Source of the DNA: an uncultured Spirochaetia bacterium
Lineage (GTDB): Bacteria; Spirochaetota; Spirochaetia; JABEVK01
Direction of reading: 5' to 3'
Assembly (NCBI GenBank): GCA_937960645.1
Contig: CALGPJ010000007.1
Location: 62,001 to 126,000 of the forward strand
Length of the DNA stretch: 64,000 nucleotides
The stretch's first letter is position 1, and every line of letters begins with the position of its first letter. The position numbers and the translations under genes were made by a program. Of this stretch, positions 1 to 64,000 are shown one piece after another. The notes beneath the pieces were generated by a model that was not told the DNA's origin, made no database searches, and worked only from the letters and a program-made list of their open reading frames with translations.

Positions 1-619
1 GACGGATCAAAAGCTCGATATGCTCCTTGTCCGAGGGTTTGGAGCTCATCGAGTAGGCGCGCTGGGTCGATTCCTTGATCTTGCCGTAGGGGGGAATGAC
101 GATTTGGGCGTACTGGCCGGCCTTGAAATCGATGGTCTGCCCCTTTTCCAAACGGAAGCGAACTTCTTTGATGTCATAGGTCACACTCTTGATAGATTCC
201 ACCGTGGTTTTGAACCGTTTGACGTTGAAGAGTTCTTCGGGGATTTCGATGGATATCGGACCCTTCACCTTGACCTGGCAGGAGAGCCGGATGTTTTGTT
301 TGATTTCCCCATCGGTGAGGTAGGGAATTTCGGTGGGCAGGTGGGGGCCGACGTCGGTGACCACTTTACATTTGCAGGCGCCGCAGGAACCGCGGCCACC
401 GCAGGCGGAAGGAACAAAGATGCCCTGTTCGGCCAGGGTGAAGAGAAGGGGGGAACCCCCTTTGACCTGGAGCTGTTTTTTGTTGTTGATCGTGATGGGT
501 TGTATACCATAATTGTTCACGAGGGAGTCGACCAGGTAAACCAAAAAACCGAAGGCGGCAGTGATGCCCCCAATCACGGCGGCGTTCTGAACGCTGGGTA
601 GAAGTAGGGTGGTGTCCAA
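1..619 (-). CDS. nqrF: Na+-translocating NADH:quinone reductase subunit F, N-terminal part (runs off window start)
   Basis: Not in the ORF track. Hand translation from TTG at 619 gives LDTTLLLPSVQNAAVIGGITAAFGFLVYLVDSL (TM), then the 2Fe-2S motif SACGGRGSCGACKCKV and the flavin-site motif RAYSMSSKPSD. SD AGGAGG lies 5 nt upstream of the TTG. Confidence 0.9.
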   Translation of the reverse strand, partial: MDTTLLLPSVQNAAVIGGITAAFGFLVYLVDSLVNNYGIQPITINNKKQLQVKGGSPLLFTLAEQGIFVPSACGGRGSCGACKCKVVTDVGPHLPTEIPYLTDGEIKQNIRLSCQVKVKGPISIEIPEELFNVKRFKTTVESIKSVTYDIKEVRFRLEKGQTIDFKAGQYAQIVIPPYGKIKESTQRAYSMSSKPSDKEHIELLIR

Positions 620-628
620 ATCAGCCTC

Positions 629-1216
629 CTATTGAACGGCGATCATTCCGCTGAAGCCGGTAAAGGCCATCGCCATGAAACCGATGGTGATCAGGGTGAT
701 TCCCGGTCCCTGAAGCCCCTGGGGGATGGGAGCTTTCTCGATTTTACCCCGAATCGCCGCGAGGGCGACGATGGCGATCCACCACCCTAATCCACTCCCG
801 AGGCCGAAGGCCAGGGTCTGGGGGAGGTTGTAATCGCGGATCTGCATGAACAAGGCCGCACCCATGATGGCACAGTTCACCGTGATGAGGGGCAGGTAGA
901 TGCCCAGGCTCATGTACAGGGCGGGGCTCACGCGGTCGATGATCATTTCCAGCATCTGAACCACGGCCGCAATCACGATGATGAACACGATAAAGCTCAA
1001 ATACGTGAGGTCCAGCATTTTCAGCAGTTCGAGGATGCCCCAGTTGACGGCGGTGGTTATGAACAGGACAAAGGTCACCGCCATGCCCAGACCGTTGGCG
1101 CTCTTGATGTCTTTGCTGATCGCGATGAAGGAGCACATGCCCAGAAAGTTGGCCAGCAGGATGTTGGACGTAAACACGGAGGCAAAGAAGAGTCCGAAGA
1201 GGTTGAGGTCGTTCAT
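629..1216 (-). CDS. nqrE: Na+-translocating NADH:quinone reductase subunit E
   Basis: Polytopic membrane protein with FLGMCSFIAISK and LGIYLPLITVNCAIMGAALF...FGLGSGLGWWIAIVALAAIRGK; more NqrE-like than RnfA-like. Confidence 0.92.
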   Translation of the reverse strand: MNDLNLFGLFFASVFTSNILLANFLGMCSFIAISKDIKSANGLGMAVTFVLFITTAVNWGILELLKMLDLTYLSFIVFIIVIAAVVQMLEMIIDRVSPALYMSLGIYLPLITVNCAIMGAALFMQIRDYNLPQTLAFGLGSGLGWWIAIVALAAIRGKIEKAPIPQGLQGPGITLITIGFMAMAFTGFSGMIAVQ

Positions 1217-1893
1217 GCCTTACCTCCGACTGTTGCAGCCTGGGGAGCCGGAGCCGGAGCCTTGGCCGCAACGGGGCGGTTCATCAGGGCCTTGGCTGCC
1301 CAGATGATACCTGCCAGCAGGAAGAAGGCGCTGGCCGGGGTAACCATGATTCCCCAGGGGGTAAACCACCCGCTGCCATCGACGGGGTTGTAAATCGGAA
1401 AAACTGTGACACCAAACAAGGTGCCGAACCCCAACAATTCCCGGATGACCGCGATGACCAGGAGCACAGCCATGTACCCTAATCCGCTCGTAAATCCGTC
1501 CCAGAAGCTGATCAAGGGGGGATTGGCCTGGGCAAAGGCCTCCATTCTGCCCATCACGATACAGTTGGTGATGATCAGTCCCACATACGCAGCCAGGTTT
1601 TTATGGATTTCAGGGAAATACGCTCGCAAAAGAATATCGACGATGATCACGTAAAAGGAAATGATCACCGTTTGCGTGATCATGCGCAGTTTTCGCGGCA
1701 CCAGCTCGCGGATCAAAGATATGGTGACGTTACTGAATGCGGTCACGAACACCAGAGCCACCGTCATGATGCTGGTGTTGATGAGGTTGTTCGTGACGGC
1801 CAGGGTGGAACAAATCCCCAGGATCTGGATGAAAATTGGATTGTTCGTCCAGAGGTTATCCTTGAGATTACCTAAAAAACTCGTCGAGCTCAC
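1213..1893 (-). CDS. nqrD: Na+-translocating NADH:quinone reductase subunit D
   Basis: NPIFIQILGICSTLAVTNNL...ITNCIVMGRMEAFA; 4-nt overlap with nqrE. Confidence 0.92.
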   Translation of the reverse strand: MSSTSFLGNLKDNLWTNNPIFIQILGICSTLAVTNNLINTSIMTVALVFVTAFSNVTISLIRELVPRKLRMITQTVIISFYVIIVDILLRAYFPEIHKNLAAYVGLIITNCIVMGRMEAFAQANPPLISFWDGFTSGLGYMAVLLVIAVIRELLGFGTLFGVTVFPIYNPVDGSGWFTPWGIMVTPASAFFLLAGIIWAAKALMNRPVAAKAPAPAPQAATVGGKA

Positions 1894-2507
1894 GGAATCC
1901 TCCTTATCAATTCCTCCATGCGGGTTCGGGAGATTTTGAACAGCTGGGCGATCGCATCGCTGGTACGGGTCGCTCCGGTAATGGCATCGATCATGCCGTC
2001 CTCTTTGTTGGTTCGGTCCTTGGGAAGGGCGTTGACTCCGATCATGCCGTTAACAAAGCTTTCTTCACGCAACTGATCGATGAACCATTCCTCGGTGATT
2101 CGGGCGCCCAGACCGGGAGTCTCCGAGTGGCTGATGACCGCCATGCTCTTGACCCGGCTGAGGTCGGCGGGGAAGCTCACGACTGCCGTGATCGGGCCCC
2201 AAAGTCCCGCTACGGTAAAACGCCCTGCATAGAACGTGTCCTCACCGCTTCGGAAGATGTAGACGTTGGTCCCATCCAACGTTTTTTCATCGACCTTGTT
2301 GTACAAGTCCGCAATTTCCTGGTTCGACATCGGCTTTCCGGCAGATGTGAGCCCAAAACTGGCCAAAACAGCCCGCTTTTTGGCGATTTCGCTGTTGAAG
2401 GCGACGACGGGTTTGGTGACGTTGTACGCGAGGCTGAGGGGAACCACGAAGATGAAGGCCGTCAGAAAACCAAAGATGATGGTGTAGATCACGCTGTTTT
2501 TGTTCAT
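1890..2507 (-). CDS. nqrC: Na+-translocating NADH:quinone reductase subunit C
   Basis: Start MNKNSVIYTIIFGF at 2507, ATGA-coupled to nqrB; FMN-attachment motif DAITGAT near the C terminus; HSETPGLGARI. Confidence 0.9.
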   Translation of the reverse strand: MNKNSVIYTIIFGFLTAFIFVVPLSLAYNVTKPVVAFNSEIAKKRAVLASFGLTSAGKPMSNQEIADLYNKVDEKTLDGTNVYIFRSGEDTFYAGRFTVAGLWGPITAVVSFPADLSRVKSMAVISHSETPGLGARITEEWFIDQLREESFVNGMIGVNALPKDRTNKEDGMIDAITGATRTSDAIAQLFKISRTRMEELIRRIP

Positions 2508-3667
2508 GCCTTCACCTCCGCAGGGGCCCTGGGAGCAGCAGCAGGCTTCTGAGTCTGTCCCCATTGACCCACGGTCTCGTCGAAAAGGGAGCTAAAGGTG
2601 TTGCCGACCAGGATGGCAAAACTCACCCCCTCCGGGAAGCCCGAAAACACACGGATCAGAATGCTCACGGCACCGATCAGAAAACCATACACCCACTGGG
2701 CCGGAGCCTTTTTGGGGGCCGTGATTGGGTCGGTGGTCATGAATACCGCCACGTAGACGATGGATCCGCTGAGCATCCCCAGGACGGGATGTAGCCGACG
2801 GGGAAGGTTCAAACCAGGAATCCAGTCAGGCAAATAGTACAGAAAGGTTAGCATCAGGAAGCTGCTGATCAGGGTGCTGACAATCAGAATCCAGTTAGCG
2901 GTGGGCTGGATGGCGAGGGATGTCGTGCCATCCTTGTTCTTCTTCTTGACGGGGGTAAAGACAAGGTAGATTCCGGCCAGGAGGATCAAGAGAACACTCG
3001 TCTCTCCGAGGCTTCCAGGCTCCAGGCCCAGGAACATGCCCAGCCAGCTTTCGGGCAGGTGAGCCCCTTGCATTTTTTCGATCCCCACGGGAGGAGCCAG
3101 GGCCAGGGACTGCGAAGCGAGAAAGGATTCCTGAGCCTTGCCGGTTTCGGCGTAGGCACGCAGGCCGTCCATCATGGTCGCCGTCGTCACCGCATCCACG
3201 CCGCCGGTCCACTCACGGAACACCGAAGGGGGCACGAAATCCATGATCAACGTAGCGGGGTGATAGTTGACAGGATTGAACGGGACGAACCAGAGCGTTC
3301 CCAGGAAGGCGGGAAACGCCAGGTAGGCGAACATCCGGGCGGCGATGGCAGGATTGTAGACATTACGTCCAAAACCACCGAACACTTCTTTGGCAAACAC
3401 CACCCCGAAAGCGATGCCCAAAATTGCCACGTAGAGGGGGACCCCGGGCGGCAGGCTCAGGGTGTAAAGAGAGGCGGTTACCAGTACCGCCTCACTCACC
3501 TGGACCTTAGGGCTTTTCTTGATTTTTTCCAGGGCATACTCCAAAAAGATTGCCGTTGGAAAAACGACCAGGGCGAGCAGGATCGGTCTCCATCCATACA
3601 ACACAATCGAATAGAGAAACAGAGGGATGAGACTGTAGACCACCCGCCGCATGATGGGCTGTTTCAT
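2504..3667 (-). CDS. nqrB: Na+-translocating NADH:quinone reductase subunit B
   Basis: Multi-TM NqrB/RnfD family; likely start MKQPIMRRVVYSLIP at 3667; Dxx(S/T)xAT-type flavinylation motif DAVTTAT. Confidence 0.9.
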   Translation of the reverse strand: MKQPIMRRVVYSLIPLFLYSIVLYGWRPILLALVVFPTAIFLEYALEKIKKSPKVQVSEAVLVTASLYTLSLPPGVPLYVAILGIAFGVVFAKEVFGGFGRNVYNPAIAARMFAYLAFPAFLGTLWFVPFNPVNYHPATLIMDFVPPSVFREWTGGVDAVTTATMMDGLRAYAETGKAQESFLASQSLALAPPVGIEKMQGAHLPESWLGMFLGLEPGSLGETSVLLILLAGIYLVFTPVKKKNKDGTTSLAIQPTANWILIVSTLISSFLMLTFLYYLPDWIPGLNLPRRLHPVLGMLSGSIVYVAVFMTTDPITAPKKAPAQWVYGFLIGAVSILIRVFSGFPEGVSFAILVGNTFSSLFDETVGQWGQTQKPAAAPRAPAEVKA

Positions 3668-3790
3668 GAACACGGTGGAACCTCGGATGAAAGATTTTGG
3701 CTCGGAGCCACAACTAAGAATAACAAAACCGGCTGCCTTCGTCGAGGGGCTATCTTGAAAATGTTCTAACCTTGGGGTAATCAAGGTTCT

Positions 3791-4597
3791 GTGGCCGCTT
3801 TTTCTACGACGAAATACCTGTATTTTTTGCCGGATCATGATCCTCTCACCAACCTGGTCCTCGAAGAACTCCTCTTCGAAAATCTAAAACCAGGGCAAGA
3901 AATCTATCTCGTCTACATTAATTCCCCCTGTGTGGTGATCGGACGGCACCAGAATCCCTGGAAAGAAACCAAACCTGCCCTGCTCCAAAAACGGGGCATC
4001 CCCCTCTTGCGAAGGATCAGCGGCGGCGGCACGGTCTGGCACGATCTCGGTAACATCAATTTTTGCTGGATGGGACCGAAACATGTCTACCATCGCGATG
4101 TTGTGGATGGATGGGTCCGTCTCACCCTGGCGAGTTTTGGCTTATCGTTTGACATCTCGAACAAGGGGGATTATTTATATAAGGGGGCTAAGTTCAGCGG
4201 AAACGCTTTTGCCTTTCGTTCGGACCGTGCCATGCATCACGGGACGCTCCTGGTGAGCTCCCACATTCAAACACTTGAAGAATTCATGGGAGGCATCCAG
4301 ATTGTCCATTCTCTCGGTGTTCCTTCACGTCCGGCAGTCGTGATGAACTTAGTCGAAATCAATTCCCGTCTCGACGTGGGTTCTTTGGCGGCGGCCCTGA
4401 TCGATCAGCTCGGTATCCGACCCTCACCGCTGCCCCAATTCGACGATTTTGCGGAATTGTTTCGAGCCCGGGGAGGCAGGGAATGGATCCTGGGACAGAC
4501 CCCCCGGTTTCACGTCGTCACCAAAAATCATCGAATAATTGAAGTGATCCATGGTAAAATCGATGAGGATTATTTCAGCGAGGAGATTGTCTTATGA
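3791..4597 (+). CDS. lplA: Lipoate-protein ligase A family protein
   Basis: Family motif RRISGGGTVWHDLGNINF; KFSGNAF; immediately upstream of the pdh genes. GTG start. Confidence 0.9.
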   Translation: MAAFSTTKYLYFLPDHDPLTNLVLEELLFENLKPGQEIYLVYINSPCVVIGRHQNPWKETKPALLQKRGIPLLRRISGGGTVWHDLGNINFCWMGPKHVYHRDVVDGWVRLTLASFGLSFDISNKGDYLYKGAKFSGNAFAFRSDRAMHHGTLLVSSHIQTLEEFMGGIQIVHSLGVPSRPAVVMNLVEINSRLDVGSLAAALIDQLGIRPSPLPQFDDFAELFRARGGREWILGQTPRFHVVTKNHRIIEVIHGKIDEDYFSEEIVL

Positions 4598-5052
4598 ACG
4601 CCGTCCAGTTCCTGAACGAGGTAATGCAAATTATCGATGACAGCGGCAGGGGACTCCTGGCCACCCTATCCGTCAGCGGCTACCCGGCAATGCGGTACAT
4701 GAACCCGTCCTTTCTTCCTGGCAGGCTCTACTGGCTGTATTGCGCCACCTCCAAACACTTTCCCAAGGTGGCTGACGTCGGTAGCAACGCCAAAGTGAGT
4801 TGGCTCTTTACCAACAACCGTACCGGAGAGCTGTATTCGATCCGAGGGTTGATGAGCGTGGTGGACAATCCGCGATTCAGCTCGGAAATCATCGAAGAAT
4901 TGGGACGGCGCCTGGAAAACTTTTGGCGCCTGAACCCCGATTCCTCGGATATCATCGTTCTCGAAACCGACATCCAGTCGGGGGAATACTTCAATCCCAA
5001 ATCTGGGGAAAAGGTTCGTGTTGATTGCACACAAAGAGAGGGGAGGGTATGA
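4594..5052 (+). CDS. Pyridoxamine 5'-phosphate oxidase-like (FMN-binding split barrel) protein
   Basis: GLLATLSVSGYPAMRYMNP...LYWLYCATSKHFPKVADVGSNAKVSWLF resembles the PPOX/general-stress-protein fold; overlaps neighbours on both sides. Confidence 0.65.
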   Translation: MNAVQFLNEVMQIIDDSGRGLLATLSVSGYPAMRYMNPSFLPGRLYWLYCATSKHFPKVADVGSNAKVSWLFTNNRTGELYSIRGLMSVVDNPRFSSEIIEELGRRLENFWRLNPDSSDIIVLETDIQSGEYFNPKSGEKVRVDCTQREGRV

Positions 5053-6023
5053 GATCGATCAAGGGATATAAAAAAGATTTTTTACTTCCGATCCTTCGGG
5101 AGATGCTCCTGGTACGGCGTTTCGAAGAAAAGGCAGGACAGATGTACGGCCTTCGAAAGATCGGGGGCTTTTGTCACCTCTACAATGGTCAGGAGGCGGT
5201 GAGCTCCGGGACAGCGGCAGCCATGGTGAAAGGGGTCGATGTTCTGCTCACGGGTTACCGCGATCACGGTCACGCCCTCACCATGGGAATCACCCCTAAC
5301 GAGGTCATGGCCGAGCTCTACGGCAAGGTCACCGGCTGTTCCAAGGGTAAGGGCGGTTCGATGCATTTGTTTAGCGCGGACAAAAAGATGTGGGGCGGAA
5401 ATGGCATCGTCGGCGGTCAGATTCCCGTGGCCACGGGAAGCGCCTTTGCACAAAAATATCTGAAGACGGGGGGAGCCACCCTGTGCTTTTTTGGGGATGG
5501 GGCCATCCACCAGGGTGCCTTCCACGAGAGCCTCAATTTGGCCGCTCTCTGGAAATTACCCGTGCTCTATCTCTGCGAAAACAATCAGTACGGGATGGGC
5601 ACCAGCGTCGAGCGCGCCAGCTCGGTCAAAGACCTGTATATCAAGGGCCAGGCATACGGCATCCCCAGCAAGCAAATCAACGGCATGGACGTCATCGAGG
5701 TATACGAGGAAGTCAAATCCGCCCTGGAGGCAATCAAGAGGGATTCCTTCCCTCAGTTTTTCGAGGTTCGAACCTACAGGTATCGCGGCCATAGTATGAG
5801 CGATCCTGCCAAATACCGTACCAAGGAAGAGACCGAGGCCTATCTGGCCCAGGATCCCATCAACATCCTCAAGGACCGAATGGTTCAGGAAAAGATGTTG
5901 ACCGAGGAAGAGTTCCAGGAAATCGACAAGGAGGTCAAGGAGATCGTGGCGCAGAGCGTCGAGTTTGCCGAAAACTCGCCCGAGCCCGATCCTTCCGAGA
6001 TCACCACGGATATCTACGCGTAA
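5049..6023 (+). CDS. pdhA: Pyruvate dehydrogenase E1 component alpha subunit
   Basis: LVRRFEEKAGQMYGLRKIGGFCHLYNGQEAV; GDGAIHQGAFHESLNLAALW; ENNQYGMGTS; start MRSIKGYKK at 5049 after GGGAGG. Confidence 0.95.
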   Translation: MRSIKGYKKDFLLPILREMLLVRRFEEKAGQMYGLRKIGGFCHLYNGQEAVSSGTAAAMVKGVDVLLTGYRDHGHALTMGITPNEVMAELYGKVTGCSKGKGGSMHLFSADKKMWGGNGIVGGQIPVATGSAFAQKYLKTGGATLCFFGDGAIHQGAFHESLNLAALWKLPVLYLCENNQYGMGTSVERASSVKDLYIKGQAYGIPSKQINGMDVIEVYEEVKSALEAIKRDSFPQFFEVRTYRYRGHSMSDPAKYRTKEETEAYLAQDPINILKDRMVQEKMLTEEEFQEIDKEVKEIVAQSVEFAENSPEPDPSEITTDIYA

Positions 6024-6034
6024 AGGGGAGGACC

Positions 6035-7015
6035 ATGGCTATCATCACGATGCGAGAAGCGCTTCGTCAGGCCCTCGACGAGGAGATGCAACGCGACCCG
6101 ACGGTCATATTGATGGGCGAGGAGGTGGGCCAGTACGACGGGGCTTACAAGGTCTCCAAGGGCTTGCTCGATAAATACGGCGACCAGCGGGTCCTGGATA
6201 CACCGATCACCGAACTGGGTTTTACCGGACTCGCGGTGGGCGCGGCCATGGGGGGACTGAGGCCGGTGGTCGAGTGGATGACCATCCAATTCGGCCTTCT
6301 GGCCATCGACCAGCTCATCAACAATGCGGCCAAGATGCGGTATATGAGCGGCGGCCAGTTCAAGATACCCATGGTGGTCCGCGGCCCGAACGGACCGGCA
6401 GAATACCTTTCCAGTCAGCACAGCCAGAGTTTCGCCAGTTATTTCGTTCACGTTCCGGGTTTCATCGTGTTGGCTCCCTCGACACCCTACGACGCCAAGG
6501 GACTTCTCAAGACCGCCATTCGGGACGATAACTGCGTCATTTTCCTGGAAAGCGAAATGAGCTACGGCCTTAAAGGGGAGGTCCCCGAGGAAGAGTACCT
6601 GATCCCGATCGGTTCGGCAGACGTCAAACGGCAGGGTACCGACGTCACCATCGTCAGCTTTTCCAAGCCGGTGCTGCAGTGTCTGGCCGCCGCGGAGGAG
6701 CTGGCACGTCAGGGCATCAGCGCCGAGGTGGTGGACCTTCGCAGCCTCCGCCCCCTGGACGAGGAAACTGTCTATGCCTCGGTTCGCAAGACCAACCGGG
6801 TCGTTGTGGTGGACGAGGCCTGGCCCAATGCCGGGGTGGCTAACTACGTTACCAGCCTGATCAGCCGCAACTGTTTCGACGACCTCGACGCTCCCGTGGA
6901 GGAGGTGACCGGTATGGATGTGCCCATGCCCTACAACCACACCCTGGAGCTCATGGTCCAACCCAGCGTAGAAAAAATCGTGGCCGCGGCCAAACGCGCG
7001 CTTTACATCGACTGA
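6035..7015 (+). CDS. pdhB: Pyruvate dehydrogenase E1 component beta subunit
   Basis: MGEEVGQYDGAYKVSKGLLDKYGDQRVLDTPITELGFTGLAVGAA is typical E1-beta. Confidence 0.95.
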   Translation: MAIITMREALRQALDEEMQRDPTVILMGEEVGQYDGAYKVSKGLLDKYGDQRVLDTPITELGFTGLAVGAAMGGLRPVVEWMTIQFGLLAIDQLINNAAKMRYMSGGQFKIPMVVRGPNGPAEYLSSQHSQSFASYFVHVPGFIVLAPSTPYDAKGLLKTAIRDDNCVIFLESEMSYGLKGEVPEEEYLIPIGSADVKRQGTDVTIVSFSKPVLQCLAAAEELARQGISAEVVDLRSLRPLDEETVYASVRKTNRVVVVDEAWPNAGVANYVTSLISRNCFDDLDAPVEEVTGMDVPMPYNHTLELMVQPSVEKIVAAAKRALYID

Positions 7016-7026
7016 GAGAGGTAGAT

Positions 7027-8244
7027 ATGGCAGAAAAAGTCTTTATGATCGCTCTTTCCCCGACCATGGAGGAGGGGACCATTCAGAAGTGGCGGAAGAA
7101 AGAGGGCGATATGGTCAAGGAGGGGGACATCCTCTGCGACGTCGAAACCGACAAGGCCTCGATGGAGTATGAATCCTCCCAGGCTGGCAAGATTCTCAAG
7201 ATCGTTCGCGGTGAGGGAGCCGCTGCCAGGGTGGGCGACCTGATCGCCATCCTCGGGCAGGACGGGGAGGACATATCCACCCTTCTGGGTGAATCTTCCG
7301 CACCAGCTTCGGCCCCGGCGAAGGCCGCAGAAACCCAGGTTGCAGCCACCGTGCCTGCTCCAGCTGCCACAGCCAGCCCTCCCCAAACCGGGGGCAAGTC
7401 CAGTCCTCTGGCTCGGCGCCTGGCCCAGGAGAAGGGGATCGATCTGGCAATGGTTGCCGGAAGTGGGCCGGGTGGAAGGGTAGTCAAGCGAGACATTGAG
7501 AACTATCAACCCGCGGCGGCGTCTCGAGGTGCCACACCCTCTGTACCCCTGCCCAGCCCGCTCAACGACGACAGGGTCCCGGTATCTCGAAAACGCTCCG
7601 TGATCGCCACTCGGCTAAGCGAGAGCCTTTTTACAGCCCCGCACATCTTCCTGACCGTTTCGGTAAACATGGATCCCCTGATGGGTGCCCGGGAAAAGCT
7701 CAACGCCGAACTCAAGGACAAGCTCAGCCTCAATGCCTTCATCATCAAACTGGTGGCCAACGCCATCACCCGGCATCAGGCCGTCAATTCCTCCTGGATG
7801 GGGGACTACATTCAGAACCACTCCAGCGTGGACGTCGGACTGGCTGTAGCCCAGCCCGACGGTCTGATCACGCCCATCGTGCGGGCCGCACACGGCAAGG
7901 GCATCCGACAGATCGATGCCGAGTTGAAAGACCTGATCGATCGTGCCCGCAGCAACCAGCTCAAACCCGAGGAATACACCGGTGCCACGTTCACCATCTC
8001 CAATCTGGGGAGCTTCGGTATCGAAGAATTCACGGCGATCATCAATCCGCCGGGGGCGGCAATCCTGGCCCTGGGGGCGGTCATGAAGGTTCCCGTGGTC
8101 GGTGAGGACGAGGACATCGCGATCCAAAGGCAGATGAAGATGACCCTCAGTGCCGATCACCGGGTCATGGACGGGGCGGTGGCGGCGGCCTTCCTCACGG
8201 ACCTGAAGTCCGTGATGGAAGACCCGTTCCGAGCCTTGCTGTAA
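7027..8244 (+). CDS. pdhC: Dihydrolipoamide acetyltransferase (E2)
   Basis: One lipoyl domain (DVETDKASMEYES), peripheral-subunit-binding domain (SSPLARRLAQEKGIDL...GPGGRVVKRDIE), catalytic LSADHRVMDGAVAAAFL. Confidence 0.95.
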   Translation: MAEKVFMIALSPTMEEGTIQKWRKKEGDMVKEGDILCDVETDKASMEYESSQAGKILKIVRGEGAAARVGDLIAILGQDGEDISTLLGESSAPASAPAKAAETQVAATVPAPAATASPPQTGGKSSPLARRLAQEKGIDLAMVAGSGPGGRVVKRDIENYQPAAASRGATPSVPLPSPLNDDRVPVSRKRSVIATRLSESLFTAPHIFLTVSVNMDPLMGAREKLNAELKDKLSLNAFIIKLVANAITRHQAVNSSWMGDYIQNHSSVDVGLAVAQPDGLITPIVRAAHGKGIRQIDAELKDLIDRARSNQLKPEEYTGATFTISNLGSFGIEEFTAIINPPGAAILALGAVMKVPVVGEDEDIAIQRQMKMTLSADHRVMDGAVAAAFLTDLKSVMEDPFRALL

Positions 8245-8266
8245 AAAATGGAAAGAGGAGTGAAAG

Positions 8267-9655
8267 GTGGCCGAGCAAAATTATGATTTGATCGTGATCG
8301 GGGCGGGTCCTGGGGGGTATGTGGCGGCGGTTCGAGCTTCCCAGCTCGGGTTAAAAACCGCCGTGATCGAAAAGGACAAACCCGGGGGAGTGTGCGGCAA
8401 CTGGGGCTGTATACCCTCTAAGAGCCTGATCCATCAGGCCGAGGCCTTCGAACGCATCGAGGATTTGACCCACATGGGAGTGAAGGTGGACGTCACGGGG
8501 CTCGATTATGCGGCGGTTCAAAAAAAGTCCCGTCAGGCGGCCGATCGCAGCGGCAAAGGCGTCCAGTTTCTCCTCAAGAAGAACAAGGTGGACTACCTGC
8601 AGGGAACCGCCGTCCTGAGTGGTCCTCAGTCGGTTTCGGTGGACGGGAAGGAGTACAAAGCCCGGTTCCTCCTACTGGCCACGGGGAGCCGTCCCCGCGA
8701 ATTGCCCGGATTTGAGTTCGACGAAAAACAGGTGCTCAGCAGCACCGGCATCCTTTCGCTCACCGAACTTCCCAAGAGCTTACTGATTTTGGGAAGCGGG
8801 GCGATCGGGATGGAGTTCGCTTACGTGATGAGCGTGTTCGGGGTCAAGGTGACCGTGATCGAGATGCTTCCCCGGATCTTGCCGCTCGAAGATCCTGACA
8901 CGGCCGCAGTCGTCGAAAAAGCTTTCAAGGAGCGCGGGGTGAGCTTCCTGGTGGGGACCAGGGCCACCGAGCTCAAAAAGGACGCCCAGATGGTGCGCCT
9001 CACGGTGCAAACTCCCGACGGCAAGACACAGATTCTCGAGGCTGAAAAAATCCTGGTGGCGGTTGGGCGGGTTCCCAACACCGAAAACCTGGGCCTTGAA
9101 AAGGTCGGCGTCAAAACCGATCGTGGCTTCGTCGTGGTCAAAGACTACTACCAGACCGATGTCAAAACGATTTATGCCATCGGTGACCTCATTCCCTCGC
9201 CGCTCCTGGCCCACGTGGCCAGCAAGGAGGGGGAGATCGCGGTGGAACACATGGCCGGCAAGGCCCACGAGGCCCGCCTCGATCCCCTTTCGATTCCGGG
9301 TGCCACCTATTGCGAGCCCCAGATCGCCAGTTTTGGCTACTCGGAGGAAAAAGCGAAAGAGAAAGGTGTCGCTTACAAGGCTTACACCTTCCCGTACACG
9401 GGAAACGGTAAGGCCAATGCCATCGAGCGCCAGGAGGGCCTGGTCAAGGTGTTGATGGATCCCAAGTCCCACGAGATCATCGGTGGGCACGCGGTCGGGG
9501 CCTACGCCACCGAGATTATCCACGAACTTCTTTTGGCTCGAAAGGCCGAGCTTCTTCCCGAAGACATCGCGACCATGGTTCACGCTCACCCGACCATCAG
9601 CGAGAGCGTGATGGAAGCGGCACGCGGCCTCGAGGGGTGGGCCATCCACATCTAA
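8267..9655 (+). CDS. lpd: Dihydrolipoamide dehydrogenase (E3)
   Basis: GAGPGGYVAAVRASQLG; GGVCGNWGCIPSKSL redox-active disulfide; C-terminal HAHPTISE. Confidence 0.95.
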   Translation: MAEQNYDLIVIGAGPGGYVAAVRASQLGLKTAVIEKDKPGGVCGNWGCIPSKSLIHQAEAFERIEDLTHMGVKVDVTGLDYAAVQKKSRQAADRSGKGVQFLLKKNKVDYLQGTAVLSGPQSVSVDGKEYKARFLLLATGSRPRELPGFEFDEKQVLSSTGILSLTELPKSLLILGSGAIGMEFAYVMSVFGVKVTVIEMLPRILPLEDPDTAAVVEKAFKERGVSFLVGTRATELKKDAQMVRLTVQTPDGKTQILEAEKILVAVGRVPNTENLGLEKVGVKTDRGFVVVKDYYQTDVKTIYAIGDLIPSPLLAHVASKEGEIAVEHMAGKAHEARLDPLSIPGATYCEPQIASFGYSEEKAKEKGVAYKAYTFPYTGNGKANAIERQEGLVKVLMDPKSHEIIGGHAVGAYATEIIHELLLARKAELLPEDIATMVHAHPTISESVMEAARGLEGWAIHI

Positions 9656-9660
9656 ACCCG

Positions 9661-11052
9661 ATGTCGCTAAACAGTACCGAAATCGACCGGGTTCTTCGGG
9701 ATCTTCCCGAGGGACCCCATTTTTTGAGCTCCATTCATTCCCCCTCCTATCATCGCTATTATCTGAACTTCGAAAGCCTCCACCGTTCGTTCTGTCTGTC
9801 GATTTGTCTTCAGGCCCCCTTCCTCCGGGTGGCGATCCTACCGGGGGGAACGGCCCCTAAAGGTCCCGCTCATCGTTTTTTGGCCAGCTTGCGTAAGAGC
9901 CTCCTGGGGGCTCGGCTCGATTTTTTGGAACACTACCTCGGTGAGAGGGTCCTGGCCTTCCAATTTTTCAAGGATGCGCAAACGCCACGGCTGTATGTGC
10001 GGCTGTGGACGGGCGCCTCGAACCTGTTTTTAACCACCCCTACACTCACCATCCTCGATGCGGCCTTCCTCAGGCCCAAGAGGGGAGAGGTCCCCGGCAA
10101 ATCGTTGGTCTTGCCGGAAAAAACCGATAGGCCGCCCCCCCCGGCGCGCGAGTTTCTGGACTCCCCAGGGGAAACCTACTCGCAACGGCTCGAGCGTTTT
10201 TATCGGGAGCAGGAATATCGTGACCGGCTCCAATCCGCGAGCAAGCGCTATGCCGCCTATCTGGAGGGAACCCTCAACAGCTTGATCGTCAAAATGGAGA
10301 ACCTCGAAGGACAGCTCGAGGACGATGGGAGCCAGGACCGCCACCTGGGGGACCTGCTGATGGCCAACCTTCATCTTCTGCGGCCCGGGATGACCGAGTT
10401 CGAGGCAGAAGACTGGGAGGGAGGCAAGGTGAGCATCAAACTCGACCCGCGCCTCTCGCCGCCGGACCAGGCCGGTCGTTTCTACGAACGAGCCCGCAAG
10501 GCGCGCGAGCGGGTCGAGCGAAGCCGGGAGGAAATCGACATCCTGCGGGGGCGAATCGAACGGCTGAGGCAAGAACAAAACAGGCTGATCTCGGAACCCG
10601 GAAACTGGGTCATCGAGGCCGCAAATCGCATCCAGAAATGGAAGGCGTCCCGCGATACCGAAGTCCCCGGTTTGCGGCTGCTCATCCGGGGCTATCCGGT
10701 TCTCGTCGGACGTAACGCCCGAGAGAACGATCTTCTGCTCCGAACCTTCGCCAAAGGCCGCGATCACTGGATCCACACCCGGGACTACCCCGGAGGATAT
10801 GTTTTTATTCGCTGTCCCGTCCACAAAACCGTCCCCCTGGACGTGCTCCTGGATGCTGCCCAGCTTGCCGCCCACTTCAGCAAGGCACGCGACAAGGGCA
10901 AGGTGGATTTTTATTGGACGCGGGTGAAGTATTTGCGCAGGGCCAGGGAGGGGAAGAAAGGCACCGTCATCCCGACACAGGAAAAAAACCTGAGTATCGA
11001 AACCAATCCGCGCCGCGTCCGCGAACTTTTGGAGATTCGGGATGGCACCTGA
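9661..11052 (+). CDS. NFACT/FbpA-family (RqcH-like) protein
   Basis: NFACT-N-like N terminus, coiled coil, NFACT-R-like C terminus (GRDHWIHTRDYPGGYVFIR...HFSKARDKGKVDFYWTRVKYLRRAREGKKGTVIPTQEKNL). Start ATG 9661. Confidence 0.85.
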   Translation: MSLNSTEIDRVLRDLPEGPHFLSSIHSPSYHRYYLNFESLHRSFCLSICLQAPFLRVAILPGGTAPKGPAHRFLASLRKSLLGARLDFLEHYLGERVLAFQFFKDAQTPRLYVRLWTGASNLFLTTPTLTILDAAFLRPKRGEVPGKSLVLPEKTDRPPPPAREFLDSPGETYSQRLERFYREQEYRDRLQSASKRYAAYLEGTLNSLIVKMENLEGQLEDDGSQDRHLGDLLMANLHLLRPGMTEFEAEDWEGGKVSIKLDPRLSPPDQAGRFYERARKARERVERSREEIDILRGRIERLRQEQNRLISEPGNWVIEAANRIQKWKASRDTEVPGLRLLIRGYPVLVGRNARENDLLLRTFAKGRDHWIHTRDYPGGYVFIRCPVHKTVPLDVLLDAAQLAAHFSKARDKGKVDFYWTRVKYLRRAREGKKGTVIPTQEKNLSIETNPRRVRELLEIRDGT

Positions 11053-12343
11053 ATCGGGACTGCACTGGGCCCCGCCCTGTCTCCGGCTTCACCTCAAAGT
11101 CAGAGGGGCCGAGGCCGCAAAACTGGTGCGACTGGCACGTTTACCGAATTGGTTGATTCGGAATGGGGAGCTGGAACGTTGGACCTGGGACTTCCACAAC
11201 GAGGAGGAGGGGTTCCTGGTCTGGCATAAAAACCTGGATTCGGCTTTTTGGGAATTTCGACCCTGGAGTGAATTTCTGGAGGTTTGGGATTGGAGCGGCC
11301 TTAACAACATCCTGGAAATTCTCATCGTGCTTGCGGTCAACAAAGAGTTGCCCAATCAGGTGCGACCCACTCTCATTTTTGGCGACCTCGAGAAGAGGGC
11401 TTTGGGATTGAACCGATTGTTCCTGGACAGGTTGCATCAGGTTCTCCCCGAGCAGTCAATGGATTACGCTACGCCGCCGGGGAGTCACCGACCCTGGTCG
11501 GCCTGGCTGGGGAGCAGAGTCATTGCGTTTTTGGGAAGGACCACGACGAGCCCTATTCAGGATATCGAACTGGGTTGGGAGGAGCGCACCTTCGGGCTGC
11601 GGCAAGATTTTGCCGCTTTGGTCATCGATTCCCAGGTTCCCGGCAAAGAACCGGAACTGGGACAGTGGCGGAAGCTGTTTTTGGAAAACCCCGAGGGTCC
11701 TCCCCTCAGGAATGTGAATTCCCGTGAGATCGAGCTTCACCAAAAATCGCGCGATCGGCAGAGGCGACTGGCACCCTTGAAAAACAAAATTCAGGAAGTT
11801 CGGCGTTTTATTCGAAGCAATTTTCAAGCTTTGGGTCTCATCGCTCTGGTTGCCGGGGTGCTCATCCTGCCGGAGCTCTGTGTTATCGGTCGGGGTTCGA
11901 CATCGAACTCGGTGCCAATGTCCGACGAGGATGCTATCTTTGGTTATTACGAGGCCATCAACGGCCTGCGTGCCTCGGACCTTCGACTCCTGTCCCAGTC
12001 GCCGGAATCTCGCCAGGACGCCTGGGAGGTGGGGCAGCTCTACGTTTTCCGAGAAACACGGAAAGCCACTCTGGGAGATGAGGGCCTGATCAGCCTGACC
12101 GATTGGAGGCGACAGGGAGAGCCGCTGTTGGGTGAGGGGCTGACGGTTTACGGCATCGATTTGGTGTTGGTCCAGAGGCTGGAGGCGGGAATCTTTGAGG
12201 TGACCTATCATCGCGCCCGTTGGGACCGTGATAAAATACAAGCGAAACCGGTATTGGAAAACGTGGTCGATCGAATCCGTTTGGACCGGCAGGGTGGGAG
12301 TACACGTTTGGTATTTTTGAAAAGGGAGGTTCGGCCTCTTTGA
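11042..12343 (+). CDS. Hypothetical protein with one internal TM segment
   Basis: Long ORF overlapping the previous gene by 11 nt; TM-like FQALGLIALVAGVLILPELCVIG; no family recognised. Confidence 0.8.
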   Translation: MAPESGLHWAPPCLRLHLKVRGAEAAKLVRLARLPNWLIRNGELERWTWDFHNEEEGFLVWHKNLDSAFWEFRPWSEFLEVWDWSGLNNILEILIVLAVNKELPNQVRPTLIFGDLEKRALGLNRLFLDRLHQVLPEQSMDYATPPGSHRPWSAWLGSRVIAFLGRTTTSPIQDIELGWEERTFGLRQDFAALVIDSQVPGKEPELGQWRKLFLENPEGPPLRNVNSREIELHQKSRDRQRRLAPLKNKIQEVRRFIRSNFQALGLIALVAGVLILPELCVIGRGSTSNSVPMSDEDAIFGYYEAINGLRASDLRLLSQSPESRQDAWEVGQLYVFRETRKATLGDEGLISLTDWRRQGEPLLGEGLTVYGIDLVLVQRLEAGIFEVTYHRARWDRDKIQAKPVLENVVDRIRLDRQGGSTRLVFLKREVRPL

Positions 12344-13263
12344 ATCCCAAAGCTGATTTCACGATCACTTTCGGCCTGGAACGGGATCCCTTTCTCCGCC
12401 CTGGTCTCTCCAAAGCGACGCCCATCGGCGTCTCGCTTTTTACGGACGATGTGGTGTGCTATCTGTATTCTGAATCCCTCATCGTTCCCTCGTTACCCAT
12501 CCATCACGACATTCGAAAAGACATCCCATCCCCGCAGTATTTGTCCTCGATCGAAATCTGGCTTGACCGACTCCGAGAACTTTTGCCGGAAAGTTTTGTG
12601 GGGATGCGATGGGGGTTCGAACCTTCCAATGCTCTTCAGCCCGCCCTGTTCGAAGTGATTGGGGACTTCCTCATGGTAGTCCGGTTCGACCTGACCTATC
12701 GTAGAGGCTTTCACCAATTGATCAAAAGGGGGGATAACGATCGCACACCCGAGTACCAGACCTCGCGGCTTTTTTTCACCTTCGATTTTCTGCCTCTTTT
12801 GAGTCATCGCTCATCGAGCGACCATTTCAGCGTCCGACCTCTTTTCGAAACGACATGGCTCGGAGAAAAAGGCAGGGGGTACTACCTCCAGGGCATCTGG
12901 ATGGACGACAGCCTCACCGATTTCTTTACCCGGTTGGTAGACCCCGAGTTCGAAAAATCTTTTCCTTTCCACCCAGTAAGGTGCCGCTTTCGAAGTTTGA
13001 GCGCCAACACGACCTTTCTACGGAAAGAAAGCCGATCCACCCTTGCCGCGCTGTTGCAAAAACTTCTAGAATTGACGGATAATGACTTCAAAGACATTCA
13101 AATGAGCTTGAAAAATGCGGAGAAGGCCATCCTGGGAGATCTGATCGAAAGCTACCGACGAAAATTGGACATCGGCCCTAAAATCCCGATCCCAAAGACC
13201 CGAATCAAAAGCCGGCGTTTGGCCGAAAACGGACAGGTGGAGTTCCTTGTCGATGAACCTTGA
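12340..13263 (+). CDS. Hypothetical protein
   Basis: TTG start overlapping the previous stop (TTGA) with SD GGGAGG upstream; no recognised family. Confidence 0.75.
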   Translation: MNPKADFTITFGLERDPFLRPGLSKATPIGVSLFTDDVVCYLYSESLIVPSLPIHHDIRKDIPSPQYLSSIEIWLDRLRELLPESFVGMRWGFEPSNALQPALFEVIGDFLMVVRFDLTYRRGFHQLIKRGDNDRTPEYQTSRLFFTFDFLPLLSHRSSSDHFSVRPLFETTWLGEKGRGYYLQGIWMDDSLTDFFTRLVDPEFEKSFPFHPVRCRFRSLSANTTFLRKESRSTLAALLQKLLELTDNDFKDIQMSLKNAEKAILGDLIESYRRKLDIGPKIPIPKTRIKSRRLAENGQVEFLVDEP

Positions 13264-14650
13264 CGATATGCTGATTCATCCGCAAGGTCTCGATGTCCTG
13301 GTCATGGGGCTGGGGATCAACGGGGGCGGTCTGGCGGTAACCCGATACTTCGCCGAACGGGGGGCCAGGGTAACCGTGACCGATTTGGGAACGGAGGAGA
13401 GACTTCGGCCCAGTTTGGAAAAACTGTCCGACCTCGACATTCGCTACGTCTTGGGCCGTCACGAGGAAACCGACTTCGATCGTGCCGATCTCGTGGTCAA
13501 AAATCCTGGTGTGCGCCGGGATTCCCCATTTTTGAAGCGCTCCCGCTGTGTGTGCACCGATATACAAATTTTTCTGGCGCAGTGTACGAATCCGGTCTAT
13601 GCGGTCACCGGTTCCAAAGGCAAGAGCTCGACCGTCAGCGCCCTTCACCAGATGTTGGTGCGCCATTTTCCGGGGGCCCTGTTGGGAGGGAACATCACGC
13701 GCTCTCCCCTGGAATTCATCGATCGCCTGGATGGGACATCACCTGTGGTGTTGGAGTTGTCGAGCTGGCAGCTGGGGGATTTGGATCCTCCCCAGTTGCT
13801 TCGGGCGCGGGGAGCGGCCGTGACGAACCTTTACCACGACCACATGAACTACTACACCTCCATGGACGAGTACGCCCAGGACAAGGTGCGGATCTTTGCG
13901 GGACAACAGAAGGAGGATTGGGCTTTCGTCAATCTGGACAATCCCTGGGGAAGTTTTTTTGCGGAAAAAGTCAGGGGCCAGCTCTGTGTTTTTTCGATGA
14001 AAGGCCGATTATCCCATCCCCGAGCGGCGGCATCTGCGTACTATCACCATCAAAGGGGTTACCTGGAATGGAAGGGGCGAAAAGTCGCCGTGGTGCCTGA
14101 GGATCGTCGGGCCATCGGTCTGGCAAACGACTGGGCCCTTTTGTTTGCTGCGGCGATGGCCACCTGTGCAGGAGTACCACCAGATCTTGTCCGTCTTTCC
14201 GCTGCCGAGTTCTCGGGCATCCCCCACCGAATGGAACTCTGTCATCAGTGGCGGGGAGTGCGGTTCATCAACGACACGGCGGCTACGATACCGGAAGCGA
14301 GCACTGTCTCCTATTCCTCGGTAAAAGGAAGGGTTCATTGGATTACCGGAGGTACCGACAAGAACCTCAACCTCGAGCCTTTGGAAAAGCTCGCCAGGGA
14401 GCCCGCCTCCCTTTTGCTGATGGAGGGCAGTGCCACCTCGCGGATGATCGAGGTGTTCGAGCGAAAGGGATGGAAAATCAAGGGTCTCTATCGCGATTTC
14501 GAAAAGGCGTTGAGGGATCTCAGAGATGAATTGCGCGAGGGGGACACGGTATTGATGTCTCCGGGGGCGGCAAGCTTCGAACTGTTCAAAAACGAGTTCG
14601 ACCGCGGGGAAAGTTTCATGCGTTCCTGCCGAAGTGTCTATGAAGAATGA
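13253..14650 (+). CDS. murD: UDP-N-acetylmuramoylalanine--D-glutamate ligase
   Basis: P-loop TGSKGKSST; LELSSWQL; VTNLYHDHMNYY; GIPHRME; GGTDKNL; Mur ligase domain order. Confidence 0.9.
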   Translation: MNLDDMLIHPQGLDVLVMGLGINGGGLAVTRYFAERGARVTVTDLGTEERLRPSLEKLSDLDIRYVLGRHEETDFDRADLVVKNPGVRRDSPFLKRSRCVCTDIQIFLAQCTNPVYAVTGSKGKSSTVSALHQMLVRHFPGALLGGNITRSPLEFIDRLDGTSPVVLELSSWQLGDLDPPQLLRARGAAVTNLYHDHMNYYTSMDEYAQDKVRIFAGQQKEDWAFVNLDNPWGSFFAEKVRGQLCVFSMKGRLSHPRAAASAYYHHQRGYLEWKGRKVAVVPEDRRAIGLANDWALLFAAAMATCAGVPPDLVRLSAAEFSGIPHRMELCHQWRGVRFINDTAATIPEASTVSYSSVKGRVHWITGGTDKNLNLEPLEKLAREPASLLLMEGSATSRMIEVFERKGWKIKGLYRDFEKALRDLRDELREGDTVLMSPGAASFELFKNEFDRGESFMRSCRSVYEE

Positions 14651-16121
14651 AAGCTCCCAGCCCTGGCTCGTACTCATCGTCGATGATGAAAGCTCCATGC
14701 GGGAGATGTTATCCCTGTGGCTTCAAGGTTTGAAGTTTCACGATCGCTCCATCCATGTCCTGGAGGCCTCGTCGGGTTCCGAAGCTCTGACAATTCTGCG
14801 TCGAACCCCGGACATCGCCGTGGTCATCCTGGACCAGGTGATGGACGAACCCACCGAGGGATTGGAAACGGCGCTCAAGATTCGCCAGCTCCTCGGATTC
14901 AAGGAAGTCAGGATCATCCTCAATACAGCCATGAATCAAAGCCTCCCAAAGTTGGATGTTTTGCAACGAGAGGACATCAACGATATTCAATACAAGAACG
15001 ATTTGAGTGCGCTCAAGTTTCAAGCTCTCATCATCACCAATCTCAGGAATTACCGTGATTTGATGAATCTCAGGTTGGCCGAAGCCTTGTCGACGCGTCT
15101 GCTGCAAATTAACAACAGGCTTCAAAGCTCGGAAACTGAAGAGGATTTGTATCACAACACCATCTCCGGAATCCACTTCACGTGTGCTGCGATACCCCCC
15201 ATGCCACCTAAATCCAATCCTGAAGTTTTTATCCTAAAAGGCGGTGAGGAATGGACTATCCTCGAGGGATCGGGCAGGTTCGAACGGCACAGGGGTGAAA
15301 GTTTTTTTCTTGTCGAAAAGGACCTGCGGGATGAGTTGATCCTTCAAGCGGTTGAAGGGGGCAAGGCAATTTGGAAGACCAACTACTTCATTTACCCTTT
15401 CAAGCTATCCGATGGGGCGGCTTTTGCCATTGGGGCCATGTCACCGGTGGAATGGGACGTCTATACCATCAATTATCTCCGGCTCTTCGTCCAACGAATT
15501 CCTTCCATTTTTGAACGTCTGGCCCTCATTTACCGGCTCAAACAACGCCAGGACGAACTTCAGCGTGCGCTCAAAGAACGGGAGGTTCTGCTTCGTGAGG
15601 TCCACCACCGTGTCAAAAACAACCTGCAAATCATCTCCAGCCTGATCTCGATGGACAGCAGCATCGAGAGGATCCAGGACCGTATCTACAGCATGGCCCT
15701 GGTCCATGATCAGTTGTATCATATGCAGCGTTTTTCGGAGGTCGACCTGGTTCAATACCTCGGGAGCCTCTGTTCCGATTTAGCCAACGCCTTTCAGCTG
15801 GGCGATCGGCTGAGTATCGAGTCCGCCTCCAACAGCATTTTTATTCCCTATGACCGAGCCATTCCGTTGGGTCTGGTCGTGAATGAACTCGTGGTGAACG
15901 CCGCAAAATACGCGATCAGGATGAACCCCGAGGGGAAAATTCACGTGAAAATCCTGTCCGAATCACCCATAATTCTTCGAGTCGAGGATGAGGGTCCCGG
16001 ATTTGAAGAGAAGCCCGATGGTACGGGTTTGAAGCTGGTGCGGATGCTCCTCGAGCAGCTCAAAGGCGAGTTGAGAACATTTTTCCAGAATGGTCAGAAG
16101 ATGGAGGTGTACGTCCCATGA
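14640..16121 (+). CDS. Hybrid response regulator / histidine kinase (REC, DUF3369-like linker, HisKA_2 + HATPase)
   Basis: REC (IVDDESS...VVILDQVMD); linker REDINDIQYKNDLSALKFQALIITNLRNYRDLM; HisKA_2 signature LLREVHHRVKNNLQIISSLISM; HATPase NELVVNAAKYA...VEDEGPGF. Confidence 0.88.
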   Translation: MKNESSQPWLVLIVDDESSMREMLSLWLQGLKFHDRSIHVLEASSGSEALTILRRTPDIAVVILDQVMDEPTEGLETALKIRQLLGFKEVRIILNTAMNQSLPKLDVLQREDINDIQYKNDLSALKFQALIITNLRNYRDLMNLRLAEALSTRLLQINNRLQSSETEEDLYHNTISGIHFTCAAIPPMPPKSNPEVFILKGGEEWTILEGSGRFERHRGESFFLVEKDLRDELILQAVEGGKAIWKTNYFIYPFKLSDGAAFAIGAMSPVEWDVYTINYLRLFVQRIPSIFERLALIYRLKQRQDELQRALKEREVLLREVHHRVKNNLQIISSLISMDSSIERIQDRIYSMALVHDQLYHMQRFSEVDLVQYLGSLCSDLANAFQLGDRLSIESASNSIFIPYDRAIPLGLVVNELVVNAAKYAIRMNPEGKIHVKILSESPIILRVEDEGPGFEEKPDGTGLKLVRMLLEQLKGELRTFFQNGQKMEVYVP

Positions 16122-17278
16122 ACAATACCCTCCTCATTCGAACGCTGGGGCGATTGTTTTTCATCTATCAGCGAAAGGTAGGCAGGGTCAGGAATCTTGA
16201 AATCGACTCACTACAGACCCTCCAGGAGGTGTATGAGGGTTTTTGGAGAAAGAAGTACCGGTTGATCCTTGCTTTCCAACACCCCAGCACGGTCGAACCC
16301 GCCTTATGGCCCGCCTTGTTAGCACGGGAATTTCGCAAGCATCTCCAAAAGAGCGGCAGTCGTATCCTGCCTTTCGCTCACCTGGTTTACGATCACCGAA
16401 TTCCCTTCTGGGCCGGGGACTACCTCAACTGGCTTCTTCCTGCGGTGGGAGCGGTCCCGATACGCCGCGGGATGCCGGACAAGGCGGGACTCGATCGAAT
16501 TCGACGCCTTTTGCTCCAGGGGCCCTGGCCGCTCATGATGGCGCCCGAGGGTGGCAGGACCTGGAGGCAGGATCGCTGGGCGGAAATCGAGGATGGCCTG
16601 GGTCTTCTGGCCTTGTGGACCTACCACGATCTTTGGAAAAAAGACGGAAAAGGTGAGGTGCGTATCCTTCCGTTGCGATGTTTTTTTCATTGGCCGACCT
16701 GGTCCCGGCCCCTCCTGCTGTCCACATTAAAAGCCTGGGAAAACAGTTTGGGCATCCGGCCATCGGAAAAGGGTCATTCCCGAATCCCATTTCTTTTTCG
16801 AGCCCTGGCTATTCGAGCGGGTTGGGGAGGGGGCGAGGGGCAGGATTTCGATACGTATCGGATTTCCCTGGCAAATCGCTTATTGGCACAGGCCGGAGGC
16901 AATCCGGACGGCCCCTTTTTGAAGGAATTACGGTATCGCGAAGGAATCTTGTACCTGCCCTACCGAAAACGCCTTCCGGATCGAGTGAGGGTAACGGCAA
17001 ATCTCCTCGGTGCCGCCGAACTCCTTTGGTACATCGATTACTCCTGGGATCAGGATTTCTTCTCCCATCTCGACATGGCCTGGGAGGTCCTGGAAACCCT
17101 GAAAACTTTTGCAGAGCTGCTCGGACTAAACCACCTCGTACCGAATTATCCGAATCTTCTTCGTGATGCCGAGCTAAGGACGGGGCAACCCATCGATCTG
17201 AGTCAGGCCCCCAACATCAAAGATAAGGCGGGGACCCTTGCATGGATTCGCGAGAAAGTGCAACATGACGGTCGCTGA
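16118..17278 (+). CDS. PlsC-like acyltransferase family protein
   Basis: HPSTVEP in place of HX4D, VGAVPIRRGM, MAPEGGRTW (FPEGTR-like). 4-nt overlap with the upstream kinase. Confidence 0.6.
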   Translation: MNNTLLIRTLGRLFFIYQRKVGRVRNLEIDSLQTLQEVYEGFWRKKYRLILAFQHPSTVEPALWPALLAREFRKHLQKSGSRILPFAHLVYDHRIPFWAGDYLNWLLPAVGAVPIRRGMPDKAGLDRIRRLLLQGPWPLMMAPEGGRTWRQDRWAEIEDGLGLLALWTYHDLWKKDGKGEVRILPLRCFFHWPTWSRPLLLSTLKAWENSLGIRPSEKGHSRIPFLFRALAIRAGWGGGEGQDFDTYRISLANRLLAQAGGNPDGPFLKELRYREGILYLPYRKRLPDRVRVTANLLGAAELLWYIDYSWDQDFFSHLDMAWEVLETLKTFAELLGLNHLVPNYPNLLRDAELRTGQPIDLSQAPNIKDKAGTLAWIREKVQHDGR

Positions 17279-17961
17279 TGTTACGACGGTTTTTGCATGG
17301 TTGGGTTCGGCAACTTGTCTTCCTGCTTCGGTTAGCTGGCCTGGCCATGGTCCTGTTATTTGCGTTGTTCGTTTTATTGACTCTTTATTATAGGGTTTCT
17401 CCCCCCTCGGTGAGCATGCTCATGGTTTACCGGACAGTTTTCAACAGGATCCCGGCAAAGCCGACCATATTCATTCCGCTCGAGTCCATGGGACCCGCAA
17501 CCCGTCGGGCCTTCGTCAAGCTCGAGGATAGAGGTTTTTTTGAACACCGGGGGGTGAGTTTGGGAGCTCTTCGAGATGCGTTCGCGATCAATCAAAAACA
17601 TGGCCGTATCGTTGCCGGGGGAAGCACCATCACGATGCAGCTCGTCAAAAACCTCTTTCTATGGCCGGATCGAACCTGGGTTCGTAAGGCTCTCGAGGTC
17701 GTCCTGGCTTTATTTGTCGAAATGTTCTGGAGCAAGGACAGGATCCTGGAGATCTATCTCAATGTCATCGAGTTTGGTCCCGGGGTCTACGGCCTCGAAG
17801 CGGCCTCCCGTTACCATTACAAGAAAAGCTATCGAGAGTTAACCCTGAATCAGATCTATCGGCTTGCCGCCATCATCACCAATCCCCTCCGCTACGATGT
17901 TCGCACCATGGTCAACAGCCCCTCGCAAATGGCAAGGTTGCGATTTTTAGGCGGAAACTGA
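17278..17961 (+). CDS. mtgA: Monofunctional biosynthetic peptidoglycan transglycosylase
   Basis: GT51 motifs: KLEDRGFFEHRGVSLGALRDA, GGSTITMQLVKNLFL, KDRILEIYLNVIEFGPGVYGLEAASRYHY. Confidence 0.93.
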   Translation: MLRRFLHGWVRQLVFLLRLAGLAMVLLFALFVLLTLYYRVSPPSVSMLMVYRTVFNRIPAKPTIFIPLESMGPATRRAFVKLEDRGFFEHRGVSLGALRDAFAINQKHGRIVAGGSTITMQLVKNLFLWPDRTWVRKALEVVLALFVEMFWSKDRILEIYLNVIEFGPGVYGLEAASRYHYKKSYRELTLNQIYRLAAIITNPLRYDVRTMVNSPSQMARLRFLGGN

Positions 17962-18008
17962 GTCGAAAACTGGACGTTTTCAATTTTTTGATTTAGGATG
18001 AAGTTCAC

Positions 18009-21000
18009 ATGTTGTTCGAAAAAATCTTCGAAAAAGCCAACTCAAATGATCCCATTTTTTTGGATGTCGGGGTAGAAGTCCGCGAGGAACTGCGGGAGAT
18101 AAGTTTGACCATGGCCCGCAGCGGTCATGTTTATTTTTACGATTATAGTCAGGAAGAATCTTTCCCCTATGCCCCCTTTCTTCAGTACGTTCGTCCCCTG
18201 ATTCCCTCCATTCAGGCTTACGCCCCACATCGCATGCTCTGGAAATCTTTTGCCGCCGGGGGGGTGCTCTCCGACACCCAGGAATTTTTACTCGAAGAGG
18301 TCGATTATGAGGTTTTCCGTATCCGTAAGACCTTGATCGAACTCTTTCGCAGCTGGGACAGCAACAATTCCGGTAACTGGATCGTCCTACATGCCCTCCA
18401 TATGGCACCTCCCTCGGTATGGTCGATTTTGCCCGCCATTTTGGAGCTGGGACCCAAGGCCCGCCTCGTTCTGACCTGGGATAGCCGGGCCCTTCTGTCC
18501 CTGGAATACTTCGAGAACGATATCGCTCCTCACTATGAGGACCTCAAAAACCGTGCCTCGGTGTATCAATCCTATTCCGCTTCAATGGATGTTGAAGAGG
18601 TGGTTCCTAAAATCACCAAACAAGGATTTTGGGCAGCGAGGAGTTTCCTGGCCTTTTCGGATGGCAAAATATACGGGGAACAACTCATTGAACAGATCAA
18701 TTTCGACTCTGTCGAAGAGGAGGTTTACTTTCGTCGAGCCTATGCGGATTGTCTTTTGTGTCTGGGGCTCAACGAGGATGCCGTGATGCACTACCAGCTG
18801 ACCCAGAAGATATGCCGGGATGCCAATCTGCAGGAGCTTTTGGTCAGCATCCTCCGACGGCTCTCCGCTCAGGCCATTCAAAAAGGTGACACCATCGAAG
18901 CCGACCGTCAGGCCCAGCAGGCCTACGATATCAGCATGAAAAAACTTTCCGATCGCGATAAGGTTCTGAGTTTGTTTTATGTGCTCTACAGCCGGGACAA
19001 CCTGACGCGGTTCATTCAAAGTGTGAACGACGACTCGGTCGTACAGCTCGAGAACCTGATCAATGGGTTAAGGCAATCCAGTTGGAATGTTCATCTGGCC
19101 GCTCTTTTGACCAACGGCATATTTGCCCTGACATACTACTGGAAGACTGGTCCCGAAAAAGCATTACAGAGGGTGCAGGAGGGAATCGCTCTTGCCCGGG
19201 AAATTGGGAATCAATACCGGCTTGCCATTGGATACCAAACCTTAGGGATACTATATCAGAATCAGGAACATTCCTCCGAGGCCCTCGACGCCTATCAAAC
19301 CAGTCTCAAGTATCGCAAACAGCTCAACATGTCCCTTCCCTATGCTCAGGCGTTGAACGGCCTGGGGTATTTTTACTACAGTTTGGGAGATTATCAATCA
19401 TCTTATAAGGTTTTGAAGGAATCGCTGGACATCCTGCAAAAGACGGACAACTACTCCGAGATTGCAGCCACCCTCTACAACCTGGGGACCCTGTATTTTT
19501 ATGCGCATCATTGGGAAGCGGCTATTTATTTCCTGAATTCGGCCCTGACCATCATGGACAACTTAAAAATCGACAATCTCCCCTACAATCACCGCATCGA
19601 TATTTTGTCGGTGTTGGGCCTGGCCTATCTCAAGAATGGCCAGGACCCCAGGGCCCTGGAAATCGAGTGGCAGGCACGTCGCATCTACCTTCAACTCAAA
19701 ACAGAGTTTCGTTACGAGCATTTCGAGCTTTTGTTGAACATCCGGGAGTCGATCGAAAACCGTAAAGACCAGGCACGACAGCGGTTCGAGATTCAGCTGA
19801 AGGAATTGGACAAAAAAATTGTAAATTTTCGGTACGTCAAGCTGCTCTGTTGCGTCGAAGCCTTCGAGGCTTTGGGCGACCCAGAGTTTTTGCAGGAGGG
19901 TCTTAAAGCGCTCGAAGGCCGCAACGACAACGCCTTTTTTCAGGAGATTTTCACCAGCTTGTTGGCAGGTGAAAAAATCAAACCTTACAATCTCCCGTCT
20001 CCTCCCCGGGTGGATCTCGACAGGATTCTGGAGAGGGGCAGGAAAGACGCTCTCATCGTCCGCCTTCAAAAGAAGCTGGAGGAAGCACACTTCTTCTACA
20101 GCTACTTCGATGGCATCCTGCATGCCAAGTCCCGTGACGATGTCGTCGATGTCGCTTACAAGATTCTTTTTCAAACCTATCCCGCGGATAGTTTGAAGGT
20201 CTGGTTGGCCCAGGACCAGGAGCAGATACCCTCTGCCTGGGACTGTGTATACCGCCCCTGGAACCAGCCTCCGACACCCGAGAACCTGCGCTGGCTTTTC
20301 GAGGGGCCGCCTCCGGGCTGGATTCATGTTTCGACCAAGGAGGACGATATACCCGCCCACGCTCTTTATGGCCCCGTACGCCGATTGGACAAGAACACGG
20401 AGAGGGACCTCAAACTGGCCCTGAATCAACTCATTCTCAGTCTCAAACTCAAACTTGCTTACGAGAAACTGGAAAAGGCGGCCACCCTCGACCCTGTGAC
20501 CGGTCTCTACAACAAGTTCGAGTTGGAGCGCCGCCTCACCTTCGAAGAAAAACGGATCAAGCGGCATTTCGGAAGGCCGGTCAGCCGGCTGTCCATCCTC
20601 AAGGTGGACATCGACCATTTCGGTCCCTTCGTGGATCACTACGGCCATGAGGCAGGGGACCTCATCCTTCGCTGGTTTGCGATGGGCATCAAGGAGGCCA
20701 TTCGAGAATCCGACTTTGCGGGTCGTCTGGACAACGATGAATTCCTCATCATCCTTTCCGAAACCGACGCCCAGAGCGCCCCGATGGTGGCACGGCGGCT
20801 TCTCAAAAAGGTCGAAAACCGGAGCTATGTTTGGGAGGCTCTGCAGGAACTCAAACAGTCCTCGATTAAATTGGAAAAACCTCTGGGTTGCAGCATCGGA
20901 ATCGCTCAATTCAACTACGACAACAACGTCAATCTCAACGAGGCCCTGGAAAAGGCAGACTGGGCACTCAAGATGGCCAAGGAGAAGGGTGGTAATCAAA

Positions 21001-21023
21001 TCGTCATCGCCGACCAGGACTGA
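18009..21023 (+). CDS. Large protein: STAND/AAA_16-like remnant, TPR array, C-terminal GGDEF-like domain
   Basis: ESFPYAPFLQYVRPL and WIVLHALHMAPPSVWSIL resemble MalT/AAA_16-type STAND domains but no Walker A is present; several TPR units; C-terminal DPVTGLYNKFELERRL...DIDHFGPFVDHYGHEAGD...RLDNDEFLIIL. Confidence 0.85.
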   Translation: MLFEKIFEKANSNDPIFLDVGVEVREELREISLTMARSGHVYFYDYSQEESFPYAPFLQYVRPLIPSIQAYAPHRMLWKSFAAGGVLSDTQEFLLEEVDYEVFRIRKTLIELFRSWDSNNSGNWIVLHALHMAPPSVWSILPAILELGPKARLVLTWDSRALLSLEYFENDIAPHYEDLKNRASVYQSYSASMDVEEVVPKITKQGFWAARSFLAFSDGKIYGEQLIEQINFDSVEEEVYFRRAYADCLLCLGLNEDAVMHYQLTQKICRDANLQELLVSILRRLSAQAIQKGDTIEADRQAQQAYDISMKKLSDRDKVLSLFYVLYSRDNLTRFIQSVNDDSVVQLENLINGLRQSSWNVHLAALLTNGIFALTYYWKTGPEKALQRVQEGIALAREIGNQYRLAIGYQTLGILYQNQEHSSEALDAYQTSLKYRKQLNMSLPYAQALNGLGYFYYSLGDYQSSYKVLKESLDILQKTDNYSEIAATLYNLGTLYFYAHHWEAAIYFLNSALTIMDNLKIDNLPYNHRIDILSVLGLAYLKNGQDPRALEIEWQARRIYLQLKTEFRYEHFELLLNIRESIENRKDQARQRFEIQLKELDKKIVNFRYVKLLCCVEAFEALGDPEFLQEGLKALEGRNDNAFFQEIFTSLLAGEKIKPYNLPSPPRVDLDRILERGRKDALIVRLQKKLEEAHFFYSYFDGILHAKSRDDVVDVAYKILFQTYPADSLKVWLAQDQEQIPSAWDCVYRPWNQPPTPENLRWLFEGPPPGWIHVSTKEDDIPAHALYGPVRRLDKNTERDLKLALNQLILSLKLKLAYEKLEKAATLDPVTGLYNKFELERRLTFEEKRIKRHFGRPVSRLSILKVDIDHFGPFVDHYGHEAGDLILRWFAMGIKEAIRESDFAGRLDNDEFLIILSETDAQSAPMVARRLLKKVENRSYVWEALQELKQSSIKLEKPLGCSIGIAQFNYDNNVNLNEALEKADWALKMAKEKGGNQIVIADQD

Positions 21024-21025
21024 TT

Positions 21026-22294
21026 TTGAAAGCGACCTTTTTTATTCAAACTCTCGGTTGTAAACTCAATCAATTCGAAAGTGACGGTATAGCTGCCAGG
21101 CTACTGGATCAGGGGATGATAGCCGCCCAAGATCCCAAAAATGCCGAGGTACTACTGATCAACACCTGCACGGTCACCGAAAAAGCCGAGCTCAAAAGCC
21201 TGAAACTAAGCAAACAGTACGTTGCGCATAGAGCGAGATTCGTTTTTTTGCTGGGTTGTGCGGTGGATCGCCTGCGCCCGTCGCCATGGAATCATAAAGT
21301 TGTCCTGGTCCCAAACAATTTAAAAAGTAAGGTTCCCGATTTGGTTATCCAATACCTCGAAGGTAGAACACCCGACGTCAAGGAAGCGGATCCCTTCGAT
21401 TACCGAACTCGCATACTTGCCGAGCGGACACGTGGCTTTCTCAAAATTCAGGATGGCTGCGACGTCGGGTGCGCTTATTGCATTGTTCCACTCGCGAGGG
21501 GCAGGGCAGTTTCACGTCCCGTGGACGATGTGGTGACATCCTTTCAACAATTGCTCGATCAGGGAGCTGGAGAAATCGTGCTCACGGGGATCAACATCGC
21601 GCACTATAGGAGCGGCGGTGTGGATTTTTGTGGTTTGCTACAACGACTCTTGGGGATCCCGGGTGATTACCGCCTTCGCCTTAGTTCGCTGGAACCCGGT
21701 ATTTTTCCTATCCAGTTTTACGAGCTGATGCGCGATCCCAGGATGGCCCGGCATCTTCATTTAAGCCTGCAGTCGGGAAGCGATAGTGTTCTCGAAAGGA
21801 TGGGGCGTCCCTATTCCGTTGCGGATTGGCTGAGAATGGTTTGGCAATTGAGGACGATAGACCCGTCATTTCACATTTCCACCGATATCATCGTAGGATT
21901 TCCCGGTGAATCGAATGAGGATTTTGAATCGAGCCTCAGTGTGTTGAAAGAAGCCGGAGCTGGCCGGATTCATATTTTCCCTTTTAGTCCTAGACGGGGG
22001 ACCGTAGCCTACAATCTCAAAGAAAGATTGCCCAGTCTGCTCATGAATGAGCGTCTGGCTCGGCTGCGTTCCGTCTCGTCGGAACTCTACCGAAGTTACC
22101 AGCAAGGTCTCGTGGGAGGGGTCGATCGCGTCCTGGTTGAAAAATCGGACGCCAACTCGGCATCCGGGTGGATTTCACGTTATGTCTACGTCAGCGTTCC
22201 CACGAGCGTCAAACGCGAACGCAACACCTGGATCGAGGTACGTATCCACGGCTTTGAGATAAACTCCGGCAGGCTCGAGGCTAGAGCCGTCTAG
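21026..22294 (+). CDS. mtaB: MiaB-family radical SAM methylthiotransferase (MtaB-like)
   Basis: FIQTLGCKLNQFESDG; INTCTVTEKAE; radical SAM motif GCDVGCAYCIVPLARGRAVSRP; TRAM-like C terminus. Confidence 0.88.
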   Translation: MKATFFIQTLGCKLNQFESDGIAARLLDQGMIAAQDPKNAEVLLINTCTVTEKAELKSLKLSKQYVAHRARFVFLLGCAVDRLRPSPWNHKVVLVPNNLKSKVPDLVIQYLEGRTPDVKEADPFDYRTRILAERTRGFLKIQDGCDVGCAYCIVPLARGRAVSRPVDDVVTSFQQLLDQGAGEIVLTGINIAHYRSGGVDFCGLLQRLLGIPGDYRLRLSSLEPGIFPIQFYELMRDPRMARHLHLSLQSGSDSVLERMGRPYSVADWLRMVWQLRTIDPSFHISTDIIVGFPGESNEDFESSLSVLKEAGAGRIHIFPFSPRRGTVAYNLKERLPSLLMNERLARLRSVSSELYRSYQQGLVGGVDRVLVEKSDANSASGWISRYVYVSVPTSVKRERNTWIEVRIHGFEINSGRLEARAV

Positions 22295-23169
22295 GCTCGG
22301 CGCAAAGGAAGCTGCGGACCAAAAATATAGGTCTGGGCGTAGTCCATTCGGCAATACTGAACCTGCCCCTTGGTGTTTTCCCAAAGGCTTTTCCGAAATA
22401 TATGTGGTGGTTGAATGTTGTGGGGCATCATATCGAAATGGTCCGGAACCGCGGTGGTCGGCTTGATTTTTGCGGCAAGTTCGGCGGCCTCCCAATGGCT
22501 CAGGTTGTGGTAGCCGCCGTTGATACAGACGCACATCACGTCGGGCTTGCCGGTCAGGCCGGCACCGACTTTTTCGCTGGGTGCGGTGTCTCCGGTAAAA
22601 TAAACACTCGGCCCATCCTCGGCTCGCACCCAATAGCCCACCTGGTTCAGCTCCTGCTCGTCGGTGGGCTCGGCAAAGGTGGCGGTGAGGGTCAAATCGT
22701 GGTAGGTCAGGGTTTGCCCTGGATGGATGAGCTGAATGGCGTAATCCGGGATACCCGCACCGCGCAGGATGGGCACCGCTTGAAAGGGCGCCACGAAAAG
22801 TCGTTCGCCGGGTTGGGTGAGCCGCTCGAGGGTCAGGGGGTCGGTGTGGTCACAGTGACTGTGGGTAAAAAGTAAAAGCGTGGCGTCCAGGTCTTCCGGT
22901 TCCAAAAATATCGGGAGCAGACGGCTCTTGGGTGTGCGCTCCCCCGTGCGTTTGGAGGCACAAAAGTCGCTGAGATAGGGATCCAAACACAGCAGGGTAC
23001 CCCGGGAAGTTTTGAGAATGAAGGTGGTGTTTCCCAAATACCAAAGTGCGGCAGTTCCCGGCTGAGGGGTGTAGCCGGCGATTTCGGTTTTGAATTCCTG
23101 CGAAGTCTTGGATGGGTGGACGGGTTGAGGGAAGACATAGCCCTCCTCGGGATCGAAATCCATGATCAC
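22291..23169 (-). CDS. MBL-fold metallohydrolase (UlaG-like)
   Basis: THSHCDHTDP metal motif; VYFTGDTAPS; VPDHFDMM. Confidence 0.85.
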   Translation of the reverse strand: MIMDFDPEEGYVFPQPVHPSKTSQEFKTEIAGYTPQPGTAALWYLGNTTFILKTSRGTLLCLDPYLSDFCASKRTGERTPKSRLLPIFLEPEDLDATLLLFTHSHCDHTDPLTLERLTQPGERLFVAPFQAVPILRGAGIPDYAIQLIHPGQTLTYHDLTLTATFAEPTDEQELNQVGYWVRAEDGPSVYFTGDTAPSEKVGAGLTGKPDVMCVCINGGYHNLSHWEAAELAAKIKPTTAVPDHFDMMPHNIQPPHIFRKSLWENTKGQVQYCRMDYAQTYIFGPQLPLRRA

Positions 23170-23212
23170 CTCGAAGATTTTTCTTCAATATACTATGAAA
23201 GAGTTCCGCCGT

Positions 23213-24355
23213 CTAACGTGCCGGCAGCATGATGGCGTGGATGTCCAGGGACTTTTCCTGGGCAAGTTTTTGAACCATCTCCCGGGTGATGCGCCCCCGA
23301 GGAATCTCGTGGGCGGGGGCATCGCCAATGAGAATGATTAGCCGATCTGCCGCCTGGTAATCGTAGTTATTGGCCGAGACATACAAACCCTCGACCACGG
23401 CTTCGGGAATATCGCCCCCTCCGCTGACGGTGATTGCTCGAAGGTCTCGGGCAAAGCTGTCCCAGTCGTTACGGAAGGGGTAGACCCGCGTCAGAAATTC
23501 CTCCATGTAGTCGCGATAGAGTACCAGGCCTATCCGAAATTTCGTAAACCGTTCCAATTCGGTTCGAATGGAGGGAATCAGCCGTTCCCGAAGAAACTGG
23601 ATGTGGGGGCGCATGCTGCCGGTGGCGTCAATGGTCACCACGAGGTCGATGTCCGGTCCCCTGTAGCGCCTGAGGATGTCCAGAATATTATCGATGAGGG
23701 GTTGGCCACCCTGAGTGGCTCGGACGTTGGGGGATAGGGACTCGAAAGAGTTTCGAAGTTTGGGATGGTAGCCCGCTCCATCTGGAGTAGGTGCGGGCTG
23801 CTGTTGGGGAGGGGGGCTGTACTGTGCCTGGTGCATGGCCTTGATCTCGAAGGGATTGTCCTTCCAGGGGCCTGTGTAGTCGGCGTAGGGTTTGGAAAAG
23901 GTCCGAATGCTGAACCAGTAAGGAGGTCGTCCCTCCTGGATTAACTCGCGCAGGTTGTGCCGACCATAGCGAGCGGAGGGGTTGTCAGGCCAGCCGTACT
24001 GGATTTCCGGGGGCATCAGGATGACGAAACCGGGACCGTTGAAGCGTTCTACGAACTCGGGAGTGGAATCGATCAGTGATAAATGTCCCTCTGGCAGGAA
24101 TTGGTTGTTGAGCAGGCGGCGCTCGGGACCGTTGACGTCATTGGGTTCCACCGCGCGAAGGGCATAGGTAGCCACGCTGTTGTCGGGAAGCTCCATGCTT
24201 TCCGTCAGGAGTACCGAGGAAATGCCGGGTTTCTGGCGAATGAACAAAAACAACCCCTGCTCTCTGGCCTCGAGAAATACATCGTCCGGACCCAGCTCCA
24301 GACCATGGACCAGGTTGAGGGTAACCAAGAGCAACAGCGGAAGAAACCGCTTCAT
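23213..24355 (-). CDS. Secreted von Willebrand factor A-domain protein
   Basis: Signal peptide MKRFLPLLLLVTLNLVHG; MIDAS DLVVTIDATGSMRPH; ISGGGDIPEAVVEGL; C-terminal vWA. Confidence 0.83.
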   Translation of the reverse strand: MKRFLPLLLLVTLNLVHGLELGPDDVFLEAREQGLFLFIRQKPGISSVLLTESMELPDNSVATYALRAVEPNDVNGPERRLLNNQFLPEGHLSLIDSTPEFVERFNGPGFVILMPPEIQYGWPDNPSARYGRHNLRELIQEGRPPYWFSIRTFSKPYADYTGPWKDNPFEIKAMHQAQYSPPPQQQPAPTPDGAGYHPKLRNSFESLSPNVRATQGGQPLIDNILDILRRYRGPDIDLVVTIDATGSMRPHIQFLRERLIPSIRTELERFTKFRIGLVLYRDYMEEFLTRVYPFRNDWDSFARDLRAITVSGGGDIPEAVVEGLYVSANNYDYQAADRLIILIGDAPAHEIPRGRITREMVQKLAQEKSLDIHAIMLPAR

Positions 24356-24411
24356 AATGATATTTTCGGAGAGTTTTCAGGAAAGATGATCCAGGAACAC
24401 GAGCCTCCCCC

Positions 24412-24470
24412 TGTCATTCCGAAAGCAACGAAGGTCCTCCATGTCATTCCGAAAGAAGTGAGGAATCTTT
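24412..24470 (+). repeat. Two tandem copies of a TGTCATTCCGAAAG-headed intergenic repeat
   Basis: TGTCATTCCGAAAG occurs exactly at 24412-24425 and 24442-24455 (30-bp period); the second copy continues AAGTGAGGAATCT with inverted arms ATTCC/GGAAT. Confidence 0.7.
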
Positions 24471-24553
24471 CACCCAACCGTAGCAAGGAATCCCAGCAAA
24501 ACGATGCGCGGCGTCTCGACTAAAAATCCGATTTGTAGTAAATCTCATTTCGT

Positions 24554-26410
24554 ATGGATTTTCAGGCAATCGTTATTGGCGCTGGACATGCCGGCATCGA
24601 GGCTGGCTTGGTCCTTTCCCGGCTGGGCTTTTCGACACTGCTGGTGACTCAGAATCTCGATACCATTGGGCGGATGAGCTGCAATCCCGCCGTGGGAGGG
24701 CTCGCCAAAGGGAACATGGTTCGGGAGATCGATGCTCTCGGCGGAGAGATGGGAAAGCTTATCGACGCAACCATGATCCAATTTCGCATTTTGAATCGAA
24801 GTCGCGGGCCGGCGGTCCAGGCCCCCCGGGCCCAGGCCGACAAAAAAGCCTACGAGATTCGCGCCAAGCAAACCCTGGAGAATCAAAAAAACCTCACCCT
24901 TTTCATGGATACGGTGACCGAGCTCCTTCTCAACACGCGTGCGGATCGGGTTCTTGGGGTTCGAACTCAACGGGGTAAGGAATTTCGGGCCGAAGTCGTC
25001 GTACTGACCACGGGCACCTTCCTGGCGGGGAAACTTTTTATCGGAGAAACAGTCGTCGAGGGTGGACGTCTGGCGGAGCCAAGCGCCTGGGGCCTGGACC
25101 GGCAGCTCAGAGAACTGGGATTCAAGGTGGGCCGAATGAAGACCGGTACCCCGGCCCGCGTCCATCGAGACTCCCTCGATTTTAGCAAAATGGAAGAACA
25201 GTTCGGTGATGAGGACATCATCCCGTTCAGCTTTTCCGGGGCAACGCTCAACAAGGACAGGCTGAGCTGCTACATCACCTGGACCAATGCGGCGACCCAC
25301 CAGGTCCTCTTAAATAACATGCACCGCTCGCCGCTGTATTCGGGAAAAATCGTGGGTCTCGGCCCCCGTTACTGTCCCAGCATCGAAGACAAGGTCAAGA
25401 AATTTGCCGACAAGGAACGCCACCAGGTTTTTGTGGAACCGGAGGGAGCGGGCACCAAGGAAATGTACCTCAACGGTATCAGCACGAGCATGCCCGAGGA
25501 CGTACAGGAAGCGATGATCCATACCATCCCCGGGTTAGAGAAGGCCGTCATCATGCGCCCGGGTTATGCAGTCGAGTACGACTACCTCGATCCCACCCAG
25601 CTTTATCCCTCTTTGGAAACCAAACGCATCCAAAACCTGTTTACTGCCGGACAAACCAATGGAACCAGCGGATATGAGGAAGCTGCCGGCCAGGGCTTGA
25701 TTGCCGGGATCAACGCTGCCAGGAAACTCCAGAACCTGCCTGCCTTTGTGTTATCCCGAAGCGAGGCTTACATCGGGGTCCTCATCGATGACCTCGTAAC
25801 CCTGGGAACCGAAGAGCCCTACCGAATGTTCACCAGCCGTGCCGAACATCGACTCAACTTGAGGCACGACAATTGCGACCTTCGCCTGTACAAAAAGGGC
25901 CGCGAAATTGGGCTGCATTCCGATGAGGTATGGGAACGCTTTCTTGAAAAAACACGACGCATGGACGAAGTGCAACATTTACTGGCGACGCGGCGGTTGA
26001 AAGCGGAGGAGGTGCAGTTTCATCCAACCCTTTCTCGGCATGCTGGCAGGCGTTTGATCGAGGCCCTCCGTGATCCCGAAATATCGATGGGGGATCTCGT
26101 TTTTGTCGAGAACGAGCTGGAAAAGACGCCCAGCGAATGGCTGCGCCAGATCGAGCTCGATGTCAAATACGAAGGCTACATCGATAAGCAGGAAAGGAAT
26201 GTCGAAAAGTTCAGGCGCCTCGAAAACCTGGGCATACCCTTAGACTTCGATTATCGCGGACTGGCCGGCCTGAGTCGGGAAGCAGTCGAGAAACTCGAGA
26301 AAATTCGACCTCTCTCGGTGGGACAGGCATCCAGAATCAGCGGACTGCGATCCAGCGATCTGGCCCTGTTGTTGACCGCTGTGGCAAGAAGATCCAACCA
26401 AAGTGCCTGA
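24554..26410 (+). CDS. mnmG: tRNA uridine-5-carboxymethylaminomethyl modification enzyme MnmG (GidA)
   Basis: [79 protein letters not shown]. Confidence 0.96.
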
Positions 26411-27026
26411 CCCGTTGGAAAGCAGGGTACTGGCCGCGGGGTTGCCAGGGGACGCTGCCAATCTCCTGGAGACCTACCTGGACGAAATCTTCAAGCACCA
26501 GGAACGGTATGGTCTCATCAAGGGCACGCATGCGGAACTCATCGCACACCTGGAAGAAAGTCTGAAGGCCGTGGACACCCTTCCCCTCGATGGTGTCGAG
26601 GAATTGTTGGACTTAGGAAGCGGTGTGGGGATTCCGGGTATCGTGCTGGGAATCGTTGCCAAATACCGTTTTCCGAATCTGCGATTGACTTTGGTGGAGC
26701 GAAGAACAAAGCGTTCGCTTTTCCTGGAGGGGGTTGTAGCACGGCTAGCGTTAAACAACATCCGGATTTTTGCTGACGATGTGAAACGTCTGGCCTTTTT
26801 GGCCGATGCTGCCGTTTGTCGCGCCTTCATGCCTCTGGGCGGGCAATTAATTGAACTGGCTAGATCCATCTTGAAGCCCAAGGGGTGGTTGGCCTACTTC
26901 GCCGGCAAGAGGAACCTCATCGATGAAAAGGATCTTGAAGGGCTGAAGACTGACTGGTACCGATTAGACACTCCCGAGAAGGAGCGGTGGGTCTGCGTCC
27001 TAAAGTTTTGCGAGCCACTTCAATAA
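26403..27026 (+). CDS. rsmG: 16S rRNA (guanine-N7) methyltransferase RsmG (GidB)
   Basis: [17 protein letters not shown]; follows mnmG with an 8-nt overlap; family-consistent length and ending. Confidence 0.92.
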
Positions 27027-28343
27027 GCTTGGCTTGTCGATGAGGTCGATTTGCCTCGCTTCGACGAACTGACGCGCACCGATCGTGAATTCTCCCGCAC
27101 AAGCACAGACCCCCCGTCCGGCTTTTTGCTCTTTGATCTGGTTGGCCAAATCCCGCACGATCGTATCTCCCACCTGGGTTGATGAACGAATGAATCGAAA
27201 CAGGCAGACGTCCATCCACTTGGGAGTGTTTACCTCGGCGAGAAGATCGGCATAATCGTTTTTTTGTACCGAGACATCGACAATTTTAACCGAGGCTTCC
27301 TTGAAATACCTCAATGCGAGGGACTTGCAAAGGGTCACGAATTCACTGGTCGGAGCGACGATATAAGTTTGAAGGTGTCTGTTGGAACTGAACTCCCCGA
27401 GGCGCTGGATGAGTTCATTCACATCCTTATAGGCGCTTTCCATGGAACGGATGGCGCGGAGATCTTTCATGGCATTTTCGAGATCCTGGAGGCTTGTGAG
27501 AACATTTGCCCTTTTGTAGAGGAGCTCGAGATGGAGATCGTGAGGAATGTTTGAGTGCTTCAGACCGATGTTTAAGTCCAAGAGGGCATCTTCCAGGTTG
27601 TTGGTATGAATATTGATGACCGCCGCGTTGAGGGCGGCTTTGGGACCTATCACTGGATCCGGTCTGAGATGTGAAAAGATTTTGACGGCGTTGTCGGTAT
27701 GGCCCAAAACGGCATAACATTCCCCCAGCTCGAACAACAAATCCTTTTGAGATGGGTCACGGTCGACCGCCGTTTTGATGAATCGCAGGGATTCTTTGAT
27801 TTGCCCGAGCTTTTTCAAGGTAATCCCGATGTATTTGAGGCTCAACTGATGATCGGGATTGAGTTTCAGAGCGGCCTTGAAGTAGTTGAGGGCCTTGTCG
27901 TAGTTACGTTTTTCAAATTCGATGAAGCCAAGGTAGTAGTTAGCCTCGACACTCTCATCTTTCAAAGTTTTGACGAAGAGTAGAGATTTCAAAGCCTCGT
28001 CATAAGCTCCGATTTTGGCGCAGCTCAGACCATGCCGCAGTGTGATCGTATATTCGTCCAGATCGGTGGCGCCAGTCAGTTGCCCGATCAACAAACGATA
28101 GGTGCGGGCGGCCTTGTCGAAATCATTTTCGGAAAAATAAAGATCCCCTAACATGGCAAGGGCCTGGCGATCCTTGGGGTTGAGAGCCAAGCGCTTATTG
28201 GCTTCTCGGATGATTTGGTCCCTGGATTTCAACGAACTTTTTTTCTCTTTTTTTGCCTCCCTCGGTGAAAATAACCGATAATAGAGGAAGGCAGTCGTTG
28301 CAACAGTCAGCAGGACGACCAAGGCGATGACGATATATTCCAT
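27000..28343 (-). CDS. Membrane-anchored TPR protein with C-terminal Mrr-like (PD-(D/E)XK fold) domain lacking the catalytic motif
   Basis: N-terminal TM MEYIVIALVVLLTVATTAFLYYRLF (start 28343); about six TPR-like units; C terminus [49 protein letters not shown] matches the Mrr_cat pattern. Confidence 0.8.
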   Translation of the reverse strand: MEYIVIALVVLLTVATTAFLYYRLFSPREAKKEKKSSLKSRDQIIREANKRLALNPKDRQALAMLGDLYFSENDFDKAARTYRLLIGQLTGATDLDEYTITLRHGLSCAKIGAYDEALKSLLFVKTLKDESVEANYYLGFIEFEKRNYDKALNYFKAALKLNPDHQLSLKYIGITLKKLGQIKESLRFIKTAVDRDPSQKDLLFELGECYAVLGHTDNAVKIFSHLRPDPVIGPKAALNAAVINIHTNNLEDALLDLNIGLKHSNIPHDLHLELLYKRANVLTSLQDLENAMKDLRAIRSMESAYKDVNELIQRLGEFSSNRHLQTYIVAPTSEFVTLCKSLALRYFKEASVKIVDVSVQKNDYADLLAEVNTPKWMDVCLFRFIRSSTQVGDTIVRDLANQIKEQKAGRGVCACAGEFTIGARQFVEARQIDLIDKPSLLKWLAKL

Positions 28344-28350
28344 TATTTTC

Positions 28351-28379
28351 AGTATGTTGAGAGGGATAGGTCCTGTCAA
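28351..28379 (-). promoter_or_regulatory. Candidate sigma-70 promoter for the TPR/Mrr-like gene
   Basis: Minus strand: TTGACA (28379-28374), 17-bp spacer, CATACT (28356-28351; 4/6 match to TATAAT). Confidence 0.5.
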
Positions 28380-28390
28380 GAAAATTGGGA

Positions 28391-28420
28391 TTGACAAAAT
28401 CTATTGGCTGATCTTAAGGT
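28391..28420 (+). promoter_or_regulatory. Candidate sigma-70 promoter for the Hsp70-SBD-like gene
   Basis: TTGACA (28391-28396), 18-bp spacer, TAAGGT (28415-28420; 3/6 match to TATAAT). Confidence 0.4.
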
Positions 28421-28438
28421 TAGAAGAGGGATACCTAT

Positions 28439-29857
28439 TTGGATAGCACCTTTATTGGCATAAAACTTGGCGACGGCTCTTTTTTCCCCATCATGGAGAC
28501 CAACAAAGCGTCCAAGAAGCGGCTGGTTCTGACCACATCCAAAGACGATCAATCTCGTGCCGTTTTACAGTTTTTTCGCGGTAAAGGGCAGAAGCTGGAT
28601 AATCCCATTCTTTTGGGGACCCTGGAAATCTCTGATCTCTCCTCTCGGTTTCATGACATCGAGGTTGTCCTGGAGGCGGGAGTTTCCGGGAACATCGATG
28701 TCAAAGCCGGTATTTTGGGGGGCAACCGAACGGAGCAAATTCAATTAGATCCCAACTCTGGATCATCGAGTTCTGCCATCAACGATCGCAGTGACGCCGA
28801 CCTTCTAAACGATGACAGCCTTGTGGCGGAGGGGATCGATGAATTCAGCATGGAATCGGTAGCTAGTTCGCATGATGTCGGCCAGGACGAGTTTGGAGAT
28901 GAGACGCTCGGCATCGATACAGGCATGGACACCTTCGATACCTCCCTCGACCAGGATGAAGACGAAAGCCTGAGCCTCGATGATCTCGATACTGGAATCG
29001 ATGGGATTTCGATGGAAACAGAGGAGGAATCCCCAATTCCAGCCTCATCGCTCGAAGGTAGCGACTCGGATTCTGAGGAGCTGAGTCTCAACGATTTAGA
29101 TTTCGGCGAGGATTCTGGCGGGGATGAATTGAGCAGCTTTGAACAGTTTAATTCGGATGATCAGTCCGCGGAACAACTAGATCGACCCTCCCCTAAAAAA
29201 GAAATTGAGGACTTTTCTCTCGACGATCTTGACGGCACTCTCGAGGACAGTGCCTCTGCGGAAACTAATGATTTCGGTTCCGATTTCGATGGGGCTGATT
29301 TTGGAGAATCGACTACCTCGGATAATTTTACCCTTGAGGAGAACTCGTTCGAAACATCGCTCGACACATCCCATTCCGATGAACAGCAGGAATCGTCTCT
29401 GGAAAATGATGACTTCGGCTCAGCATCGGACGATTTTTCGATGAGCGATTTTGGCGAAAACGTCGGCGATACCCCCTTCGGCGAGGCAGCGGAGACGGTG
29501 CATTTCGATGACCATATTTCCGAACACGCCGAAAGTGAGCCTGCGACGCCCGCCCCTCAGCCTGCGACGTCACGTGAAAAACCCGTAAAGAACAAGAAAG
29601 AAAAGCAGAAAGCTGCACCCCGACCTGTCGCCCCAGCGGCGCCAAAAGCGAAAGCGGACAAGCCGGACCATCTATCCCTGATCCTCGGTTTGATCGTATT
29701 CGTTCCACTTGCCCTGATGCTCATCATCCTGGTCGTACTCAATATGGTCAGACCCGTTTACCGTCCGCCCCTGGGCTCAGTGAACGACAACAAGACAGAA
29801 TTAACGATGACCTTAAGGTCCGACTCACTGCCCGGTAAACCTTTCGATCACTTTTGA
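28439..29857 (+). CDS. Hsp70 substrate-binding-domain-like protein with acidic linker and C-terminal TM helix (no ATPase domain)
   Basis: N terminus FIGIKLGDGSFFPIMETN...TTSKDDQSRAVLQFFRGKGQKLDNPILLGTLEISDL...IEVVLEAGVSGNIDVKA parallels DnaK SBD-beta (SLGIET...[21 protein letters not shown]...LGQFNLDGI...IEVTFDIDADGILHVSA); then a D/E/S-rich region and TM LILGLIVFVPLALMLIILVVL. Confidence 0.8.
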   Translation: MDSTFIGIKLGDGSFFPIMETNKASKKRLVLTTSKDDQSRAVLQFFRGKGQKLDNPILLGTLEISDLSSRFHDIEVVLEAGVSGNIDVKAGILGGNRTEQIQLDPNSGSSSSAINDRSDADLLNDDSLVAEGIDEFSMESVASSHDVGQDEFGDETLGIDTGMDTFDTSLDQDEDESLSLDDLDTGIDGISMETEEESPIPASSLEGSDSDSEELSLNDLDFGEDSGGDELSSFEQFNSDDQSAEQLDRPSPKKEIEDFSLDDLDGTLEDSASAETNDFGSDFDGADFGESTTSDNFTLEENSFETSLDTSHSDEQQESSLENDDFGSASDDFSMSDFGENVGDTPFGEAAETVHFDDHISEHAESEPATPAPQPATSREKPVKNKKEKQKAAPRPVAPAAPKAKADKPDHLSLILGLIVFVPLALMLIILVVLNMVRPVYRPPLGSVNDNKTELTMTLRSDSLPGKPFDHF

Positions 29858-29867
29858 AAAGATAACG

Positions 29868-32000
29868 ATGCTACAAAACTGGTCCAGCATCATCCTGTCT
29901 TTTTCTCTGGGATTGTTGAACCCCTCGCATACCTATGGCGAGATCGGTCTGAGTACCGCTCTCCGTGATTTTCGCCATCAGGGAATCACTCATCTAACTC
30001 GCCACGTGGTGTCACAGGTCCAGGCGGCCGGTTTCATACCCAAAATGTTTGGTGGCGGACTCTCGTATTATCTGGGTGTGATCGCTTCCGAGGAAAACAA
30101 TTCGGAATCCTGTCTCCTTTTTTGGGAACACTCCCTCTTGAACGATGCCAATCCCTGGCGGGATCAATCATATCTGGCGGGTGTGACGTTTCTCAGAAAT
30201 CGGAAATCCTGGGACAAGCTCAAAGAGTGGACAGAACTGAGATTGAACACTGTGCCGCAAGATGAACACGCAGCCTGGTATCGTGTTTGGGCCATGTTCG
30301 AGCTTGGGCTATTTGAAGACGCGAAAAAGGAATTGCCAGCCAATATTCCGCAACAAGGGTTGGGGGCCGATCAGCTTGTATTTCAAACACTGAGCAGGGT
30401 TTTGTCTCTTGATCCTGGTCAAGCTTCCAGTGTGCAGAGACTTGTGCGACACATCTGGGATAACGAAGCGAACGATATTCATGTCAAAATCCATTTTTAT
30501 CTGAGTCGAATGGGTCAACTCAATGTTTTGGACGCTCCCACACTCAGCCTTTTGAAGGCCCGCGCCGAACTTGCATCGGGCAGAAATCTTCAAGCCTATA
30601 ACGAAATTAGAAGGGTGATCGATCAAAGCGCTCTCTATCGAACCCCCGGGGTATGGAACGATCTGGTGCGGATCTACGCTCGCTCTGGTAAGAGTAGTGA
30701 AGGTAACATGACCTTGACACCCCGAGCTGCCTCGCTGAACGGTTACCTCGGCGTCATCGCCTGGTCCGCCCTTGGCCGATTGCGAAGCACCGCGGGTCTT
30801 CATAGCTCCGCCAGGGATGCCTTTTTGAATGCCATTCAACATGCAGGTGATTCCGAGAACCTGGACAGCCTCTACCAACAGGCAGCATCGAGTGCCTTCC
30901 AGTTAGGCTTTCGGCAGGGAATGGATATTCTTAACCGTGCGCCCTGGAGAAGGCCCGATGTGTATTCGGCCACCCTTCAAAGGCAAATCGCAGAAATCTT
31001 GAAAAGACGTGACTTTCCTCAGCTTTTGGATATTTATTCCCGTCTGGGAGGGAAACTCAGTGCCACGGATCGGCTGAACCTGGAGTGGATTCTCGTAAGG
31101 CTCAGTCATCATGGCCTGATGCGATGGAACACGCGCAGCATGGGAATGAGCTCGCAGCAAATGCTGGAAAGAATTGCGCGAACCGTCGGCACCTCGTATC
31201 CCATTTTAATGGCGCGTTATATTTTGGATCTACCCCTGTTTGAAATACCGGAGGAGTCAGTCTGGCCTAATTCAAACCAAAGATCCGATGCTTTTCTGCA
31301 AGGGTTTCTCGACTTGGGACTTTCTTTCCACGCCTACCGACAGTTCAACACCTCCGGCACCGACATCGATTGGAACTTCGCCTCGAAACTTCTTTCGAAT
31401 CTCGTCAAGGAGGAGCAATATCTCCCAAGTATTCGTTTGGTCACCCGTCTCTCCTCTCGCAATGGCTTCAGAATTGGCCTCTCCGAGTGGAAAATCCTTT
31501 ACCCCCTGGCTTATTGGCAACAGATTCAGGAAGTCTCGGCTAGAGAAAGACTCGATCCTCTTCTCTTTCTTTCGCTTGTACGTGAGGAAAGTCTGTTTGA
31601 TTCTAAAATCCACTCCCCGGTGGGAGCCACGGGTCTGAGTCAGCTCATGCCGGCGACGTTCCGCGAACAGAGTCGACGCATGGGACTCATCGATCCGGAC
31701 ATCTACGATCCCTTTACCAACCTCAGCATCGGCGGAAACTACCTTGCCATGAGACTTCGAACTCTCGGTCATCCCTCCAAGGCCTTGATGGCCTATAACG
31801 CCGGCGCGCATCGGGTTACCAGCTGGAATCCTTTTCTGAATCAGCTTCCCGATGAGTTGATGACCGAATCCATTCCCTTTTTCGAAACACGCAACTATGT
31901 CAAAAAGATTTTGCGGTCGCGTATTATCTATTCCATTTTGTACCAAATGGGAAGTATCGACGAGGCTGTGCGTAGCGTCTACCCGAATTTCAGCAAGTGA
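29868..32000 (+). CDS. Soluble lytic murein transglycosylase-like protein (SLT domain)
   Basis: C-terminal GH23 SLT motifs: FLSLVREESLFDSKIHSPVGATGLSQLMPATF and ALMAYNAGAHRVTSW; helical-repeat N terminus. Confidence 0.9.
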   Translation: MLQNWSSIILSFSLGLLNPSHTYGEIGLSTALRDFRHQGITHLTRHVVSQVQAAGFIPKMFGGGLSYYLGVIASEENNSESCLLFWEHSLLNDANPWRDQSYLAGVTFLRNRKSWDKLKEWTELRLNTVPQDEHAAWYRVWAMFELGLFEDAKKELPANIPQQGLGADQLVFQTLSRVLSLDPGQASSVQRLVRHIWDNEANDIHVKIHFYLSRMGQLNVLDAPTLSLLKARAELASGRNLQAYNEIRRVIDQSALYRTPGVWNDLVRIYARSGKSSEGNMTLTPRAASLNGYLGVIAWSALGRLRSTAGLHSSARDAFLNAIQHAGDSENLDSLYQQAASSAFQLGFRQGMDILNRAPWRRPDVYSATLQRQIAEILKRRDFPQLLDIYSRLGGKLSATDRLNLEWILVRLSHHGLMRWNTRSMGMSSQQMLERIARTVGTSYPILMARYILDLPLFEIPEESVWPNSNQRSDAFLQGFLDLGLSFHAYRQFNTSGTDIDWNFASKLLSNLVKEEQYLPSIRLVTRLSSRNGFRIGLSEWKILYPLAYWQQIQEVSARERLDPLLFLSLVREESLFDSKIHSPVGATGLSQLMPATFREQSRRMGLIDPDIYDPFTNLSIGGNYLAMRLRTLGHPSKALMAYNAGAHRVTSWNPFLNQLPDELMTESIPFFETRNYVKKILRSRIIYSILYQMGSIDEAVRSVYPNFSK

Positions 32001-32034
32001 GGCTTCCTTCCGATAAGTTCAGGGGAGGGCAAGA

Positions 32035-34407
32035 ATGTTCGCTGTGTTTCAAAAATTCAAACAGACAAAGTTGTTAACCCGCGGCCTTTTGATTGCCGGG
32101 TTCTCCGCTTTTCTCAGTTTGTTGATTTATTACCTGGGGTTGGGACGTTTACCCCTCTTCGCTCTTTTGTCGTTGCCGGGATATTTTCTGGACATGCTGT
32201 TTTCAGTGGCCGCATTTCTTTTGCCTGTTTACCTGGTTGGGATGGCTCTCATCAACGAGATCGATGGTACCGGATGGATTCATCTGTTTCAACTTCAGGC
32301 GATCTGGTTACCAGTATTCACTCTGTCCCCTTTGTTCAAGATTTTAGCGAACGACCAGCGGTCTGCATCGACCGCCTGGATGATCGCCGTTTTTGGAAAG
32401 CAGGGTTCCCTCTTTTTATTGGGTTTTCTGACTGTGGTGGAAATTTTCGTGGTGTTAGGGCTTGTTTTGACCTCGCGCGACAAAATCTTTTTTCTGAGCA
32501 AAGGGCAAGGGACAGCCCAATCCGATGTGGTCCCTTCCACCGAGGATACAAAACCCGAAACTGACACGATTTCGGAGAACACCGAGGATTATGGTCGAGA
32601 CAACATCCGACACGATCCCTTTTTCGACGACGATGAGGAAGTGGAAGAGAGCCGAGATAAGGACATCGAAGGGTCGGCGGTGAAGAGTGATTCGCTGTTG
32701 AATGAACCGGAAATTTCTCAGAAGTCTGTCACGGTGCTCTACTGGAACAAAAAACAGCCGGTAAGTTCGGATTCTCCCCCATCACCGGTTACAGACTACA
32801 TGCAGCAGGTCGATCCCGCGGAAGCTGTTTTTGGTGAAATCTTCAATGAGGACGACGAAGATGTCCCGGGAAGTTTCCAACCCTACCAGGAAATTTCCGA
32901 GCCACCCCCAAAGCAAAAAGACCCATCCAGGGGTGATACAAAAACCGTGTCCTGTTCCCAATCACGTCCCTCGTACACGAATTATCGATTGGACGCCGAG
33001 ACCTTGCTCAAAAAGCATAGCGGTATTCCTTCCCTGGTCCGCGATGAAACCATCGAACACAATAGCCGTGTTCTCCAGGAAACTCTCGGCGAATTTGGCA
33101 TCGAGGCTCGGGTGGTAGGTATCAAAAAAGGTCCGGTTGTGACCCTTTACGAGATTTTACCCGCCCCCGGCGTGAAGCTTTCCCGCATCGTGGCCCTGGC
33201 CGACAACATCGCCCTGGTCCTCGCCTGTGGATCGGTACGCATCGTGGCCCCGATTCCGGGTAAAAATGCTGTCGGTGTCGAGGTTCCCAATCCAAGACGC
33301 CAAATCGTGGGCTTCGATGAATTGGTCCAAAGCCAGGCCTTTCAGGAAAGCAAGGATGAGTTGCCGCTGGCCCTGGGTAAGGACATCGCGGGGGACCTTC
33401 AAATCATCGATTTAGCCAAAACACCCCATCTTTTGATTGCCGGGGCCACGGGCAGCGGGAAATCGGTAATGGTGAATAGCCTGATCTGCAGTTTGCTTTT
33501 CAGCAAATCACCCGACGATGTTCGGCTTTTGCTGGTGGACCCCAAGATCGTGGAATTAAAATTCTTTAACGATATTCCTCATTTGCTCACCCCCGTCATC
33601 ACCGATCCCAAAAAGGCCCTGATGGCGGCCCAATGGTGCCTGGCCGAAATGGAGAGGCGGTACAGCCTTCTGGACAGTCTGGGCGTCCGTGACATACGGG
33701 GGTACAACGCTAAAGTTCAGAAAAAAAACATCGCAACCACCCGATTGCCCTACATCGTTTTCATCATCGACGAATTTGCCGACCTGATGGCGACATCCGG
33801 AAAGGAACTCGAGGGCATCATCGCGCGTCTGGCGGCGATGAGCAGGGCAGTGGGGATCCATTTAGTGCTCGCAACCCAGAGACCCAGCATCGATGTGATT
33901 ACCGGGCTGATCAAGGCCAACTTCCCCAGCCGCATCGCCTTCATGGTGGCAAGCAAGACCGACAGCCGGATCATCCTGGACCAAACGGGTGCGGAAAACC
34001 TTTTGGGCAAGGGCGACATGCTGTTCTCGAGCGCCTGGGAGCCCTTCCCCAAGAGAATTCAAGCTGCCTACCTCTCCGAGGAAGAAGTCGAAAACATCGT
34101 CATTGAGGTGAAGAAGCAAGGCAAGCCGGACTACATCTCGGATGAGGTTTTCATCGAGGAAGATGAAGAGATCTTTGCCGATGAAAGCGTACTCGACGAC
34201 CCCTTGTGGAAGAAGGCGGTCGAGATCGTGACTACGACCAAGAAGGCTAGCGCCAGCTACCTCCAGAGGCGAATGAGCATCGGTTACAATCGGGCTGCCC
34301 GTCTCATCGAGGAAATGGAGAGGCAGGGCATCGTCGGACCGCAAAACGGCTCCAAGCCCAGGGAAATCATCGCTTCCTTGGCCTCCATGGTCGTTGGGGA
34401 TGTCTAG
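32035..34407 (+). CDS. ftsK: DNA translocase FtsK/SpoIIIE
   Basis: Walker A IAGATGSGKSVMVNSL; IDEFADLMATSGKELE; LATQRPSIDVITGLIKANFPSRIAF; C-terminal gamma domain (LQRRMSIGYNRAARLIEEMERQGIVGP). Confidence 0.95.
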   Translation: MFAVFQKFKQTKLLTRGLLIAGFSAFLSLLIYYLGLGRLPLFALLSLPGYFLDMLFSVAAFLLPVYLVGMALINEIDGTGWIHLFQLQAIWLPVFTLSPLFKILANDQRSASTAWMIAVFGKQGSLFLLGFLTVVEIFVVLGLVLTSRDKIFFLSKGQGTAQSDVVPSTEDTKPETDTISENTEDYGRDNIRHDPFFDDDEEVEESRDKDIEGSAVKSDSLLNEPEISQKSVTVLYWNKKQPVSSDSPPSPVTDYMQQVDPAEAVFGEIFNEDDEDVPGSFQPYQEISEPPPKQKDPSRGDTKTVSCSQSRPSYTNYRLDAETLLKKHSGIPSLVRDETIEHNSRVLQETLGEFGIEARVVGIKKGPVVTLYEILPAPGVKLSRIVALADNIALVLACGSVRIVAPIPGKNAVGVEVPNPRRQIVGFDELVQSQAFQESKDELPLALGKDIAGDLQIIDLAKTPHLLIAGATGSGKSVMVNSLICSLLFSKSPDDVRLLLVDPKIVELKFFNDIPHLLTPVITDPKKALMAAQWCLAEMERRYSLLDSLGVRDIRGYNAKVQKKNIATTRLPYIVFIIDEFADLMATSGKELEGIIARLAAMSRAVGIHLVLATQRPSIDVITGLIKANFPSRIAFMVASKTDSRIILDQTGAENLLGKGDMLFSSAWEPFPKRIQAAYLSEEEVENIVIEVKKQGKPDYISDEVFIEEDEEIFADESVLDDPLWKKAVEIVTTTKKASASYLQRRMSIGYNRAARLIEEMERQGIVGPQNGSKPREIIASLASMVVGDV

Positions 34408-35980
34408 ACTGGCCTGATTTTTCTCTTCGCACCAAACCTTGCATTTTCCTCAAGATGAACTCGGCCTCGCGCAAGGGGACCGAGAGGTAGGTGCCCTTGT
34501 CCAGGACACAGATGTCGGAGATTTTGTGATCCCGAGTACCGGCCCTTTCCTTGATCAGTTCCACGATTTTTCGCGGAGAGTACCCGTGTTCCCGGCCCAG
34601 CGAGAGATACAAACGAGCGGATTCCTGTTCACCGTTTCGGAGGATCGGGGGGGTATGTCGAATTTCATCGATGGGCTGGTAAATGGATGGGTTGAGCTGG
34701 TCTTCGAAGGCCAGCGCCAGTACCCCGGCCAAAAGATTTTCATCAGGAAACGACTCCTGCAGTTCAAGGGACCATTCACGAATCGCCTCGGGTATAGGGT
34801 CTTTCAATTTGGCGGCGATCTCGTTTTGAATTCTTTGTTTCTTGATCTTGAGGATGGTCGAAACATCGGGCAAACGATGTTTCACCATTTCCTGCCGGGA
34901 ATCCTTCTGAAGATACCGGAACCGACGGAATTCCGCAGGGGTGATCAGGGTGATGGCTGTTCCGCTCTTACCCGCTCTTCCGGTTCGCCCAATGCGATGA
35001 ATATAACTCTCGCTGTCCTGGGGGAGGTGGAAGTTGATCACGTGGGTCAGATCGAGGATATCGATTCCTCGGGCAGCGACATCGGTCGCCACAAGGGTGG
35101 TGATCCTGCGGTCGCGAAACTTTTTGAGGGTGAGCTCCCTCTGCGATTGACTCAGATCCCCGTGGAGGCAGTCCGCATCGTAGCCTCTTTGGACAAGCCT
35201 TTGGGCAAGTTCGTCCACCTCGATCTTTGTCCGACAAAAAACGATGGCGTAGAAATCCTCGGCTGAATCGATAATCCGACAAAGGGCCTCGAATTTGTCT
35301 TTTTCTTCCACCTCGTAATAAATTTGGGACGTGGTCCCGCTTTGGTCCAAAGGAGTGGCAATTTTTACCAGGTGGGGGTCGGCCATGAATTTTCGCGACA
35401 CTTCCAAAATTGCCTGGGGGATTGTCGCTGAAAACAGGAGGATTCTTCTTCGGGATGGGGTCAGACCGATGATCCTCTCGACATCATCCAGGAAACCGAG
35501 GTTGAGCATTTCATCTGCTTCGTCCAGAATGAGATACCGAATGTTGGAAAGCTCGAGCTTGCCTTTATCGACGAGATCGAGAAGTCTTCCCGGAGTGCCT
35601 ACAACGATCTGTACACCCTGTTTCAGTCGACGCAACTGTTCGGTGTAGCTTTGTCCACCGTAAATCAGACCGATTTTTAGTGAGGTGTTTTCGGCAAAGC
35701 TGGCCAACTCTTCGTGTACCTGGAGTGCCAGCTCCCGGGTTGGAGTCAAGACCAGGGCGCTCACCGGTTCGCGGCATTCCTTGAGCAGGTGAATGAGCGG
35801 AAGGCCAAACGCGGCCGTTTTTCCGGTCCCCGTTTGAGCCTGCGCGATGATGTCTTTTTCTTCTCGAAGAAAGAGGGGAATGACGGCCTTTTGAACAGGC
35901 GTAGGTTCTTCAAAACCTTTTTTGATAACGGCACGAAGGATGCTTTCGTCGAGGCCGAGTTCTCGAAATGATTCTATCAC
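34367..35980 (-). CDS. DEAD-box RNA helicase with DbpA-type C-terminal RNA-binding domain
   Basis: AQTGTGKTAAF; PTRELALQVHE; DEADEM; SAT; HRIGRTGRAG; C terminus YSPRKIVELIKERAGTRDHKISDICVLDKGTYLSVP. Confidence 0.95.
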   Translation of the reverse strand: MIESFRELGLDESILRAVIKKGFEEPTPVQKAVIPLFLREEKDIIAQAQTGTGKTAAFGLPLIHLLKECREPVSALVLTPTRELALQVHEELASFAENTSLKIGLIYGGQSYTEQLRRLKQGVQIVVGTPGRLLDLVDKGKLELSNIRYLILDEADEMLNLGFLDDVERIIGLTPSRRRILLFSATIPQAILEVSRKFMADPHLVKIATPLDQSGTTSQIYYEVEEKDKFEALCRIIDSAEDFYAIVFCRTKIEVDELAQRLVQRGYDADCLHGDLSQSQRELTLKKFRDRRITTLVATDVAARGIDILDLTHVINFHLPQDSESYIHRIGRTGRAGKSGTAITLITPAEFRRFRYLQKDSRQEMVKHRLPDVSTILKIKKQRIQNEIAAKLKDPIPEAIREWSLELQESFPDENLLAGVLALAFEDQLNPSIYQPIDEIRHTPPILRNGEQESARLYLSLGREHGYSPRKIVELIKERAGTRDHKISDICVLDKGTYLSVPLREAEFILRKMQGLVRREKSGQSRHPQRPWRPRKR

Positions 35981-36063
35981 GATTCGAGCATAGCCGAACC
36001 GGCTTCGAGATACTAGGGAGGCGACTTGTATGCGGCCGGTACTTCGTGGATAATCGACGGTAA

Positions 36064-36729
36064 ATGTCGGATTCCTGTCGATGCGGTAAACCCCATGAAT
36101 TGTGCGTCTGCCAGTCGGTAACCCCGCTCGAAAATTCCCGCTTTGTCTTTATCCTTCAGCATCCTCAGGAATGTGAAGAGCCACTGGGCAGTGCCGTCAT
36201 CGTGAATTGTTTGCTCAAAAACTCTCGACTCAAAACCGCTCTGTCTCTTCCCAATCTCAAAAAAGAACTTGGGGAGGATGTGCAGCCTTCCCGGTGGCTG
36301 GTTCTCTATCCGGGAAGCAAGTATCGGTTACGCGAGCTGCATGAGAGGGATCAATCGAAGATCTTACGAGTCTTGGACAAGTCCGGTAATGAAATCGATT
36401 GGGACCCAGGTCAATTCGATGGAGTTGTTGCACTCGATGGAACCTGGCCTCAAACCAAGGCGTTGTGGTGGAGAAACCCGTGGTTGCTGAAGTTACGACG
36501 GGCCGTCATTTTACCGCCGAGGCCTTCGCTCTACGGTAATCTTCGAAAAGAACCGCGCCGGGAGGGGCTGAGCACCCTGGAGGCAATTGCCTACACCCTC
36601 GAGGCCCTGGGTGAGGACCCCAGTATTGGCAAAACCCTTTTGGATCGTTTTCGCCATCTGATCGAGCGTTACCGGAATTGGAAGAAAAACGCTGCGGCTA
36701 TCAAACCGGAAGCTGAAGGGCCAGGTTGA
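36064..36729 (+). CDS. DTW-domain protein (tRNA-uridine aminocarboxypropyltransferase-like, TapT family)
   Basis: Cys cluster CRCGKPHELCVC at the N terminus; DxTW motif LDGTWPQTKAL. Confidence 0.82.
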   Translation: MSDSCRCGKPHELCVCQSVTPLENSRFVFILQHPQECEEPLGSAVIVNCLLKNSRLKTALSLPNLKKELGEDVQPSRWLVLYPGSKYRLRELHERDQSKILRVLDKSGNEIDWDPGQFDGVVALDGTWPQTKALWWRNPWLLKLRRAVILPPRPSLYGNLRKEPRREGLSTLEAIAYTLEALGEDPSIGKTLLDRFRHLIERYRNWKKNAAAIKPEAEGPG

Positions 36730-37984
36730 AGAGCCGTCGTCCGATATCCTTTCGGAACCAGGCCCCTTCAAACTGAACCTCCGAAGCGCCCCTGTTGGCT
36801 CGGCGCTGGGCGTCCTCGAATGTTTCGCCGAGTCCGACGGCGCTGAAGCAGCGGCCGCCGGTGGTCAGGATTTGGCCGTTGTCGCCGGTTCTGGTTGCGG
36901 CATGAAAGAGGACGAACTTTCCATTTCGGTTCAAGGGTAGGTGCTGTACCGGAATGTTCTTTTTGTAGGATCCGGGATAGCCTTCGCTGGCGATGACGAC
37001 ACTAATCGCGGTCATCGGGTCAATATCGAGAACCACCTTGTCGAGCTGTCCGGTAACGATGGCCTCAGAAAGATCGACAAAATCGTTGCGAATTCTGGGC
37101 AAAAGGGCTTGGGTTTCGGGGTCTCCCAGGCGGACGTTGAATTCCAACACTCGAGGGCCCTTGTCGGTGATCATCAATCCGATAAAAATTATTCCCTGGT
37201 ACATCAGCCCTTTGGACTTTAACCCATGGACAACGGGATCGACAACCGAATCCAGGACCTCCTGCCACTCCTTGTCTCTTAGGAGGGGGACCGGGCAGAT
37301 GGCTCCCATGCCGCCGGTGTTGAGACCGCCATCGCCCTCTTCCGCCTTCTTGTGATCGGCGCAGGGAGGAAAGACGAGGTGATTCTTGCCATCCAGGGCC
37401 ACGAAGACACTGGCTTCGTAACCGCGGAGAAATTCTTCGACAACAAGCTCGTCGTTTTGAAGGACCGCCTGGCCGTATGCAAGTGCCTCTCGATAATCTC
37501 CCGTCTCGAGAACTCCCTTCCCCGCGGCAAGTCCGCTTTTTTTCAAAACCCAGGGCGGATTGAAGGCGGCCAGGGCGGTCGTGAGTTCCTGGGAGGTTTT
37601 GACATGAAAAGATCGCGCCGTGGGTATCCCAAAGTCCCTCATGAATTCTTTTCCGAAAACCTTGGAAGATTCCAGTCTTGCCTGGTCCTTGCCGGGTCCA
37701 ATGGTTGGGATTCCCAGGGAGCGAAGGTCATCAGCGAGTCCCTGATCCAGGGGTGTTTCCGGACCGATAAACACCAGATCCGGGTCATAAGCCTTGATTT
37801 TTGCAACAAGGTCACCGATGTCGTCAAGGTTACAATCGAAACAATCTGCCAGGTTGGCGATTCCGGCGTTGCCCGGAAAACAGGCCAAACCGTTGATGCG
37901 GTGACTTTTGGAAAAGGCCCAGACCAGGGCGTGCTCTCGAGCACCGGTACCGACGACTGCCACTCTCATTTCGTTCTCCTCCAA
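36701..37984 (-). CDS. purD: Phosphoribosylamine--glycine ligase
   Basis: VVGTGAREHALVWA; GPETPLDQGLADDL; EFNVRLGDPETQALLP. Confidence 0.96.
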   Translation of the reverse strand: MEENEMRVAVVGTGAREHALVWAFSKSHRINGLACFPGNAGIANLADCFDCNLDDIGDLVAKIKAYDPDLVFIGPETPLDQGLADDLRSLGIPTIGPGKDQARLESSKVFGKEFMRDFGIPTARSFHVKTSQELTTALAAFNPPWVLKKSGLAAGKGVLETGDYREALAYGQAVLQNDELVVEEFLRGYEASVFVALDGKNHLVFPPCADHKKAEEGDGGLNTGGMGAICPVPLLRDKEWQEVLDSVVDPVVHGLKSKGLMYQGIIFIGLMITDKGPRVLEFNVRLGDPETQALLPRIRNDFVDLSEAIVTGQLDKVVLDIDPMTAISVVIASEGYPGSYKKNIPVQHLPLNRNGKFVLFHAATRTGDNGQILTTGGRCFSAVGLGETFEDAQRRANRGASEVQFEGAWFRKDIGRRLFNLALQLPV

Positions 37985-38538
37985 CCTTGGGCGAATTTTA
38001 AGATAATTTCAGGGTAGTAAAGATGCTCCAATCGATGAACCTTATTTTCCAGGGATTCCAGGGTGTCCTCCGGCAATCGATGAAACATATTTTGAAAAAG
38101 AATGGGCCCTGTGTCTACACCTTCATCAACCAGGTGAATGGTGATTCCAAACCATTCCTCGCCGGCATCCCAGGCGCGGCGGATGGCCTCGGTTCCCGGG
38201 TAACGGGGAAGGATGCTGGGGTGAATGTTGAGGATTTTATCCTTCCAATCTTTGACAAAGACCGGGGGCAAAACCTTCATGAAACCGGCGAGCACGATGA
38301 GCTCGATTTCCCGTTCACGCAACAACCGCGAAAGCCGTCCCGCCGCTTCTTCACGTTCCTGTGCCGGGAGGGGAAAATGGAGGCTCTCCACTCCCCGACG
38401 CTCGGCCTTGTGCAGAACGGGGGCATCTTTTCGATCACAGATCAACAGCACGGGATAATACGGTGTTTTTTCGAAGGCCTCGCAAATCGCTTCGAAATTG
38501 GAACCTGTACCGGATGCCAAAACCGCAAGGCGTGTCAC
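37966..38538 (-). CDS. purN: Phosphoribosylglycinamide formyltransferase
   Basis: LASGTGSNFEAI; LAGFMKVLPPVFV; ILNIHPSILPRYPG; HLVDEGVDTGPIL. Confidence 0.96.
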   Translation of the reverse strand: MTRLAVLASGTGSNFEAICEAFEKTPYYPVLLICDRKDAPVLHKAERRGVESLHFPLPAQEREEAAGRLSRLLREREIELIVLAGFMKVLPPVFVKDWKDKILNIHPSILPRYPGTEAIRRAWDAGEEWFGITIHLVDEGVDTGPILFQNMFHRLPEDTLESLENKVHRLEHLYYPEIILKFAQGWRRTK

Positions 38539-39485
38539 GTCAGGCGCCCGATTTCAAAAAAAACCGTTTTGTTTTGTTCGAGTTCATGAATCACCGTTTC
38601 CGGGTGATGTCTGTCGACCACCAGAACCATACCGATACCCATGTTGAAGACCCTTCCCATTTCTTCAGGGGCAACACCGGCCTTCTCGATTTCCCGAAAG
38701 ATGTCCGGTACCGGCCAATCGTGGGAAAGTTCGATGCCAAGCCCTTCGGGAATCACCCTGCTCAGGTTACCGATCAGACCCCCGCCGGTGATGTGGGCGG
38801 CTGCCTTGAAGGCCTCGAGCTCGAACAAGGGAAGAAGGTCTCGGACGTAGATCCGGGTCGGTGATAGCAGGACGGGCCAGAGACCCGATTCGTAGGGGAG
38901 AACTTTGCGCGCGAGGCTCAAACCGTTCGAGTGGATACCCGAACTGGGCAACCCCAGCAACAGGTCCCCGGCGCGGATGGCATCTTTTTGAGGACGAACC
39001 TGTTCCGATCTGGCGACGCCGACGGCAAACCCCGCCAGGTCAAAATCATCGGGTCCATAAACATCGGGCATCTCGGCGGTTTCACCGCCCGCCAGGAGGC
39101 AATCGGCAATTTCGCAGCCTTGAATCACTCCCCCGATGATCTTTTGTAAAAGGTCGTCGTCGATTTTACCTATGGCGATATAATCCAGAAATTGTAAAGG
39201 TTTGGCTCCGTTGACGATCAGATCGTTGACGCACATGGCTACGAGGTCGATTCCAATAGTATCGAAGCGCTGCAGTTTTTTAGCGACCAGGAGCTTGGTA
39301 CCGACCCCATCCGTGGTGCTGAAGATCACCGGGTTGGGGTAGAGAACCGGGTCCAGTTTGAGCCCTCCGGCGAAACCTCCGATCGAAGGGTCCACTGCGG
39401 GTGATGAGTGTTTTGCGATGAATTGGGCGAATTTATCCCCCTTTTCGATGCTGACACCCGCTTCTTGGTAGGTTTTGGGTTTCAT
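38535..39485 (-). CDS. purM: Phosphoribosylformylglycinamidine cyclo-ligase
   Basis: TYQEAGVSIEKGDKF; FSTTDGVGTKLLVA; HITGGGLIGNLSRVIP; start MKPKT at 39485 with ATGA overlap to purF. Confidence 0.95.
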   Translation of the reverse strand: MKPKTYQEAGVSIEKGDKFAQFIAKHSSPAVDPSIGGFAGGLKLDPVLYPNPVIFSTTDGVGTKLLVAKKLQRFDTIGIDLVAMCVNDLIVNGAKPLQFLDYIAIGKIDDDLLQKIIGGVIQGCEIADCLLAGGETAEMPDVYGPDDFDLAGFAVGVARSEQVRPQKDAIRAGDLLLGLPSSGIHSNGLSLARKVLPYESGLWPVLLSPTRIYVRDLLPLFELEAFKAAAHITGGGLIGNLSRVIPEGLGIELSHDWPVPDIFREIEKAGVAPEEMGRVFNMGIGMVLVVDRHHPETVIHELEQNKTVFFEIGRLT

Positions 39486-40906
39486 AGAATTTCCTTGAGA
39501 TTTGTTTGATCGAGCTCTTCCGGGTAATCTCCACTGAAACAAGCGAAACAGAAAGCTTTTGAGTCTTCTGTCACTTCTTTTAGTTTGTTCAAGGGAAGAA
39601 AGAGCACGGAATCGGCACCGATTTCGGCAGCGAGGCTGTCAGGGTCGAATCTGTTGGAAATCAGCTCGTTACGGGTGGGCATATCGATTCCGTAGAAACA
39701 GGGATATTTGATTTCAGGAGCACTCAATCGCAGATGAATCTCCCTGGCCCCGGACTCGCGCAACAGCTTCACGAGAATCTTGCTCGTGGTTCCCCTGACC
39801 AAACTATCGTCCACGAGGATGACGCGTTTTCCCTCGATCACATCCTTGATCGGGTGAAGCTTCATCCGGACCATCAATTCGCGTTGTTGCTGGATGGGGA
39901 GGGTGAAGCTGCGGCCAGAAAAATGGTTTCTGGTCAAACCGAGCTCGAAGGGTATACCGCGAGCCTCAGCGTAGCCCAGGGCCGCGCTGTTGCCGCTGTC
40001 GGGCACCGGCATGACCAGGTCTCCCTGAACGGGATCGGCCTCGGCCAAAGCCCTTCCAATTTTTTTTCGGAACTGGTAGACGCTCCGGAGAAAAACGTCA
40101 CTGTCCGGTCTGGCAAAATAGATCAGTTCGAAGACACAGTGCGCCGGTTTGGGGACGGAAAATGGGAGTCGGCGTCTTCCCTGGGGAGAGAACACCAAAA
40201 TTTCGCCGGGAGTCACCTCGCCCGCAGTCGGAATGGACAGCATGGTGAAAGAGCACGTCTCCGAGGCAATGAGATGGGTACCGTCTTTTTCTCCATAATA
40301 AAGCGGGCGGAACCCATAGGGATCACGCACGGCGTAAAGCCTTCCTTCATAGAGAAGCACCAGGGAGAAAGCACCGCGGAGTTGGTGAAGCACCTCGATC
40401 AGGGCATCTTCAAAATCTGGGGGAGTGGCTCTGGAGAGCAAGTGGACTATCACCTCGGTATCGCTGGTGGTTTGAAAAATCGCCCCTTGTTTGTAGAGCT
40501 TTTCCTTGAGATCATGGATGTTGCTGATGTTACCGTTGTGAGCGATGGCGATTTCACCCCGGTTGCAACGAATGTGAATGGGTTGAGCGTTTACCTGGGC
40601 CGAGCCGCCGGCGGTGGAGTATCGGGTATGCCCGATCACGGAACGAACGGGTGTTGTGTCGGCAGCCAAATGGTTGAGGGTTTGAACCACCAGGCCCGTT
40701 GCTTTTTTGGTCTGGATGCCCTCGTGGAAGTAGGCCACTCCTGCGGCCTCCTGTCCCCGGTGTTGGAGGGAATAAAGCCCGAAAAAAGCCATGGGCAACA
40801 GAGGGCGAGGTTCTGCCGAATATAGCCCCAACACTCCGCAATGATGCCCCAGACTCTTAAGCGAGCTCATGGGAACGAGGGTAGTGATAGGTGAGCTCTG
40901 AGTCAA
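39482..40906 (-). CDS. purF: Amidophosphoribosyltransferase with N-terminal propeptide
   Basis: Class-II glutaminase nucleophile CGVLGLYS preceded by a short leader; FGLYSLQHRGQEAAG; VILVDDSLVRGTTSK; C-terminal Cys-containing AFCFACFSGDYP. Confidence 0.95.
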   Translation of the reverse strand: MTQSSPITTLVPMSSLKSLGHHCGVLGLYSAEPRPLLPMAFFGLYSLQHRGQEAAGVAYFHEGIQTKKATGLVVQTLNHLAADTTPVRSVIGHTRYSTAGGSAQVNAQPIHIRCNRGEIAIAHNGNISNIHDLKEKLYKQGAIFQTTSDTEVIVHLLSRATPPDFEDALIEVLHQLRGAFSLVLLYEGRLYAVRDPYGFRPLYYGEKDGTHLIASETCSFTMLSIPTAGEVTPGEILVFSPQGRRRLPFSVPKPAHCVFELIYFARPDSDVFLRSVYQFRKKIGRALAEADPVQGDLVMPVPDSGNSAALGYAEARGIPFELGLTRNHFSGRSFTLPIQQQRELMVRMKLHPIKDVIEGKRVILVDDSLVRGTTSKILVKLLRESGAREIHLRLSAPEIKYPCFYGIDMPTRNELISNRFDPDSLAAEIGADSVLFLPLNKLKEVTEDSKAFCFACFSGDYPEELDQTNLKEIL

Positions 40907-42480
40907 GTTGGCTCTTTGTTGTTAAATTTCAGAAACGGCATGACGAGAAAATTTTTCAAGATACCGAGAAGTTTGATGATGGCCTTATAACCGTTTAGAA
41001 GGTCTTGCAAAACTGCCCTGTTTCTCTTTTCGCCGAATATCCTGATATTCGATACAAAGTCGGGAGTGGGTCGTTTGAAGTCTTCCAGGATTGTTCTGAT
41101 GTAGTCAGCGAGCTGAAAAAGGTATTTGCACTGCTCGACGAGAAAGCTTTCCACTTTTTTATTGATCATGTCGATCAGGCGATTGGCCGGGGCCTCGAAG
41201 TTGGGAGTGTTCGAACGCCCGATGAGTTTTTCCAATTGGGTCAATGTTGCCCTTCCCTCACCAATCAATTCGAGGTCGACCTCCAACAGCCTTTGATCGA
41301 TGGCCTTGATGAGAGAGTAGGTGTTGCTCAGTTGTGAGGCCCACGCCTTATCGAGGAAGGCCCCCTCGGTGATGATTTTTTCCACGGCGTTCAAGAGGTA
41401 ACTGTTGAGATGGTACGTCAGAAAAGATCGGAAAAGGGAGGCCGGTTTGACCATAGAAAATTGATTGAGCCCCTTCTCCAAAAGGATTTGGTTTTTTGCA
41501 AGATTGAAGTTCGTCCACTCCAGGAGCGGGCGATCCTGGAACAATGCGACAACCTCCTCTTCCAGTCCGGATTCGGTGACTTCCGCAGCGGCTCGGTCTC
41601 GGTCTCGCTCGAATTTTTCTGTAATGGAGGCGATATAAGTATCCAGGTAGTCCTTTTCGTCCCTGGCATAGGGTGGATCGAAGTAGGGATCATCTTGCAG
41701 GATTTTGATCAGAGCCTCGAGGATTTGGGGTCGGATGATACCCTGGGAGATAATTTTAACCTTCTGGAGGATCCGTTTCGCGGCGTTCATGTTTTCGGTG
41801 GCTTTCTGAGGACTCAACCTCTCGAACAATATGGCCAGCGCCGTCTCCAGGGGCTCGTCGAAGTTTAGCGGTTTGAAGACAAAATAAAGGTCCAGAAGGC
41901 TCATTAAAACCTTGTCCCCCTCGGCGGGGATGGGGGTCCCCGAACCGTCGGGACTTAGGTGGAACACCTGAAAAAAATCGGATGTCGGATGCTTGAACCA
42001 TTCTCCAAGACTGTAGACGCGTTCAAGCGGGGCAAAGAGGGTGGGGTTAGCCAATTTCTTGATAGTCGTCACCAGGCTGGTGAATTCACGGTTAACCTGG
42101 GCAATTTCCTCTGTCAGGGAAGCCGAGGCAAGGAACTGAGGTTTGAGGCTTTCATAAGAGAGCTTGGCTCTGCGGGCGCTGACATCTCCCTCCAAAAGAT
42201 TTTCCAGAAGATATTCGCGATAGATTTCTGAAATTTTGGGATCCGGATGATTTACCGTTCTCTGGAACAAATCCTGCAGCGGGGCGAGAATCTTTTGAAA
42301 TTGTACCACGGTCAGGGGAAGGGGGGGTAAAACTTTCTTGTTGTTCCGTTGATAGATGGGCGGATGTTGAATGAGGAGAAACTCCTCGATTTTTCTCAGG
42401 TCTTTCTTCCGCAGGGCATCGGGGCTGTTTCCAAAAATATTTCCGAAAAAGCCCCCAATTATCTCTAAAAAGTTCGACAT
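40903..42480 (-). CDS. Uncharacterised protein, probably spirochaete-restricted (possibly DUF5312 family)
   Basis: 525-aa ORF, ATGA-coupled to purF; no enzyme motif recognised. Family suggestion is from memory only. Confidence 0.75.
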   Translation of the reverse strand: MSNFLEIIGGFFGNIFGNSPDALRKKDLRKIEEFLLIQHPPIYQRNNKKVLPPLPLTVVQFQKILAPLQDLFQRTVNHPDPKISEIYREYLLENLLEGDVSARRAKLSYESLKPQFLASASLTEEIAQVNREFTSLVTTIKKLANPTLFAPLERVYSLGEWFKHPTSDFFQVFHLSPDGSGTPIPAEGDKVLMSLLDLYFVFKPLNFDEPLETALAILFERLSPQKATENMNAAKRILQKVKIISQGIIRPQILEALIKILQDDPYFDPPYARDEKDYLDTYIASITEKFERDRDRAAAEVTESGLEEEVVALFQDRPLLEWTNFNLAKNQILLEKGLNQFSMVKPASLFRSFLTYHLNSYLLNAVEKIITEGAFLDKAWASQLSNTYSLIKAIDQRLLEVDLELIGEGRATLTQLEKLIGRSNTPNFEAPANRLIDMINKKVESFLVEQCKYLFQLADYIRTILEDFKRPTPDFVSNIRIFGEKRNRAVLQDLLNGYKAIIKLLGILKNFLVMPFLKFNNKEPT

Positions 42481-42530
42481 AGCTCTTCTTCGATAGTTTA
42501 AGAAAAAAAATTAAAAAATCCAGGTCCCGA

Positions 42531-43307
42531 CTACAGGTTCAAGGAAAAAGCCCGCAAACTATTTTGGAACAAAACCTCGGCAAGTTCTTCGGTTTCCAAA
42601 CCACGAAGCTGGGCAATGTAGGTAACGATGGAGGGCAGGTAACTCGGTTTGTTCCGTTTTCCCCGAAACTCCGCGGGCACGATGAAAGGACTCTCCGATT
42701 CTACCAACATTCGGTCCAAAGGCATTTCCAACGCAGTTTCTTGGATACCCTTGGTGTTGCGATAGGTGATGTTACCACTGAAACTGATGTATAAATTGGG
42801 GAGTTCGAGGGCCTGCAGGGCAAAATCCCAATTTTCGGAAAAACAGTGAAGGATGATGGTACGCTGGGGGACCTTGTCCTGGAGGATGGCCAGAATATCG
42901 TCGCTGGCATTTCGATTGTGAATGATCACCGGCTTATTGTACATTTCCGCTAATTCGAGCTGACGGATAAAAAGCTGAATCTGGGATTGTTTGTCACCGT
43001 ATTTTTTTTCGTAGTCCAGGCCGGTTTCACCAATGGCGACCACCTTCGGATAGTTCACCCCCTTCTGAAGGAGCTCCTCCCAATCGCGACCTGGGTGGGC
43101 GGTCTCGGTCGGACTGACGCCAATTGCAAAGAAAATGTTGGAAGCGGTTTTCAGGTTGTCATACACAGTGTAAAAATCTCTAATATTATTGGTGATGGAT
43201 AATATGCCCTGGACATTTTCCCTCTTGGCTTCCTGGGCAACCATCAGTTGTTCGATAGGATCGTTATGGATCAAGCTGATATGTGCGTGAGTATCAAAAA
43301 ATCTCAA
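42531..43307 (-). CDS. TatD-family metal-dependent hydrolase
   Basis: FDTHAHI; AIGETGLDYEKK; KPVIIHNRNA; ILHCFSE; VESESPFIVPAEFRGKRNKP. Confidence 0.92.
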   Translation of the reverse strand: MRFFDTHAHISLIHNDPIEQLMVAQEAKRENVQGILSITNNIRDFYTVYDNLKTASNIFFAIGVSPTETAHPGRDWEELLQKGVNYPKVVAIGETGLDYEKKYGDKQSQIQLFIRQLELAEMYNKPVIIHNRNASDDILAILQDKVPQRTIILHCFSENWDFALQALELPNLYISFSGNITYRNTKGIQETALEMPLDRMLVESESPFIVPAEFRGKRNKPSYLPSIVTYIAQLRGLETEELAEVLFQNSLRAFSLNL

Positions 43308-43413
43308 GGCTTACTCCCATTTCGATATTGCCAGCTCAGTGCTGAAAAGATAAAAAAACACTTTTAATATAGATGGAGTATTAGACCAGGTCAAGACTAG
43401 TCGGTTTGCCTGA

Positions 43414-43460
43414 TGACGTCAGCGTCTGGGAAATGGATTCGTGAAATAACCGACGTCGGT
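43414..43460. promoter_or_regulatory. Pair of palindromes sharing a GACGTC core upstream of the M23/bactofilin promoter
   Basis: TGACGTCA (43414-43421) and ACCGACGTCGGT (43449-43460); cores 37 bp apart and 5' of the -35 at 43478. Confidence 0.4.
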
Positions 43461-43477
43461 GGAAGAGAATGCCCGTC

Positions 43478-43506
43478 TTGACAGAAGTAAATAATGCCTC
43501 TAAAGT
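43478..43506 (+). promoter_or_regulatory. Sigma-70 promoter for the M23-bactofilin-YaaR operon
   Basis: TTGACA (43478-43483), 17-bp spacer, TAAAGT (43501-43506), 25 bp before the GTG start at 43531. Confidence 0.6.
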
Positions 43507-43530
43507 TAAATAACAATTTGGGAGTCTTTT

Positions 43531-44559
43531 GTGAGTGCATGGAACTACAAAAAAGTTGAATCTAAAGTTACCAAAAATTTTTCCAACATATTGGGGAGAT
43601 CGATTGCTTTTGTCCTTTCCTGGTTTCAGAGGGCATTTGAAAGTGGCCGTCAGGTCATCACGATCATGCTCGTTCCTCACTCACACAGCAAGATCTACCA
43701 TGTCAAGATCAACGTCTTCGCTCTGACTTTTCTCAGTCTTACAGTCGTAATGGGGTTGATTTCGTTCGTCGTGCTGGCGGCTCATTGGACCGAGGTGCAA
43801 AAAGTTCATGCCGCAAGCATTCAGGAGAGAGACCTGGCCCAGGCAAGTATCCAGGCCATCCAGACCGAGGTGGGAGAACTTCGGCGTATCACGAATTTAT
43901 TTGAGCAATCAGTGAATCAAACCTTGCAAACTGTGGGGTTGCAAGCTCCCGGATCCGTTTCTGCCGTCCGTTCGACCGGCGATCTCGAGTCCCTTCAACA
44001 AATGCAGGCCTCGGGCGTCAATGGACAATGGGAAGTGGGGGAATTGCGTAACCTGCGAGGTCTCTTAGCGGGCACCATCGATCCACTGGGGCAAATCGGA
44101 AATTTGCTTCAGACCCAGCGTAAACTTTTGCAAGACATTCCCTCGTTGTGGCCCCTGCAGGGAGGAATTGGGTGGGTCACCTTTCCGTTTGGCCCGGCCA
44201 TCCACCCATTCACCGGTCGTTGGTATACCCACACCGGCATAGACATCGCCCACCAAATCGGTTCCCCCGTGATCGCAACGGGAAACGGTGTGGTGCGAAA
44301 GGTGGAATACGACATGTTAGGCTATGGTATTCACATCGAGATCGAGCATAGCTACGGTTTCTCCACCCTCTATGCTCACCTCCAGCGTGCTTATGTATCC
44401 AAAGGCGACAAGGTGAAACGGGGACAGGTGATCGCCGCCCTGGGGTCGACCGGACAATCCACGGGCCCCCATTTACATTATGAAGTGCGGATCGCGCGAC
44501 AGGTTGTGGACCCCTCGAGTTACCTCAACATCGCTTCCGGTTTTATTGCTAGCCGCTGA
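43531..44559 (+). CDS. M23 (LytM-domain) peptidase, membrane anchored
   Basis: N-terminal TM; TGIDIAHQIGSPVIATGNGVV...YAHLQRAYVSKGDKVKRGQVIAALGSTGQSTGPHLHYEVR. Confidence 0.95.
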   Translation: MSAWNYKKVESKVTKNFSNILGRSIAFVLSWFQRAFESGRQVITIMLVPHSHSKIYHVKINVFALTFLSLTVVMGLISFVVLAAHWTEVQKVHAASIQERDLAQASIQAIQTEVGELRRITNLFEQSVNQTLQTVGLQAPGSVSAVRSTGDLESLQQMQASGVNGQWEVGELRNLRGLLAGTIDPLGQIGNLLQTQRKLLQDIPSLWPLQGGIGWVTFPFGPAIHPFTGRWYTHTGIDIAHQIGSPVIATGNGVVRKVEYDMLGYGIHIEIEHSYGFSTLYAHLQRAYVSKGDKVKRGQVIAALGSTGQSTGPHLHYEVRIARQVVDPSSYLNIASGFIASR

Positions 44560-44560
44560 C

Positions 44561-45010
44561 ATGAATCAGCCCGATTATCTCAACACGTTGATAGGAGAAG
44601 GGACCACCGTCAAGGGGGATTTGGAGACACAGGGTCAAGTGCGTATTGACGGAGATCTCATCGGCAGCCTAAAGACGAACACCCAGGTCATCGTCTCCGG
44701 TAGTGGCAGGGTCAAGGGTAACATCCAGGGCAGGGACATCGTGATCGGCGGTGTGATCAAGGGTGACATCGTGGCAACGGGAAGGGTGGAGCTTCTGTCA
44801 TCCGGAATGCTTTTGGGCAGGGTTGTGGCCCCATCGCTGACAGTTGAGTTTGGAGCCGTGATCGATGGGCTGTGTCGGATCACGCCCAAAATCCGTGATG
44901 GGGGAGTGGTGGGTTTCTACGATCAGGGAGATTATTACTCGGTTCAGGACAAGATCGCCCAACCCGCATCGAGAACGGAAACTTCCGAGATATGGATCCC
45001 CTCAAGCTAA
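44561..45010 (+). CDS. Bactofilin
   Basis: IGEGTTVKGDLETQGQVRIDGDLIGSL...GRVKGNIQGRDIVIGGVIKGDIVATGRVELLSSGMLLGRV beta-helix repeats; start ATG 44561. Confidence 0.93.
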   Translation: MNQPDYLNTLIGEGTTVKGDLETQGQVRIDGDLIGSLKTNTQVIVSGSGRVKGNIQGRDIVIGGVIKGDIVATGRVELLSSGMLLGRVVAPSLTVEFGAVIDGLCRITPKIRDGGVVGFYDQGDYYSVQDKIAQPASRTETSEIWIPSS

Positions 45011-45465
45011 ATTTATCCCGACAAATACTCGAACCAAAAGACAAAAAGCGTGTCGAGGAAAAGAAAAAGAGCAAAGCGGCTACCACTTTTGAGAAAGTCG
45101 TCGAAGAAACCCGTCAAACGGAGCTCGATAAAAGCTATACAGAGGAAGAACTGGGGAACCTTCTGGAACAAGTTTGGCAGGAGGGGGCCGCCCTTGTGCA
45201 GCGGCCCGATACCGAGCGTATGGAAAGGTACAAGAAAGCAGTGAAATCTTTCGTCGAAGCCATTGTCCAAATGACCTACCGGGCACAAACAAACAAGGGC
45301 ATCCTGCGTAAAAATGGCGATCGGGCCGTTTATACCCTTGTTAGCGTCATCAACGAAAAATTGGATGGCCTGGGACGGGCCATTCTTCAGGGGCAAAGAG
45401 ATCCGCTGGAGATACTGAGGCGCACGGACGAACTCAAAGGTCTCTTGATCAACTTGAAACTCTAA
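44992..45465 (+). CDS. YaaR/DUF327-family protein
   Basis: GNLLEQVWQEGAALVQRPDTERMERYKKAVKSFVEAIVQMTY matches the YaaR-like pattern; overlaps bactofilin by 19 nt. Confidence 0.7.
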   Translation: MDPLKLNLSRQILEPKDKKRVEEKKKSKAATTFEKVVEETRQTELDKSYTEEELGNLLEQVWQEGAALVQRPDTERMERYKKAVKSFVEAIVQMTYRAQTNKGILRKNGDRAVYTLVSVINEKLDGLGRAILQGQRDPLEILRRTDELKGLLINLKL

Positions 45466-45477
45466 CAAGGATGTCCA

Positions 45478-46053
45478 ATGACGTCATTGCTCGTATTGGC
45501 CCATCCCGATGACCATAGCTTCAATGCGCAGATCCTTCAGAGAGTTCAGCAGAGCCTTAATCAGGAACGCTACCAAACCTGGGTTGCCGACCTTTACCGC
45601 ATGGGCTTCAATCCGGTTTTGAGTTTGGAAGAGATTCGATCCCATACAAGTTTTGACCCCATGATTCAGGACCTTAGTCGAAAGATCAAGGCGGCAAAAC
45701 TCCTGGTCTTTGTTTATCCCGATTGGTGGGGTGGGCCCCCTGCCATTTTGAAAGGCTTTCTGGATCGAATTTTTCGTCCCGGTGTTGCTTACGATTTTAT
45801 GGGTGATGAGGAGTCGGGCCGCGATCAGGTGCCGCTTTTCAACGATAAAGGCATCCTCGTGTTCAGCACGACAGACCGCGATAACGCAGGATATTCCGGG
45901 CGGGTCTGGCAAGAACAAATTTTGCCTTTTTGCGGTGCTAAATCGTTCCGATATCATGTCTTTCTCCGGGTGCGAGACAGTGATTATCGTGACCGTGTTA
46001 ATTGGCTAAACAGCATCCCGAAACTTGTCAAAGAAATTCTCGAACAACTTTGA
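45478..46053 (+). CDS. Flavodoxin-fold NAD(P)H oxidoreductase (NQO1/KefF-like)
   Basis: LVLAHPDDHSFNAQI; FVYPDWWGGPPAILKGFLDRIFRPGVAY. Confidence 0.9.
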   Translation: MTSLLVLAHPDDHSFNAQILQRVQQSLNQERYQTWVADLYRMGFNPVLSLEEIRSHTSFDPMIQDLSRKIKAAKLLVFVYPDWWGGPPAILKGFLDRIFRPGVAYDFMGDEESGRDQVPLFNDKGILVFSTTDRDNAGYSGRVWQEQILPFCGAKSFRYHVFLRVRDSDYRDRVNWLNSIPKLVKEILEQL

Positions 46054-46061
46054 AAAAAATC

Positions 46062-46088
46062 TCAAGTCCTCCTAAATACTGCCGTTGA
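46062..46088 (+). promoter_or_regulatory. Candidate sigma-28 (FliA) promoter of flaB
   Basis: TCAAGTCC-N11-GCCGTTGA against consensus TAAAGTTT-N11-GCCGATAA: exact N11 spacing, GCCG retained. Confidence 0.6.
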
Positions 46089-46166
46089 TATAAATGAGGC
46101 TCGAGTGATCGGGCCTTACCGGATGGGGGTCCGGAAAAAAATGTCATCGATTCAAGGAGGAACACG

Positions 46167-47027
46167 ATGATCATCAACCACAATCTGAGCGCCATGTTCG
46201 CTCAGCGTCAACTCAAGGTCACCAACGGTGACGTTACCAAGGACATGGAGAAACTCTCCAGTGGGTATAGGATCAACAGGGCGGGGGATGACGCGTCTGG
46301 TTTGGCCGTGTCGGAAAAAATGCGAAGTCAAATTCGCGGATTGAACCAAGCGAGCCGCAACGCCAGCGACGGTATCTCGTTCATTCAGACCAGCGAAGGT
46401 TATCTGCAATCCAGCCAGGACATCTTGCAGCGCCTGCGTGAATTGGCAGTCCAGGCCTCGAACGGTATTTATACTGCCGAAGACAGGATGCAAATTCAGG
46501 TCGAGGTCAGTCAGCTCGTCGACGAGATCGACCGCATCGCTAACCACGCCCAGTTCAACGGTCTCAACATGTTGACCGGCGCCTATGCCCGCGAAGAGGG
46601 AACCAACGTGGTAACGGCTTCGATGTGGTTCCACATTGGTGCCAACGTTGACCAGAGGATCCGTGTGTACATTGGTACCATGACCGCGGCAGCCTTGAAT
46701 ATCAAGGGGCTGACGGATGGCAAACTGATTTCCATGGAAACCCCCGACGAGGCCAACCGCAACATCATGATCATCGACGCCGCATTGCAGAAGATCTCGA
46801 AGCAGCGGGCCGACCTGGGTGCTTACCAGAACAGGTTGGAATACGCCGTCAAGGGTCTGGACATCGGTGCCGAGAACCTGCAGGCAGCGGAGAGCCGCAT
46901 CCGAGACGCGGATATGGCACGGCAGATGGTCGAGTACACCAAGAACCAGATTTTGGTCCAGAGTGGTACCGCCATGCTCGCTCAAGCCAATCAGCGCAGT
47001 CAAAGCGTTCTGCAGTTACTTCGGTAA
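46167..47027 (+). CDS. flaB: Periplasmic flagellar filament core protein (FlaB-type flagellin)
   Basis: [16 protein letters not shown]...[42 protein letters not shown]...[20 protein letters not shown]...[27 protein letters not shown]. Strong SD AAGGAGG. Confidence 0.97.
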
Positions 47028-47048
47028 CAGGCAAAGGCTTCGTCCCAC

Positions 47049-47071
47049 GCCCCTGCAAAGGGGCTTTTTTT
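47049..47071 (+). terminator. Rho-independent terminator of flaB
   Basis: GCCCC-TGCAAA-GGGGC followed by TTTTTTT. Confidence 0.85.
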
Positions 47072-48638
47072 ATATTCCCATAATTCGTGCGTAGCTCAAC
47101 AGTGCATCGTTTTGAGTTTTTCCCGAGAGTAAATCGTTGGTCAGTACCTTGCCAAGCTGCACGCCCTCCTGGTCGAAACTGTTGATATTCCAGACAAACC
47201 CCTGAAACATGACCTTGTTTTCATAATGAGCAAGCAAGGCGCCCAGAGCCCTGGGAGTGAGCTGTGGGGCGTAAAGAAGACTGGAAGGCCGGTTGCCTTC
47301 GAAGTTTTTGTTGGGGTTGGCATCGTTCTTACCCATGGCGAAGGCGACGATTTGGGCCGCCAGGTTGGCCTTGAGTTTTGTCTGGCTGGTGGAGCCGTCG
47401 ATGGTGATGTCTTTCTCCTGCTGCGCCTTCAGGAAGCCCAGGAACTGGAGGGGGACGATGTCGGTTCCCTGGTGGAGGAGCTGATAAAAGCTGTGTTGAC
47501 CGTTAGTGCCCGGCTCTCCGAATATGACCGGCCCGGTGGCGTAGGCAAGCGGAGTTCCGAATCGGTTCACACTTTTTCCATTGGACTCCATGTCCAGTTG
47601 CTGAAGATGGGCCGGAAACCGTTGAAGTGCCTGCGAATAGGGAAGGATGGCCGTATAGGGAAGATTCAAACCATTACGCTCGAAGACACCGATGAGGGCA
47701 TCCAGTAAAGAGGCGTTCTTGAGGGGGTCTTTTTCCAGGGCCCGGAGATCGGCCTCGTGTGCTCCGGCCAGAAATTCCCTGACGACATCTACCCCCAGAG
47801 CCAGGCTGAGGATGGTAGTTCCCACGGCACTGGTCGAGCTGTAACGCCCACCGATGTAGTCATCGATGTAGAAGCTGGCGAGGTAGTTCGGATTGTTAGC
47901 CAGGGGACTGGTTTCACTGGTGACCGCGATCATGTGGTTGCTGGGGGCCAGGCCCTTTTCCTCGAGATAGGAGGCGACGAGTTTTTCGTTGGCGAGGGTT
48001 TCCTGCGTGACGCCGCTCTTACTGACCAAAATGAACAAGGTACGTTCCAAAGGAAGTTCCGTCAAAACAGCGAATGCGTCATCGGGGTCCACGTTGCTGA
48101 TGAAGTGGGCTTTGAGTTTCAGTCCTCCCCTGTGAGCACGAACATAATTTTCCAGGGCGAGGTACAGGGCCCTCGGGCCTAGGTCCGAGCCACCGATTCC
48201 GATCTGGACCACATGGTCGAACCGCTTTTCCGAATGAACTTTTTCGGCAAACTCGAAAATGGCATCGAGTTGTCCCTGATAAAAATGACGGAGGTTTTTG
48301 CCCTGGTGGATCACATCGGGCCCCAGCTGCCCTCGGGTGAGATGATGGAGTACCATCCTTTTCTCTCCGGTGTTGATCACTTCTCCGGCAAGAACACTTT
48401 CGTACTTGAATACGAGCTGCTGTTCTGTGGCCAGTTCCTGCAGAACATGGAGAACGTCGTCATCGACCAGTTTTGCCGCGTAATTGTAAGTCCAATCCGC
48501 CGCGGTGGTTACCTGGTACTCCCGAATTCGCCGCTCGTTTAACGTGCTGGCGAGCGAAACGACACCATGGTATTTCAACCATTTTAAGATCTTGATTCCC
48601 GCCCGGGTCGAATCGAGGTTTTGCCAGTTCAAGCTCAT
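47070..48638 (-). CDS. pgi: Glucose-6-phosphate isomerase
   Basis: IGIGGSDLGPRALYLAL; FILVSKSGVTQETLANEKL; IDDYIGGRYSSTSAVG; FGEPGTNGQHSFYQLLHQGTD. Confidence 0.95.
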   Translation of the reverse strand: MSLNWQNLDSTRAGIKILKWLKYHGVVSLASTLNERRIREYQVTTAADWTYNYAAKLVDDDVLHVLQELATEQQLVFKYESVLAGEVINTGEKRMVLHHLTRGQLGPDVIHQGKNLRHFYQGQLDAIFEFAEKVHSEKRFDHVVQIGIGGSDLGPRALYLALENYVRAHRGGLKLKAHFISNVDPDDAFAVLTELPLERTLFILVSKSGVTQETLANEKLVASYLEEKGLAPSNHMIAVTSETSPLANNPNYLASFYIDDYIGGRYSSTSAVGTTILSLALGVDVVREFLAGAHEADLRALEKDPLKNASLLDALIGVFERNGLNLPYTAILPYSQALQRFPAHLQQLDMESNGKSVNRFGTPLAYATGPVIFGEPGTNGQHSFYQLLHQGTDIVPLQFLGFLKAQQEKDITIDGSTSQTKLKANLAAQIVAFAMGKNDANPNKNFEGNRPSSLLYAPQLTPRALGALLAHYENKVMFQGFVWNINSFDQEGVQLGKVLTNDLLSGKTQNDALLSYARIMGI

Positions 48639-48680
48639 GGATACCCCCTGAGCTTACAATAAAAAAGAACGTCTCCTCTT

Positions 48681-49613
48681 TCAAGACCTGATCGGCATCA
48701 TTAACGCTTTGAGAAGGGCTTGAAGGGTTTCTGGATCGAGGTTTCCGGTGGGGGGCTGTCCCGATCTTTGCTGAAATCGCCGCAATCCGAGGTTCACCTT
48801 TCCCTGTTGATTCACCCCGTCAACACCGTCCTCACCGAGGTCTTCCCCACCGGCTATCAGGAGGAGCTGAATCAGGGCGATGGCGGGCCGCGGTCTGGTG
48901 CTGGATTCGATCCGTCCACCAGAGTTGATTAGGGATCGCAGATCATTCATGAGGACCTCCGTCGAATACAGGAGGGACGGGTACTGCCCCCGAGCGCCGC
49001 CGGAGGTTTGGATGCCCACCTGCCCCAGACGTCGTTGAAGGTCCTCCAGGGTGTAAGTCCGAGGTGGAGGTGGAGTCGAGGTCGGATCGGCTGTGGGGGA
49101 TGTTTCGCGCGACGGGGAGTCGACGCGCTGGGCCGGTGGTGGGATCGGCGACACAACCCGGGAGTTGTTTTCTGGTGGCCGATCGAGGCCCGATTCTTGT
49201 CGATTCGAAGAGGAGGGAGCACCGATCAGGGGATTCTGCCGTCGATACATCCGGTGAGACGGGGGTGTCGGTTCGGCTAAAAACCGATCATCGGTACGCT
49301 GGATTGTTGAGGAAAATCGTTCATCCTGGGAGGGGAGATAAAAATCCGGGATGAGTCGACGCCGTTCTTTCAAAATATCCCTGACGATGCGTTCAGCGTC
49401 CTGCGTCGAATAGATACCTTCGATAATTCCCCGATAGATGTTCGTGGCGTTTTGATGGCCCAGCGCCTCTTCGAAATCGCGACTTCCCGGGGGACCGAAA
49501 TAGCGGTAAAGACTGTTCAAGTATTTTTCCGCTTCGATTTCTCGATCGAGAGGGAGCTGCGCATGGCTCGGCAGATTGACCAAGAGAATCAGGCACACGA
49601 AAACTGGGAACAT
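48681..49613 (-). CDS. Secreted protein, Pro/Ser-rich linker and C-terminal peptidoglycan-binding-like domain
   Basis: Signal peptide MFPVFVCLILLVNLPSHA; linker PSSSNRQESG...STPPPPRTY; C terminus KVNLGLRRFQQRSGQPPTGNLDPETLQALLKAL resembles PG_binding_1. Confidence 0.75.
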   Translation of the reverse strand: MFPVFVCLILLVNLPSHAQLPLDREIEAEKYLNSLYRYFGPPGSRDFEEALGHQNATNIYRGIIEGIYSTQDAERIVRDILKERRRLIPDFYLPSQDERFSSTIQRTDDRFLAEPTPPSHRMYRRQNPLIGAPSSSNRQESGLDRPPENNSRVVSPIPPPAQRVDSPSRETSPTADPTSTPPPPRTYTLEDLQRRLGQVGIQTSGGARGQYPSLLYSTEVLMNDLRSLINSGGRIESSTRPRPAIALIQLLLIAGGEDLGEDGVDGVNQQGKVNLGLRRFQQRSGQPPTGNLDPETLQALLKALMMPIRS

Positions 49614-49695
49614 CTCTTATATCTTCGACACCGTCACGAACTTTCTCAAGGTGACAAGGCGGGGTCATTATGATACCTTGGCCGGTGGAGGAAGG

Positions 49696-52647
49696 ATGCG
49701 CATCGAGGTTTATCACCGATCGGTGGAGGACGATCCACGAACTCTCGCAGCAAAAAAGAGGCTCGGATCTCTCGTCTCCTGCAAACGCCTGGTTATTGCC
49801 GACGTTTTTCTTGTGGAGGGTCTCGAGTCGTCCGAGGAAGAAGGGCTGCGGCGAGTCTTTCACGATCCTATTACGCAACGATTGTTTTTCGGTTCCGCCT
49901 GTCACCACATTTTGCCCGATTGGAATCTCGCTTTCGAAATATCTTACAAGGCCGGGGTGACAGACACCCTGGCCTTGACCGTGGAAAAGGCCCTTCGGTT
50001 GGCCTTCCCCGACCAAGCCGAAAAACTCCAAGTACAAACGGCGACATTGTACGTTCTGGAAAGTCACCCGATAGAAATGGATCGCCAGGCGGTTTCCCGT
50101 CAATTTTACAATCCGCTCATACAGGACGTCATTTTTTATGAGGCGGGGCGAAATCCTTCCTGGCGTCTTGCGCCCAATCCGCCTCGGGTGTTCCAGACCC
50201 CACAGCCAGACATCATCCCCATCCTCGATCTAACCCGGGAACAGTTGGTGGAGTTGAGTCAACGGCGCCTTTTGGCCCTCACTGCCGATGAGATGCGGGT
50301 GATTCAGGAGTACTATTCCCAACCGGATATCCAGGCAAAAAGAAAAAGCGCCGGCATGGATGTCAACCCCACCGATGTGGAACTCGAAATGCTGGCCCAA
50401 TCCTGGAGCGAACACTGCAAACACAAAATTTTTCAGGCCAGGATTCATTACGACGACGGTTCCGGCATGGTTCGGGAAATCGATTCACTGTTCAAAACTT
50501 ACATCCAGAAGGTAACCGCGGAACTCGAGCCCGACAAACCTTTCCTGCGTTCCGTGTTTCGCGACAACAGCGGGGTCATCGCTTTGGATGACGACACCCT
50601 CGTATGCTTCAAAGTGGAAACGCACAATTCCCCTTCGGCCCTGGACCCCTATGGCGGGGCAATGACCGGTATCGTCGGGGTAAACCGGGACATCCTGGGT
50701 ACGGGGCTGGGAGCGAAACCCATCTGGAATACCGACGTCCTGTGTTTTGCGCCTCCGGATACTCCCGCCAGTCGAGTCCCGACGGGGCTACTCCCCCCAT
50801 CCCGAATCCTGGAAGGGGTGCATCGGGGTATCGTGGAGGGAGGGAATCACTCGGGTATCCCCACCGTTGCCGGGGCCTTTTTGTTCGATGAATCCTACAT
50901 CGGAAAGCCTCTGGTGTTTTGCGGAACCGGTGGACTATTGCCGGCAACGATCGATGGCCGGCCGGCTTATCAAAAAAAAGTGAACCCGGGCAGTTATGCG
51001 GTGGTTTGTGGCGGACGGGTGGGGAAGGACGGCATTCACGGGGCCACCTTTTCCAGTTTGGCCCTCGACGAAACCAGCCCCACCTCGGCTGTCCAAATCG
51101 GGGACCCGATCATCCAAAAGATCATGACGGATTTCCTGCTCGAGGCACGGGACCTCGGGCTTTACGAAGCCCTGACCGATAACGGTGCCGGCGGACTCTC
51201 GAGTAGCCTGGGAGAGATGGCCCAGGACAGCGGCGGCTTGCGCATCGATCTGGACGCCTGCCCCTTGAAATATCCGGGTCTGGCAGCCTGGGAGATTTGG
51301 GTGAGCGAGTCCCAGGAGCGGATGAGCCTCTCCGTACCTCCCCAGCATTGGCCGGCCCTGGAAGAATTGGCGCGGCGTCGCGGGGTGGAGATCGCCCGTC
51401 TGGGGGAGTTTACCGACAGCGGATGGATCGAGATCTTTCATGGCGGACACAGGGTGGGCCTCCTTTCGATGGATTTTGTCCACCACGGCCTGCCTCAGAT
51501 GAATCTGGTGGCGGTTTGGAGTCCCGCAAAGCAGGATCGCGTCCCTCTGGAGGTCGAGGACCTTTGGGGTCTTTTGCTCGCCATCCTCGCCGAACCCAAC
51601 GTGGCCTCCAAGGAGGAGCTTGTGCGTCAATATGATCACGAGGTCCAGGGCCGCAGCTACACCAAACCCCAGAGCGGCCTTCATCAGGACGGGCCCTCGG
51701 ATGGGGCCGTCCTTCGGTTACATCCGGGTTCCCCCCTGGGAATCACGGTCACGCATGGCATCTGTCCGAGGGTAGGGGATGCCGACACTCGGGCCATGGC
51801 AGCCTGCGCGGTGGACGAGGCCTACCGGGCCCACATCGCCCTGGGGGGTGACCCCGATCATGCCGCCATTCTGGACAACTTCTGTTGGCCGGACCCTGTT
51901 CAAGGGCCGAAGACCCCGGACGGCCCGCACAAACTGGCCCAGCTGGTGCGCGCCTGCGAGGGACTGAAAGAAGCGGCCCTGGCCTACCGGCTGCCCATCA
52001 TTTCGGGAAAGGACAGCATGAAAAACGATGCCTGGGCCGAGGGCCGCAAGATCAGCGTTCGGCCCACCCTGTTGATTTCCCTCGTGGGCCGTGCCGAAGT
52101 ATCAAAAGACCTGCCGGACACCGATTTCCTAAAGGCCGGCGATTGGATCGTGCTGCTCGGCCGTACCCGGCGGCACCTTGCGGGATCCATGGTAGAACGT
52201 GTCCTGGGCAAGAAATTGGAGGGAATACCCTATCCCGACTTTCAAATCGCCCGTGACCTCTACCATCGCGTCCACCGGGGTATCCGGGAAGGCCTCTTTT
52301 GCAGTGTTCACGACCTGAGCGATGGCGGATTGGCAATCGCCCTGGCCGAGTCCTGCCTGGGAGGGCGCCTGGGGGCGGAAATCGACCTCCGGGGACTGTG
52401 CCCATCGAGTGGACTCAGTCCCGCCGAGGTGCTGTTCAGCGAAACCCCCTCGCGTTTTCTGGTGAGCGTGCGTTCGGAAGACAGACCGAGGCTGGAGGAA
52501 TTGTTCGGCAAGGAGGATTACGCGTTCCTTGGGGTCACCACCGTCCAGCCGTTGATCAGCATCCATGCCGAGGGTGTCCCAATTCTGAAGTGTTCTCTGG
52601 ATGAGATCCTCGCTGCCTGGAAGTCCTGGGAAGGGAGGTGGTCGTGA
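49696..52647 (+). CDS. purL: Phosphoribosylformylglycinamidine synthase, large synthetase subunit
   Basis: MDVNPTDVELEMLAQSWSEHCKHKIF; FKVETHNSPSALDPYGGAMTGIVGVNRD; GIHGATFSS; PurS-like N-terminal region. Start ATG 49696 after GGAGGAAGG. Confidence 0.95.
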   Translation: MRIEVYHRSVEDDPRTLAAKKRLGSLVSCKRLVIADVFLVEGLESSEEEGLRRVFHDPITQRLFFGSACHHILPDWNLAFEISYKAGVTDTLALTVEKALRLAFPDQAEKLQVQTATLYVLESHPIEMDRQAVSRQFYNPLIQDVIFYEAGRNPSWRLAPNPPRVFQTPQPDIIPILDLTREQLVELSQRRLLALTADEMRVIQEYYSQPDIQAKRKSAGMDVNPTDVELEMLAQSWSEHCKHKIFQARIHYDDGSGMVREIDSLFKTYIQKVTAELEPDKPFLRSVFRDNSGVIALDDDTLVCFKVETHNSPSALDPYGGAMTGIVGVNRDILGTGLGAKPIWNTDVLCFAPPDTPASRVPTGLLPPSRILEGVHRGIVEGGNHSGIPTVAGAFLFDESYIGKPLVFCGTGGLLPATIDGRPAYQKKVNPGSYAVVCGGRVGKDGIHGATFSSLALDETSPTSAVQIGDPIIQKIMTDFLLEARDLGLYEALTDNGAGGLSSSLGEMAQDSGGLRIDLDACPLKYPGLAAWEIWVSESQERMSLSVPPQHWPALEELARRRGVEIARLGEFTDSGWIEIFHGGHRVGLLSMDFVHHGLPQMNLVAVWSPAKQDRVPLEVEDLWGLLLAILAEPNVASKEELVRQYDHEVQGRSYTKPQSGLHQDGPSDGAVLRLHPGSPLGITVTHGICPRVGDADTRAMAACAVDEAYRAHIALGGDPDHAAILDNFCWPDPVQGPKTPDGPHKLAQLVRACEGLKEAALAYRLPIISGKDSMKNDAWAEGRKISVRPTLLISLVGRAEVSKDLPDTDFLKAGDWIVLLGRTRRHLAGSMVERVLGKKLEGIPYPDFQIARDLYHRVHRGIREGLFCSVHDLSDGGLAIALAESCLGGRLGAEIDLRGLCPSSGLSPAEVLFSETPSRFLVSVRSEDRPRLEELFGKEDYAFLGVTTVQPLISIHAEGVPILKCSLDEILAAWKSWEGRWS

Positions 52648-53387
52648 ACACGGTCCGCACCGCCATCCTCTATGGTCAAGGGATCAATGCAGACGTGGAA
52701 TTAGGCTGGGCCTTCGAGATGGCAGGGGCTCAGACAGATCGCCTTCATGTCCTGGATCTTTTAGCCCAACCTTCTCAACTAAAAAATTACCATATACTAG
52801 CCTTCCCTGGGGGTTTCAGCTTTGGCGACCATTTAGGGTCCGGCAGGGTTATGGCCCTGGAGCTTGAAGGACTCACCGATTTATTGCTACGATTCCTGGA
52901 AACGGGGTTGATTCTCGGGATATGCAACGGCTTTCAGGTTTTGGTAAAAATGGGACTTCTCCCCATGACCGGGGAAATGCCCAGGATAGAAGCGAGCCTC
53001 GATATCAACAGCCATGGCCGATTTGTCGACCGTTGGGTACCCGTCCACTCCGAAACAGGCAGCCCCTGTATCTGGACCCGGGGATTGAAAACCATGGATC
53101 TGCCGGTTCGCCATGGCGAGGGGCGCTTCGTCGCCGATTCCTCGGTCCTGGACAAACTCGAGCGGCAGGGGCAGATCGCCCTGCGTTATGAGGGTGGACA
53201 CAACCCCAACGGTTCCCTGGCGGATATCGCGGGGGTTTGTGATCCCAGCGGCAGGGTATTCGGGCTGATGCCCCATCCGGAGGCTTTTTTGGAAAAAAGC
53301 CAACATCCCCTTAGGAGGCGAATCGGGGACGATGTGACGGGGCTGCAATTTTTTCAAAACGCCGTGCAATTCTTGCGTACTTCCTAA
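52638..53387 (+). CDS. purQ: Phosphoribosylformylglycinamidine synthase, glutaminase subunit
   Basis: LAFPGGFSFGDHLGSGRVMALE; LILGICNGFQVLVKMGLL; GLMPHPEAF. Confidence 0.94.
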   Translation: MVVNTVRTAILYGQGINADVELGWAFEMAGAQTDRLHVLDLLAQPSQLKNYHILAFPGGFSFGDHLGSGRVMALELEGLTDLLLRFLETGLILGICNGFQVLVKMGLLPMTGEMPRIEASLDINSHGRFVDRWVPVHSETGSPCIWTRGLKTMDLPVRHGEGRFVADSSVLDKLERQGQIALRYEGGHNPNGSLADIAGVCDPSGRVFGLMPHPEAFLEKSQHPLRRRIGDDVTGLQFFQNAVQFLRTS

Positions 53388-53399
53388 CAAGGGTTCATA

Positions 53400-54440
53400 A
53401 TGGTAAATGTGTCGATCAAGGCAGTCAGCAGGGAGGATTTGGAGCGTGAGATCTTCGATCTTAAAAACCTGCTCACCATTTCCAAGAGTCTAAACTCAAC
53501 GCTAGATTACAATATTCTGACGGACAGCATCCTTTACACCTGCCTTGGTTCCCTTACCGTGGTCAGGGCCGGTTTCCTTTCGAAAAAAAGCATCGACTCG
53601 AACGAATTTTCCCTTCATCGTAACTATCTGGGCTTCGAATTGGACCACAATCAGGACTATGGCATTCCGGAAAAGGACCCCTTGATCGACTACTTCGCCC
53701 GAAACACGCGCTGTCATTCCCTGGAAATGTTGCGCGAAATCTCCGCTGAGTCCCAATTCGATCTGAGGGCCCTCGAAAGACTTTGCCCTAAAATCATCGT
53801 TCCCATGAAAGCCAAGGGACAGATCAACGGAATTCTGGTTCTTGGCGAAAAGATCGACGGTAGCGATTTTACCCACCGTGACCGCGACTACCTGGAAAAC
53901 ATCGCCAACTTTGCCGCCATTGCCATTCACAACGCCTTCCTTTTCGAAATGACCACAACCGACATGATGACCAAGCTGAAGATGAAACATTTCTTCATGA
54001 ATTCTCTCAAGGAAAAGATGGAACTCAACAAGACAGGGGATTTGAGCATCGTCATGCTCGACATCGACCATTTCAAAGTCTTGAACGATACCTACGGCCA
54101 TCTAACCGGCGATGAGGTCCTGAAACAGGTTGCCCGTGTCATTCAGGATACAGTCCGACAGGTGGATATTGCGGCACGTTATGGGGGAGAGGAATTCATC
54201 CTACTTTTGCCCGATGCCAACATCAGTTTGGCAAAAATCGTGGCCGAACGTATCCGCCGGAATATCGCCGAACATCCCACGGTGATCGATGGGGTCAAAT
54301 ACCCGGTAACAGTGAGCCTGGGGGTTGCCCAGTACGATCCCCAGCGCGATTTGACCGAGCGGCACTTCGTGGAGAGGGCCGACCAGGCTCTTTACCGGTC
54401 CAAAGAACATGGTCGCAATCAGACGAGCGTGGCCCCGTGA
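53400..54440 (+). CDS. GAF-domain diguanylate cyclase
   Basis: GAF-like N terminus; LDIDHFKVLNDTYGHLTGDEVLKQVA...ARYGGEEFILLLPDA (intact GGEEF). Confidence 0.92.
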   Translation: MVNVSIKAVSREDLEREIFDLKNLLTISKSLNSTLDYNILTDSILYTCLGSLTVVRAGFLSKKSIDSNEFSLHRNYLGFELDHNQDYGIPEKDPLIDYFARNTRCHSLEMLREISAESQFDLRALERLCPKIIVPMKAKGQINGILVLGEKIDGSDFTHRDRDYLENIANFAAIAIHNAFLFEMTTTDMMTKLKMKHFFMNSLKEKMELNKTGDLSIVMLDIDHFKVLNDTYGHLTGDEVLKQVARVIQDTVRQVDIAARYGGEEFILLLPDANISLAKIVAERIRRNIAEHPTVIDGVKYPVTVSLGVAQYDPQRDLTERHFVERADQALYRSKEHGRNQTSVAP

Positions 54441-55669
54441 GCGAATCACCCTCCCTGGACCTTCATCGACAGTTAAAAGGTAAGCTGCGGATTCAGGCTG
54501 CCCGTCCGCTAAAAAATCTCGAGGATCTGGCCTTGCTGTACACCCCAGGGGTTGCGGACGCCTGCAGCGCCATCGTGCGCGACCCTGCCGAGGTTTGGGA
54601 GCTCACCGGGCGCGGCAACCTGGTGGCCATTGTGAGCGATGGAAGCGCCGTATTGGGCCTGGGAAACATCGGGCCTCTGGCAGGACTGCCGGTCATGGAG
54701 GGCAAGGCCCTGCTGTTTCGGGAATTTGCCCAGATCGATGCCGTTCCACTGGTTCTGAATACCCAGGATGTGGAAGAAATCTGCCGGGTAGTCGAATGCC
54801 TGGCGCCGAGTTTTGGCGGGATCAATCTGGAGGACATCGCCGCCCCAAGGTGTTTCGAGATCGAGGAAAAACTTCAGAGCAAAATCGACATTCCTGTTTT
54901 TCACGACGACCAGCACGGTACAGCCGTGGTCGTCCTGGCGGCCCTCTTCAATGTGACACGGTGCTTTCAGCGATCAGAAAAAGAACTCAGGATCGTCGTC
55001 AACGGTGCGGGTGCGGCGGGCAGTGCCATCACCCGCCTTCTTCTTGCCAGCGGCTTCTCGAACATCACCGTCTGTGACCGGCAAGGCATCCTGGGTACGG
55101 ACTACATCCACCGTGGCGATCATTTCGGGGAGCTTGCCAGACTCACCCGCCCCCAACCCGAACGCGGCAATCTCGCTCAAGCCTTGGAGGGGGCCAACGT
55201 GTTCATCGGTGTCAGCGCTCCCGGAGTATTGAATTCCGAAATGGTCAGGACGATGCACCGCGAGTCGGCGGTTTTTGCCCTGGCCAACCCGGTCCCCGAG
55301 ATCTCTCCCGAGGAGCTGCTTTCTACCGAGGTCAGACTTTCGGCTTTCGGAAAATCCGGTTCCAAAAATCAAATCAACAACGTGCTCGCCTTTCCGGGCA
55401 TTTTTCGGGGTGTCCTGGATGTTCGGGCTTCGAAGATCACGCAGGAAATGAAAATTGACGCCGCCCGGGCGCTTTCACAACTGGTGAGCGATCGGCAGAT
55501 CGAAGATAATATCATCATTCCGAGCCCCTTCGATCCTCGGGTCGTGCCCGCGGTTGCTTTCGCTGTTGCCGCAGCCGCTGAAAAGCAGAACCCAACCCAC
55601 GGTTCTCGGAACCTCCAAAAATACCACAGGGAACTTTGCAGCAAATTCGCACCATTTGAAATTTTGTGA
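54437..55669 (+). CDS. NAD(P)-dependent malic enzyme
   Basis: LALLYTPGVADAC; NIGPLAGLPVMEGKALLFREFAQIDAVPL; VFHDDQHGTAVVVLAAL; NGAGAAGSAITRLLL. Confidence 0.94.
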   Translation: MSESPSLDLHRQLKGKLRIQAARPLKNLEDLALLYTPGVADACSAIVRDPAEVWELTGRGNLVAIVSDGSAVLGLGNIGPLAGLPVMEGKALLFREFAQIDAVPLVLNTQDVEEICRVVECLAPSFGGINLEDIAAPRCFEIEEKLQSKIDIPVFHDDQHGTAVVVLAALFNVTRCFQRSEKELRIVVNGAGAAGSAITRLLLASGFSNITVCDRQGILGTDYIHRGDHFGELARLTRPQPERGNLAQALEGANVFIGVSAPGVLNSEMVRTMHRESAVFALANPVPEISPEELLSTEVRLSAFGKSGSKNQINNVLAFPGIFRGVLDVRASKITQEMKIDAARALSQLVSDRQIEDNIIIPSPFDPRVVPAVAFAVAAAAEKQNPTHGSRNLQKYHRELCSKFAPFEIL

Positions 55670-55695
55670 GAATTAGATTAGATTGGTAGGGAAAT

Positions 55696-55890
55696 ATGTC
55701 TGACAGGGATTCATTCCAGGAGCGAATCGGCGATGGACTCGTTCGGATCGGGGCCATCACGCAAGTGCAGTGTGATCATGTCCTGCAACTGCAAAAAGCT
55801 GGGGATAAAAGACTTTTTGGCGAAATCGCCCTGGCCCTGGGGTATGTCGATTTTCAAAGTCTCATGAATTATTTGAACAAGAAGGCGTAA
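55696..55890 (+). CDS. Small protein, MshEN-like short domain
   Basis: 64 aa: LVRIGAITQVQCDHVLQLQKAGDKRLFGEIALALGYVDFQSLMNYL resembles the MshE/GspE N-terminal motif. Confidence 0.6.
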   Translation: MSDRDSFQERIGDGLVRIGAITQVQCDHVLQLQKAGDKRLFGEIALALGYVDFQSLMNYLNKKA

Positions 55891-55893
55891 ATT

Positions 55894-56574
55894 ATGTTTG
55901 TCGAGGCAGAGGTGTGGACCATTGTGAAGACCGAGGTAGGCCATGCCGTTTTGGTGCGGCCCCTGGGCGGTAAGAAAGCTGTACCCATCGTGATTGGAGC
56001 CTTCGAGGTTCAGAGTATCATTCTGGGTCAAAGCACCTTTATCGGTCTCAAAGAAACGATCACGCGTCCCATGACCCACGATTTGATGCTCAGCCTCGTC
56101 CACATCCTCAGCGGAAAAGTGTCTCGGGTTGGCATCTACAAACTCGAGGAGGGCATTTACTACGCCAACATCTTCCTCGATCAAAACGGAAAAGAGCTAA
56201 TTGTCGATAGCAGGCCCAGCGATGCTCTGGCACTGGCTCTTCGTGCCCACTGCCCGATCTACATCGAAGATTCCATCGTCGATCAGGTTGGGGTGGAATC
56301 GGAGAGTATCCAACGTTCGCCCGAAGAAGAGCATTATTCACCCGAGGAAGTTCAGGAAGAGATCTACGAAGAAGTCACCGATGACGACGAGAACATTTTC
56401 CCGGGCGCCGACGCCTTCACCGAAGAGCAAATAGGGCCAATGAATCCTTCGAGCCAGGAAAACATTTCTCGAATGACCCAAAAAGAACTTGAAGAAAGAC
56501 TTCAATACTGCGTCGAAAACGAACTTTACGAGGAAGCGGCACGAATCAGAGACCTTCTGAAAAACTTTGATTGA
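55894..56574 (+). CDS. Bifunctional-nuclease (BFN/DUF151) domain protein with C-terminal UVR motif
   Basis: VLVRPLGGKKAVPIVIGAFEVQSI...RPMTHDLMLSLVHILSGKVSRVGIYKLEEGIYYANI...DSRPSDALALALRAHCPIYI; C-term LEERLQYCVENELYEEAARIRDLL. Confidence 0.88.
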   Translation: MFVEAEVWTIVKTEVGHAVLVRPLGGKKAVPIVIGAFEVQSIILGQSTFIGLKETITRPMTHDLMLSLVHILSGKVSRVGIYKLEEGIYYANIFLDQNGKELIVDSRPSDALALALRAHCPIYIEDSIVDQVGVESESIQRSPEEEHYSPEEVQEEIYEEVTDDDENIFPGADAFTEEQIGPMNPSSQENISRMTQKELEERLQYCVENELYEEAARIRDLLKNFD

Positions 56575-56599
56575 CGTTTTGAGCCTCTCCGTCTAGGAT
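56571..56599 (+). promoter_or_regulatory. Candidate sigma-70 promoter for malQ
   Basis: TTGACG (56571-56576), 17-bp spacer, TAGGAT (56594-56599), 27 bp before malQ ATG. Confidence 0.5.
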
Positions 56600-56626
56600 G
56601 GTAATGACACCATTGGAGAGGGACCG

Positions 56627-58630
56627 ATGAAATTTCCGCATAAAGATCACTTCCTGACAGGCTTGGCCATACCTCTAAGTGCAATTCGCTCATCAGAGGG
56701 GAACGCCATCGGAGAATTTCCTGATTTGGTTGAACTGGGCCGACTGTGCCAAAAAACAGGTATCGAGCTGGTTCAATTGCTACCGATCAACGATACCGGT
56801 TTGGAAAGTTCACCTTACAGCGCCCTGAGTGCTTACGCCTTGCACCCTGTTTATTTGAGGATTGAAGATTTACCGAACAGCAAGGTCGTTCAAAAGGAAT
56901 TGAGTACCTTCCATGCCCTTTACGATAAGGCGTCGCGTCTCAATTTTCGTCAAATCGTTCTGGACAAGTACAAGATCCTAAAAAACCTCTACGCGGACCA
57001 AATGGCGTCCATCCTGGAGGATCCCCAAATCAGGGACTTTGTTGCAAGCAATCCCTGGATCATCCCGTACAGTGTTTTCATGGATTTGAAACTAAAAAAT
57101 CACTGGGCAGGTTGGCAATCCTGGCCTGAACACCAGAAGCCCTCAGCGAGTTTTATTCAGGAATACTGGACTTCGCCGCAGCATACCCAGGAGGTGTTTT
57201 TTTTCGCATGGCTTCAATACCACTGTGAAAAACAGCTTCGATTCGCCAAGGAACAATTGGAGTCCCTCGGGGTGGCCATCAAGGGGGATATCCCCATCCT
57301 GATCAACGAGGATAGCGCCGATGCCTGGGCCTACCCGGAAACCTTCAGTCTAGAACTGCGCGCCGGAGCTCCTCCGGAGCCTGGTTCTCCCGAGGGCCAG
57401 AATTGGGGATTCCCGATTTACAGGTGGGAAGTCCTGGAGCGGAATGGTTATCAGTGGTGGAAGGATCGGCTATTACAGGCCGACAAGTTCTACCATGCCT
57501 ATCGAATCGACCACGTTCTGGGCTTCTTTCGAATTTGGGCAACCCCATATCAAAACTATTCGGCCAATTTAGGCTATTTTTTGCCCTCGCACTTTTTGTC
57601 AACGGCCGATCTCCAGCAGAGAGGTTTCGGCCCGGATCGCCTGGCCTGGCTGAGCCAACCGCATTTGGCCGGCAGATTTCTTCGTGACCGGCTGGGCTTG
57701 GAGTGGGCCAACGTCGTGGAACAGGCCCTGGATCGGGTGGGGGAGGAGGACCTGTACCGTTTCAAGCCGTTTATCGATGGAGAACGCAAAATCAACGACA
57801 TGAATGTCAGTCCTCATGCCAAAAGCTTTCTTATCCAGGAGTTCCGCAACCGGGCCCTCATCCAGGTATCGGAAGACCGCTGGATTCCAAGTTGGACCTA
57901 TTACAACAGCTCGGCCTATCGATCGCTCAACGATCACGAGCGGTGGTCCTTTGATAATCTCGCACAGGAAACCTGGAAAAAATCGGAACATCTTTGGGAG
58001 GAACAGGGCAATCGACTGATGGATCTCATGAAAAATACCACGCCGATGCTCGTTTGTGCCGAGGACCTGGGTGTCATTCCCGATTGTGTGCCGCGTGTCT
58101 TGCAACAAAAACGGATCCTGGGGCTCAAAATCCCCCGATGGTCCCGAAATTGGAATCATCCGGGGCAGCCCTATTACCCGGTTACGGAATACCCGCTTTT
58201 GTCTGTATGTGCCCCCAGCGTCCACGACACATCGACCCTGAGGCAGTGGTGGTACGAAGAGCCCGATCATCAAGGTTTCCTGGGAGCGATCGGCGAACAG
58301 GAGCCCCTGGGTTCCGACTACGACGAGGAGACGGCCTACAGGGTCATCCGAGGACTGCTCAAAACGAGTTCTTTCCTTTGCATTTTTTTCATTCAGGATC
58401 TGTTGGCTCTCAGCGCCGACCTGTTGGAAAATGATCCCAATGATGAAAGAATCAACATTCCCGGTACCGTTTCCGAAAAAAATTGGAGTTACCGAATGAA
58501 ATATCCCATCAATCAACTTCTGGCACATCAGAAATGGATCGACTCTCTCAGCAAACTCATTTCGGAAAGAAGTTCACGTACCTTGAACGACAGCCAAAAG
58601 GAGGCAGTCTCATGCAACTCATCCTACTGA
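56627..58630 (+). CDS. malQ: 4-alpha-glucanotransferase
   Basis: GH77 motifs: LVQLLPINDTGLESSPYSALSAYALHPVY; YRIDHVLGFFRIWATP; CAEDLGVIPDCV; APSVHDTSTLRQWW. Confidence 0.93.
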   Translation: MKFPHKDHFLTGLAIPLSAIRSSEGNAIGEFPDLVELGRLCQKTGIELVQLLPINDTGLESSPYSALSAYALHPVYLRIEDLPNSKVVQKELSTFHALYDKASRLNFRQIVLDKYKILKNLYADQMASILEDPQIRDFVASNPWIIPYSVFMDLKLKNHWAGWQSWPEHQKPSASFIQEYWTSPQHTQEVFFFAWLQYHCEKQLRFAKEQLESLGVAIKGDIPILINEDSADAWAYPETFSLELRAGAPPEPGSPEGQNWGFPIYRWEVLERNGYQWWKDRLLQADKFYHAYRIDHVLGFFRIWATPYQNYSANLGYFLPSHFLSTADLQQRGFGPDRLAWLSQPHLAGRFLRDRLGLEWANVVEQALDRVGEEDLYRFKPFIDGERKINDMNVSPHAKSFLIQEFRNRALIQVSEDRWIPSWTYYNSSAYRSLNDHERWSFDNLAQETWKKSEHLWEEQGNRLMDLMKNTTPMLVCAEDLGVIPDCVPRVLQQKRILGLKIPRWSRNWNHPGQPYYPVTEYPLLSVCAPSVHDTSTLRQWWYEEPDHQGFLGAIGEQEPLGSDYDEETAYRVIRGLLKTSSFLCIFFIQDLLALSADLLENDPNDERINIPGTVSEKNWSYRMKYPINQLLAHQKWIDSLSKLISERSSRTLNDSQKEAVSCNSSY

Positions 58631-61600
58631 ATTCGACACGGTTGGGCGCCCACAAGAAAACACCCCGAAGGGTGACGATGGAGTTTCACATCAACCGTAA
58701 AAGCCGGGATTTTTACGAATTCGATCAGGAACTCTTTTCGATCAGCGGCAACGTGGTGTTTGCCAATTTTTTGGCCACGCGAATTTTTGCAAAAAAAATC
58801 AACGACAAAAGGGATATTGCCACTCATCCGCAAAAAGCGGTGCTACCCGGCCAGCTAAATGCGATGGGACTCATCGACGAAATCTTGCATTACGTCGCCG
58901 AGCTTTACCGCGAAGAAACCGACATGACCCTGTTCCGTCAGGCTCTGGACTACCTCCAGCACAAATTAGGCAGCGAACAGTTGGATCGACTCCTGCATTC
59001 TTTTGTGGAAGAGTTCCCCGGCATCCAGGTCTATCGGGGCGAAATATCCGCCAGGGATTTTCTTGCAGGGGAAACGGAGGGGATCTCCCACCGGGAAATC
59101 ATCATGGAAGAAATTCTCCTTCTCTGGTTGGCCAACATGAACCCCGCCTTTGGCCCCTTCCTGGAGCTTTTCGATGATTCAAATTTGAAAGCCTCCACCG
59201 TCTATGGACAATTCGCCGGCCTTCTTCATGAGTTTTTCGAACAAAAACCCAAATTCGGACCCGATAACCAAAACATCATCGACATGTTGCGTGCTCCAGC
59301 TATCGCCGTGCCGAATTCGTTGCAAGGCCAGCTTCAATACATGATCGACCGGTGGGGCATGCTTCTGGGCAAGTTCCTCATGAGGCTGTTGAGCAGTTTG
59401 GATTACCTCAAAGAGGAGGCACGTCTCTTCTGGAAGGGGGGATTTTCCAAGGAGGGATATGATTCCGCCCTGACGTACAGCGATGTGGAGATCGAAGCCT
59501 TCAGTCCCGACAAGGACTGGATGCCCAAGGTCATTTTGATCGCCAAGAGCACCCTGGTCTGGTTGGACCAGCTATCAAAAAAATACCAGCGGCACATCCA
59601 GCGCCTGGATGAAATACCCGACGAGGAGCTGGATATTCTCGCCCGAAGAGGTTTCAACGCCCTGTGGTTTATCGGACTTTGGGAGAGGAGCAAGGCATCC
59701 AAGCGCATCAAACAAATGTGCGGCAACCCTGAAGCCGAGGCCTCGGCGTACTCACTCTACGATTACGATATTGCCTGGGAGCTGGGAGGCTGGGAAGCAC
59801 TGAACAACCTCCGCGAGCGGGCCTGGCGCAGGGGCATAAGACTGGCGGCCGATATGGTTCCCAACCATACAGGCATCGACTCCAAATGGATGAGTGAACA
59901 TCCTGACCGATTCCTTCAGTTGCCCTACAGCCCCTATCCCAATTACACCTTCAATGGTCCGGATCTCAGCCAGGACCCCAACATCGAGGTGAAAATCGAA
60001 GACCATTACTACGATCGTTCCGATGCGGCCGTGACCTTTTTTTATCGCCACAAACACACCGGACAGGTCCGGCATATCTATCATGGAAACGACGGCACAA
60101 GCATGCCCTGGAACGACACGGCCCAGCTCAACTTCTTGAATCCGGAAACCCGGGAGGCTGTCATCCAGGTCATCCTTCACGTTGCCCGTAACTTCCCGAT
60201 CATCCGGTTCGATGCGGCTATGACCTTGGCCAAGAAGCATATTCAGCGGCTCTGGTTCCCACTACCGGGAAGCGGCGGCGACATCGCCAGCAGGGCAGAA
60301 CACGCCATGACGCGGGAGGACTTCGACCGCGCAATTCCCGTGGAATTCTGGCGTGAGGTGGTCGATCGGGTAGCTCTTGAGGTGCCGGACACCCTGTTAT
60401 TGGCCGAAGCGTTTTGGATGATGGAGGGATATTTTGTCCGCACCCTCGGCATGCACCGGGTTTATAACTCTGCCTTTATGCACATGTTCAAGAAGGAAGA
60501 CAACGAAAAGTACCGTTACACCATCAAAAACACCCTCGAGTTCGATCCCGAAATCCTGAAGCGGTTCGTCAATTTCATGAACAACCCTGATGAGGAGACC
60601 GCCGCCGTTCAGTTCGGTACCGGGGACAAGTATTTCGGTGTCGCCACCATGATGGCGACCATGCCGGGAACGCCGATGTTCGGTCATGGGCAGATCGAAG
60701 GTTTTCGGGAAAAGTACGGAATGGAATACCGTCGCGCATACTGGGACGAAAAAGAAGATCATGAGCTCATCGCCCGACACGAACGCGAGATCTTCCCCTT
60801 GCTTCACAAACGCTACCTATTTGCCGAGGTCAAAAACTTCTACCTTTACGATCTTTGGGCTCCGGAGGGGCATGTGAACCAAAATGTGTTCGCATTTTCC
60901 AACGGCCACGGTGGGGAATATGCCCTGGTTCTTTACAACAATTCGTATTCGAAGGCGATCGGATGGATCCGAATGAGTGCCGGATACGCGATCAAAAAGC
61001 CCGACGGGACCAAGGAAATCGTTCAAAAGGATTTGGGTTCGGCCCTGCAGCTCCATCATGGTTCGCGAAACTTCGTCGTGCTGCGGGAATTGAACTCCAA
61101 CCTCTGGTTTGTCAGGCGTTCCGATGACCTGCTCAATCAGGGGATGTATGTCGACCTGAACGGTTATCAGAAGCAGGTATTCCTGGATATTCACGAAGTT
61201 TACGATGCGGATGGGCGGTTCGAGAGGTTGCACAACAGCCTGGGAGGAGCGGGGTGCGAGGACATCGAGGAGGCTATCAAACAAATCGAAATTCCGGCGG
61301 TTTATGCGGCCTTCGACGATTTATTCAATCCCGGCAGGCTTGTCGAGGTGTTGAATTTCCTGCAAATGCCGGAGCACGACGACGAGGAATCGCTTTGGAG
61401 AAACCTGGAGGCCAGACTTCTCCATTTGACCTTCGAGACTAAAGCGGCCTGTCGTGGTAAAGGCGATTCGCATCAGGCCGCAGTACAGATGCGGCAGGAG
61501 CTATCCGCCCTGGAGGAGCTCCTCCTCATGCCAATCACCTATGATGATGATAAATCCATCGCCCAGCCTCTGGGAATCATCGATACCCGTTTCCGCAGTC

Positions 61601-62193
61601 CCAGTCACCTGCCCTATAGTTTGTACGCCTACAGCGTCCTCTTACCGCTCGGTCTCGTCACCGATTTCAAGGATGATCTGCCTGCGGTCAGCCTCGCGCT
61701 CATTGAAGATTGGTACCTTGATCGGCGCCTCAGGCGTTTTCTCACCCAGACGGGGATGCATCCCGGCGAAGCACGGCACCTTGTCGACATGATGCGGCTG
61801 TGTCTGGAGCTGAGGGGTTGGTTCGACATGAAACTTGTCGAATCCGATCTTTCGGAAAAAGAACTTGCCGGGGTATTGCTTGAAAAAGCTATGTCCATAC
61901 CTGGTGTTCGGGTCATCTTCGGTGAAAACGTTTGGGAGGGGAATCGCTATATCAACAAAGAGGGCTTCGAATATGCCCTGTTATGGTTCCTCAGTGTCGG
62001 GTGTCTCGACATCATTCGACGGGAAGCCGAAAACGCCAGCCGATTGAAATGGATCAGCCGTCTCCACCAAATCCTGAATCTATGGCGTGCGGTTGCGGAG
62101 AAGCAGGGATACAACATCGATAACATGCTTCAGGAATTTCTGCCAAAAAGGAAGACCGTAGAAAAGATACAAATCAAGGACAAGAAAAAATGA
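58612..62193 (+). CDS. Very large GH13 (alpha-amylase catalytic domain) protein with long N- and C-terminal extensions
   Basis: DMVPNHTGIDS; FPIIRFDAAM; LLLAEAFW; FMNNPDEETAAVQFGTGDKYFGVATMMATMPGTPMFGHGQIEGF. Preferred start ATG 58612 (MQLILLNS), overlapping malQ by 19 nt. Confidence 0.88.
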   Translation: MQLILLNSTRLGAHKKTPRRVTMEFHINRKSRDFYEFDQELFSISGNVVFANFLATRIFAKKINDKRDIATHPQKAVLPGQLNAMGLIDEILHYVAELYREETDMTLFRQALDYLQHKLGSEQLDRLLHSFVEEFPGIQVYRGEISARDFLAGETEGISHREIIMEEILLLWLANMNPAFGPFLELFDDSNLKASTVYGQFAGLLHEFFEQKPKFGPDNQNIIDMLRAPAIAVPNSLQGQLQYMIDRWGMLLGKFLMRLLSSLDYLKEEARLFWKGGFSKEGYDSALTYSDVEIEAFSPDKDWMPKVILIAKSTLVWLDQLSKKYQRHIQRLDEIPDEELDILARRGFNALWFIGLWERSKASKRIKQMCGNPEAEASAYSLYDYDIAWELGGWEALNNLRERAWRRGIRLAADMVPNHTGIDSKWMSEHPDRFLQLPYSPYPNYTFNGPDLSQDPNIEVKIEDHYYDRSDAAVTFFYRHKHTGQVRHIYHGNDGTSMPWNDTAQLNFLNPETREAVIQVILHVARNFPIIRFDAAMTLAKKHIQRLWFPLPGSGGDIASRAEHAMTREDFDRAIPVEFWREVVDRVALEVPDTLLLAEAFWMMEGYFVRTLGMHRVYNSAFMHMFKKEDNEKYRYTIKNTLEFDPEILKRFVNFMNNPDEETAAVQFGTGDKYFGVATMMATMPGTPMFGHGQIEGFREKYGMEYRRAYWDEKEDHELIARHEREIFPLLHKRYLFAEVKNFYLYDLWAPEGHVNQNVFAFSNGHGGEYALVLYNNSYSKAIGWIRMSAGYAIKKPDGTKEIVQKDLGSALQLHHGSRNFVVLRELNSNLWFVRRSDDLLNQGMYVDLNGYQKQVFLDIHEVYDADGRFERLHNSLGGAGCEDIEEAIKQIEIPAVYAAFDDLFNPGRLVEVLNFLQMPEHDDEESLWRNLEARLLHLTFETKAACRGKGDSHQAAVQMRQELSALEELLLMPITYDDDKSIAQPLGIIDTRFRSPSHLPYSLYAYSVLLPLGLVTDFKDDLPAVSLALIEDWYLDRRLRRFLTQTGMHPGEARHLVDMMRLCLELRGWFDMKLVESDLSEKELAGVLLEKAMSIPGVRVIFGENVWEGNRYINKEGFEYALLWFLSVGCLDIIRREAENASRLKWISRLHQILNLWRAVAEKQGYNIDNMLQEFLPKRKTVEKIQIKDKKK

Positions 62194-62199
62194 CGCATG

Positions 62200-62222
62200 G
62201 GGCTCCCAAAGATCGGGGGCCC
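62200..62222. terminator. Hairpin between convergent genes (possible bidirectional terminator)
   Basis: GGGCTCC-N9-GGGGCCC (one G-U pair), but no strong U tract directly after it. Confidence 0.35.
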
Positions 62223-62226
62223 TGAT

Positions 62227-63852
62227 TTAGTTAAACCGGATTTCGAGAAGCGAAAAATCGTCTTCGAAGATTTCGATTCCGGTCAGTCCCTGAATTTGGT
62301 GAAGGATGTCGTCAACACTGGATTTTCCCCAGCGGGTATGCAGGCGCAATATCTCCTGGAACTCCTTGAAACTGAACATGCGGTTGTTGACGCGCTTGAC
62401 TTCGTAGACACCATCGCTGAAAAGGTAGAGCCGACTTTTCTTGGGAATTTTGATCTCTTTCAATTCATACTGGTAGTTCGAGTCTACACCGATGATCATG
62501 TCGGTAGTGGAAAGCTGTTCGGCAACCGGAACGTCGTTATCCAGATAGACGAGGACGGCGGGGGGAGCCCCTGCACTGGAATAGAGCAGGGTACCCGTCG
62601 AGGGCGAGTACACGCCGTACCAAATGGTGAAATACATGTTGTTCTGTTGTTCCATAAGAAAGGAGCTGTTGAGAGACTCCAGAATGAGGTTGGGTTTGGA
62701 CAGTTCGACCTTGTTGTGAAGTTGGCTGCGCAGCACGTTCATCACACTCACCGAAAGAAGAGCCGCTCCAATTCCATGACCGGACACGTCCAGAAGATAG
62801 AATAGAAAATGATCGTCATCGATCCAGTGGTAATCGAAAAAATCACCCCCAAGCTTTTTGGAAGGGTGAAAAACGTAATCTGTGGCGATCACCCGATCCA
62901 TTTTCGGAGGGAGAAAACCTCGCACGTAAGAAGCTGCCTCGGCCAGCTCCCTCTCGAAAAGACTTTGGTAGGCCTTAAGTTCCGCCATCACGCTGAGTTC
63001 ATGGTCATGGATGCGTTTTTTTTCGAGACAGGAATTGATTTTGGCCCGGAATACGATCGAGTTGTGATTCTTCAAAATGTAATCCTCTGCTCCGAGTTTC
63101 AAACATTGGGTGACAGAATCGACCTCGTCCAAAGCACTGACGATGATGACGGGGATGTTTTTTGTTTTTTCACTGGATTTGATTTTTTCAAGGACTTGGT
63201 ACCCATTCAAACCGGGCATGAGAATGTCGAGGATCACCAGATCGAAGGATTTTTGCTCCAGCAGGGACAGGGCTGAAAAACCGTCTGTCGCCATTTCGAC
63301 TTGGTGTCCCAAAAACTCGATGCTCTTTGCAAGAAACAGTCGACTTTCCTCGTTGTCTTCGACCAGGAGAATACGGCCCGTTAAGGTAGAGCCTTTATGC
63401 ATAGGAGAGTTTTCCTGGGTTGCCGTTTCATGGATGGTGGCCTGATATTCGGAGGAGTCGATTTGAAGGTGCTTTTCCAAAATATCCTGGATGGCACGGC
63501 AGGATTCCAGCAGTCGTTCGACGTCGTCGACGATCTGTGGTCTCATTTTTTCACACGAGATTTTGAGGCGCTGTCCGTGGCCGATCACGATATAGAGCGG
63601 GCCGTAGATCATGGTCTTGAATTGATCGATATCGAGATCCTCCAGGGCCTGTCCCATATCGTAAAAGAAGGATTTAAAGACGTTGTTCAGGTTTTGAGCC
63701 TCTTGATCGAGCATCTGCGCATCCGAATACAGCGTGTTGCTGGCGGAGTCCTGGAATTCCTCCTTCAAGATTTCCGCATAACCATTGATATGGGTGAGGT
63801 AGGTTCTGAGTTCGTGTCTCAAGTATTTTACTTTCTCACGCGGTAACTGCAT
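62227..63852 (-). CDS. Response regulator with HisKA-like N terminus, REC domain and C-terminal PP2C/SpoIIE phosphatase domain
   Basis: N-term YLRHELRTYLTHINGYAEIL; REC ILLVEDNEESRLFLAKSIEFLGHQVEMATDGF...DLVILDILMPGLNGYQVLEKIK; PP2C KLGGDFFDYHWIDDDHFLFYLLDVSGHGIGAALLSVSV and LFSDGVYEVKRVNNRMF. Confidence 0.9.
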   Translation of the reverse strand: MQLPREKVKYLRHELRTYLTHINGYAEILKEEFQDSASNTLYSDAQMLDQEAQNLNNVFKSFFYDMGQALEDLDIDQFKTMIYGPLYIVIGHGQRLKISCEKMRPQIVDDVERLLESCRAIQDILEKHLQIDSSEYQATIHETATQENSPMHKGSTLTGRILLVEDNEESRLFLAKSIEFLGHQVEMATDGFSALSLLEQKSFDLVILDILMPGLNGYQVLEKIKSSEKTKNIPVIIVSALDEVDSVTQCLKLGAEDYILKNHNSIVFRAKINSCLEKKRIHDHELSVMAELKAYQSLFERELAEAASYVRGFLPPKMDRVIATDYVFHPSKKLGGDFFDYHWIDDDHFLFYLLDVSGHGIGAALLSVSVMNVLRSQLHNKVELSKPNLILESLNSSFLMEQQNNMYFTIWYGVYSPSTGTLLYSSAGAPPAVLVYLDNDVPVAEQLSTTDMIIGVDSNYQYELKEIKIPKKSRLYLFSDGVYEVKRVNNRMFSFKEFQEILRLHTRWGKSSVDDILHQIQGLTGIEIFEDDFSLLEIRFN

Positions 63853-64000
63853 TAAAACTCACCCTGGAGAATGGAGATGATCGACTTGAACTGTTTTTCT
63901 TTGAATTCCTGAAATTCCTCCTTTTCGCTGAGTGCCAATTGAAAGAAGGCACCGAAAAGAAAGACTTCGATTTTTTGAGTGAGGACCTCGGGGTTGGTAG
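63852..64000 (-). CDS. C-terminal fragment of an unidentified protein (possibly TetR-family)
   Basis: Open frame on the minus strand ending VFLFGAFFQLALSEKEEFQEFKEKQFKSIISILQGEF*; stop shares one base with the downstream start (TAATG). Family assignment weak. Confidence 0.45.
   Translation of the reverse strand, partial: TNPEVLTQKIEVFLFGAFFQLALSEKEEFQEFKEKQFKSIISILQGEF

Follow-up and report, generated by a model that had tools for sequence, protein, structure and literature searches.

One gene in the analyzed stretch of DNA from an uncultured member of the Spirochaetia (64,000 nucleotides, here referred to as the window) encodes a protein in which a domain resembling the core of STAND ATPases is followed by TPRs and a GGDEF-type domain (Table 1). 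The prevailing picture of STAND proteins is that of switches governed by ATP and ADP. This gene raises the question of what such a protein could be doing without its nucleotide-binding motifs and what the cyclase-like domain at its C terminus contributes.

Table 1. Features of the window gene and its product
Feature	Residues	Position in window	Strand	Basis or remarks
Whole gene: P-loop-less STAND-derived N-domain, TPR array, linker, degenerate GGDEF	1004 aa	18009..21023	+
N-terminal pseudo-nucleotide-binding domain	1-203	18009..18617	+	Profile homology to AAA_16/STAND nucleotide-binding domains; no Pfam match of its own
Lost P-loop position, VEVREELR	22-29	18072..18095	+	Homologues have GE.G.GK[ST] (alignment)
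PYAPF box	54-58	18168..18182	+	Conserved, common to P-loop AAA_16 proteins; P56 nearly invariant
Degenerate Walker B strand and loop, WIVLHALHMAPPS	124-136	18378..18416	+	Alignment with P-loop homologues
TPR-type helical array	about 204-655	18618..19973	+	Pfam TPRs clearest about 410-520; helical hairpins in low-confidence models
Coil and uncharacterized linker	656-820	19974..20468	+	No Pfam match; place of the GAF domain in L194
GGDEF-family domain, degenerate	825-997	20481..20999	+	PF00990, E 1.8e-29, 103 bits (cutoff 23.8)
Retained I-site RxxD, RESD	899-902	20703..20714	+	Identical in orthologue
DNDEF replacing GG(D/E)EF	908-912	20730..20744	+	DNNEF in orthologue

Gene and gene neighborhood

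The open reading frame is complete and uninterrupted. Its frame comprises only 1008 codons from stop to stop, so it cannot be extended upstream, and the original prediction was right that the 5' flank leaves no space for a P-loop. An orthologue from another assembly (locus L011), 60% identical to the window protein, also lacks the P-loop, and the gene order murD, HWE kinase, mtgA, window gene, mtaB is the same at both loci. A frameshift or assembly error that would hide a P-loop upstream was considered and is excluded by this orthologue, which shares both the absence and the gene order. With the frame open, the gene order conserved, and the P-loop also missing from 46 further members of the family described below, the chance that this is a misassembled, frameshifted, or decaying gene is negligible.

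The same conserved string of genes around mtgA includes a 495-aa protein (positions 14634-16121) that combines a response regulator receiver with a HisKA_2/HWE-type histidine kinase. Between its gene and mtgA, the window has a 386-aa open reading frame (positions 16118-17278) with no Pfam match, for which tblastn found no counterpart in the syntenic stretch of L011.

Ancestry of the N-terminal domain

The N-terminal domain of the window protein gave no Pfam match, neither to AAA_16 (PF13191) at its curated cutoff nor to any other family. Among its relatives, there are weak matches to AAA_16 and AAA_22 (in L048 and L050, below the AAA_16 cutoff), and the family profile has a graded tail of matches that runs into P-loop AAA_16 proteins. 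Because the first three P-loop sequences used for comparison came from the query profile itself, the comparison was rerun with a set of AAA_16 sequences found independently via PF13191. Against this independent P-loop set, hhalign aligned 174 columns with a probability of 96.5 and an E value of 8e-10; among the controls, the reversed profile gave an E value of 0.18 and the best of 30 column shuffles, 0.39. The alignment is collinear from strand β1 past the P-loop position and the PYxPF box into Walker B. A profile comparison of the kind proposed with the original prediction has recovered the relationship of this region to AAA_16.

A search of the PDB sequences with the family profile returned only TPR matches, as the profile takes in the first TPR, along with some unconvincing hits. 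AlphaFold2 models of residues 1 to 330 and of the full-length protein, built from the window protein and the L011 orthologue only, were both poor (mean pLDDT of 45 in each case), so the AAA fold of the N-domain is read from the sequence profiles. The low-confidence models and the missing Pfam match would also suit an unrelated α/β domain with an accidental likeness to STAND proteins, but the hhalign result with its reversed and shuffled controls, the AAA_16/AAA_22 matches in relatives, and the collinearity of about 174 columns through β1, PYxPF, and Walker B make this highly improbable. Together with the graded tail of profile matches and the single split in the tree described below, the same evidence bears out the proposed descent from a STAND/AAA_16 ATPase, and the N-domain is very probably a P-loop-less STAND derivative.

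Lost and retained motifs

The absence of GxxxxGK[ST] noted in the original prediction holds: no G....GK[ST] pattern was found in the relevant region of the window protein, and VEVREELR stands in its place. The suggestion that the N terminus begins just after Walker A has to be revised, as the protein starts before strand β1 and the P-loop position is internal (residues about 22 to 29). The description of Walker B as degraded, with no acidic pair, agrees with the alignment, which has WIVLHALHMAPPSV in the window protein at the position of VLFLDDLQWADEGS in the P-loop relatives; across the strand and loop, WIVLHALHMAPPS versus VLFLDDLQWADEG, the acidic residues are gone. The presumptive phosphate-holding region is highly variable in both length and sequence across the family. 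In the low-confidence models, the last core strand (at residue ∼155) is separated from the helical array (starting at ∼204 to 219) by ∼50 to 60 residues.

A P-loop-less family in Spirochaetota

Searches at the class level and across the phylum Spirochaetota, with all retrieved proteins scanned and membership set at a profile E value of ≤1e-9, delineated a P-loop-less family of 48 proteins, the window protein and 47 others. GxxxxGK[ST] was found in none of the 48, including the orthologue and all other 46 members, which answers the question whether relatives keep the P-loop. The same domain arrangement without the motif recurs in four paralogues from the window genome and in many relatives. In three members (L090, L092, and L093), the N-domain starts only at about strand β2, so that the P-loop region is missing altogether; their GGDEF domains are intact. 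The weak tail of the family profile consists almost entirely of P-loop AAA_16 proteins, apart from one unassigned protein, L198.

In an unrooted maximum-likelihood tree of the 48 P-loop-less domains and 20 P-loop AAA_16 domains, one branch separates the two groups (support values, 99/96; 98% of bootstraps), as predicted for a single loss. The direction of the change is not contained in an unrooted tree as such, but the presence of the P-loop is the general state in AAA_16. Being common to about 48 related proteins, the loss of the P-loop is a stable, reused sensor design in Spirochaetota rather than the mark of a damaged gene. No account of this P-loop-less family turned up in literature searches.

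TPR array and interchangeable outputs

As originally described, the N-domain is followed by a TPR array, recognized by Pfam, and a C-terminal cyclase-like domain. The literal GGDEF motif was counted in 30 family members, and the GGDEF domains of the family mostly look active. Other members end in different output domains: HisKA/HATPase in L166, a histidine kinase with REC in L168, and SpoIIE in L167. The occurrence of GGDEF, HisKA/HATPase, HK-REC, and SpoIIE outputs on the same N-domain/TPR chassis indicates that this chassis is modular. Another pair of family members, from the genomes G000 and G001 (L045 and L087), has degenerate cyclase motifs, GGALF and GGSIF, and keeps an I-site, RAVD.

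The original prediction missed the family-wide extent of the loss, the interchangeable outputs, and the combination in the window protein of a degenerate GGDEF domain with a kept I-site.

The degenerate GGDEF domain

Neither the (G/S/A)G(D/E)EF motif nor the substrate-binding residues are present in the GGDEF domain of the window protein. Further changes, all shared with the orthologue, include FK to FG, the guanine-contacting N to V, and GR to GG; the metal-binding D867 and E911 are kept. These residue roles are taken to be those established for PleD. Between the window protein and the orthologue, identity is 76% in the GGDEF domain, 58% in the TPRs, and 47% in the N-domain, and dN (NG86) is 0.19 for the GGDEF domain and 0.51 for the N-domain. 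The degenerate cyclase domain is therefore under the strongest constraint of the three, in keeping with a module that functions without enzymatic activity.

The pattern fits a receptor for c-di-GMP or else a pseudo-cyclase that binds a partner, and the domain is very probably not catalytic. A diguanylate cyclase that has diverged but is still active could be argued from the good Pfam score, from the kept D867 and E911, and from the existence of active A/SGDEF enzymes, including some diguanylate cyclases with an altered first glycine (PMC3974145). Here, however, both glycines are replaced by D-N, the guanine-contacting N by V, and the K of FK by G, and the orthologue carries DNNEF. Two altered glycines combined with the N and K losses are more severe than a change of the first glycine, and an active cyclase is very unlikely.

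The window genome has 16 GGDEF, 6 EAL, and 4 PilZ matches, so that c-di-GMP signaling exists in this organism. One separate GGDEF protein with the GGEEF signature is encoded in the window itself (positions 53955-54434, within a 350-aa frame).

Comparison with known systems

In MalT/PknK-type STAND ATPases, a nucleotide-binding-domain core is combined with a sensor made of superhelical repeats and an effector domain at one end (PMC4381067). The window protein resembles these AAA_16 (PF13191) proteins in having a sequence-related core, a repeat sensor, and a terminal effector. Unlike them, it lacks Walker A and the Walker B acids and, judging by the low-confidence models, may offer only limited space for HD and WHD segments that would complete a NOD.

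The order of domains in the window protein, NBD-TPR-(GAF)-GGDEF, is also found in L194, a 1609-aa Pkinase-AAA_16-TPR-GAF-GGDEF protein in which about 280 residues separate AAA_16 from the first TPR recognized by Pfam. What sets L194 apart from the window protein is a kinase domain at the N terminus, an intact P-loop (GEFGIGKT), and an intact GGDEF motif; it likely represents the ancestral type of build with the P-loop. Among 12 AAA_16 loci from close relatives, no P-loop protein with a GGDEF domain was found; L194 came up at the phylum level. A paper from 2005 described a kinase-TPR-GGDEF protein of Clostridium thermocellum (PMC1262709).

By analogy, the closest functional precedent is BcsE. 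This protein has an N-domain, predicted to be RecA-like and to have lost Walker A, on which its oligomerization depends, a degenerate REC domain, and a degenerate GGDEF domain that binds c-di-GMP via RxxD (PMC7439463). By description, the window protein similarly combines a P-loop-NTPase-like N-domain without Walker A and a degenerate GGDEF domain with RxxD. BcsE differs in that its N-domain is predicted to be RecA-like and not derived from AAA_16, it has no TPR array, and it is part of the cellulose secretion system. PopA and PelD are likewise degenerate-GGDEF receptors that bind c-di-GMP at the I-site (PMC5052742, PMC3974145, PMC7439463). The window protein shares with them the degenerate GGDEF domain with a retained RxxD; PopA and PelD have other input domains, and their c-di-GMP binding has been shown, whereas for the window protein it is predicted.

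Proposed role

The window gene product is probably a cytosolic signaling scaffold of STAND-type descent. Given the loss of the P-loop and the Walker B acids, its former nucleotide-binding domain probably no longer acts as an ATP/ADP switch, and the absence of an ATP-driven switch can be predicted with considerable confidence. Instead, the N-domain would serve as a fixed cap or as a protein-protein or oligomerization surface for the TPR array. An alternative is that the N-domain is still a ligand-gated switch, with a nucleotide or another ligand bound in a remnant pocket without the P-loop. Strand β1 and the PYAPF box persist, and one Walker B acid is kept in some relatives (e.g., VVVVDNAQ in L050), but the phosphate-holding region varies greatly within the family and the window protein has no Walker B acid at all, so that such a switch is quite improbable. 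For the original view of a sensory scaffold without nucleotide binding, this means that the loss of motifs stands, the lack of binding would follow from it, and "sensory scaffold" is a fitting, if putative, description.

The TPR array of this scaffold may sense a protein or a small ligand. As the catalytic residues of the GGDEF domain are lost and the I-site is kept, the signal would probably be read out without making c-di-GMP. In the simplest case, the protein is a candidate c-di-GMP receptor, in which occupancy of the I-site would alter the binding of a partner; I-site binding is a tentative assignment with somewhat less than even odds, and the strong conservation of the GGDEF domain would also fit a role in dimerization without c-di-GMP binding.

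GGDEF enzymes form their active site from two half-sites. The degenerate domain could, accordingly, pair with active GGDEF paralogues and tune or poison the shared active site, the I-site being incidental. The genome does encode paralogues with this architecture, and in two of these (L042 and L044) the GGDEF motif is intact, but the I-site is retained unchanged within the best-conserved block, and pairing of this kind seems unlikely. The preferred reading, an ATP-independent TPR sensor or scaffold with a degenerate GGDEF domain that is read non-enzymatically, perhaps as a c-di-GMP receptor like BcsE, is assigned a probability of roughly 0.6 from the sequence comparisons.

Implications

At the level of the family, the evidence tilts slightly toward a single loss of the P-loop by a STAND ancestor in Spirochaetota, which would have given rise to a nucleotide-free core and TPR chassis with interchangeable outputs (GGDEF, histidine kinase, and SpoIIE phosphatase), that is, to STAND-like signaling without ATP switching. 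A widespread family that has no nucleotide site and keeps the core, the repeats, and several enzymatic outputs provides a natural test of the non-switching role of this core. For the uncultured spirochaete relative itself, the analysis names a candidate c-di-GMP receptor.
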